Source: Anaerolineales bacterium (GTDB taxonomy: Bacteria; Chloroflexota; Anaerolineae; Anaerolineales; JABWBV01). From it: a stretch of DNA of 36,686 bases. Positions 1-36,686 of the stretch are shown here, piece by piece. A program made the position numbers and the translations under genes. The stretch covers positions 1 to 36,686 of the forward strand of contig JABWBV010000057.1 in NCBI GenBank assembly GCA_013359445.1, written 5' to 3'. Positions within the stretch are counted from its first letter, which is position 1. Every line of letters begins with the position of its first letter. The notes beneath the pieces are model-generated. The model was given only the letters and a program-made list of their open reading frames with translations, was not told where the DNA came from and did not search any database.

Positions 1-2
1 CT

Positions 3-3000
3 TTACTCCTGCCCAATTCTCAACGCCTGATGCACCTTCGCACGCCAAAGCATCCATGTCGCTCCGGCAAAGGTCAGGGTGAAGATTACGGACAGAGTCG
101 CGAAGACTTGCAGGATGGGGCGCCAGTCGGTGCGGGGGATGAAAGGGGGGACGGGGGGCTGGTTGGCGAGGGTGATCGGCAGGCCGGGGAGGACGATCTG
201 GTTCAGCACCGCGCCGAGAAGCGCGCCCAATGCCAACCCGGTCAGGATGATCATCGCCTGTTCCATTGCCAGAGAGCCGTACAACTGCCAGGGGGACAGG
301 CCCATCGCCCGCAAAATACCGAATGAGGTCTCTCGTTGGCGCACGCTTAACGTGAAATGGGCGGCAAACCCGATGATTGAAATTAACGTCGTGAGCAAAT
401 AACCCAAAAACGTCACCGAGCGCAGGCCGAGCGCGAGCGGGTCAGCTTTCATCACCTGGCGCAGAGCGTTCGCGTCCCAGATTTGGGTGGCGTTTTGGGT
501 CGCAAGCGCTTCGAGATCGGTTCCCGGTTCCACGTCCAGCCAGATTTCGTTGGGGTTGAACACGAACGGGGTTTCGTTCCCCAGCCGGGTGAGTAATGCA
601 CTGCGCGAAGTGATCAAGAATCCGGCTTCCTGCGCCTCATACAGCGTCGGGAAATAGTCCACCACCCCTTTGATCTCGAACAAAATCGTCTGCCCTTGCA
701 CGACCCCGTTGACCAAATCGCCCGCCACAAGGTCGGTTGCCGCCAAAAACCGGGGGCTGACCAGCGCAGGGAGCGGCACATCGTCCCGGTCGGCGATGTT
801 GAAGATCAAGCCCTGATATTCCAACATCCGCGTGAAGTTCAAAATCAGCTTGCCACTGCCCGCCTCGCCGTGTTTTTGTTCGGTCGTGTACGTAAAAATG
901 GACAGGTCACTCTGCGGGTAGCGGAGTTCGTGGGCCAGCATTTGCACGGTATCTTCAAACGCCTCGACAACGGTTACTTCGCCGGAGCGGTCTTTCACGG
1001 AAATATCATCCAGCCCGATGATCAGACTCGCCCCCGTTTGGAACGACCCGCCGGACCTGGCCCGGTTCCGCAACCAGAGTGAGTGCATAGTCAGCGGATA
1101 ATCGGCCTCGTTCAGTTCGGGCAGGGGGGCGGACAAATAGGCCCACTGCCGGGCCGCACATTGGATCGGAAGAATCGCGCTGCCCTGCGTCACACAGTCC
1201 GGGTCAGCGTCTTCGAGCGGGAACAGGTACGCGTCCCCGGAACGGGTCAGCACTTTGACGAAGTATCCCATCCGTTCGCGGTGGCTGTTCCCGTCAAAAA
1301 ACACGGGCAGAACGCTCTCCGCGTCCGGTGCGGCCCAAATCCATAGGCCGATTTCCGCGGGTTGACCGGGCAGTTCCATGCCGGGGATAGCGCCCTTCGT
1401 GAGCAGACTGCCCAGCAAATCGCCCATTGGTTCACCGGAAAAGTCGCTCCGGTACACGGTCACATGAGAAAAACTGACCGGGTCAATCGCCAGAAGATCG
1501 AACCCCGGAAATGACTGGAAACTTTTTAAATCCACTGTCCCATCCATCCGCACCACGGCGGAAGCGTTCTCGACGGGCGCGGTGCTGAAGTCGGACGCGC
1601 GGAGGGGATTATCCCGCCCCGCGCGGGGGGCCGATTCCCCGGCGAGACGGATTTCGCCCCCGGCGGCGTACCGTGCCCGTTCAAATTCACTGGCGTCCAG
1701 CGTGGTGTTCAGCCCGATGGCGAGAATGCCCAACGCGTTCGCCAACGTCAGCAGGAGCACCACCCCCGCGAACTGGTTCGGATTCCGCGCGGCCTGCCAC
1801 AACGCGAGCGGGGCGGGCAACCCCCGTCCGAGGGCGGTGAGCCGGGAGAGCAAACCCAACACGGGCGGGGCGAGCCGGACGATCAACGTCGCCGCGCCGA
1901 GCAGTAACGTGAGCGGCGAAAGCAGGAGCAACCAATCCACCCGCGCCCCACTCCCTACCCCGATCCCCCCCACCACCTGAAGCCGAAAAAGCAAAATCAA
2001 CCCCACCGCAAGGAGCGCCACATCGAGATACAACCGTTGCCAAAGGGGTTTCTGTATCCGCCCGGAAGCCTGCACATGCGTGACAATGCTCCGCCGCAGT
2101 GCGGGAAACACGGGCAACATCAAACTGACCACGCACGCCCCCGCCCCAACCGCCGCCGCCAACCACGCCGCCTGACTGATCGTGAGAAGGGGGGCCGTGT
2201 CCGACAAATCCGCGAGGGGGCCAAACTGTTCGAGCAAGGCCACCCACCGGACTCCTAACCCCGGCCCGACCAGCCACGCCACGAACGCGATCAGGATTGC
2301 CTCCGCGAGTTGGATGCGGAGAATCTGCCCGGAGGACGCGCCCCGACTGCGAAGGAGGGCAAACTCCCCCTCGATGGTGCGGACGTGTTGAGCGGCGGTC
2401 ATCACCACGTAGGCGAGGGCGAGGAGGACGATTTCGGCGGTGAGGAGGAAGATGGGGACGCGGATGCCTTGCGTTTGGGCGTAGAAGTCCAGCAGGAGGT
2501 CGCGCAGGCCGCTTTCAAAGGCGATGGTGTTGGGGAAGAGGTTGGGGAGGTCGGTCAAGCCGTTGACGAGGGGGGGCAGGGTGGAGGTGGTGATGGTGGC
2601 GGGGTCAAAGAGAACGTGCCAGGCCAGTTCGGAGCGGGCGCGGGGGAAAAGGGCGGTGTTGGTGGCGAAGAAGGTTTCGGCGGGAAGGAGGATGCCAAAT
2701 TGTTGGGTGTAACGAGCATTCCCCTGAGATTTGAGGGGGCTGTACGCGCCCATCCAAAACGGGTCACTGGCGTTGCGCGGGCGGACGATGCCGGTGACGA
2801 GGAGGGTGACGTTCGGCGCGTCCGCGCGGGGGTCGAAACTGAGGGGGAGGGTACTGCCGGGCTGGAGTTCGTAGTAGGCGGCCATTTCTTCGGAGATGAC
2901 GCCAGATATTTCGTCTTCCGTATTGCGTATTTCGGAGGGGGAGGGCCAGGTGCCGGAGAGGAATTCGACTTTGTCTTCGAGGCCCTCGGCATAGCGGAGG

Positions 3001-3368
3001 TTGACGCGTTCGGAGGCGAGGGGGTTGTCTTCCACCCAGGGATGAAACCAATGGGTGCCGATGACGAGGGAGATTTGTTGGATATTTTTGCTAAAGCGGG
3101 TTTCCAGGGTGGTGCGGACGGAGTCGTCGAGGGTGTGGTAGTCGGTTTCCCCCAGGTTGGCGAAGGAGGTGAGGCGGAGGTTGGCAGTGAGGGGGTCGGT
3201 GGTGTTGGCGGCGCGCAGGCGGCGCGGGAGGCCAAATTCGATGACGGTGTCAATCAGGATCGGCGCGCTGGCGAGCAGGCCAGTGGAGAGGATGACGCCC
3301 AGGGTCAGGATGAGGATCAGGGTGAGGCGGCGGGTGGCACGCTTGAGGATGAGAGGGAGGAAGGGCAT
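3..3368 (-). CDS. FtsX/MacB-type ABC transporter permease, large form
   Basis: The protein has 1121 residues and is complete, ending with TAA at the very edge of the window. Seen: an N-terminal membrane anchor (about residues 12-38), a long extracytoplasmic domain (about 40-295), a three-helix FtsX block (about 300-425) holding the typical cytoplasmic stretch EFALLRSRGAS, further hydrophobic helices to about 560, a second extracytoplasmic domain, and a C-terminal FtsX block (about 990-1110) with RETSFGILRAMGLSPWQ. This duplicated FtsX plan is known for permeases that work with a MacB/LolD-like ATPase on lipoproteins, peptides or envelope signals. No ATPase gene lies within the window; it may be just beyond the left edge. 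The start ATG follows a C-rich heptamer tandem repeat and has no Shine-Dalgarno. Substrate unknown. Confidence 0.88.
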   Translation of the reverse strand: MPFLPLILKRATRRLTLILILTLGVILSTGLLASAPILIDTVIEFGLPRRLRAANTTDPLTANLRLTSFANLGETDYHTLDDSVRTTLETRFSKNIQQISLVIGTHWFHPWVEDNPLASERVNLRYAEGLEDKVEFLSGTWPSPSEIRNTEDEISGVISEEMAAYYELQPGSTLPLSFDPRADAPNVTLLVTGIVRPRNASDPFWMGAYSPLKSQGNARYTQQFGILLPAETFFATNTALFPRARSELAWHVLFDPATITTSTLPPLVNGLTDLPNLFPNTIAFESGLRDLLLDFYAQTQGIRVPIFLLTAEIVLLALAYVVMTAAQHVRTIEGEFALLRSRGASSGQILRIQLAEAILIAFVAWLVGPGLGVRWVALLEQFGPLADLSDTAPLLTISQAAWLAAAVGAGACVVSLMLPVFPALRRSIVTHVQASGRIQKPLWQRLYLDVALLAVGLILLFRLQVVGGIGVGSGARVDWLLLLSPLTLLLGAATLIVRLAPPVLGLLSRLTALGRGLPAPLALWQAARNPNQFAGVVLLLTLANALGILAIGLNTTLDASEFERARYAAGGEIRLAGESAPRAGRDNPLRASDFSTAPVENASAVVRMDGTVDLKSFQSFPGFDLLAIDPVSFSHVTVYRSDFSGEPMGDLLGSLLTKGAIPGMELPGQPAEIGLWIWAAPDAESVLPVFFDGNSHRERMGYFVKVLTRSGDAYLFPLEDADPDCVTQGSAILPIQCAARQWAYLSAPLPELNEADYPLTMHSLWLRNRARSGGSFQTGASLIIGLDDISVKDRSGEVTVVEAFEDTVQMLAHELRYPQSDLSIFTYTTEQKHGEAGSGKLILNFTRMLEYQGLIFNIADRDDVPLPALVSPRFLAATDLVAGDLVNGVVQGQTILFEIKGVVDYFPTLYEAQEAGFLITSRSALLTRLGNETPFVFNPNEIWLDVEPGTDLEALATQNATQIWDANALRQVMKADPLALGLRSVTFLGYLLTTLISIIGFAAHFTLSVRQRETSFGILRAMGLSPWQLYGSLAMEQAMIILTGLALGALLGAVLNQIVLPGLPITLANQPPVPPFIPRTDWRPILQVFATLSVIFTLTFAGATWMLWRAKVHQALRIGQE

Positions 3369-3374
3369 GGGGAA

Positions 3375-3416
3375 GACGGGGGACGGGGGACGGGGGACGG
3401 GGGACGGGGGACGGGG
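3375..3416. repeat. (GACGGGG)n heptamer tandem repeat, G-quadruplex-like
   Basis: Five runs of five G and one run of four G, each separated by AC, lie on the plus strand from 3378 to 3416. They occupy the 5' leader of the permease, where the RNA would carry the C-rich complement. Related GACGGGAGACGG units are found inside pyrD at 30476-30548. Confidence 0.9.
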
Positions 3417-3425
3417 AGTGTATCA
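3417..3425 (-). promoter_or_regulatory. Possible extended -10 promoter of the ABC permease
   Basis: The minus strand reads TGATACACT, an extended -10 (TGN plus TACACT), just upstream of the heptamer repeat. No convincing -35 is visible. A start at about 3410 would place the G/C repeat at the very 5' end of the transcript. Confidence 0.35.
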
Positions 3426-3461
3426 CTTTTGGAGGTTAGACGGGGGTGGAGGGGGATTCCT

Positions 3462-3500
3462 TCAAAATTAAAAAGAAAATGCGGCGCAATTTGCGCCGCA
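3462..3500 (-). terminator. Rho-independent terminator after the sigma/anti-sigma operon
   Basis: A 10-bp perfect GC-rich stem (3480-3489 with 3491-3500, a single-base centre) is followed on the minus strand by a T-rich run. It lies 20 bp after the stop of the anti-sigma gene, so the permease is probably transcribed separately. Confidence 0.8.
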
Positions 3501-3520
3501 GTTGTGCTGGACAAGAGAGC

Positions 3521-4744
3521 TTACTCCTCCCCTCCTCTCCACAAATACACCAGCCCATTCTCCAGTGAGGCGGCGAGGGCGGAGCCGTCGGGGGAGAAGG
3601 CGAGGCTGAGGGGGATGCTGGGGGTGTCGAGCAGGGTGTACAACTGCTTGCCATCCTCAACGCGCCAGACGTAAATCATGCCATCCTGGGAGGCGGAGAC
3701 GAGCCATTCGCCGCTGGGATGGAAGGCGAGGGCGGTGAGGGGGGCGGTGTGGCCTTTGAGGACGCGCAGGGGCGTGCCGACGCGTTGTCCATCTTCGACG
3801 GTGATTTGCCAGAAGTAGATACTGCCGGTTTTGGAACCCGTCACGAGGAGGGTGCCGTCGGGGGAGAGGGTGGTGGCGACGACTTCTCCGGCGAGAGGGG
3901 GGAGGAGGATGGGGGTGGGTTCGCCGCGGGGGGTGCGCCAGGCGGGTTGGACGGTGGGGAGGAGTTCGTTCGGGCGGCGCAGAAATTGGATTTCTCCGGT
4001 CGCGGAGATGCCGACGCGCTGGGGGTTGCCGGGGAGGTCGGTCAGGGTTTGGAGGGGGGTGCCGTCGGTTTGCCAGACGTGGAGGGTGCCGTTGTTTTTG
4101 CCGAGGGTGAGGAGCAGGCCGTTCGGGGCGAAGGTCAGGCTGTTGATGCCTTGCGGGTCGGCGGTGAAGGTGAGGCTGAGTTGCTGGTCGGCGGTTTGGT
4201 AGAGGGTGACGTGCCCATCGTCGTAGGCGGTGGCGAGGAGGGTGCCGTCGGGGGAGAAGGCGATCTGGTTGGCGGGGGTGCCGTTGCCGGGGAGGGTAAA
4301 TTGCTCGCCGGGCGGGGCGTGGAGGGAGAGGGTGAGGGCGGGGGATTCTTCGAGAGGGGGGCGATCTTCGAGACGGGTGTTGGAGAGAATCCAGGCCATG
4401 CCCGCCATGATGAGGGCAAGCCCGGTGGCCCACGCGAGGGAGTTGAGCCATTGCGGGATTTGGAGGGGGCGAAGGGCGTGGGCGGTTTCTTTGACTTCGG
4501 CGGCGAAGGTTTGATTTTCGGCGGGGGTGTATTCGATGGGGGGGAGGTGGGTTTGGAAGAGGTCGTTTAGAGATTGGCCGAGGGATTTTTCGAGGGTGAG
4601 ATATTCTTCCTGGTAGGCGCGGCAATCCGGGCAGGCGGCGAGGTGGGTTTCGAGGGCGGATTGGCGCGCGGCGGGGAGGTGACCGTCGGCGTGCATTTCG
4701 AGGTCGCGGCGTGCGTGCGCGTGGGTGTACCGGAGGATGCTCAT
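3521..4744 (-). CDS. Zinc-finger anti-sigma factor with WD40 sensor domain
   Basis: 407 residues. The N-terminus has a zf-HC2-type anti-sigma signature (about residues 22-42, HLAACPDC, an H-x3-C-x2-C arrangement). A single transmembrane helix follows at about 98-122, then a C-terminal region of about six WD40-like blades (about 160-405) with repeated FSPDG..L and VxLW/VYLW strands. Known: zf-HC2 proteins bind and inhibit ECF sigma factors. Inference: the extracytoplasmic beta-propeller is the sensor or scaffold and the finger holds the sigma factor encoded upstream. Its ATG overlaps the sigma stop as ATGA, which indicates translational coupling. WD40 propellers are an uncommon output for the outer part of an anti-sigma factor. 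It could alternatively be a membrane scaffold that no longer regulates sigma. Confidence 0.85.
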   Translation of the reverse strand: MSILRYTHAHARRDLEMHADGHLPAARQSALETHLAACPDCRAYQEEYLTLEKSLGQSLNDLFQTHLPPIEYTPAENQTFAAEVKETAHALRPLQIPQWLNSLAWATGLALIMAGMAWILSNTRLEDRPPLEESPALTLSLHAPPGEQFTLPGNGTPANQIAFSPDGTLLATAYDDGHVTLYQTADQQLSLTFTADPQGINSLTFAPNGLLLTLGKNNGTLHVWQTDGTPLQTLTDLPGNPQRVGISATGEIQFLRRPNELLPTVQPAWRTPRGEPTPILLPPLAGEVVATTLSPDGTLLVTGSKTGSIYFWQITVEDGQRVGTPLRVLKGHTAPLTALAFHPSGEWLVSASQDGMIYVWRVEDGKQLYTLLDTPSIPLSLAFSPDGSALAASLENGLVYLWRGGEE

Positions 4745-5331
4745 GGCAGGCCTCCGGCGGGTTTCTTGGGGCCAAGAACCGGGCGGGTTTTCAGGCCGCC
4801 GAGAAGTTGTTTGCGAGCGTAGTGCAGGCGCGAGTAGACGGTGCCCTCGGAGAGGCCGAGGATTTGGGCGATTTCGGTGGCGGGGAGGTTGTGGGCGTAG
4901 TGGAGGATGACCGGGAGGCGGTGTTTTTCATCCAGCGCGTTGACCGCGTGCCAGAGTTGGGCGTGGGTTTCGTTTTGGAGGTAGGTGTCTTCCGGCTGGG
5001 GGGAGGGGTTCAGCAGATGGAGGTTTTTTAGGACGGTGTGCAGGGTTTGGCGGGTTTTGCGTTTGCGGAGGGTGTCCCGGCAGAGGTTGATGGCGATGGC
5101 GGAGAGCCAGGTGCGGATGTGGGCATCCCCGCGGAACTGGTTGAGCGCCAGGAGGGCGGCGACGAAGGTTTCTTGGGTGATGTCTTCGGCTTCGTCTGTG
5201 TCATTTAAGATGGAGAGGCACAGGCGGTGGATGTAGGCGCGGTGTTCTTGAACCAGGGTCTCTATGTGTGTGGTCCCCATGCGATCTAGCTGGTGGGCGG
5301 TCTCAAGCGGTGCGGGCGATACCAGGGCCAT
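4741..5331 (-). CDS. ECF-type RNA polymerase sigma factor
   Basis: 196 residues. Region 2 (about residues 30-95) contains AEDITQETFVAAL and RTWLSAIAINLCRD, typical of sigma70 region 2. Region 4 (about 125-185) contains the helix-turn-helix LPATEIAQILGLSEGTVYSR. It is the first gene of a two-gene operon with its WD40 anti-sigma, overlapping it by 4 bp. The start at 5331 was chosen because a TATAAT lies exactly 7 nt upstream, fitting a leaderless transcript that begins at the ATG; a second Met at 5280 is possible but has no better signal. The target promoters are not visible, but an inverted repeat over its own -10 suggests regulation of this promoter. Confidence 0.92.
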   Translation of the reverse strand: MALVSPAPLETAHQLDRMGTTHIETLVQEHRAYIHRLCLSILNDTDEAEDITQETFVAALLALNQFRGDAHIRTWLSAIAINLCRDTLRKRKTRQTLHTVLKNLHLLNPSPQPEDTYLQNETHAQLWHAVNALDEKHRLPVILHYAHNLPATEIAQILGLSEGTVYSRLHYARKQLLGGLKTRPVLGPKKPAGGLP

Positions 5332-5348
5332 CGCTTAGATTATAAGCG
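5332..5348 (-). promoter_or_regulatory. -10 box and 6-bp inverted repeat at the ECF sigma start
   Basis: The 17-bp sequence is CGCTTA, five bases, TAAGCG, a perfect 6-bp inverted repeat. The minus-strand TATAAT (5344-5339) overlaps it, and the repeat abuts the ATG. It would cover the -10 and transcription start, an ideal operator position. No clear -35 is seen. Confidence 0.5.
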
Positions 5349-5386
5349 GAGGCAGAAGGGGATAAAAGTGAGGAAAGGTTAAGAAT

Positions 5387-6169
5387 CTAATCGAGAAACT
5401 GAACGTATTCTTCGACCACTTCCAAATGAAGATCATCCGCGCCGATGCTGTCGAAGGGGTTTTCGAGGTGATCTTCCACATTGTCCAGGCTGACCAAAAC
5501 GACTGCGTAGAGGGTGGCGATGCCGAATCCCACCCACGGATAATCCGGGTAGGCGAGGTTGGCAAAGTATGGGCCGAAGATGATCGGGAACAGGTTTAAA
5601 AACATCCGGCTGTGGGCGCGGAGGGAGACCGGCGGGCGGTAGATCAGCACGTTGTTCATGCGCTCGAAACTTTCCATCATGCGGGTCAGGTATTGGTTGG
5701 CGCGGGAGATTTCGTTGGCGGGGACGCCCGCGGCGCGCAACCGCTCGTGGGACTGGGAAAACGCTGAGAAGAGCTTGTAAATATCCTGCAAAATGGTTTT
5801 TGATTCCGGGGAATCTGGCAGACTGCGAAAATACTTGACGACGGCGCGGAGCAGGTCTTCGCTCAATCTGCGCCCGCTTTCGTGGTGGGACGTGTCCCGC
5901 GGCCAGTCGCGGTGGGCGTAGTACAGGGCAATGGCGTTCACGCGCAGGGACGCGAACGCGCCGGTCACGTCCTCCCGTTGTTTGTAGGCCCCCCCGATGG
6001 AGAAGACCAGCGGGAAAATGACGGCGATGCTGAGCAGATCGGTGGGGATGTCCACCAGAAAGCCGTAGTACCGGCACAGGTAGGTGGACCCCAGGGCCAG
6101 CAAGGTGATGACCAGGGTGTGGCGGTCGAGGATTTGATAAAAATCTTTGAGGGTTTTCACAGGAGACAT
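5387..6169 (-). CDS. Bestrophin-family (RFP-TM / YneE-like) membrane protein
   Basis: 260 residues from the ATG at 6169. An upstream in-frame Met would add 17 residues lying in repeat DNA and was not used. Seen: two N-terminal hydrophobic helices (about 18-65), a central helical cytoplasmic part (about 75-190), two hydrophobic segments around 195-235, and a C-terminal VEDHLENPFDSIGADDL. This last matches the bestrophin signature in which an acidic D/E..NPFG-like loop closes the pore-forming core. Known: bacterial bestrophin homologues are pentameric ion channels. Inference: an anion or cation channel in the cytoplasmic membrane. It lies 55 bp downstream of the sigma start on the same strand, so it is not in the sigma operon. 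The leader contains a fragment of the GTAAC repeat family. Confidence 0.78.
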   Translation of the reverse strand: MSPVKTLKDFYQILDRHTLVITLLALGSTYLCRYYGFLVDIPTDLLSIAVIFPLVFSIGGAYKQREDVTGAFASLRVNAIALYYAHRDWPRDTSHHESGRRLSEDLLRAVVKYFRSLPDSPESKTILQDIYKLFSAFSQSHERLRAAGVPANEISRANQYLTRMMESFERMNNVLIYRPPVSLRAHSRMFLNLFPIIFGPYFANLAYPDYPWVGFGIATLYAVVLVSLDNVEDHLENPFDSIGADDLHLEVVEEYVQFLD

Positions 6170-6178
6170 TCCAAACAA

Positions 6179-6217
6179 GGTACAGGAGATTAGCCCGAAA
6201 AAGGGTGGGCAAGTTAC
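6179..6217. repeat. Partial copy of the GTAACT-ended repeat family
   Basis: GGAGATTAGCCCGAAAAA at 6185-6202 is identical (18 of 18) to the reverse complement of 22638-22655. The copy ends with GTTAC at 6213-6217. It is core-less and sits in the leader of the bestrophin-like gene. Confidence 0.7.
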
Positions 6218-6250
6218 CAATTAGATTTTTAAGGTGCTACCGTTTTGGAC

Positions 6251-6326
6251 GTGAAAGAAACCGAAATTTTGAAAGAGGTGGGGGCTGTACAGCCCCCACC
6301 TCTTTCAAAATTTCGGTTTCTTTCAC
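6251..6326. repeat. 76-bp perfect palindrome
   Basis: Arms 6251-6288 and 6289-6326 are exact reverse complements with no loop. The centre (6283-6294) reads GGCTGTACAGCC, which recurs in three other palindromes of the window. Loose outer matches GGTGCTACC (6233-6241) and GGGTAGAACC (6335-6344) suggest an element of about 110 bp. It lies between the lipoprotein end and the bestrophin start. Confidence 0.95.
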
Positions 6327-6356
6327 AGTATTCTGGGTAGAACCATTTTTAAAAGT

Positions 6357-6400
6357 CTGCGTGAGAAAGCCCGCGGAACGGGTGGGGCTTTCTCGCGCAG
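6357..6400 (-). terminator. Likely terminator of the lipoprotein gene
   Basis: A hairpin with 15 of 16 paired bases (6357-6372 with 6385-6400) begins 29 bp after the lipoprotein stop. On the minus strand it is followed by a short T-rich stretch (CTTTTAAAAATGG-like), weaker than a classic T-tract. Confidence 0.6.
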
Positions 6401-6428
6401 AAAAGTTGTCCGGGTTTGAAACACTCGA

Positions 6429-7292
6429 TCAGGGTTCGAGATACTCGTAAGATTGGACGATTTCTTCAAAAACCGGCAGATAGGTGTCCCGGTTTTCGAC
6501 CGTGGTGGCGAAGGTAAAGATGGTTTGGGTTTTCCCTTCGATGATCATATATTGTTGAACCAGGACTGAAACCGAGGTGCCCGCGGGCGTGGTGTTGGTG
6601 AGCGAATATTCGAACCGTTCGGCTTCGAGGTTGGCGGTTTCCAGGGTGATCCTTTCATGTTGAATCGGATTATCCAGTTTGAAGACGGATTCCAACTGTT
6701 GGGCCACGAGGTCGGCTATCTCATCCAGACTCGTTTCGATGGGGAGGTCGACGATTTGGATATTCATGGTGACGGGGACGGTATCGGTGTTGATTTCGCC
6801 GGGAAAATACATCGCAATGAGCCGTATCGTATTGAATAACTGGAACTGGCCTAGCTGGCTTTGAATTAACACGCGCAGGATGTCGTCATCGCCTTCTACC
6901 GAAGCGACAATGGCGTCAATCGCCTCGGGATCGTCTTCCAGGCGATACCAATCCGGGGGTAAGACAATGGCAAACCCATCGAGAGGAAATTCATAGCGCG
7001 TCTGGCCGGATTCGCCTGGCAGAATGATGAGGCTGGGTAAGGTGGCGGTGGCGGTAGGCGTTTCCGTCGGGGCGGGCGTTTCGGTGGGGGCGGGGGTTGG
7101 AGTCTCAGTGGGCAGGGGAGTGAGGGTGGGCGCCTCCGTGGGGGTAGACGTGGCCGTGGGTTCGGCGTCTTTCGTCGCCTGGATGGCTACCGCGACTGTG
7201 GCTTCCATTTCCGCTGGGGAAGGGGTTGCAGGCTGACAGGCCGCACTGATGAGCATTAAACCGAAAAGTAGGGGAATAAGAATTTTTTTCAC
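6429..7292 (-). CDS. Secreted lipoprotein with Thr/Pro linker and globular C-terminal domain
   Basis: 287 residues starting with GTG. A strong GGAGGTGA Shine-Dalgarno lies 3 nt upstream. The N-terminus is a lipoprotein signal: charged MKK, hydrophobic helix, lipobox LISAAC with Cys at about residue 19. Residues 25-88 are a Thr/Pro/Glu-rich linker of TPTxTPxP repeats, probably extended and perhaps glycosylated. Residues about 95-287 form a mixed alpha/beta domain (with FAIVLPPDWYRLEDD and a late YMIIEGKTQTIFTFAT) that resembles PsbP/DUF1795-like domains; that resemblance is by eye only. No enzymatic motif is visible. The gene diverges from the M14 peptidase gene and has its own promoter and terminator. 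Confidence 0.8.
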   Translation of the reverse strand: MKKILIPLLFGLMLISAACQPATPSPAEMEATVAVAIQATKDAEPTATSTPTEAPTLTPLPTETPTPAPTETPAPTETPTATATLPSLIILPGESGQTRYEFPLDGFAIVLPPDWYRLEDDPEAIDAIVASVEGDDDILRVLIQSQLGQFQLFNTIRLIAMYFPGEINTDTVPVTMNIQIVDLPIETSLDEIADLVAQQLESVFKLDNPIQHERITLETANLEAERFEYSLTNTTPAGTSVSVLVQQYMIIEGKTQTIFTFATTVENRDTYLPVFEEIVQSYEYLEP

Positions 7293-7307
7293 AAATCACC
7301 TCCAAAT

Positions 7308-7336
7308 AGTGTAGGGCGCTTTTAAAATCTAGTCTA
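7308..7336 (-). promoter_or_regulatory. Predicted promoter of the lipoprotein gene
   Basis: On the minus strand TAGACT (7336-7331), a 17-bp spacer, then TACACT (7313-7308), 15 bp before the GTG start. Each hexamer matches the sigma70 consensus at four positions. The Shine-Dalgarno GGAGGTGA lies in between. Confidence 0.5.
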
Positions 7337-7464
7337 TTCCGACCAGACGCCCGCCCAGAATTGTAGATGAAGTGAGATTCCCTGTAAAGGAAAATGTCCG
7401 CGGACTCCATGCGCTCCATGTTATCATTCCATTGCGAGGGCGAGAACTTCCCCCGTTTTGCTAA

Positions 7465-7582
7465 AGTAGCGTAATTCCCGCCCGTCTCGCCCACACCTTG
7501 TGCGTGGGGTCGTGTTAGGAAACGGGCGGAAGTTTACACCGGATTGCAAGAGTGGCATAATTCCCGCTTGTCTCGCCCATAC
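7465..7582. repeat. Two 32-bp direct repeats in the divergent intergenic region
   Basis: 7465-7496 and 7551-7582 match at 27 of 32 positions and are spaced 86 bp apart; both contain AATTCCCG and GTCTCGCCCA. An inverted pair, AACTTCCCCCGTTT-like at 7444-7458 against AAACGGGCGGAAGTT at about 7520-7534, lies between and before them. This accounts for most of the 347-bp gap between the two divergent genes; no RNA gene is recognised there. Confidence 0.75.
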
Positions 7583-7639
7583 AAATCGCAGAATGACCAC
7601 TAATCTCCCCCTCTCTTTCGTTTAATATAGGAGCCCCTC

Positions 7640-10231
7640 GTGAAAATTTCTCGCACCTCGCTCATCTTGACCAGTATTATCCTGACCCTCCTTGCCCTCG
7701 TGGCCCTCGCCCTCGTAGCCCTCGCTACCACGCTCATGCCCTCCGCTCCGTCCGCCCGTGCCCTTTCCGGGGCAACGAATCTCGAACCGACCCCCCCGGC
7801 CCTTGACGCAGACCTTTACGTTGTCCGGGCCTACTACGACAACTACCAAATGGTCAACGACCTCTCCACCTGGACCGAACCCTGGGAAGTGTATTCCGAT
7901 TTGGGGTTTGTTGTCCTGGGGGTGAGCCGGGCGGACCTCAATTTGTTGCAAGTCCTCGGTTTTCGCGTGGAAATTGATGAAGAAATGACCCGCGCCCTCA
8001 CCGAGCCGCGCCCCACCGGACCGGAAACGGGCGTCGGCGGCTACCCCACCATCCCCGGGTACGCCTGTTACCGCACCGTCGAAGGCACATTTATGACCGC
8101 CGAAGACCTGGTCACGAATTACCCCACGCTCGCCCAATGGGTCGATGCGGGGGATTCCTGGGAAAAAACGCAAGATATTAACGTTGGGTACGACATGATG
8201 GTGTTGATTCTCACCAACCAAAACATCCCCGGCCCCAAACCGAAACTGATGATCACCAGCTCCATCCACGCCCGCGAATACACCCCCGCCGAACTCAGCA
8301 CCCGCTTCGCCGAATATCTGATCTCCAACTACGGCACCAACCCCGACGCCACCTGGCTCCTCGATCACCACGAAATCCACCTCATGCTCCACGCCAACCC
8401 CGACGGGCGCAAATGGGCGGAGTCGGGCTACTCCTGGCGCAAAAACACCAACGAAGCCTACTGTGGTTCCACCTCCCCCAACCGTGGCGCAGACCTCAAC
8501 CGCAACTTTTCCTATCTGTGGAACTGTTGTGGCGGCTCCAGCGGCAACCAATGTGACCTCACCTATCGCGGCCCCTCCGCCGCCTCCGAGCCGGAAGTCC
8601 AGGCCATCCAAAACTACCTCCGGGCCATCTTCCCCGACCAACGCGGGTCCGCGGTGGGTGATCCCGCCCCAGCAGATGCCACGGGCGTCTACCTCGACCT
8701 GCACAGTTACAGTCGCCTCGTCCTTTGGCCCTGGGGTGGCTACAACACCCCCACCGCCAACGGCTCCGCTTTTCAAACCCTGGGCCGAAAATTCGCCTAC
8801 TTTAATGCCTACACCCCTGTCCAAAGCTACGAACTTTACCCCACCGATGGCACCACCGTAGACTTCGGCTATGGCGATTTGGGCGTGGCCTCCTTCGTCT
8901 TTGAATTGGGCAACAACTTTTTTGAAAGCTGTTCCTACTTTGAAAGCACCCTGCTCCCCCAAAACCTGAACGCCCTGCTCTACGCCGCCAAAACCGTCCG
9001 CACCCCCTACCTGACCCCACAAGGCCCCGAAGCCCTCAGCCTCACCCTCTCCGACACCAGCGTCCCCCAGGGCACGCCCGTCACCCTCAACGCCACCCTC
9101 AACGACACCCGCTTCAACAACACCCAGGGCAGTGAACCCGTAGACCAGATCGCCGCCGCTGAATATTACCTCGACGTGCCCTCCTGGATCACCACCACCG
9201 TCCCCGTCGCCTATCCGATGAGTCCCGTAGATGGCAATTTCAACACTTCCATCGAAAACGCCACCGCCGTCATCGACACCTCCACGCTTGCCCCCGGCCA
9301 GCACCTCATCTACGTGCGCGGCCAGGACAACGACGCCAACGCCTACTGGGGCCCTCCCACCGCCATCTTCCTCACCATCGAAGCCCCCCTCGCCGAAGAG
9401 ACCCTCACCAAAACCGTCAGCGTCCCCACCGTCCAACCCGGCGAAATCTTCACCTACACCCTCAGCTACCAAATGGAAGTCGCAGGCGCAAACACCTACA
9501 CCCTCACCCTCCGGGATGAACTGCCCGATGGCCTCACCATCCTCACCGACACCATCCTCCTCAACGGCCTCCCCGCCCCGGAACTCTACAACCCCGCCAC
9601 CGATGTCCTCGAAGTGACCCAAACCGGCGCGGTCACCGGGGCCTATGCGTTAAACCTCACCCTGCAAGCCACCGCCGACCCCGCCCTGCCTGGCACAGAA
9701 ATCGCCAACCACTTCACCACCACCCTCACCCTCGACGCCAACCCCGCCACCCAACAAACCTCCAACGTCGCCACCATCACCCTCCTCCCCGCGACCGACC
9801 CCTGGTTGGCCCTGGAAAAAACCGCCAGCGTCCCCTCCACCTCGCCCGGCGGAACCTTCACCTACACCCTCTCCGCCCAGGTCATCCTCACCGGCACCCA
9901 CGCCTATACCCTCACCCTGCTGGACCTCCTCCCCGCCGAGGTCACTGTCCTGACCGAGACTATCCTGCTCGATGGTGTCCCCGCCCCCTGGCTCTATCAC
10001 CCCGCCACCCACGCCATCTCCGCCACCCTCACGGGCAACTTCACCGCCTTCGTTCAGCCAGACATCACCTTCGTAGTCCTTGTCCACCCCTCCGCCCCGC
10101 TGATCCCCCTGACCAACACCCTCACCGGGAGCGCGTGGGTCGATGCCCATCCCGCCCTCTATGGGGGGGACGCCACTGTCCTCGTTCCTGTCTACACCTC
10201 CGTGTACCTGCCCGTCATTTTTAAACCCTAG
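7640..10231 (+). CDS. Secreted M14 zinc carboxypeptidase with DUF11 repeats
   Basis: 863 residues, GTG start with AGGAG 6 nt upstream. A signal peptide spans residues 1-42. The M14 peptidase domain lies at about 85-455. It has the zinc ligands HARE (H and E near 209-212) and the third zinc His in LDLHSYSR (about 354), a substrate-binding LNRNF (about 285), and the catalytic Glu in FVFELGN (about 421). An Ig-like domain follows (about 460-590), then two DUF11-type repeats (about 595-720 and 725-850), each opening with a TVSVPTVQPGE-like strand. The tail VYLPVIFKP resembles the tail of the giant DUF11 protein at the right end. Role: extracellular or surface peptidase trimming C-terminal residues, with stalk domains for display. 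All expected catalytic residues are present. Confidence 0.93.
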   Translation: MKISRTSLILTSIILTLLALVALALVALATTLMPSAPSARALSGATNLEPTPPALDADLYVVRAYYDNYQMVNDLSTWTEPWEVYSDLGFVVLGVSRADLNLLQVLGFRVEIDEEMTRALTEPRPTGPETGVGGYPTIPGYACYRTVEGTFMTAEDLVTNYPTLAQWVDAGDSWEKTQDINVGYDMMVLILTNQNIPGPKPKLMITSSIHAREYTPAELSTRFAEYLISNYGTNPDATWLLDHHEIHLMLHANPDGRKWAESGYSWRKNTNEAYCGSTSPNRGADLNRNFSYLWNCCGGSSGNQCDLTYRGPSAASEPEVQAIQNYLRAIFPDQRGSAVGDPAPADATGVYLDLHSYSRLVLWPWGGYNTPTANGSAFQTLGRKFAYFNAYTPVQSYELYPTDGTTVDFGYGDLGVASFVFELGNNFFESCSYFESTLLPQNLNALLYAAKTVRTPYLTPQGPEALSLTLSDTSVPQGTPVTLNATLNDTRFNNTQGSEPVDQIAAAEYYLDVPSWITTTVPVAYPMSPVDGNFNTSIENATAVIDTSTLAPGQHLIYVRGQDNDANAYWGPPTAIFLTIEAPLAEETLTKTVSVPTVQPGEIFTYTLSYQMEVAGANTYTLTLRDELPDGLTILTDTILLNGLPAPELYNPATDVLEVTQTGAVTGAYALNLTLQATADPALPGTEIANHFTTTLTLDANPATQQTSNVATITLLPATDPWLALEKTASVPSTSPGGTFTYTLSAQVILTGTHAYTLTLLDLLPAEVTVLTETILLDGVPAPWLYHPATHAISATLTGNFTAFVQPDITFVVLVHPSAPLIPLTNTLTGSAWVDAHPALYGGDATVLVPVYTSVYLPVIFKP

Positions 10232-10246
10232 CTCGGAAGGTTCCTC

Positions 10247-11032
10247 ATGCCGCGTCTCCTCATCTTTGAAGACTACGAGTCTCTCAGCCGTGTGGCCGTG
10301 GAAATGCTCGTTTTCCACGCCCGGAACGCCCTTGCCCAACGCGAAACGTTCACCCTCGTCCTCTCCGGGGGGAGCACCCCGCAACGCCTCTTCGAATTCC
10401 TCGCCCGCGCTGAGTACATCGAACAAATCTCATGGCCCCAAACCCACGTCTTTTGGGGCGACGAGCGCTGTGTCCCCCCCGACCAGCCCGGCAGTAACTA
10501 CAAACAAGCCTACGACGCCTTCCTGAGCAAAGTCCCCATCCCCCCGGCCAACATTCATCGCATCCGGGGCGAGCTTCCCCCCGAAACTGCCGCTGAAGAT
10601 TACACCCGGCAGTTGCACGAATTCGCAACACCTGACAGGTCTTCTGCGGTCAACACCGCCGACCTGTCAGGTGCCGTGCCCCGGTTTGACCTTGTCCTGC
10701 TGGGGTTAGGGAATGATGGGCACACCGCCTCCCTCTTCCCCGGCCCGATCACGGAACAGGAATTGTCCGCGTCCGTCATCCCCGTCACCGCCCATTACGA
10801 GGATCGCCCCGCAAACCGCGTCAGCCTCACCCCGCGCGTGTTCAACGCCGCCCGGCAAATCTTCTTCCTCGCCACCGGGGCGAGCAAAGCCGAAACGCTT
10901 CACACCATCCTCAACGCCCCTCTCGACCCCGTGTTATTGCAAACAAACCGCTTCCCCGCCCAACGTATTCAACCGACCGACGGGCAGGTGACGTGGTTTG
11001 TGGATCGGGCGGCCGCGCGGCTGGAACAATAA
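10247..11032 (+). CDS. pgl: 6-phosphogluconolactonase
   Basis: 261 residues. GGAAGG lies 6 nt before the ATG. Family motifs in order: LVLSGGSTPQRLFEFL (about 35-50), THVFWGDERCVPPD (about 66-80), NIHRIRGE, and FDLVLLGLGNDGHTASLFPG (about 147-166). The enzyme hydrolyses 6-phosphogluconolactone in the oxidative pentose phosphate pathway in the cytoplasm. Oddity: the stretch just before FDLVLLG holds about 15 extra residues encoded by a 45-bp segment with a perfect 13-bp inverted repeat at its ends; the insert keeps frame. The gene starts 15 bp after the peptidase stop and is followed 10 bp later by the YdcF-type gene, so the three probably form one transcript. Confidence 0.95.
   Translation: MPRLLIFEDYESLSRVAVEMLVFHARNALAQRETFTLVLSGGSTPQRLFEFLARAEYIEQISWPQTHVFWGDERCVPPDQPGSNYKQAYDAFLSKVPIPPANIHRIRGELPPETAAEDYTRQLHEFATPDRSSAVNTADLSGAVPRFDLVLLGLGNDGHTASLFPGPITEQELSASVIPVTAHYEDRPANRVSLTPRVFNAARQIFFLATGASKAETLHTILNAPLDPVLLQTNRFPAQRIQPTDGQVTWFVDRAAARLEQ
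10629..10673. repeat. 45-bp palindrome-ended insert inside pgl
   Basis: CACCTGACAGGTC at 10629-10641 is exactly repeated in inverse orientation at 10661-10673. The segment is 15 codons long, keeps the frame and lies in a surface-loop position of the lactonase family. Confidence 0.85.
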
Positions 11033-11042
11033 AGGAGGGCGT

Positions 11043-11837
11043 ATGTTCGTCTTTTTCTCCAAGTTGATTCCCTACTTTCTTTACCCGCTCAGTCTCGCCG
11101 CCGTGTTATTGGCGGGTGCGGTCCTGCTCCGTCATCCGAAGTGGCAAAGACGGCTATTGATTGCCGGGGTGCTGTTGATCTGGATTGGCGGAAATGGTTG
11201 GGTGACAGGGGCGTTGTTGAAATCGCTCGAATGGCAGTATCTTCCCTCTGCAGAAATCCCGCAGGCAGACGCGATTGTGATCCTGGGCGGGGGCACACAC
11301 CCCCCCACGTATCCGCGCCCCGGCCCGGAAGTGGACGACGCGGGCGACCGGATGATCTACGGGGCCAGACTCTACCGGGAGGGGAAAGCGCCCGTGGTGT
11401 TGGTCACAGGTGGACGCTTGCCCTGGTCGTTTGCCACAGGGGCGAGTGAGGCGTCCCAGGAAATGGTGGATTTATTGACGTTTATGGGGGTTCCCGAAGA
11501 AGCGATTTTACAGGAGGCCGAGTCGGTCAACACGTATGAAAATGGGGTGTTTACGAAGGAAATCCTCGCGCCGATGGGGATCAACCGGATTTTGCTCGTT
11601 ACGTCGGCGATGCACATGCCCCGCTCCGTGGCGATTTTTGAGAAACTCGGCTTTGAAGTCATCCCGGCCCCGACCGATTTCGTGATCACGGAATTCCCCG
11701 AAGACTTGCCCCTCAGCCAAACCTGGCCGAATTACCTCTTCAGCATTTTCCCCACTGCCGACAACTTAAACAAAACCGCCCTCGCGCTCAAGGAATACAT
11801 CGGGATCGTGGCGTATTGGGCGCGAGGGTGGTTGTGA
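11043..11837 (+). CDS. YdcF/SanA-family (DUF218) membrane protein
   Basis: 264 residues from the ATG at 11043, chosen because GGAGG lies 4 nt upstream. Two N-terminal transmembrane helices (about 5-28 and 36-58) precede a DUF218 domain. That domain has DAIVILGGG (about 77-85), RMIYGARLYREGKAPVVLVTGG (split here as RMIYGARLY then APVVLVTGG), the ESVNTYEN motif and LLVTSAMHMPRS. Known relatives (SanA, ElyC, YdcF) are linked to envelope integrity and bind nucleotide-like ligands, but the biochemical role is unclear. It is last in the peptidase-pgl-ydcF run and is convergent with the deacylase gene. Confidence 0.88.
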   Translation: MFVFFSKLIPYFLYPLSLAAVLLAGAVLLRHPKWQRRLLIAGVLLIWIGGNGWVTGALLKSLEWQYLPSAEIPQADAIVILGGGTHPPTYPRPGPEVDDAGDRMIYGARLYREGKAPVVLVTGGRLPWSFATGASEASQEMVDLLTFMGVPEEAILQEAESVNTYENGVFTKEILAPMGINRILLVTSAMHMPRSVAIFEKLGFEVIPAPTDFVITEFPEDLPLSQTWPNYLFSIFPTADNLNKTALALKEYIGIVAYWARGWL

Positions 11838-11850
11838 GGGAAGGAAATTG

Positions 11851-11923
11851 GGAAGAAGGAATTGGGGAGTAGGAAGTGAAAATTAGGAATTAGCACCAAT
11901 TCCTTCTTCCTTCTTCCTACTCC
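11851..11923. terminator. Interlocking inverted repeats between convergent genes
   Basis: Arm A, 11851-11865, pairs with 11896-11910 (15 bp perfect). Arm B, 11866-11876, pairs with 11913-11923 (11 bp perfect). The order A-B-A'-B' cannot form both stems as simple nested hairpins. It probably ends transcription of both converging genes, although there is no clean T-tract. Confidence 0.55.
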
Positions 11924-13041
11924 TCTTTCTTAAAATAATCCGCCGGGTATGGGGCTACCAACGGATGCTCATCCCGGATGGCGACGTGGAGCACCGTATC
12001 GCCTTCGTAGTGGTAGATGCCCCCTTCGCGGCCCAGAATGAAGCCATCGTGCTCCGCGCGGAGGACGCCTTCCCCGACCGGGCGGCCCCATACGTCTACC
12101 AAGTCCCCCAAAATATCCCCAGTTTGAAAAATATCCCCGGCCTCGACGCGGGAGAGGAAGATGGCGGTGTGCGGAATCCGAACGCTTTCCGTGCGCCGCG
12201 CGCGGTATCCGGGGTGCGTCTGGGGGATGCCGGTGATGGGTTCCATTTCCCCGTCTAACATGCCCGCCCAGCGGAGAACGTTGCGTGTGCCAGCAATGGC
12301 GGCGCGGACGATTGCCGGGTCAGGAGTCAGGCCGGTGCCCAGCTCGACCGTAAAACCGGGGATTTTGCCGACGAGGAGCGCCGAGCCGGAAGTGGAGCGG
12401 TGCAGGTCGAGGTCCACGTAACGTTCGGCAGGGAATTCGACGACAATGGTGTGCCCGTAGGCGTCGAGCATTTCCTGTTGTTTGGCGAGGAGGGCTTCCG
12501 CTTCGGCTTTGTGTTGGTCGGCGTCTTCGTCGGCGCGGAAGAGGACGCGGTCTTGGAAGGAGAAGGAGAGGGAGGCGGTCCACGCGTTGTGGTAGTCAAT
12601 CATAAAGTCGGCGGAGGCGGTGAGTTCGGCGAAGAGGCGTTCGTAGGCGCGTTCGAGGCTGAAAGGGGGGTGTTTTTCGGGGTCTTTCTTTTTGAATGGT
12701 TTGCCGTCCGGCCATAGGCGGTTGGGGTTGATGTCCACATGGTAGGGGACATAGGCCTGGGTGCGGAGGCCCGCGGGGGTGAGGGCGGGGATGGCGACGA
12801 GGGTGCCGCGAAGATGGTTGATCAGTTCCTGGTTGATTAGTTTGTATAAGACAGATGGCCCGGCGTGTTCGGGGCCGTGGATGCCTGCGGTGAGCCAGAG
12901 GGTGGGGCCGTCTTCCTTGCCCTGTGCGAGGATGACAGGGAGAAATTCGGTATGCCCGGTGGGGTGGTCAAAGGCGTCCCAGCGTCCGTATTGGATGGTG
13001 CCGGGGAGGGAGGTGGTGGTGCCGAGGGTGAGGGTTTTCAT
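11917..13041 (-). CDS. Succinylglutamate desuccinylase/aspartoacylase-family hydrolase
   Basis: 374 residues from the ATG at 13041. A longer reading frame up to 13125 only translates repeat DNA and was rejected. Seen: a zinc-binding GIHGPEHAG (HxxE, about residues 54-62), ALTPAGLRTQ and DINPNRLWPDG, a second zinc His in DYHNAW (about 145), VEFPAER, and a C-terminal beta-rich domain with LSRVEAGDIFQTGDILGDL. This is the AstE/AspA branch of the M14 fold, which cleaves N-acyl amino acids or related amides. The substrate cannot be told from sequence. It stands alone between two repeat-rich gaps, convergent with the YdcF-type gene. No Shine-Dalgarno is evident. Confidence 0.88.
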   Translation of the reverse strand: MKTLTLGTTTSLPGTIQYGRWDAFDHPTGHTEFLPVILAQGKEDGPTLWLTAGIHGPEHAGPSVLYKLINQELINHLRGTLVAIPALTPAGLRTQAYVPYHVDINPNRLWPDGKPFKKKDPEKHPPFSLERAYERLFAELTASADFMIDYHNAWTASLSFSFQDRVLFRADEDADQHKAEAEALLAKQQEMLDAYGHTIVVEFPAERYVDLDLHRSTSGSALLVGKIPGFTVELGTGLTPDPAIVRAAIAGTRNVLRWAGMLDGEMEPITGIPQTHPGYRARRTESVRIPHTAIFLSRVEAGDIFQTGDILGDLVDVWGRPVGEGVLRAEHDGFILGREGGIYHYEGDTVLHVAIRDEHPLVAPYPADYFKKEE

Positions 13042-13066
13042 GGGGAATAGTGAATGGTCAATTGTG

Positions 13067-13129
13067 AATTGTGAATGATCAATTGTAAATGAAGCGTCAT
13101 TAAGAATTGACAATTGATCATTCACAATT
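13067..13129. repeat. Inverted repeat with 20-bp perfect arms upstream of the deacylase
   Basis: 13067-13086 is exactly complementary to 13110-13129, with a 23-bp loop. The arms are built from iterated AATTGTGAATGATCAATTG-type words, and a further degenerate copy lies at 13053-13070. It begins 25 bp upstream of the deacylase ATG and creates a spurious N-terminal extension of that frame. Confidence 0.9.
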
Positions 13130-13187
13130 GGGAATTATTTGGGGAGTATACAGGGGAGGGAGGGGAGGTGTAAAGGGGGGAATCCTC

Positions 13188-13217
13188 TTGACACTTCTAC
13201 CCCCCCCCGTGTAGAAT
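13188..13217 (+). promoter_or_regulatory. Sigma70-like promoter with C9 tract in the spacer
   Basis: TTGACA (13188-13193), an 18-bp spacer and TAGAAT (13212-13217). The spacer contains nine consecutive C (13200-13208). One C fewer would give the optimal 17-bp spacing. It points to the lipoprotein gene at 13491, leaving a leader of about 265 nt in which no gene is recognised. Confidence 0.65.
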
Positions 13218-13490
13218 GAAAACGCCTGAGCAGGTGGCTGGTGAACCCCCAGTGCGTTCCTTTTTTCTACAATCTAATCCATCCTCAAGGGCTTGTTTCG
13301 GTTTCCGTTGGAAATTGTCAAGCAATTGTCAACTGGATGTCAAGTGCGACCTTGTAAAAGTGTGTAGGATGAGAGCGTATTTCAAAGGAAAGTTTCCTAT
13401 CTCGCTATCCCAAAGGAGGCATATATGAGCTGATGTAAGTTTGGTTCTCTTGTCTTTAGCGTTCAAGAATTTTTCACGAAGGAGTTCAAA

Positions 13491-14027
13491 ATGTTTCTCA
13501 AAATCCTTTTTTCTTTTCGCCGCCAGCATTGGATGTTTGGTGGGTTTGGGTTGATCTTGTGCCTGTTGGGTGCCTGTAACACAACCCAAGGGCCTCTCAA
13601 AATTACGGATATATCCGTGAACCCAGATCCGGTTATTGGAAAAACTGCGACCCTGCATGTCGACATCATGTCTAGTTACGATGAACCCAGTACAACGCTC
13701 CTGATCGGCTTACCCCCTGGCGTGAAGTTGATGAAAGGCGACCTGACCTGGGAAGGCTCGCTAACTGCCAACCAACCCCAAAGCCACGAAATTGCGATTT
13801 GTGTGCTTTATGAAGGGGATTGGCCAGTGTCGATGACCGCAAGTTCATTAGGGGTAGAAGGAGAAAGGCCAGGGAATTTTGCCATAGAAATCCTCCACAT
13901 TATCACCACGACTGACTCAGTCCGGGTTGTACTCGGCAAAGATTACCGTATTGTCCAACCGCCAGGAGGAATGGAAGCGTTTCCAACGCCCTTGCCAGAA
14001 ACCCCTCCCACAGATATATGTCAATAA
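13491..14027 (+). CDS. Hypothetical surface lipoprotein
   Basis: 178 residues. AAGGAG lies 6 nt before the ATG. The N-terminus has basic residues, a hydrophobic helix and a lipobox LLGAC (Cys at about residue 29). The rest is predicted beta-rich: ITDISVNPDPVIGKTATLHVDI resembles the first strands of CARDB/DUF11-like Ig folds (split: ITDISVNPDPV, then GKTATLHVDI), followed by LLIGLPPGVKL and a Pro/Thr-rich end. No catalytic motif. Inference: an exported, lipid-anchored Ig-like protein facing outwards. It is monocistronic and converges with the winged-helix gene 35 bp downstream. Its likely promoter has a C9 tract, so expression could vary by slippage. Confidence 0.75.
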   Translation: MFLKILFSFRRQHWMFGGFGLILCLLGACNTTQGPLKITDISVNPDPVIGKTATLHVDIMSSYDEPSTTLLIGLPPGVKLMKGDLTWEGSLTANQPQSHEIAICVLYEGDWPVSMTASSLGVEGERPGNFAIEILHIITTTDSVRVVLGKDYRIVQPPGGMEAFPTPLPETPPTDICQ

Positions 14028-14040
14028 CCTCTCTATTTTA

Positions 14041-14060
14041 TCGTTTAGGCAAACGAAAAT
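14041..14060. terminator. Weak hairpin between convergent genes
   Basis: TCGTTT (14041-14046) pairs with AAACGA (14051-14056), flanked by a T-rich run on one side and AAAAT on the other. It is the only candidate terminator in the 35-bp gap and is thermodynamically weak. Confidence 0.3.
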
Positions 14061-14062
14061 GT

Positions 14063-15163
14063 TTATGGCGAATCAATTGGGGCGAGAGCATTCGAGAGCG
14101 CGTCCTGAACACCCTTTGACACCTCCCCAAACATCTCCACCTCCACCTCTCCCCGTTTTTGAATGCTTTTCCACTTCCCCCTCACCTCCCCATCCACCAA
14201 CACCGCCGGGTGAATCATCCCCCCGCCCGGATAAATATGGTGGGCATGTTCGGGGGCAATGATCAGGCTCCGATCCGCGTAACCGAGCAGGTAGGTATCG
14301 TACCGGGGCAGGAGACGGACGACGGGCGGATGATCTTCGAGGGCGTCCACCCAGTCCGTTTGGCTTTTCAGCAGGTAGAGCGTCTTATCCCCCGTCTGCA
14401 CTTCGACGACATCCAACGTCTCCCAGGCGGCGCGGCACTCCCGGAGCGGCAACCCCGCCCAGGCGGCGAAATCTTCCACCGTTGCGGGCGCAAAGGCGGA
14501 CAGATAGCGGTGCGCCAGTTTTTGAACGCTTTCTGCTCCTGCCGGATTGCCCGCTCCTGCCGGATTGCCTGCTCCTGCCGGATTGCCAAATCCGGCAGAC
14601 ACCCAATCCTCTAGCAACACAAACGTATCCTTTTTCCCGCGCGGCGGGCCATAACACACCCACCCCTGCGCCGCCGCCAACCCGATCAGGTGAATACTCG
14701 CCTGCCCCTCCATCGGAATCCCTTTCGCAGACAACGCCTCGACAATTTCCGCCTTCGTCAGCGGGCCGCGTGCCCCCAACACCTCCCGCAACAGACGGAC
14801 GCCGCGTGCCCCGGTTTCTTCATCCAACCCCAAATCCAACCGCCGTTTTCGGTTCCCCCGCACGAACCCCGGCCCAAACAGGGGGAGCATCCACGCGAGG
14901 TCTTCCACCGCGACGAGGTGCAACGTCCCGCGCATCAGCCATGTGCGGACGATGGTGCGGTCTTCGGCCTGGGCGCGGTGAACCTCCTCGGCCGTCAGCC
15001 CCGTGCCGCGCACGCAAATGGACAAACCCCCCGCCTCCACTTCCTGGGTTTGGATACCGCCCAAGGCGGAGACAATTTCAGGGACAGAGGCTTCCGGGCG
15101 CGGGTGGAGGTGTTGGGCGCGCTGGCGAAGTTGGCGGGTTTGGGTGGGGGTGAGGGAGAGCAT
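14063..15163 (-). CDS. Winged-helix DNA-binding domain protein (HTH_42 / YcaQ-like)
   Basis: 366 residues. The N-terminal LGGIQTQEVEAGGLSIC, the RTWLMRGTLHLVAVEDLAW block (about 72-90) and the C-terminal YDTYLLGYADRSLI followed by HPAVLVDGEVRGKW are hallmarks of the HTH_42 family (PF06224). Some members (AlkX, YcaQ) are DNA glycosylases that unhook crosslinks, while others are uncharacterised. Residues about 190-210 are a GNPAGA repeat encoded by three 18-bp tandem copies, an insertion absent from the usual domain plan. The ATG directly follows the mevalonate kinase stop (TAAATG), so it is the third gene of the ubiA-mvk operon. The function in that context is unclear. Confidence 0.85.
   Translation of the reverse strand: MLSLTPTQTRQLRQRAQHLHPRPEASVPEIVSALGGIQTQEVEAGGLSICVRGTGLTAEEVHRAQAEDRTIVRTWLMRGTLHLVAVEDLAWMLPLFGPGFVRGNRKRRLDLGLDEETGARGVRLLREVLGARGPLTKAEIVEALSAKGIPMEGQASIHLIGLAAAQGWVCYGPPRGKKDTFVLLEDWVSAGFGNPAGAGNPAGAGNPAGAESVQKLAHRYLSAFAPATVEDFAAWAGLPLRECRAAWETLDVVEVQTGDKTLYLLKSQTDWVDALEDHPPVVRLLPRYDTYLLGYADRSLIIAPEHAHHIYPGGGMIHPAVLVDGEVRGKWKSIQKRGEVEVEMFGEVSKGVQDALSNALAPIDSP
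14534..14597. repeat. 18-bp tandem repeat x3 ending in a hairpin, inside coding sequence
   Basis: Units 14534-14551, 14552-14569 and 14570-14587 are nearly identical (YGCTCCTGCCGGATTGCC). The last unit forms a perfect 9-bp hairpin, 14576-14584 with 14589-14597 (TGCCGGATT / AATCCGGCA). It encodes GNPAGA repeats in frame. Confidence 0.9.
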
Positions 15164-16111
15164 TTATCCTATCTCTGTCACAATGGTTCGTACGGCCCCT
15201 GCGTTCCGTAACGCCTCGGCAACTTTCTCCGCACTTTCGGCCTCGACCAGTGCGATCATGTTCCCGCCCCCGCCGCCGCCGGACAGTTTGGCCCCCAACG
15301 CCCCTGCCCCCCGCGCCGCCTCGACCAACCGATCCAATTCCGGCGAGGAAACCCCCATTTGCTGAAGGAGCGCGTGATTTTCGTCCATCAGCGGACCGAG
15401 CGTGCGAGGGGTGCCGGATTCGATAGCGTGGCGCGCCGCCCGAACGAGTTGCCCGACCCGTTCAAACCACGGGTTGAACCGGTCCGGGTCTGCCTGCCAG
15501 CCCTTTCGCACATTCCCTACCGTAATCGCAGTGGAACTGGGGACGCCCGTATCGGCAATCACGATGGTGAAAGGGGTCGGGACGGTGAAGGTTTCGATGG
15601 GTTGGCCGCGCACAAAGTAGACCGGGCGGGCATAGGTGATGACCGTGTTATCAATCCCGGAAGGCGTGCCGTGATGAAGTTTTTCCACCTCATAAGCGAG
15701 CGCGTTCACCTGTTCATCGGGGAGCGGGTGGCCGAGAAAAGCCGAGACCGCGCGGATCACCGCCACCGACACCGCCGCGCCCGATCCCATCCCCCCCGCG
15801 ACCGGGATGGTGGAGTGGATGGTGAGCGTAAACGGCGGGATGTCCGACAGGGGTTCGGCGACCCCGCACGCGGACAGGACCCCGCGCAGGGCTACGGACA
15901 GCGGATGCGAGAGGGGTAAATCTTCCACGCGCGTGTCCAGTCCCACGCCGGGGGCGAGAATCCGCGCGGAGTCCCCACCCCGCGTGGGTTCGATCCTCAC
16001 CTCCGCCCGGACGTGGGTAACGGGCACGGCGATGGCGGGCTGTCCATAGACGACGGCATGTTCGCCGAAGAGGATGATTTTGCCAGGAGCAGTGGAGGAG
16101 GTGGCGCGCAC
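15164..16111 (-). CDS. mvk: Mevalonate kinase
   Basis: 315 residues, GTG start. GHMP-kinase motifs are all present: APGKIILFGEHAVVYGQPA (motif 1, about 8-26), the phosphate loop GGMGSGAAVSVAV (about 103-115), and KLSGGGGGGNMIALVE near 282-297 (motif 3). The GEHAVVYG signature separates mevalonate kinase from phosphomevalonate and galactokinase relatives. It phosphorylates mevalonate in the cytosolic isoprenoid pathway; Chloroflexota are among the bacteria known to use a mevalonate route. It is the middle gene of the operon, 36 bp after the UbiA-like gene and abutting the winged-helix gene, and the pairing with a polyprenyl-phosphate enzyme fits lipid-carrier supply. No good Shine-Dalgarno is visible before the GTG. 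Confidence 0.94.
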   Translation of the reverse strand: MRATSSTAPGKIILFGEHAVVYGQPAIAVPVTHVRAEVRIEPTRGGDSARILAPGVGLDTRVEDLPLSHPLSVALRGVLSACGVAEPLSDIPPFTLTIHSTIPVAGGMGSGAAVSVAVIRAVSAFLGHPLPDEQVNALAYEVEKLHHGTPSGIDNTVITYARPVYFVRGQPIETFTVPTPFTIVIADTGVPSSTAITVGNVRKGWQADPDRFNPWFERVGQLVRAARHAIESGTPRTLGPLMDENHALLQQMGVSSPELDRLVEAARGAGALGAKLSGGGGGGNMIALVEAESAEKVAEALRNAGAVRTIVTEIG

Positions 16112-16147
16112 GGATAGGGGAAGAAGCCTGGACGCCGTTTTACGTTT

Positions 16148-17026
16148 TCAGGCAGAAGGGAAAAAATAGAAGATGACGAGCACCACAAGCCCCCACAACC
16201 CCATGCAGACTTGCAACGGACGGTCGGCAAATACGACATCTTCGGGGGCATCGCCAATGTTGACCACTTGAATGAGGTAAAGGTAGCGAAAGATGGCGTA
16301 AATGACGAAGGGAATCGTGAGCATCATCACGTGGTTTTCGGGGAGGTTGGGGGCGGTGAAGGTGTACAGGCTGTAGGTGACGATGGCGGTGGCGGAAACG
16401 AGCAGAATGAGATTGTCGAGGAAGGGGAGGGTGTAGCCCTGGAGAACACGCCGGGTGATGGCCCCTGTCCCGGCCAGTTGGGAGAGCTCGGCGCGGCGTT
16501 TGCCAATGCCGAGGTAGAGGGCGAGGAAGGTGGTGAAGACGTAGAGCCAGGGGGAAAACCGTTCCACTTCGATGAGGGCCACGCCTGCACCCACGCGGAG
16601 AACATAAAACCCGGCGAGGAAAAGGACATCCAACAGGGGGATGTGTTTGAGCCATTTGGAGTAGGCGAGGTTGGTGAAGAGGTAAATCAGGCAGAGGGCG
16701 AAAAAGGCGGGGTTGAGCAGGTAGGCGGAGGGGATGGCAACGAGAAGGAAGAGGCCCGCGGCCGTCCAGGCGACGCGCGCGGGGAGCGCGCCCGAAGCAA
16801 TGGGACGATCCCGTTTTTTGGGGTGTTGGCGGTCGGCCTCTATGTCCGAGAGGTCGTTGATCAGGTAGATGACACTGGCGAGCAAGCAGAAGATGCCCAC
16901 CCCGGCCAGGGTGGTGAGGAAGGCGGGGGCGTCGGTCAGTTTGCGGTCAAAGATGAGGGCGGCAAAAATGAAGACGTTTTTGGCCCATTGTTTAGGGCGC
17001 ATGGCTTTGAGGAGAGAGAGGAGCAT
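16148..17026 (-). CDS. UbiA-family decaprenyl-phosphate phosphoribosyltransferase-like protein
   Basis: 292 residues with about eight to nine transmembrane helices. The start is MRPKQWAKNVFIFAAL-like (residues 9-24). The first aspartate motif is YLINDLSDIEADRQHP, followed by KKRDRPIASG, the pattern of 5-phosphoribosyl-1-pyrophosphate:decaprenyl-phosphate transferases rather than of ubiquinone or heme prenyltransferases. A second motif, YSKWLKHIPLLDVL, lies near 125-140. Known members make decaprenyl-phosphoribose, a precursor of arabinofuranosyl donors for envelope polysaccharides. Inference here: a lipid-linked sugar donor for the envelope. It is the first gene of the operon with mvk. TATCAT lies 6 nt upstream of the ATG, fitting a leaderless mRNA. 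Confidence 0.86.
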   Translation of the reverse strand: MLLSLLKAMRPKQWAKNVFIFAALIFDRKLTDAPAFLTTLAGVGIFCLLASVIYLINDLSDIEADRQHPKKRDRPIASGALPARVAWTAAGLFLLVAIPSAYLLNPAFFALCLIYLFTNLAYSKWLKHIPLLDVLFLAGFYVLRVGAGVALIEVERFSPWLYVFTTFLALYLGIGKRRAELSQLAGTGAITRRVLQGYTLPFLDNLILLVSATAIVTYSLYTFTAPNLPENHVMMLTIPFVIYAIFRYLYLIQVVNIGDAPEDVVFADRPLQVCMGLWGLVVLVIFYFFPSA

Positions 17027-17032
17027 GGGGGA

Positions 17033-17062
17033 ATGATAAAACGTAAAGCGTAAAGCGTAAAG
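17033..17062 (-). promoter_or_regulatory. Promoter of the ubiA-mvk operon with tandem -35 region
   Basis: On the minus strand TTTACG (17061-17056), 17 bp, TATCAT (17038-17033), then 6 nt to the ATG. The -35 region is part of three tandem CTTTACG heptamers (plus-strand unit CGTAAAG, 17042-17062), so alternative -35 positions occur every 7 bp. Confidence 0.5.
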
Positions 17063-17086
17063 CGTGAAACCTAAAACTTAGAGAGC

Positions 17087-17214
17087 GTCTGAAAACTCAC
17101 GGCCCAAACCCTAAAGGTTTTCTTTGGATGCCTTAGCAACCTAAAATGAAACGTTTTTTGGCTGGAAACGAAACCTAAACGAGCCAAAAACCTTTAGGGT
17201 TTGAGTTTTCAGAC
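17087..17214. repeat. Inverted copies of the AAACCTTTAGGGTTT repeat
   Basis: GTCTGAAAACTCA (17087-17099) pairs with 17202-17214, and AAACCCTAAAGGTTT (17106-17120) pairs with 17188-17202; both are perfect. A third copy, nearly identical over about 40 bp, lies at 27701-27740. The repeat fills the divergent gap between the ubiA operon and tlyA. Confidence 0.9.
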
Positions 17215-17254
17215 AGCCTCTTAAAACGGGGGTGGTGAGGAGACGTTTACAAGA

Positions 17255-17260
17255 TAAAAT
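17255..17260 (+). promoter_or_regulatory. -10 box of tlyA, leaderless
   Basis: TAAAAT ends 6 nt before the tlyA ATG, and no Shine-Dalgarno is present in the correct window. No convincing -35. Confidence 0.45.
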
Positions 17261-17266
17261 ACGTGG

Positions 17267-18070
17267 ATGAGTAAAAAACGGATCGATCTTTTATTAGTCG
17301 CGCGCGGATTGGTGGAAACGCGTGCTTTGGCGCAACGGCTGGTGATGGCCGGGCAGGTGCGGGTGAATGGAGAGGTTGCGCGAAAGCCTTCGGATAATGT
17401 GTTGGAAACGGCGCATTTGGAGGTGGAAAGCGGGCCGCCGTTTGTCTCGCGCGGGGGGGAGAAACTGGCGGGGGCGCTTGCCGCGTTCCCGGTGCAGGTG
17501 GCGGGAAAGGTGTGTGCGGACGTGGGGGCAAGTACGGGCGGGTTTACCGATTGTTTACTGCAAAACGGCGCGGCGAAGGTGTACACAATTGACGTGGGAT
17601 ACGGGATTTTGCACTGGAAGCTACGGAATGATCCCCGCGTGGTGGTGATGGAGCAAACCAATGCCCGTCATGTCACCCGCCTGCCAGAGCCAGTGACATT
17701 GGTGACGGTGGATGCGTCGTTTATTTCGTTGAAGATTTTACTGCCAGTGATCAAAGGGTGGTTTACCTCACCCCCCGCCCCCCCCTCCCAAAGCGGTGAG
17801 GGCGAGATCATTACGCTCATCAAACCCCAATTTGAAGCCGGGAAGAAAGAAGCGGCGCGGGGAGAAGGGGTGATTCGCGATCCGGCGGTGCATCGCGCGG
17901 TGTTGGCAGAGGTGTTGACGTTTGCTCAGGCGGAGGGGTTGGGCGTGCGCGGGCTGATTCGGTCGCCGTTGGAGGGGCCGAAGGGGAATGTGGAGTTTTT
18001 GGCGTGGTTGGCTTGGAGGGGCGAAACGCGAAACGACCTGGATGTTTTGGTCAACCAGGTCGTTGGGTAG
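17267..18070 (+). CDS. tlyA: TlyA-family rRNA 2'-O-methyltransferase (hemolysin A type)
   Basis: 267 residues. The N-terminal S4 RNA-binding domain (about 3-60) begins KKRIDLLLVARGLVETR and contains MAGQVRVNG. A PPFVSRGGEKL link follows, then an FtsJ-like methyltransferase with the SAM motif VCADVGASTGGFTDCLL (about 84-100) and the catalytic-region IKPQFEAG. Known members methylate ribose at 16S C1409 and 23S C1920. Oddity: about 10 extra residues, SPPAPPSQSGEGE, precede ITLIKPQFE. They are encoded by a poly-C segment bounded by a 7-bp inverted repeat (17766-17801). The gene is monocistronic, divergent from ubiA and convergent with rpoD. Confidence 0.93.
   Translation: MSKKRIDLLLVARGLVETRALAQRLVMAGQVRVNGEVARKPSDNVLETAHLEVESGPPFVSRGGEKLAGALAAFPVQVAGKVCADVGASTGGFTDCLLQNGAAKVYTIDVGYGILHWKLRNDPRVVVMEQTNARHVTRLPEPVTLVTVDASFISLKILLPVIKGWFTSPPAPPSQSGEGEIITLIKPQFEAGKKEAARGEGVIRDPAVHRAVLAEVLTFAQAEGLGVRGLIRSPLEGPKGNVEFLAWLAWRGETRNDLDVLVNQVVG
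17766..17801. repeat. Inverted-repeat-bounded C-rich insert in tlyA
   Basis: CCTCACC (17766-17772) and GGTGAGG (17795-17801) bound a segment with C6 and C8 runs (17771-17776 and 17778-17785). It is in frame and falls in a loop just before the conserved IKPQFE. Confidence 0.7.
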
Positions 18071-18081
18071 GATTTTGCAAA

Positions 18082-18167
18082 TAACGGTCAGGAAAGAGAT
18101 ACCGCCGAAAAAAAGGATGCGGGTGGATGTACATCCACCCGCATCCTTTTTTTCGGGGAACAGTTAC
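18082..18167. repeat. GTAACT-ended element with a 52-bp perfect palindrome; also bidirectional terminator
   Basis: 18105-18130 and 18131-18156 are exact reverse complements with no loop. Outer arms have A7 on the left and T7 on the right, so the hairpin ends with a T-tract on both strands. It separates convergent tlyA and rpoD. Ends TAACGGTCAGG and CAGTTAC match the element family; the centre (18125-18136) is GGATGTACATCC. Confidence 0.92.
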
Positions 18168-18174
18168 TTCGCTT

Positions 18175-19545
18175 TCACAAATAATCTCGCAAAATCTGGC
18201 TTCGATTGGGGTGGCGCAGTTTGCGTAACGCCTTCGCTTCGATCTGGCGAATGCGTTCGCGGGTGACGTGGAAGTATTTGCCCACTTCTTCCAGGGTGTG
18301 ATCTTTCCCGTCGATCAGGCCGAACCGCAATTCCAACACCTGCCGCTCGCGAGGGGAGAGGACGGCCATCGCGCTTTGAATCTGTTCGCGGAGCATTTCC
18401 CGCGCGGCGGCGTCAATCGGTTCGGGCGTTTCATCGTCGGGGATGAAGTCGCCGAGCAGGCTGTTGTCTTCGTTGCCGACGGGGCTATCGAGGGAGCGGG
18501 GTTCTTCGGCGCTCAGGAGGATTTGGCGCACTTTGGAGGCGGCTTGTTTCCAGCGCGCCAACAGATCGCCCAGCACGGGGCGGTTGCTGGCTTTGGCCGC
18601 CCGAATGAGGTCGGCGTCTTCTTCGGAGAGGAAGCCCGCTTCGAGGGCCAGGTCGTCGGTAGAGGGGGCGTGGCCGAGTTTTTGGGTCAGTTCCCGTTGG
18701 GTGCGGGAAAGCCGTTGGATGGAGTCGAGCAAATGGACGGGGATGCGGATCACTCGCGCCTGGTCGGCAATCGAACGGGTGATCGCCTGGCGAATCCACC
18801 AGGTGGCGTAGGTGCTGAACTTGTAGCCCCGGTTGGGGTCGAACTTTTTTACGGCACGCAGGAGGCCAATGTTGCCCTCTTGAATTAAATCTTCAAACGA
18901 ACTGCCCCGCCCGATGTATTTTTTGGCGACGCTGACCACCAACCGTAAGTTGGATTGGATCAGCACATCCTGCGCTTCTTGGGCGCGGACGCGAATGGCG
19001 TTGATTTCGGTTTGCAAGACCTCGTTCGAGGGCAGGTGTTTTTCAAACTCTGCAAGGGGCAGGGGGTCTTCGTGCGTTTCCAAATATTGTTGGAACTGCT
19101 TTGCCAACCGCGTCGGGAGAATATATAACCCCACATACACATTGATCGCCAATCGGGCAATCTCGTCCCACATGGCATCGCGTCCCCACAATTCGTTGTC
19201 CAAATAGGCTCGCAAATAGGAGCGCGACGGACTGTCCCATACCTGGCGGAGGGTTTGTATTTCGGCGTAAATCGACAACAAAACCGGCGCAGAATGTCCC
19301 AGACGGGTGGTATCTTCCAACAGACGTTGCCAGGAAGTGAGGGCATTTTCGTACACAAACTTGTAAATCGTCCGCGGTTGGCCGCTGTCTTGTCGGAGGG
19401 CCGGATGTTGGCGGCGCACGTTATCCAGGTTGCGGATGGCTTGAATTCGGGTGGCAAGCCAAAATTCTTGATCCTGGGCCAGCAAATCCACACTCCCAAT
19501 CTCTCGGAGATACATCCGCACAGTGTCATCGCCTAACTCATCCAT
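18175..19545 (-). CDS. rpoD: Primary RNA polymerase sigma factor (RpoD/SigA, group 1)
   Basis: 456 residues from the ATG at 19545, whose A is shared with the dnaG stop (TGATG). Region 1.2 is [17 protein letters not shown]. Region 2 contains [27 protein letters not shown] and [15 protein letters not shown]. Region 3 follows, and region 4 has [15 protein letters not shown] and the recognition helix [21 protein letters not shown]. All sigma70 core regions are intact. Upstream of the ATG the same frame stays open for about 35 codons and encodes an acidic stretch ([15 protein letters not shown]) of the kind usual at RpoD N-termini, but it begins at a C8 tract without a start codon. The true start may therefore be further upstream; see the findings. 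Confidence 0.95.
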
Positions 19546-21596
19546 CAACAACGCGGCGCGGTGTGCTTCTTCCGCGAGGGATTCATCGTCCGGGAAATCA
19601 GTCGGTTCTTCAAACTCGGGTATTTCTTGCGGTGCAGAGGGGGGGGCAAAAGCGAGTGGTCGTTACATTTACGCAGGGCATGGTCAATCGATTTTAAAAT
19701 CACAGTATATTGTTGAACACCAGTTAAATAGTCGGTAGCCTTGGTATCGCCTTGACTTTGGGCTTCTTCCATCAGGAAACGCATGTAGTCCCCATCTTGT
19801 TTGGCGTTGGCCCACCGAATTTTCAGCACCACCCGCAACAATTCTTCCAACACACGGCTTTCATTCGGGTCCAGTTTTTCGGTGCGCGCCAGGAGATCAT
19901 CCACCACTTCCATCAGGGAAAGTGGCACACTGCCCAAAATGACATGCAAGGGTTCAGAAAAATCTTGCGCCAACGCATTCAGGATCACCGTCACCAGCGA
20001 TTGGTAACTGGCATCCTGGAAATCAAAAGTAGAGATACGGCTTAACCCGGCTTTTTGCAAGGCCCGGTCTAAATTATAGATCAAATCCGGGCGACGAAGG
20101 AGAATCCCCAAACAATACGCTTCCAGCGCGCGCACCGTGTGGATGGGGGACACCAACGAGGCGGCAGAGGTCCGCTCTTGCAAAGTCCGCCCTCGCGCGG
20201 GCGCGCCGCCGCGGGGGATGTTTTGCCCCCCCCGCGCGGGGCGGGACCGCGGCGCAGTGCCCCCCGCCCGGCCGCGTTCCAAGGCCCGTTCATCCACCCG
20301 AAGCAGGCGGGCGAGCCGTTGCCGATAATCTTCCCGCTCGATGGCGTTGGGCACATCTTCGATGAGGGGCAAAATTTGCGCGGCAATTTCCGCCTTCACT
20401 TTGGCATCATCCAGATTGCGCCCGGCGGCGAGCGTTTCCATCACATGGACCACGATGGGTTTGGCGTTTTCGATCAGGGTGGTCCAATCCGCGGGGTTAC
20501 GGTTGACCAGATCGTCGGGGTCAAACCCGTCGGGCAGGGTCACCACGCGGATGTCCGCTTGCAAACGGGCTTCCTGCTGGAGCAAGCCCCGAGCGTCAAA
20601 ACTAATTTCCCCCTCGCGGTCCATCGTTGCGCGGGCCACTTGCAACCCGCGCAGGGTCGCTTTGTCCCCTGCGGCATCCGGGTCGAGCGCGAGGATGATG
20701 CGGCGGGTGAGGCGTTTGAGCAGGCGGAGTTGATCTTCGGTCAGCGCGGTGCCCATGGGGGAGACGGCGTTGGCAAACCCGTGTTGGTGCAGGGCGATCA
20801 CGTCCAGGTAGCCTTCCACGATGACGACTTGATCGACCGTGCGGATGGCTTTGCGCGCTTTGTCTAGCCCGTAGAGCAGACGGCCTTTGTCAAAGAGGGC
20901 GGTTTGCGGGGAATTGAGGAATTTGGGGAGGTCGTCCGGGTTGAGGATGCGCGCGCCAAACCCGGTCATGCGCCCCCGATCATCCCGAATGGGAAACGTC
21001 ACGCGGTGGCGAAAGCGGTCGTACACGCCCCCGGAATCGCGCGGGGAGACCAGCCCCCCATCGAGGAGTTCTTTTTCGGTGTAGCCGCGCGCCTTAAAGT
21101 AGTTCGTTAGGGCGTCCCAGGCGTTTGGCCCGTAGCCCAGCCCCCAGGCTTCCATGGTGGGGTCGTCCAGCCCGCGTTTGAGCAGGTAGGCATGGGCCTC
21201 CCTGCCGGCGGGCGTATTGAGCAGGTTGTGGCGGTAAAAGGTGACGGCTTCTTCGAGCAGTTGGCGCAAGCGGTCATTTTCTTCGGCTTGCTCTTGTTCT
21301 TTGGGCGTGGGGGTGTGCAGTTGAATCCCCGCGCGGTCGGCGAGGTACTTGAGGGCCTCGGCAAAATCCCACCCTTCTTTTTTCATGACAAATTTAAAAA
21401 TGTCCCCCCCCTCATTACACTGCCCAAAACAACGCCACGTCCCCGACTCTGGAAACACGGCAAAGGCAGGGGTGCGCTTGTTATCGTGGAACGGACAAAA
21501 GCCGGTATACCCCTTCCCCGAACGGCGCAGTTTGACCGTCGCAGAGACGAGTTCCACAATATCGATCCGGGCTTTAATTTCGTCAATGTTGTTCAT
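19545..21596 (-). CDS. dnaG: DNA primase
   Basis: 683 residues. The N-terminal CHC2 zinc finger is at about 35-65 ([13 protein letters not shown], then [12 protein letters not shown]). The catalytic core has the primase basic motif and a TOPRIM domain (about 255-340) with [12 protein letters not shown] and [13 protein letters not shown] Gly/Arg/Pro-rich linker (about 430-470) leads to a helical C-terminal domain. It makes RNA primers for replication and forms the classic dnaG-rpoD pair. The last 27 residues (basic, after SLLPPP) follow a C8 tract and do not look like a natural primase end, so the C-terminus may be frameshifted. A TATAAT 11 nt before the ATG and the lack of a Shine-Dalgarno suggest a very short leader. 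Confidence 0.95.
19639..19646 (-). repeat. C8 tract at the dnaG/rpoD junction
   Basis: Eight C on the coding strand, preceded by TTTTG. One extra C would fuse the dnaG and rpoD frames. Two extra or one fewer would give rpoD its own upstream ATG and end dnaG at another stop. Confidence 0.9.
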
Positions 21597-21607
21597 GTTC
21601 GGCGATA

Positions 21608-21613
21608 ATTATA
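21608..21613 (-). promoter_or_regulatory. -10 box of dnaG
   Basis: The minus strand carries TATAAT 11 nt upstream of the dnaG ATG. The transcript would have a leader of about 4 nt. The -35 is not recognisable. Confidence 0.45.
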
Positions 21614-21681
21614 ACGCGGTTATCCTGGAGAATTTGAGACGCTTAATCGTTCGATTTCCTAAGGGAAATGTTGTAAAATGA

Positions 21682-21788
21682 TAACTACTCAGCCAGGGGA
21701 GAGTTTCTCCCGAAAAAATAGGGAAAAGGGGGATGCACATCCCCCTTTTCCCTATTTTTTCGGGGAGTCTTCTCTCTAAGTCAGAAGG
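21682..21788. repeat. GTAACT-ended element with 27-bp palindrome arms
   Basis: 21709-21735 and 21738-21764 are perfectly complementary with the 2-nt centre CA. The left flank is TAACTACTCAGCCAGGGGAG; the right flank is TCTTCTCTCTAAGTC. It lies between divergent dnaG and the small Thr/Pro gene, where a terminator has no obvious gene to serve. Confidence 0.92.
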
Positions 21789-21842
21789 GTAACCGCTCAG
21801 CCAGGGCAGAGATTAGTCCCTCCAAAAATGGTGAGCCGTTAC
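21789..21842. repeat. 54-bp core-less copy of the GTAACT-ended element
   Basis: Ends GTAACCGCTCA (21789-21799) and TGAGCCGTTAC (21832-21842) are inverted with 10 of 11 matches. The interior contains GAGATTAGTCCC, a variant of the family word GAGATTAGCCC. It directly abuts the preceding copy. Confidence 0.8.
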
Positions 21843-21932
21843 ACGAAATTTTCTTAATCTAGATTTTTTTTGGTGCTTCCGTCTTTTCCGAGCGCGAAAT
21901 TCGAGGAGAACCGCATTCTTTTGGGAGTTTTG

Positions 21933-22331
21933 ATGAAAACCCTAGTCAAGCAAAGATACTTATTGATCGCCTTATTGAGCCTACTCGCGGTAGTGTGGCT
22001 GGTGCCCACGGTTTTTGCCGCCCCCCTGACCGACGCCAATGTCCCCACCGCCACCTTTACGAGCGTCCCCACCATCACCAACACGGCCCCGCCCCCCACT
22101 GCCCTGGTTGAACCTACCGCCACGGTTGCCCCCACCAACACCCCAGACCCGCTGACCCCCACCGCCACCGTCGGCACCCAGACCAACCTGACCACAGAAA
22201 ACAACGTCCCCGAACAAGCCACCACCACCGGCTCGGCGGGTAGTTCTGTGCTGGCATTTCTGCTCTGTGCCGGGGTGATCATCGTTGCCGGGCTGGCGAC
22301 GCTCAACATTTGGGCACGCCGTAGGCCATAA
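21933..22331 (+). CDS. Small secreted, C-terminally membrane-anchored Thr/Pro-rich protein
   Basis: 132 residues from the ATG at 21933, chosen for GGGAG 5 nt upstream and for the signal peptide it gives. Residues 1-30 are a signal sequence (MKTLVKQR, hydrophobic core, VFAAP). Residues 31-95 are almost only Thr, Pro, Ala, Val and Asn with TPTATV-type repeats, no Cys. Residues 100-128 are GSAGSS followed by a hydrophobic helix and a terminal ARRRP. This three-part tail (small polar motif, helix, basic end) is like sorting signals in general but lacks LPXTG or PEP. Inference: an extended, probably glycosylated surface stalk. No family recognised. A strong terminator follows at once. Confidence 0.75.
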   Translation: MKTLVKQRYLLIALLSLLAVVWLVPTVFAAPLTDANVPTATFTSVPTITNTAPPPTALVEPTATVAPTNTPDPLTPTATVGTQTNLTTENNVPEQATTTGSAGSSVLAFLLCAGVIIVAGLATLNIWARRRP

Positions 22332-22341
22332 TTCTGCAAAC

Positions 22342-22371
22342 AAAAAAGCCGGTCGATGACCGGCTTTTTTT
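22342..22371 (+). terminator. Rho-independent terminator of the small Thr/Pro gene
   Basis: A 13-bp perfect stem (22342-22354 with 22358-22370, loop GAT) with A6 on one side and a T7 tract on the other starts 10 bp after the stop codon. Confidence 0.9.
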
Positions 22372-22419
22372 ATCCTCAGCGAAATAGTCACCAAAATATT
22401 TCCATTTGCAACCATTGGG

Positions 22420-22447
22420 TTGACATCCCTTTCAAGTTATTGAGAAT
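22420..22447 (+). promoter_or_regulatory. Candidate promoter of glgP
   Basis: TTGACA (22420-22425), a 16-bp spacer and GAGAAT (22442-22447). It precedes the element at 22563 that could terminate it, so the real promoter may be closer to the gene. Confidence 0.35.
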
Positions 22448-22452
22448 AAAGG

Positions 22453-22560
22453 CATATGGTTGGCTCCTGAACCCATATGGTAACATTGGAACTTATCAAC
22501 CCTATAAGTGTTAGAAAGTCTGGTTTTCAAACTTAATACCTTATCAACCTCAACTTATCA
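22453..22560. promoter_or_regulatory. CATATGGT direct repeats and TTATCAA words upstream of glgP
   Basis: CATATGGT occurs at 22453-22460 and 22474-22481, 21 bp apart, which is two helical turns. TTATCAA occurs at 22493, 22541 and 22554. These are candidate operator sites downstream of the TTGACA. Nothing else is recognised between 22372 and 22562. Confidence 0.35.
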
Positions 22561-22562
22561 AA

Positions 22563-22671
22563 GTAACTGCTCAGGCTTAGAGAGAATACTCCCAAAAAAA
22601 GAGTGAAAGGGGGCTGTCCAGCCCTCATTCACTCTTTTTTCGGGCTAATCTCCCCTGGGCTGAGTAGTTAC
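22563..22671. repeat. GTAACT-ended element, full 109-bp copy
   Basis: Ends GTAACTGCTCA (22563-22573) and TGAGTAGTTAC (22661-22671) are inverted with 10 of 11 matches. The core hairpin 22595-22616 with 22619-22640 has 20 of 22 pairs, A-rich on the left and T6 on the right; the centre is GGCTGTCCAGCC. It lies upstream of glgP. Confidence 0.92.
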
Positions 22672-22784
22672 CTATCAAAAGCGTTTTCGAGAAACCACAA
22701 AGCCCGCTCGCGTTGTGGCTCCAAAACGCTTCGAGACGCCGTCCCAACCTACCGACAACGTCTCCTTAGGAGAAACGAAACAAC

Positions 22785-24959
22785 ATGGCACAATTCCGTG
22801 CAACCCCTCCCAATTTATTTAGCCTGCCCCGTCGCATCGCGCGCCTGGGAGAACTGGCATACAACCTGTGGTGGACCTGGAACCCCGAAGCAGAACGGCT
22901 CTTCAAACTGATCGATACGGATTTATGGGAAGCGGTCGGGCACAACCCCATCTCATTTCTGAATAAATTAGAACGCTCCCAAATTAACTCCGTCACCTAC
23001 GACCGGTATTACCTCGAACTTTATGACCGTGTCTTCCGCGCATTCGACAAATACATGCAAGCGGATTTCACCTGGTTTAAAGATGCCCACGCTGACCTGA
23101 ACGAAAAAACACTGGCCTATTTCTCGATGGAATTTGGCCTGCACGAATGTCTGCCCATTTACGCGGGCGGGCTGGGTGTCCTCGCGGGGGATCACCTCAA
23201 AGAAGCCAGCGATCTGGGACTCCCCATCGTTGGCGTAGGCTTGTTATACATCAACGGATACTTTTCCCAGCGTCTCACCGAAGATGGTTGGCAGGAAATG
23301 CAAACCTTTGAACTGGACCTCAAAAACGTCCCCATTTCGGAAGTGCTAGACGAAGAGAAAAACCCCCTGTTGATTTCTGTCGTTCTGCCGGGGCGCCGCC
23401 TTTACGCCCGTGTATGGGAAGCGCGCGTGGGACGTGTCCCCCTCTATCTGCTGGACTCCAATGTCGAACAAAACGAATTTAAAGACCGCAGTCTCACCTC
23501 CCGCCTGTACAACAGCGACCCGGACGTGCGGATTTCCCAATACCTGCTTCAGGGTGTCGGCGGCATCCGCGCTCTGCGCGCGATGGGCCACACCCCGAAC
23601 GCCTGGCACCTCAACGAAGGCCACTCCGCCTTCCTCGGGTTAGAACTGGTGCGGGAACTGGTCAAACAGGGCCTCCCCTTTGAAGAAGCCCGCCTCCAAC
23701 TTCGCGACCACGCCGTCTTCACCACCCACACCCCCGTCCCCGCCGGAAACGACGAATTCCCCCTCTGGCAAATTGACAAATTCTTTGCCGCCTGGTGGAC
23801 CGAACTAGGCCTCACAAGGGAGCAATTCATCGCCCTCGCCGCCAACACCCAGGAATGGGGCGAAACGTTCAGTATGCCCATCCTCGCCATGCGCTTTGCC
23901 GAAAACGTCAACGGCGTTTCCGAACTGCACGGGCAAGTGTCCCGCAAAATGTGGCACAAATCCCTCTGGGCCGATAAACCCGTAGAAGAAGTGCCCATCA
24001 CCCACGTCACCAACGGCATCCACACCGGCACCTGGCTCGCCCGCCGAATGCGCGGCCTCTTTGACCGTTACCTCGGCCCCGAATGGATCGAACACGCCGA
24101 CGACCCCCTCATGTGGGAATACGTCGAAAGCATCCCCGACCGCGATCTGTGGGTGGTGCGCCGCCATTTGAAACGGAAAATGGCCTATTACATTCGCGAA
24201 CGCGCCCGCAAGCGCTGGATCAAAGGCGGCTTCCACCCCATTCAAGTGATCGCCGAAGGTGCATTGCTCGACCCCTATGCCCTCACGATTGGGTTCGCCC
24301 GCCGGTTTGCCCCCTACAAACGGGCAGACCTCATCCTGAGCGATCTGGATCGTTTACTCAAACTGCTCAACGTCCCCAACCAACCCCTGCAAATCATCTT
24401 CGCCGGAAAATCGCACCCCGACCACGAACAGGGCAAACGCCTGATCCAGGAAGTCTACCGCACCGTCAAACTGGCGGAAAACGGCGGACGGCTGGTCTTT
24501 CTCGAAAATTACGACATGAACATCGCCCGCTACCTCGTGCAGGGCGTGGACGTGTGGATGAACACCCCGCGCCGCCCGAACGAGGCCTCCGGCACCTCCG
24601 GGATGAAAGCCGCCCTCAACGGGGTGCTCAACTTCTCCATTCTCGATGGCTGGTGGCGGGAAGGGTTCAACGGCAAAAACGGCTGGGCCATTGGCAACGA
24701 GCAAGAATTTGCCAGCACAAACGAACAAGATAAATACGACGCAAACAGTCTGTATGACATCCTCGAAAAAGAGCTTATCCCCCTCTACTACAAACAACGC
24801 TCCTCCGACGGCCTCCCCGGCGAGTGGATCGCCCGTGTCAAAGAGTGCATCCGCACCCTCGGCCCGGCTTTCTCCACCCGGCGGATGGTGAAGGAATATG
24901 CGGAACGGATGTATGTTCCAGCGTTGCAAGACGATGAAGAAGAAGGCGTCGAAGAATAG
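22785..24959 (+). CDS. glgP: Alpha-glucan phosphorylase (GT35, DUF3417-containing short form)
   Basis: 724 residues. AGGAGA lies 11 nt before the ATG. The N-terminal DUF3417 segment (about 14-110) has LAYNLWWTWNPEAERLF. The catalytic part contains YFSMEFGLHECLPIYAGGLG-like residues (YFSMEFGLHE then LPIYAGGLGVLAGDHLK), HLNEGHSAFLGLE, FTTHTPVPAGND, THVTNGIHTGTW, and the pyridoxal-phosphate site EASGTSGMKAALNG with Lys at about 608. It phosphorolyses glycogen or maltodextrins to glucose-1-phosphate. The roughly 720-residue length is that of the GlgP type common outside enterobacteria, shorter than MalP (about 800). It is monocistronic, with a terminator 65 bp downstream. Confidence 0.95.
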   Translation: MAQFRATPPNLFSLPRRIARLGELAYNLWWTWNPEAERLFKLIDTDLWEAVGHNPISFLNKLERSQINSVTYDRYYLELYDRVFRAFDKYMQADFTWFKDAHADLNEKTLAYFSMEFGLHECLPIYAGGLGVLAGDHLKEASDLGLPIVGVGLLYINGYFSQRLTEDGWQEMQTFELDLKNVPISEVLDEEKNPLLISVVLPGRRLYARVWEARVGRVPLYLLDSNVEQNEFKDRSLTSRLYNSDPDVRISQYLLQGVGGIRALRAMGHTPNAWHLNEGHSAFLGLELVRELVKQGLPFEEARLQLRDHAVFTTHTPVPAGNDEFPLWQIDKFFAAWWTELGLTREQFIALAANTQEWGETFSMPILAMRFAENVNGVSELHGQVSRKMWHKSLWADKPVEEVPITHVTNGIHTGTWLARRMRGLFDRYLGPEWIEHADDPLMWEYVESIPDRDLWVVRRHLKRKMAYYIRERARKRWIKGGFHPIQVIAEGALLDPYALTIGFARRFAPYKRADLILSDLDRLLKLLNVPNQPLQIIFAGKSHPDHEQGKRLIQEVYRTVKLAENGGRLVFLENYDMNIARYLVQGVDVWMNTPRRPNEASGTSGMKAALNGVLNFSILDGWWREGFNGKNGWAIGNEQEFASTNEQDKYDANSLYDILEKELIPLYYKQRSSDGLPGEWIARVKECIRTLGPAFSTRRMVKEYAERMYVPALQDDEEEGVEE

Positions 24960-25023
24960 AGACCTCTCAAAGTTTGTTCAAAATTTCGGCACTTTTCCCG
25001 CCAGAAACGGGAGAGCCGGACTT

Positions 25024-25064
25024 AAAAAGCCAGTGGCGGATAATCCGCCACTGGCTTTTTTTTT
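25024..25064. terminator. Bidirectional terminator between glgP and the anti-sigma gene
   Basis: A 17-bp perfect stem, 25024-25040 with 25044-25060, loop TAA, has A5 on the left and T9 on the right. It serves glgP on the plus strand and the converging anti-sigma-like gene on the minus. The right flank TTTCGGGCAGTTTAC resembles the GTAACT element end. Confidence 0.9.
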
Positions 25065-25072
25065 CGGGCAGT

Positions 25073-26494
25073 TTACCGTTGGTAACGCTCTGCCACCCAC
25101 TCTTTGATTTGTCGGGAGAGAGGAAGCGCCTGGGCCACACCACCTTCTACTTCAATAATCGTCACCCATTCGTCCACTTGCCAGGCATTGAAGGCTGTCA
25201 AGGCGTTTTCGTCGTAACTGCGAGCGATTTGGCCTTCTTGCCCGAACCAGACCCCGGGCAGTTCAAGTTGCCAGTTGAGGGGATGATCAGCATATCCATC
25301 GGGTTCGTTGAAGCTATTGCCAGATAAATTGACCCAGATAGCGTAGAAGTCGTTGGAGACGTGGGTATGCCAGCGGGCGAAGAATGTTTGGGCGTCCGTC
25401 CGGTCGGGGAATTGCAGGAGGACGATAGAGGCGGTGCTTCCACCTGCGCGGGTGTAGAGGCTTTCGATGGCAGTCACCCCTTCCGGCAGGGTCAAGTCAT
25501 CGACTTCGGTGGGAGTAAAACTTTCGAGACGGGTATATCCCAGCGGCGTGAGGTCCAGTTCGGTCCCGGAGGAGGTGTCGGCGGGATGTCCGAGGGAGGC
25601 GGGCCAGGCGGGGGTCAGATCAAACAGGTTGACAAAGCCGCCGAGCGCGTTGCCAAGCAACATCAGCCCCCCCACGAACAGGGTGAGGAGCGAAAACAGG
25701 CTCATGTAGGGAAGTTCACCGATCCGAATCAGGGTGAAGAGGAGGGCAATGACGAGAAAACCCGCGCTGAGCATGGCTTCGATGAACCCACCTGTGCTGA
25801 TCAGCGTCAGGGTGGCGAGGGTGAGGATCAGCAGGGGGACCGCCGCTTCCAGCGAAAGTAAAAATTCGCCGGAGAACCGAGTGCTTTTCTGTTGCATTCG
25901 CCCGTGTAAAAGCAGGATGTAACAAACGAAAAGCAAGGTGCCTGCGACCAGGACACCTGGAAGTTCCCAATCGAGCATAAATTTATACGCCACCAGGCCG
26001 ATGAGAAAAAGGAGTGCGGCCCCGATCAGCGCCAGGGGTGACCGATCCTCGCCGGGCTTGCGGATGCGCCAGAAATACAACCCGCCAAACAGGGCCAGAA
26101 AAATCCCGGTAATCCAAAACCATTCGCCGCCTCCCGGCAGGATATAGAGTTGGGGCAGTTCGATCCCGATCAGCCCGCGGACGATCCAGCGTTCGGCAAG
26201 GGCGAGGGCGATGACGGCGGCGAGGACGATCAGGGTGGCGAGGCCAAAAAAGATGCGCTGAACGCGGATCAGAATCTTGCGCCCGTCAAAGTGAAGCGAG
26301 CGGGGCGCGGGTTCGAGGTCAGCAAGCAGGTCTTCGCCGCGTTGGGCCGCTTCGTACGCTTCCTGACATTCCGGGCAGTCGGCGATGTGGGCTTCAATGA
26401 AGGCGATGGTTTCTGCGCTGGCTTCCCCCGAAGCGTAGACCACCATCAGGTCACAGATGACTTTGCAATCGATGGAGAGGGTTTCGTTGGGCAT
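25073..26494 (-). CDS. Multi-pass membrane anti-sigma-like protein with zf-HC2 finger
   Basis: 473 residues from the ATG at 26494, where AGGAGA lies 4 nt upstream; a longer frame to 26680 overlaps the preceding gene and was rejected. The N-terminus holds a zinc finger (about 30-50) with HIADCPECQEAYEAA, the H-x3-C-x2-C form. About eight hydrophobic helices follow from about 85 to 305, then a C-terminal domain (about 310-473) with VTAIESLYTRAGG, IVLLQFPDRTDAQTFFARW and VDEWVTIIEVEGG. That last part is not recognised but looks globular and extracytoplasmic. Inference: it tethers the upstream ECF sigma factor and senses membrane or outside conditions. It is third in the sigma operon, 8 bp after a second zinc-finger gene. 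Confidence 0.78.
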   Translation of the reverse strand: MPNETLSIDCKVICDLMVVYASGEASAETIAFIEAHIADCPECQEAYEAAQRGEDLLADLEPAPRSLHFDGRKILIRVQRIFFGLATLIVLAAVIALALAERWIVRGLIGIELPQLYILPGGGEWFWITGIFLALFGGLYFWRIRKPGEDRSPLALIGAALLFLIGLVAYKFMLDWELPGVLVAGTLLFVCYILLLHGRMQQKSTRFSGEFLLSLEAAVPLLILTLATLTLISTGGFIEAMLSAGFLVIALLFTLIRIGELPYMSLFSLLTLFVGGLMLLGNALGGFVNLFDLTPAWPASLGHPADTSSGTELDLTPLGYTRLESFTPTEVDDLTLPEGVTAIESLYTRAGGSTASIVLLQFPDRTDAQTFFARWHTHVSNDFYAIWVNLSGNSFNEPDGYADHPLNWQLELPGVWFGQEGQIARSYDENALTAFNAWQVDEWVTIIEVEGGVAQALPLSRQIKEWVAERYQR

Positions 26495-26502
26495 GGCGTC
26501 TC

Positions 26503-26922
26503 CTAAGCGGTGAGGGTTTCGCTCACGCTCTGGGGTGCGGGAGGCGTGAGATGTCCGGCCACCTTGCGACGGGCGCGGTAAAGGCGGATTTTCAGGTGCG
26601 TGGTGGACCATCCGAGGCGGCGGAATATCCGGTCCAGGAAGGTGATCAACCGGGTCAAAAGAAACAGGAGAAAACTCCATACAGGAAGCACCCAGTATTT
26701 GACGCGCTCGAAAATATCATCGAGTTCTTTGGGGGGTGGGGATTTGGGCAGTTGGGCACGTTTTTTGTTTTGCAGGTCCCGCCCGAAGGCTTGCGCACAG
26801 GCCGGGCAGGTGTGCAAATGGGTCTCGACGCTTCGGCGGGTTTCCGCACTGGCTTTGCCCGTCGTGTACAGAAGCATCAGGTCCGAGACGACCTCACAGG
26901 TGAGCGAACTTTGGTTTTCCAT
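26503..26922 (-). CDS. Small zf-HC2 anti-sigma factor
   Basis: 139 residues with AAGGA about 9 nt before the ATG. The N-terminal zinc finger is HLHTCPACAQAFG (about 34-46). A hydrophobic hairpin or single helix spans about 73-95 (WVLPVWSFLLFLLTRLITFL), followed by a basic amphipathic tail (RLYRARRKVAG). The order is finger, membrane anchor, short outside or inner tail. It lies 18 bp after the ECF sigma gene and 8 bp before another zf-HC2 gene, so one sigma factor has two adjacent candidate inhibitors. Their first 40 residues are similar to each other (SDLMLLYTTGKASAET against CDLMVVYASGEASAET), which suggests tandem duplication. Confidence 0.82.
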   Translation of the reverse strand: MENQSSLTCEVVSDLMLLYTTGKASAETRRSVETHLHTCPACAQAFGRDLQNKKRAQLPKSPPPKELDDIFERVKYWVLPVWSFLLFLLTRLITFLDRIFRRLGWSTTHLKIRLYRARRKVAGHLTPPAPQSVSETLTA

Positions 26923-26940
26923 ATTTTTTTCCTTGGGTCA

Positions 26941-27462
26941 TTAAGTTTCCAGCATACGCGCGAGCCGCTGTCTGGCCCGGAAGATCCGCACTTTGATCAC
27001 GGCGACCGAAAGACCCACAACCTGACTGATCTCCTGATACGAAAGTTTTTCCTGGGAGGCCAGCAGGAGCATCGACCGATCCGTTTCCGACAGCGCGAGC
27101 AGGGCACGTTCGAGGGCTTCGTTCTGCTCCCGGTGGAGTGTGACCGTTTCGGGGCCGGGGTGGGTCGCCGTGAACGAGACCCCTGCCTCCTCCAGCGCAT
27201 CCAGGGAAGTCATTCGTTTTTCGCGTTTGACGCGATTCAGGTACAGATTGCGGGCAATACGAAGCAACCAGGTCTTCACCGACGACTCGCCCCGAAACCC
27301 TTCCAGCGCCAGCATGGCCCGGTAAAAAGTTTCGTTGGTGAGATCATCGGCCAAGGCCCGGTCGCCAGAGAGGCGAAGCAGATACCCGTAGACCGCGCCG
27401 GCGTATTGGTCAAACAGGTCTGCGACGTTTTTCGCCTCGGGGAGGGGCGGCGGCGTCTTCAT
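26941..27462 (-). CDS. ECF-type RNA polymerase sigma factor (second locus)
   Basis: 173 residues from the ATG at 27462; a GTG three codons upstream (27471) is an equal alternative and no Shine-Dalgarno decides. Region 2 (about 15-80) has YGYLLRLSGDRALADDLTNETFYRA-like residues (split: YGYLLRLSGDRALADD, LTNETFYRA) and KTWLLRIARNLYLNRVKREK. Region 4 (about 115-170) has the HTH LSYQEISQVVGLSVAVIKVRIFRARQ (LSYQEISQVVGLS then VAVIKVRIFRARQ). It heads an operon with two zinc-finger anti-sigma-like membrane proteins. The target promoters are unknown. Confidence 0.92.
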   Translation of the reverse strand: MKTPPPLPEAKNVADLFDQYAGAVYGYLLRLSGDRALADDLTNETFYRAMLALEGFRGESSVKTWLLRIARNLYLNRVKREKRMTSLDALEEAGVSFTATHPGPETVTLHREQNEALERALLALSETDRSMLLLASQEKLSYQEISQVVGLSVAVIKVRIFRARQRLARMLET

Positions 27463-27520
27463 CGTATGCACTGAAATATAGAAAACTGAAAAGGCAAAAA
27501 GTTACATGAGAGGGATATAA

Positions 27521-27546
27521 AAAAACGCCGGGCTTCCGGCGTTTTT
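27521..27546. terminator. Hairpin terminator upstream of the second ECF sigma gene
   Basis: AAAAACGCCGG (27521-27531) pairs perfectly with 27536-27546 across a 4-nt loop, with A-rich and T-rich sides. On the minus strand it would end transcription arriving from the methyltransferase side. Confidence 0.8.
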
Positions 27547-27998
27547 CAAAACGTTCCCATCCCAGACACGAATAGACCGTCTAAAAATGGTTCTTTAGTA
27601 ATCGGCGTGGTAGCGCCCAACAAATCCCAAAGGTTTTTGTCCCTTGGGGCCACATGTCCAGGCAGAAATTGTGGCACTTTAGGATTAATACCCGATCAGG
27701 GAAAACCTTTAGGGTTTGGGCCGGAAGTTTTCAGACGCTCAGTAAGCGTTTTCCCAAAATTTGTAATCGTCAACGAAAGGCTGGACAAAAAAGTCAAAGA
27801 AAAAAAAGGTTTGAATTAATCGGTCAATAAGACGAAACCCGTAGAGTTTGGAGAAAACGGGAACTGATTTGTTTACAAGCCCTCAGTAGTCTGGCAAGCA
27901 CGAAACGAGGGGGAGTGACCACTTCAGTCGTTGGAGAAATTGAAACCGCCACTACGAACCCATCCAATCGTCATTGACGGACGATTAGGTTAAGTTCT
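27547..27998. other. 452-bp non-coding, repeat-bearing interval
   Basis: It contains a copy of the AAACCTTTAGGGTTT repeat (27701-27740), a related AAATCCCAAAGGTTTTTG at 27622-27639, and a stretch at 27841-27985 ending in a CRISPR-repeat-like GGAGAAATTGAAAC. No open gene, tRNA or known ncRNA is recognised. It may be a decayed insertion. Confidence 0.6.
27701..27740. repeat. Dispersed AAACCTTTAGGGTTT repeat, third copy
   Basis: It matches the reverse complement of 17083-17123 at all but about two positions (the TG/GA difference after GGGCCG). It shares AAACCTTTAGGGTTTGGGCC and AGTTTTCAGACGCTC. Confidence 0.88.
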
Positions 27999-28727
27999 TT
28001 AAGAATACTGACAGAAAAATGCATCTTGATAGCCTTCCCACCCTGCTGAACGAAATTCCCGCACCATTAATCTCCCATTCGAAAGCCTTGCCAACAAATT
28101 TCGGGTATAGCTTTCGGACATCCAGGTAACTCCAAAATCCGCGCCTCGTTTGAACTCAAAGGGCAAAATCCCCAATTCTTCGGATGAATAAGGCAAAAAA
28201 TAGAAGTTGTTCTCCTTAAAGTTTGTTTGGATTTGCTTGCGTTTGTTGTAGATAGTTGCACCAAACCAATCAGGCCAGTCTGTCCGCCTCAGCGCTTCCT
28301 CCCCATGGGTAGTAAACACTAAAATACCCCCTGGATTCAAGAGCGATATTAATAATTCCATCGTTTCTTTTGTGTAGCTTTCACTCAAATGCGTAAAAAC
28401 CGACCCCACCCAAATACAATCGTATTTTTCAAATCCAACAGATTTCCAATTCCACCCCTCATGAAAAACCAAAGATTTAACCCCAAATTCTTCTGCACAA
28501 AAGCGACTGGCATCTGCATCCACATCAAATACACTTATATTTTTAGGGGATAGATTTTGAGCAAATACGCGAGTTACTCGTCCATATCCACAACCATAAT
28601 CGAGTAAAGATTGAATGTCATCCAACGTGCGTCCGGCAACCTGAATGCCATCCAAAGTTAGTTGAAAAGCCCCTCGTCCGATACGGTTATATATTTCAAT
28701 GAGTTCAGGCGTATCCCCTCCAATCAT
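27999..28727 (-). CDS. Class I SAM-dependent methyltransferase, main part of a frame-broken gene
   Basis: 242 residues from the ATG at 28727. Motif I is LLDYGCGYGRVTRVF (about 41-55), followed by ISVFDVDADASRF (motif II), DCIWVGSVFTHL (motif IV) and LLNPGGILVFTTHG (motif V/VI). It is a Rossmann methyltransferase; the substrate is not readable. Base composition is clearly more AT-rich than all neighbours, which suggests acquisition by transfer. The frame continues family-like above the ATG (APRQLPGVFGRIHAKDF) but has no start codon; the natural start is probably the ATG at 28897 in another frame, joined through a poly-C tract at 28794-28801. So this gene is either a frameshifted pseudogene, a phase-variable gene or an assembly error. 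Confidence 0.8.
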   Translation of the reverse strand: MIGGDTPELIEIYNRIGRGAFQLTLDGIQVAGRTLDDIQSLLDYGCGYGRVTRVFAQNLSPKNISVFDVDADASRFCAEEFGVKSLVFHEGWNWKSVGFEKYDCIWVGSVFTHLSESYTKETMELLISLLNPGGILVFTTHGEEALRRTDWPDWFGATIYNKRKQIQTNFKENNFYFLPYSSEELGILPFEFKRGADFGVTWMSESYTRNLLARLSNGRLMVREFRSAGWEGYQDAFFCQYS

Positions 28728-28897
28728 AAAGTCTTTGGCATGAATACGACCAAAAACACCAGGAAGTTGACGCGGTGCGTCAAGACGGGGGGAGGGGGGG
28801 GCAGAGAGGGAGGAGAAACCCTTATTGAAGCACGGATTCTTTTTACAGCTTCAAAAAGGGGAGGGTAAAACAGAAGAATTTTTTTGATCCATTCCAT
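28728..28897 (-). pseudogene. 5' segment of the methyltransferase in a shifted frame
   Basis: From the ATG at 28897 the minus strand encodes MEWIKKILLFYPPLFEAVK, then RIRASIRVSPPSLPPP, up to C8-T-C6 (28801-28787). Past the tract this frame becomes meaningless and stops. Adding one C joins it to SPRLDAPRQLPGVFGR and the methyltransferase, giving about 299 residues with a natural hydrophobic start. Confidence 0.65.
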
Positions 28898-28948
28898 AAG
28901 GGCATTATAAATTGAACATTGGTTAAATTCTAGGTGGTCGCATTGCGA

Positions 28949-29812
28949 TCAAGAATTCTGCTCCAACGGCCTGAATCCCTCCCCCAACGCCTCATGCGCC
29001 TGCCCGACGACCATAAACGCCTTCGGATCGGCTTCGTGAACAATCGTTTTCAACTGCACAATTTCCGGGCGGGAAACCACACAGTACAACACCGAACGCG
29101 CCTCGCCCGTGTACCCCCCAAAGGCGGGGACAATCGTCACGCCGCGTCCAAGCACGTCCATAATCTGACGGGCGACGATGTCCGGGGCGGAGGTCACAAT
29201 CAACCCCGTGCGGACCTGCCCCTGCCCTTCAAACGTCGTCTCCGCCACAATGCCGCTCACGTACAGGGTGATGACGGCGTACAGGGCCTCTTCCCACCCG
29301 AACACAAATCCGGCGGCGAGAATGACCGCCGTATCCACCATCAAATAGGATTGGGACATGGAAATCCCCCGCCAGCGGTTGAGAATCCGCGCGAGGATGT
29401 CGCTCCCCCCGCTCGTGCCCTGTCCCCGGTACACCAACCCGTACCCAATCCCGGCGACCACTGCCCCGTACAGGGAGTTCAATACCAGATCGGGGGTGAT
29501 CCCGTCCGTGGGTAGGAAAAATACGGCGGCATCGACGAAAATGGAGTACGAGACAATCGCCACCGCCGTCCGCACCGCGAACCGTCGCCCGCCCAATTGC
29601 CGCCACCCCAGCCCAAAGAGGGGGACATTCCCGATGAAGACCATCAACCCAATCGGCCACCCGGTGTAAAAGTTGATCAGTTGGGCAATGCCGCCCCCCC
29701 CCCCACTCGCCAGATTCGCCGGAATGAAAAACAGGCGGATGGCAATGGCCTGGATGAGGGTTCCCAGGATGATGAAGAAATAGTCTTTGAAAGAAGATTT
29801 TAATAATTTCAT
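28949..29812 (-). CDS. YitT-family membrane protein (DUF161 with DUF2179 domain)
   Basis: 287 residues. Five to six transmembrane helices lie in residues 8-200, with the family motifs ANLASGGGGGIAQLI (after the first helix), GTSGGSDILARIL and VDTAVILAAGFVFGWE. A C-terminal DUF2179 domain (about 205-287) has LIVTSAPDIVARQIMDVLGRGVT-like residues (LIVTSAPDIVA, IMDVLGRGVT) and VLYCVVSRPEI. Function of the family is not settled; transport roles have been proposed. The ATG follows the pyrD stop by a single base, so it is translationally coupled and last in the epimerase-pyrD-yitT operon. A run of 11 G encodes five Gly near residue 38; any slip there would abolish the protein. Confidence 0.88.
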   Translation of the reverse strand: MKLLKSSFKDYFFIILGTLIQAIAIRLFFIPANLASGGGGGIAQLINFYTGWPIGLMVFIGNVPLFGLGWRQLGGRRFAVRTAVAIVSYSIFVDAAVFFLPTDGITPDLVLNSLYGAVVAGIGYGLVYRGQGTSGGSDILARILNRWRGISMSQSYLMVDTAVILAAGFVFGWEEALYAVITLYVSGIVAETTFEGQGQVRTGLIVTSAPDIVARQIMDVLGRGVTIVPAFGGYTGEARSVLYCVVSRPEIVQLKTIVHEADPKAFMVVGQAHEALGEGFRPLEQNS

Positions 29813-29813
29813 G

Positions 29814-30932
29814 TTACAAGCTCTTCACAATCGCCTTCACCAACCCCGGCCCGGCGTAAATCAGGCCCGTGTACACCTGCACGAGAACGGCGCCCGCGTC
29901 GAGTTTGGCTTTGGCATCGTCCGGGGAGATGATCCCGCCCGCGCCGATGATGGGGAGGCGGCCCTCCGTGCGGGTGTGGATTTTCCGAATGATGTCCGTA
30001 CTCAGCGCGGTGAGCGGTGCCCCGGACAGGCCGCCGGTTTCCCCCGCGCGGGGCGAGCGAAGGTTTTCGCGGCGCAGGGTGGTGTTCGTGGCGATGACGC
30101 CATCCATGCCCGTGCGGGTGATCGCGGCGAGGGCATCGTCCAGTTCGTCATCGGTGAGGTCGGGGGCGAGTTTGACGAGGATGGGGGGGGCAGAGTGTTC
30201 GGTTTGTTTGTTGTTTGGTTGGGTGGGTTGCTGAAGCGTTGACTCGCTGACTCGCTCACCCGCCAACTTACGCACGCGCTTCTCCGCTAACTGTCCCAGC
30301 AATCCTTCGAGGGCGTCGCGCGCTTGCAACCGACGGAGGCCGACAGTTTTGGGGGAACTGACGTTGATCGCGAGGTAATCGGCGAGGGGGGCAAATTGGT
30401 CGTAGAGGGTCAGGTAGTCGCGGGCGGCGTCTTCGTTGGGGGTGTCTTTGTTTTTGCCGAGGTTGATGCCGAGGAGGACGGAAGACAGGGGACGGGAGAC
30501 GGGAAAAAGGGGACGGGAGACGGAAGACAGGGGACGGGAGACGGAAAGTTGTTTCTGGAGGAAGTCTGCGCCGAGGCCGGGGAAGCCCATGCGGTTGATG
30601 ACGGCGCGGTCTTCGGGGAGGCGGAAGACGCGGGGTTTGGGGTTGCCCGGTTGGGGACGGGGGGTGACGGTGCCCAGTTCGAGGTGGCTAAAGCCCAGGG
30701 TGGCTAATCCCCGCGCACCCAGGCCATCTTTGTCATACCCGGCGGCTAACCCGACCGGGTTGCGAAACGTCAAGCCGAACGCGGTCACCGGTTTGGGCGG
30801 CGCTTCAAAATATTTCGCCACGAGAAAACGCAGGGGCGCAAATTGGCCTGTGAAGCGTAACGCGTGAAGGGTGAGCGTGTGGGCGCGTTCGGGGTCAAGG
30901 CGGAAGAGGAGGGGGCGGAGGAGAGCGTACAT
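29814..30932 (-). CDS. pyrD: Dihydroorotate dehydrogenase (quinone), class 2
   Basis: 372 residues from the ATG at 30932 (MYALLRPLLFRLDPERAH is the usual class 2 start; an upstream Met at 30986 was rejected). Motifs: NPVGLAAGYDKDG, GTVTPRPQPGNPKPR, LLGINLGKNKDTPNEDA, YLAINVSSPKTVGLR, DGVIATNTTLRR, GLSGAPL, and LPIIGAGGIISPDDA. It oxidises dihydroorotate with membrane quinone in pyrimidine synthesis. Oddities: about 36 residues longer than E. coli PyrD because of two repeat-encoded inserts (VSRPLSSVSRPLFPVSRPL near 140, and a linker near 215-240). The usual SSPNT motif reads SSPKT, and GFNN reads GFPG; the Asn residues at those sites contact FMN or orotate in known enzymes. Probably functional, but worth checking. 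Confidence 0.93.
   Translation of the reverse strand: MYALLRPLLFRLDPERAHTLTLHALRFTGQFAPLRFLVAKYFEAPPKPVTAFGLTFRNPVGLAAGYDKDGLGARGLATLGFSHLELGTVTPRPQPGNPKPRVFRLPEDRAVINRMGFPGLGADFLQKQLSVSRPLSSVSRPLFPVSRPLSSVLLGINLGKNKDTPNEDAARDYLTLYDQFAPLADYLAINVSSPKTVGLRRLQARDALEGLLGQLAEKRVRKLAGERVSESTLQQPTQPNNKQTEHSAPPILVKLAPDLTDDELDDALAAITRTGMDGVIATNTTLRRENLRSPRAGETGGLSGAPLTALSTDIIRKIHTRTEGRLPIIGAGGIISPDDAKAKLDAGAVLVQVYTGLIYAGPGLVKAIVKSL
30476..30548. repeat. 21-bp tandem repeat inside pyrD
   Basis: Units 30490-30510, 30511-30531 and a partial from 30532, with a partial preceding unit from 30476, share GGACGGGAGACGG. The period is exactly 7 codons, so frame is kept. The words resemble the GACGGGG repeat at 3375-3416. 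Confidence 0.92.
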
Positions 30933-30989
30933 GGGGGCAAATGAGGGATGAGGAAAGCAGACGGGGAATGACTCGTTGCTCAGCACGTT

Positions 30990-31916
30990 TCACTTATCAC
31001 GAAACCGCGCGTCCCGCGTCAACGTCAGCGCCAACCCTTCGGCCAGGCCCACGCGGGGGGTGTAATTAAGTTTTTCTTTGACAAGAGACAGGTCGGCGCA
31101 CATGCGGGAGACGCCGGTTTCGACACGGGAGGTGTAGACAATTTCGGCTTTGCTCTGCGTCACTTCGAGCACCATACGGGCAAGATCACGGACGTTGATC
31201 TCCACACCACTGCCGACGTTGAGGATAGCGCGGGCAACGTTGGGGGCGGTGGCCGCGGCGACCATGGCGCGCACAATATCGTCCACAAAGACAAAATCGC
31301 GCGATTGCCGCCCCTCACCATGAATGACGATGGTGCCCTGCCCAACGGCTTGCCTCAGCATGTTGGGGATGACCGGGGGATGAGAGGGGGGCAGTTGTTG
31401 GCCGGGGCCGTAGGCGTTGAACACCCGCAGGCAGACCGTTTCGATCCCCCACAGTGCGCCAATCGTGCGGACGTAGTATTCGGCGGCCAGTTTGGAGACC
31501 GCGTATGGGGAACGGGGGTCAGGCGGGGTGTCTTCGCGCAGGGGTTGGACCTGTTGGTCGCCGTACACCGCGCCGGAAGAGATGAACACCACGCGGCGCA
31601 CGCCCACATCCCGCATCGCCTCCATCAGGCTCACCGTGCCGCCAACATTGGTGGCGTTGTACTCGCGCGGGTAAAGCACCGATTCGGCCACAAACACCCG
31701 CGCGGCCAGGTGGTACACACAATCTACGTCTTGGAGCAGGGTCCATAGTTTGGGTCGGTCGTTGACATCCCCACGCGTGAACAGCATCCCCGGTACGGTT
31801 TGGGGTTCCCCGCTCGAAAGATCGTCAATGCCCCGCACAGAATGCCCTTCGCGAACCAAATATCGGGCCAGCGCAGACCCTAAAAATCCAGCCGCGCCAG
31901 TGATGAGAAAATTCAT
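30990..31916 (-). CDS. NAD-dependent epimerase/dehydratase (extended SDR, sugar-nucleotide type)
   Basis: 308 residues from the ATG at 31916; GAGG lies 5 nt upstream and the longer frame to 32123 overlaps the divergent gene. The N-terminal Rossmann motif is TGAAGFLGSALARYL (GxxGxxG), then a DDLSSGE loop, YHLAARVFVAES, SSGAVYGDQ and the catalytic YAVSKLAAEYY (YxxxK). The C-terminal half has GEGRQSRDFVFVDDIVRAM and LNVGSGVEINVRDLA. This is the GalE/WcaG-type pattern acting on nucleotide sugars for envelope or exopolysaccharide. It heads the operon with pyrD (57 bp gap) and yitT. A TATAAT box and a TTACCA -35 (18 bp) sit upstream. Confidence 0.9.
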   Translation of the reverse strand: MNFLITGAAGFLGSALARYLVREGHSVRGIDDLSSGEPQTVPGMLFTRGDVNDRPKLWTLLQDVDCVYHLAARVFVAESVLYPREYNATNVGGTVSLMEAMRDVGVRRVVFISSGAVYGDQQVQPLREDTPPDPRSPYAVSKLAAEYYVRTIGALWGIETVCLRVFNAYGPGQQLPPSHPPVIPNMLRQAVGQGTIVIHGEGRQSRDFVFVDDIVRAMVAAATAPNVARAILNVGSGVEINVRDLARMVLEVTQSKAEIVYTSRVETGVSRMCADLSLVKEKLNYTPRVGLAEGLALTLTRDARFRDK

Positions 31917-31946
31917 AACAGCCTCGGATAGGGTAGGATTCTGCCG

Positions 31947-31976
31947 ATTATAATAGCACGCCCTCCAATCTGGTAA
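31947..31976 (-). promoter_or_regulatory. Promoter of the epimerase-pyrD-yitT operon
   Basis: Minus strand TTACCA (31976-31971), 18-bp spacer, TATAAT (31952-31947), then about 30 nt with GAGG before the ATG. ATTATAAT is partly self-complementary, so the plus strand also carries TATAAT here. Confidence 0.5.
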
Positions 31977-31979
31977 AAT
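31974..31979 (+). promoter_or_regulatory. -10 box of the HExxH gene, leaderless
   Basis: TAAAAT ends 7 nt before the ATG at 31987 and there is no Shine-Dalgarno, so the transcript would start at or next to the ATG. It overlaps the -35 of the divergent promoter. Confidence 0.45.
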
Positions 31980-31986
31980 CCCCAAC

Positions 31987-33282
31987 ATGTTGTCGTCCAA
32001 ACGCTTTACCCTGCCTCTCGGAAATCTATTATTCACCTTCTGCGTGCTTGTCCCCCTCTTAGGGCGCAGTGTCCTCCCCCCCGGGGACAGCCTGGAACGC
32101 ATCCGCGCCTTCACCCGCGACATTGAATTTGACTACATCGCCTGGACGCTGGACGCGTTTTGGCTCAAATTTGAACAATTTTCGCTCGGCACCCCCGCCT
32201 ACCTGCCCGACGAAACCAACGCCCAACTGGTGCTCACCTATATTGACCTGATTCGCACGATCCAACAAAAGGAGGGGGAACTCGCCACCCTGTACGCCGA
32301 CCCAAACATCACAGACCCGGACATGACCTCAACCCCTCTCCGGACCGAACTGGCGGCCTTGTACGATCAACGTACCCACCTCGGGCCGCTCGCCGAAACC
32401 ATCCTGCAAAGCCAGTTACGCGTAATTTTGGACGAAATGGGCCTGGCTGTCGGGGGACAAGCGCTCCCCCCCATCCTCTACCACAGCACCGCCATTCCCC
32501 ACGCGCTGATCATCTCCCCGCGCGACGCCATTCGCCAGGACCAAAACCTCTCCATCTCCCCGGACATCACCCTGGACGAACAGGTCGCGTTAGAAGAGCA
32601 AGTTGCCGCCGCCCAAAACGTGTCTGCGCTGGTCGTACCCATTGGCGGTGTGGGCACCTACCCCACCATGGTCGCCCAAACGAGCAACCTGAACTGGTTG
32701 GCAGAAGTGGTGGCCCACGAATGGATTCACAACTACTTCACCCTGCGCCCGCTAGGTGTCAGTTACCTCAATTCCGGCGAACTCCGCACCATGAACGAAA
32801 CCGCGGCCAGCATCGGGGGCAAAGAACTGGGCCGCGCCCTGATCGCCCGCTTTTACCCCGCCTTCCTCCCCCCCGAACCCCCCACGCCCGTCCCCACCCC
32901 CCAAACGAGCGAACCCACCCCCACCCCCGAACCGCCCTCCGAACCCGTCTTCAACTTCAACGCCGAAATGCGCGAAACCCGCGTTACCGCCGAAGCCCTC
33001 CTCGCCGAGGGCAAAATTGAAGAGGCCGAACAATACATGGAACTCCGCCGTCAGTTCCTTTGGGACAATGGTTACCGCATCCGCAAACTGAACCAGGCCT
33101 ACTTCGCCTTTTACGGCGCATATGCCGATAGCCCCGGCGGAGCGGCAGGTTCCGATCCGGTGGGCGAAGCCGTACGCCAACTCCGCGCCCAAAGCACCTC
33201 GCTCAAAGATTTTCTCAACACCATGTCCTGGATGTCCACATTTGAGGACTTACAGAAAGCCGTGAAGGCGAGCACCCCTTAA
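31987..33282 (+). CDS. Membrane-anchored putative HExxH zinc metallopeptidase, family not recognised
   Basis: 431 residues. An N-terminal hydrophobic anchor (about 8-27: LPLGNLLFTFCVLVPLLG) precedes an extracytoplasmic domain. The segment AEVVAHEWIHNYF has HExxH (His244, Glu245, His248). Glu271 in MNETAASIGG, 22 residues later, is the likely third zinc ligand, a gluzincin-like arrangement. A Pro/Thr-rich linker (about 297-320) leads to a helical C-terminal part (about 325-431) with EQYMELRRQFLWDNGYRIRKL (here split: EQYMELRRQFLW, NGYRIRKLNQAYFAFYG). Catalysis is inferred from the motif only. It diverges from the epimerase operon and is followed by a terminator. Other possibility: an inactive adhesin-like protein. 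Confidence 0.75.
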   Translation: MLSSKRFTLPLGNLLFTFCVLVPLLGRSVLPPGDSLERIRAFTRDIEFDYIAWTLDAFWLKFEQFSLGTPAYLPDETNAQLVLTYIDLIRTIQQKEGELATLYADPNITDPDMTSTPLRTELAALYDQRTHLGPLAETILQSQLRVILDEMGLAVGGQALPPILYHSTAIPHALIISPRDAIRQDQNLSISPDITLDEQVALEEQVAAAQNVSALVVPIGGVGTYPTMVAQTSNLNWLAEVVAHEWIHNYFTLRPLGVSYLNSGELRTMNETAASIGGKELGRALIARFYPAFLPPEPPTPVPTPQTSEPTPTPEPPSEPVFNFNAEMRETRVTAEALLAEGKIEEAEQYMELRRQFLWDNGYRIRKLNQAYFAFYGAYADSPGGAAGSDPVGEAVRQLRAQSTSLKDFLNTMSWMSTFEDLQKAVKASTP

Positions 33283-33295
33283 TCAAAAAAAGAGG

Positions 33296-33366
33296 GACCT
33301 GTTCAGGCTTAGAGAGAAAACTCCTCGAAAAAGAGGGGCTAATCTCCACCCTGGCTGAGTAGTTTT
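33296..33366. repeat. GTAACT-family element lacking the palindrome core
   Basis: CAGGCTTAGAGAGAAAACTCC (first 20 bases match the flank of the 22563 copy except one) is followed by GAAAAAGAGGGGCTAATCTCC-like sequence and CTGAGTAGTTTT. Only a tiny CCTC/GAGG hairpin replaces the usual core. It starts 14 bp after the HExxH gene. Confidence 0.75.
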
Positions 33367-33368
33367 TA

Positions 33369-33402
33369 AAAAAAGAAGACCGGCGTTCCGGTCTTCTTTT
33401 TT
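33369..33402. terminator. Bidirectional terminator between convergent genes
   Basis: AAAAAAGAAGACCGG (33369-33383) pairs perfectly with 33388-33402 across the loop CGTT, with A- and T-tracts on the two sides. It serves the HExxH gene and the giant DUF11 gene. Confidence 0.92.
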
Positions 33403-33410
33403 AATTTTGG

Positions 33411-33460
33411 GTAACTGCTCCGACTGAGAGAGGCCATCCCCGAAAATGGGATGGGGGAGT
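33411..33460. repeat. Half copy of the GTAACT-ended element
   Basis: GTAACTGCTCCGACTGAGAG at 33411 resembles the left flank of the 22563 copy, followed by CCATCCCCGAAAATGGGATGG, which forms a short hairpin (CCATCCC / GGGATGG). No right end is clear before the DUF11 gene stop at 33474. Confidence 0.55.
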
Positions 33461-33473
33461 CACGCCTATGGAA

Positions 33474-36400
33474 CTATTGTTTTCGGACAATCAGCGGGAG
33501 ATACACCCCCCCGCTGGGCACGTAAATGTCCAACGTCGTCGTGGCACATCCCGTATTCAGCACGGCGCTCAACGAGGCCCCACCAAAGCTGGTCACCTGA
33601 ACCTGAATGGTTATGAACACCTCCTGCCCACTACTCAGAGAGCCATTCCAACTCACCACTTTGGTGGCCGGGTTATACGTTACGTCACCCGTAGTAGCCG
33701 AACCGCCCAAAAACGTTTGCCCGCTCAACGGCAGGGTGGTCATACTGGCAGACGGGGCCTTCCCACCTGTATTCCGCAGAATCAGTTGGTAGGTCAACGT
33801 CATACCGGGTTGAACCCACCCCAAATCTGCCGTGAGTATCGAGTCGGAAAAGTCCGGCAGAAAGACCGAGGTGGAAGTCGAAACCATTGTTGCGACATTG
33901 AGCGGATCGAGAAGGAAAGCGTGATTGGTGAAGGCAGTTCCAGTGACGGGGCAAGCGACTATTACGGCAAATTGCACTTCCGCCGTTTCGCCAGCGGCGA
34001 GGTCCCCCGTCCAATCCACCGTCCCGGTCGAGGCGTTAAACCCGCCCAGGCCCACTGTGCTGGTAAAGCTTCCCTCTGCAAAAGTCAGCCCGGTTGTGAG
34101 CGGATCAGTCAGCACAATGCCGGGAGCGTTGGCCCCGCTGTTGTTGATCGTGATCGTGTACGTTAGCAGATCGCCAATCTCAACCAGGTTGGGGTTCCCA
34201 GTTTTGAAGGAAGAAGAAAGATCGGGGGAGAGAATTTGCGCCGTATCCACGAGCAACCATTCATAAGCCAGATCATCATACAACCAGGCCGTGTTGGACA
34301 AAAGGGTCATCGGTGTGGTGAGCGGCGCGCCAACGGTAATGGCAAAGGTGATGCTGATGGACTCACCTCCCGCCACATCCCCCGTCCATTTGATCCAGTT
34401 CGTACTTGTATAGTACTCCCCGACCCCCGCGGAAGCGCTCAACGTCCCGGAGATGTAGGTGCTCCCGCCGGGGATGGTATCTACCAGCAAGGTGGAGGGC
34501 GAGCGTCCGCCAGTGTTGTTTACCACGATCGTGTAGGTCATCACCTCGCCGAGCGAGACTTGATCAGTGTTCCCGGTTTTGTACGAGGCGGATAAGTCCG
34601 GGAGGAGGACAGTGGCTGTGTGAACCAGGGTGTAGTCACCACTGAGCGGGTCGGCGAGGGTGGCGGTGTTGGTGATGATGGGGACGATAGCTTGATCGGG
34701 CAGTTTGACCAGGACCGCAAAGGAGAGTTCGACGGTCTCGCTGATTTCGACGAGGGGGCTGGTCCATTCGATGGTATCGGTGCCCGGATTGTAGCCCCCC
34801 ACCCCGCTCGAGGCGGTGAAACTGCCGGAGATGTAGGAGGTTACGCCCGGAATGGGATCGGTTAACGTGACAGAGTAGGCATCCGTCAGGCCGATGTTTT
34901 CCAGTGTGAGGGTGTAGGTCAGGATGTCGCCCAATTCCACCACATCTGCTGAGGCGGTTTTGGTGGATGGGAGGAAGTTGGGCGCTAGCACGGTGGTGGT
35001 GACAGGCGTGGACACAAAGGGCGTTTCCAGGCTGGTATGTTGGAGGGCAAATGTGTTGACGAAGGATGTCCCCACTTGCGGGGCATCCACCGCGACCGTG
35101 AAGGTGATGTACACCGGGCGGAAGACTAAGATGTCGCCCACCCAGGTTAGGGTGTCGGTCATGAATGTGGCAATGCCACTGCTCACGGCGAGGTTTCCGC
35201 TGTAGGTGACTTCTTCGGGCAGGACATCGGTCAGGAGGACGTCGTAGGCGTTTTCCGTGCCGGTGTTGGTGAGAACGAAGGTGTAGGTCATCGTCTCCCC
35301 GGGGGCGGCGAAGTTTTGGGGTTGGTTGTTGACCAGTTTCCAGGACTCCGTCAGGGTGGGGGTGGAACTGACCACAACCGTGTCGATGATTTCGTAGGGT
35401 TCGTGCAAACCGTCAAAAACCAGGGCGGTGTTGGTGAGGACAAGGCCGTTGGTCAAGGGGCGCTGGAGGAGGGTGAAGTAATCGAGGTTGAGCGTTTGGG
35501 GGTGGGCAATCGAATCGGTGCCGGTCACCCGCAAATCCCACGGGAAGAGTTCGTTGAACCAGATGAAGTTCGTCCAGGTGATGATGCCGTGGGTGGTGGT
35601 GAGGAAGCCATCATTCGCCATAGGGAAGGTGACGAGTTCCATGTGGTCGGGAATATGATCGAGCAGGTAGGCGGGCGGCTGACCGTGATCGGTTTGGGTA
35701 ATCTGCACGGTGTAGTGAACGAGTTCGCCGGGGATGCCATATTCCGGGGCATGGGATTTGACCGCGGTCCATTCGGGGCGCATGTCCACGCGGGAGAGGG
35801 TGGACGCGCCGCCAAACGGAGGCCGCTGGATAAGCCCGCCGTGGTAGGGGTTGGAATATGGCACCACGCGGAAGACCACGTCCATTTCTTCGTCACTTTG
35901 CGCGGCGGGGACAAAAGCGCCGTCATCGTGGTTGAGGGTCAGGTTTTGATGCGCCAACAGGTGGTAGAGGGCATTCCAGGCGAAGTAGTAGAGGGTCTTT
36001 TCGCCATTGGCAAGGGTGGGGGTGTCGTACCAGGTACCGAGCGGGAAGGCGCAATCTTCGCCCACCTGACACGCGGGTTCCCAACTGCCGCCACCATCCC
36101 ACGAAACCTGAAAGTCCACCTGATAGGCCAGGTCACCTTCGTTGTCGGAGAGGTAAAACGGGACGTAGAGAATGGATTGTCCCTGAATTTGGGCCGTGGA
36201 GAAGAAGTAGGCATCGCCCATCCCGTCCGAGCGCAGAAGTTCCGCGCGGATGGGGTCGTTGGGCAGGTTGGATTCTTGTTTCCAATTGTTGAAATATACC
36301 CGGTTGGGACTGGCCGGGGTGAGGCCGTTGGCGGTGGCAAGGTCGAGATCACCATCGCCATCTGCATCGCCCCAGGCGAGGCCGCGCGTGGTATCGGCTT

Positions 36401-36686
36401 CGGCGGTGGGGGCGGTCCACGCGAGGGTGAACGTGCCCGCGTCGTTCCGATAAATGCGGTTGCGCCGCCCGAACGAGCCGCTGATCCCCGCCGCGAGGTC
36501 AAAATCGCCATCGCCATCCCAATCCCCCCAGGCCACCGAACGGACATCGAGGGAAGTATCGGTGGTTTGATAGATGGTGTTGAACGACCAGGCCCCCGCG
36601 GTGAATTCGCTTTCGATCACTTGCACACACCCGGAGAACCCGGCGTGCCCCGCGGCGATGTCGAGGTCGCCGTCCCCATCGTAATC
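33474..36686 (-). CDS. Giant secreted FG-GAP / DUF11-repeat protein, 5' end beyond the window
   Basis: The frame is open to the right edge; 1070 residues are visible and the N-terminus is missing. Seen from the N side: at least three FG-GAP/VCBS-like calcium loops (DYDGDGDLDIAAG, GDWDGDGDFDLAAG, GDADGDGDLDLAT), an intermediate domain, then about six DUF11-type Ig repeats of roughly 125 residues, each with a LGDILTYTLTLEN-like strand and a DPIPG turn (for example VVELGDILTYTLTLENIG). The tail VYLPLIVRKQ is nearly the same as that of the M14 peptidase. Inference: a calcium-dependent surface or stalk protein used for adhesion or display. Apparent internal Met codons such as the GTG at 36626 are not the start. 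Confidence 0.88.
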   Translation of the reverse strand, partial: DYDGDGDLDIAAGHAGFSGCVQVIESEFTAGAWSFNTIYQTTDTSLDVRSVAWGDWDGDGDFDLAAGISGSFGRRNRIYRNDAGTFTLAWTAPTAEADTTRGLAWGDADGDGDLDLATANGLTPASPNRVYFNNWKQESNLPNDPIRAELLRSDGMGDAYFFSTAQIQGQSILYVPFYLSDNEGDLAYQVDFQVSWDGGGSWEPACQVGEDCAFPLGTWYDTPTLANGEKTLYYFAWNALYHLLAHQNLTLNHDDGAFVPAAQSDEEMDVVFRVVPYSNPYHGGLIQRPPFGGASTLSRVDMRPEWTAVKSHAPEYGIPGELVHYTVQITQTDHGQPPAYLLDHIPDHMELVTFPMANDGFLTTTHGIITWTNFIWFNELFPWDLRVTGTDSIAHPQTLNLDYFTLLQRPLTNGLVLTNTALVFDGLHEPYEIIDTVVVSSTPTLTESWKLVNNQPQNFAAPGETMTYTFVLTNTGTENAYDVLLTDVLPEEVTYSGNLAVSSGIATFMTDTLTWVGDILVFRPVYITFTVAVDAPQVGTSFVNTFALQHTSLETPFVSTPVTTTVLAPNFLPSTKTASADVVELGDILTYTLTLENIGLTDAYSVTLTDPIPGVTSYISGSFTASSGVGGYNPGTDTIEWTSPLVEISETVELSFAVLVKLPDQAIVPIITNTATLADPLSGDYTLVHTATVLLPDLSASYKTGNTDQVSLGEVMTYTIVVNNTGGRSPSTLLVDTIPGGSTYISGTLSASAGVGEYYTSTNWIKWTGDVAGGESISITFAITVGAPLTTPMTLLSNTAWLYDDLAYEWLLVDTAQILSPDLSSSFKTGNPNLVEIGDLLTYTITINNSGANAPGIVLTDPLTTGLTFAEGSFTSTVGLGGFNASTGTVDWTGDLAAGETAEVQFAVIVACPVTGTAFTNHAFLLDPLNVATMVSTSTSVFLPDFSDSILTADLGWVQPGMTLTYQLILRNTGGKAPSASMTTLPLSGQTFLGGSATTGDVTYNPATKVVSWNGSLSSGQEVFITIQVQVTSFGGASLSAVLNTGCATTTLDIYVPSGGVYLPLIVRKQ

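Follow-up and report, generated by a model that had tools for sequence, protein, structure and literature searches.

A C9 tract in the spacer of a predicted sigma-70-like promoter upstream of a lipoprotein gene in an Anaerolineales bacterium

Introduction

Most known cases of promoter phase variation through slippage of a homopolymer come from host-adapted bacteria, both pathogens and commensals. In a 36,686-nt stretch of DNA from an Anaerolineales bacterium, referred to here as the window, nine consecutive C residues lie between the −35 and −10 hexamers of a predicted promoter upstream of a lipoprotein gene. We asked whether this arrangement represents a promoter whose strength would vary with tract length, as an initial annotation had proposed, or an ordinary promoter with a C-rich spacer. 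A search of the literature on phase variation and Chloroflexi found no report of slippage-tuned promoters of this kind.

Results

Promoter elements and spacing

Direct reading of the sequence bore out the arrangement described in the initial annotation, a C9 tract between TTGACA and TAGAAT with 18-bp spacing (Table 1). The −35 hexamer is perfect and the −10 hexamer matches at five of six positions, and with these 11 of 12 consensus matches the site took the top rank in the promoter scan. In a looser scan that allowed spacings of 15–19, no other + strand sequence between 13130 and 13480 reached 8 of 12 matches. A pattern search for TTGACA and TANNNT with a run of at least seven C residues somewhere between them returned 13188–13217 as the sole site in the host genome (7.04 Mb in 822 contigs, 95% complete). 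As in porA-type promoters, both hexamers are near consensus and the homopolymer lies strictly in between. A gene for an RpoD-like housekeeping sigma factor is present in the window. On its sequence, 13188–13217 is predicted to be a real sigma-70-like (housekeeping-sigma) promoter with a slippage-prone spacer.

Table 1. Features of the promoter region and the downstream gene, with positions in the window
Feature	Position	Strand	Basis
−35 element TTGACA	13188..13193	+	sequence reading, promoter scan
Spacer CTTCTACCCCCCCCCGTG, 18 nt, holding the C tract	13194..13211	+	sequence reading
C9 homopolymer tract	13200..13208	+	sequence reading
−10 element TAGAAT	13212..13217	+	sequence reading, promoter scan
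Inverted repeat TTCTAC-N10-GTAGAA over spacer and −10, possible operator	13195..13216	.	
Divergent promoter-like site TTTACA-18-TATACT	13145..13174	−	promoter scan
Terminator-like hairpin, then T6, between promoter and gene	13237..13266	+	
Shine-Dalgarno AAAGGAGG, then two-codon mini-ORF ATG AGC TGA, in the leader	13413..13431	+	sequence reading
Lipoprotein gene, 178 aa, RBS AAGGAG, lipobox LLGAC (Cys29)	13491..14027	+	ORF, alignment, model

Genome-wide figures rest on pattern searches plus a 1.24-Mb sample of the class. TTGACA-N15-20-TANNNT occurs at 221 sites in the host genome compared to 118 for the reversed pattern. The spacing at the 28 TTGACA/TANAAT sites of this genome is 17 in 15, 16 in 12 and 18 in 1, which agrees with the earlier proposal that loss of one C would give the preferred spacing. 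The 18-nt spacer is thus one off the preferred 17, such that a change in the tract would cross the optimum, as in porA-type promoters. The spacers of 28 strong host-genome promoters contain, on the non-template strand, more C than G (0.31 vs 0.17); C runs of at least four are present in 4 of the 28 and G runs in none.

A pattern search identified 126 C or G runs of at least nine in the host genome, a few of which, e.g. the terminal runs of contigs C52 and C58, resemble sequencing artefacts. By rough estimate from these runs and the counts of TTGACA/TANNNT sites, 0.02–0.04 tract-bearing spacers would be expected by chance in the host genome at the genome-average tract density, rising to about 0.1 with the non-coding density of tracts of at least eight. 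A tract-bearing spacer picked post hoc in one genome is uncommon yet within coincidence, and is not decisive. A second tract in the window, C11 at 29694–29704 (G11 on the coding strand), is situated inside a YitT-like membrane protein gene at 28949–29812(−). It encodes the Gly-rich segment NLASGGGGGIAQL, and slippage by a single base would cause a frameshift close to the protein start; from its sequence, this may be a coding contingency tract.

The lipoprotein gene and its leader

The gene product has a predicted signal helix at residues 3–27 followed by a lipobox whose Cys29 is invariant in 7 of 7 aligned sequences, the combination expected of a bacterial lipoprotein, and its identification as an exported lipoprotein is thereby upheld. 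It had been called a surface lipoprotein; the lipoprotein part of this name stands, while surface exposure is presumed from the lipobox only. Searches of Pfam and NCBIfam gave no match for the 178-aa protein, and relatives were found in 11 other genomes among 396 of the class, plus one more in the same order. The AlphaFold model is a single beta-sandwich domain with a mean pLDDT of 80 and values exceeding 90 for the greater part of its core, and its PDB matches are generic Ig-like.

The −10 element is separated from the ATG by 273 nt. The initial annotation had presented the promoter as that of the lipoprotein gene; the promoter appears real, but the gap to the gene exceeds what had been implied. 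We infer that the promoter drives the lipoprotein gene across this distance. The leader contains a terminator-like hairpin and a mini-ORF (Table 1), the latter preceded by a strong Shine-Dalgarno sequence.

Other elements around the promoter

The divergent promoter-like site has a C-rich, non-homopolymeric spacer, and the −35 elements of the divergent pair are 13 bp apart. A long hairpin at 13143–13216 (−38.8 kcal/mol as RNA) was considered and rejected; it is upstream of both predicted starts and hence should not be transcribed from them, and as DNA its z is only −2.8. The hairpin reads as two divergent C-rich-spacer promoters (21 of 30 matches). Low E-value miRNA matches from Rfam at 13046–13216 were likewise rejected, as hairpin or low-complexity matches. 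Within 13145–13187 the sequence is also rich in G (GGGGAGGGAGGGGAGG, GGGGGG), and this part could base-pair with the C tract or fold into a G-quadruplex. Further upstream, 13049–13129 is an imperfect palindromic intergenic repeat of the AATTGTCAATTGTGAATGATC type, and the stretch including it has 28 matches in the host genome and 23 in the family's only other genome.

Tract conservation

Unlike what is expected of porA-type promoters, the tract was not kept with the gene: no homopolymer of seven or more C or G residues was found near the lipoprotein gene at the seven relatives' loci examined. These relatives are distant (25–42% identity), and retention of the tract is therefore no strict requirement. 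A contig collection searched for the promoter with a variable tract yielded no second strain, and the same collection yielded no lipoprotein homologue. The family's only other genome (G001) is without the lipoprotein gene and without the neighbouring AlkZ-like gene.

Tract-bearing spacers in the class

The 396 genomes of the host's class were searched with the pattern TTGACA-N1-10-C8-N0-10-TANAAT and its G8 version. Tracts of C8 or longer were found in the spacers of 16 sites, 14 of them independent when alaS is counted once, and tracts of G8 or longer in 26. The reversed-pattern control gave 0 sites each for C8 and G8. As this control ignores the enrichment of true promoters, a search for C8 located 0–30 nt upstream of the −35 element of the same promoter pattern was added, and it gave 16 sites over 31 offsets. 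Per position, C8+ tracts were about 3-fold denser in the spacer than upstream of −35 (p=0.003, counting 9 offsets as available to the tract within a 17-nt spacer); when only offsets 0–10 were used the ratio was 2.4 (p=0.04). Thus, at the class level C tracts in spacers are over-represented relative to neutral expectation, as in porA-type promoters. The upstream background control covers C tracts only, and the G8+ figure rests on the reversed control. The 1.24-Mb class sample contained no tract-bearing promoter beyond three that had been included on purpose.

Spacer length also differed between promoter groups. A spacer of 17 was present in 6 of 40 promoters with the tract in the spacer compared to 9 of 16 with the tract outside it (p=0.006); for C tracts alone the values were 4 of 14 and 9 of 16, which was not significant (p=0.16). 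Tract-bearing spacers ranged from 14 to 21 for C and from 13 to 26, with a mode of 19, for G, and 24 of 39 sampled class promoters were at 17. The wider scatter of the tract promoters corresponds to what slippage predicts.

The 26 G promoters (L124–L128, L135–L154) carry G8–G19 in the spacer. Four are from genus g104 (G240 twice, G262 and G301), and genome G153 has three G-tract spacers plus one C8 spacer. Two contigs of genome G158 share 132 identical downstream bp of promoter and gene-start sequence and differ by one G in tract length, G10 vs G9; their upstream DNA differs, so that the pair could reflect either separate loci or a junction created in assembly. These 26 G-spacer promoters are better candidates for phase variation than the window site. 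The earlier view of the lipoprotein as a typical phase-variable product was not borne out at this level, as exported products were not significantly enriched behind tract promoters (19 of 36, compared to 9 of 22 for control promoters).

Tract spacers at housekeeping genes

C8–C9 spacers also precede alaS (17 nt), rplU (17) and probable nuoC (16), the gene names being given by eye from translations. The alaS promoter TTGACATCCCCCCCCAATTAGAYTAGAAT (L114, L115, L116), from another family of the class, resembles the window site in having a C tract in the spacer and TAGAAT as its −10 element. It differs in that the three genomes, which belong to two genera of a single family, all have C8 and a 17-nt spacer and that the gene is essential; this promoter behaves as a fixed one. 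These examples indicate that a C run in the spacer alone does not mean switching.

Discussion

The poly-C tracts of the Bordetella fim promoters lie upstream of the −10 element, as does the tract in the window. Those promoters are BvgA-dependent and without a consensus −35 element, whereas both hexamers of the window site are near consensus. The closest known design is that of Neisseria meningitidis porA, in which poly-G is located between −35 and −10 and the optimum spacing is 17 (PMC7864442, describing van der Ende 1995). The two sites have in common a homopolymer strictly between the hexamers, an optimum of 17 and an exported product. They differ in that the porA tract is poly-G with its length variation and effect measured, whereas the window site carries C9 with a predicted effect, and in that the window site has a 273-nt leader and no infection biology. 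N. meningitidis opc likewise has poly-C in the promoter of an exported protein. One source describes this tract as covering −35 (PMC7864442, describing Sarkari 1994), from which the window site differs by a perfect TTGACA outside the tract, and another groups opc with porA, with poly-C between −35 and −10 (PMC2791445). The initial annotation's claim of exactly the same design as in known phase-variable promoters was therefore loose; porA fits it, but opc as described in one source does not.

One reading, to which we give somewhat less than an even chance, is that 13188–13217 is a true promoter with a slippage-prone C9 spacer and graded, variable transcription, i.e. a porA-like candidate, unproven for this site. 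The assembled allele, with its spacer of 18, is one above the host genome's preferred 17. A C gained or lost during replication would shift the spacer, with 17 giving the stronger promoter and lengths of 19 or more a weaker one, and transcription of the lipoprotein gene would thereby vary in a graded and reversible way, as it does for meningococcal porA. The tract at 13200–13208 would be unstable in vivo, and its length would presumably affect transcription. Now backed by the class-level excess, this phase-variation reading is plausible from the sequence. Counting against it are the tract-free loci of the relatives, the constant C8 at alaS and the C8–C9 spacers at other housekeeping genes, and the long leader with its terminator-like hairpin. 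About equally likely is that the promoter is a fixed, ordinary one whose spacer is C-rich by composition, with C9 as the end of a range and a length that does not serve switching. This explanation accounts for the excess of C over G in the 28 strong-promoter spacers, the C-rich spacer of the adjoining divergent site and the C8–C9 spacers of 16–17 bp at alaS, rplU and probably nuoC, and the chance number of 0.02–0.1 in the host genome is also in its favor. It accounts less well for the roughly 3-fold higher density of C8+ in spacers than just upstream across the class and for a spacing of 18, which is unusual for the host genome.

Two further explanations concern other features of the region. 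Rather than lipoprotein mRNA, the promoter could produce a short RNA (about 45 nt) with its 3′ end at the hairpin and T6 around 13266, or a leader subject to attenuation, in which case the C tract would modulate the small RNA or a decision on antitermination. The position of the hairpin and T6, about 15–45 nt past the start predicted near 13223–13225, the 273-nt gap to the ATG and the Shine-Dalgarno sequence with its mini-ORF are consistent with this explanation. However, the hairpin at 13237–13266 was no more stable than shuffles, an Rfam search gave no family at the gathering threshold, and the lipoprotein gene would be left without another + strand promoter of at least 8/12 in 13130–13480; we consider it improbable. 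It is less probable still that the key feature is the inverted repeat or the divergent promoter pair, acting as a repressor operator with the tract as mere filler at its centre. Although 198 of 200 shuffles fold less well than the 33-nt strand and the divergent −35 elements are closely spaced, TTCTAC-N10-GTAGAA occurs only once in the host genome, below the 10 per strand of the reversed control and within chance, and hence no regulon is visible.

Beyond the window site, promoters tuned by slippage of C or G tracts in their spacers may be in use throughout the class, for the most part with G8–19 in spacers of 13–26 bp and with the window site included; we regard this broader reading, in which such promoters would precede envelope, secreted and regulatory genes, as possible but rather doubtful. 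The same kind of promoter precedes alaS and rplU, a warning that a C run in the spacer is insufficient for calling a promoter phase-variable. If the class-wide reading is true, it would place phase variation of porA-type promoters in a lineage that is not pathogenic. The excess of tracts in spacers would then extend bet-hedging by slippage to the uncultured environmental bacteria of the class, and slippage at the class level could be tested with existing metagenome reads, without cultivation.
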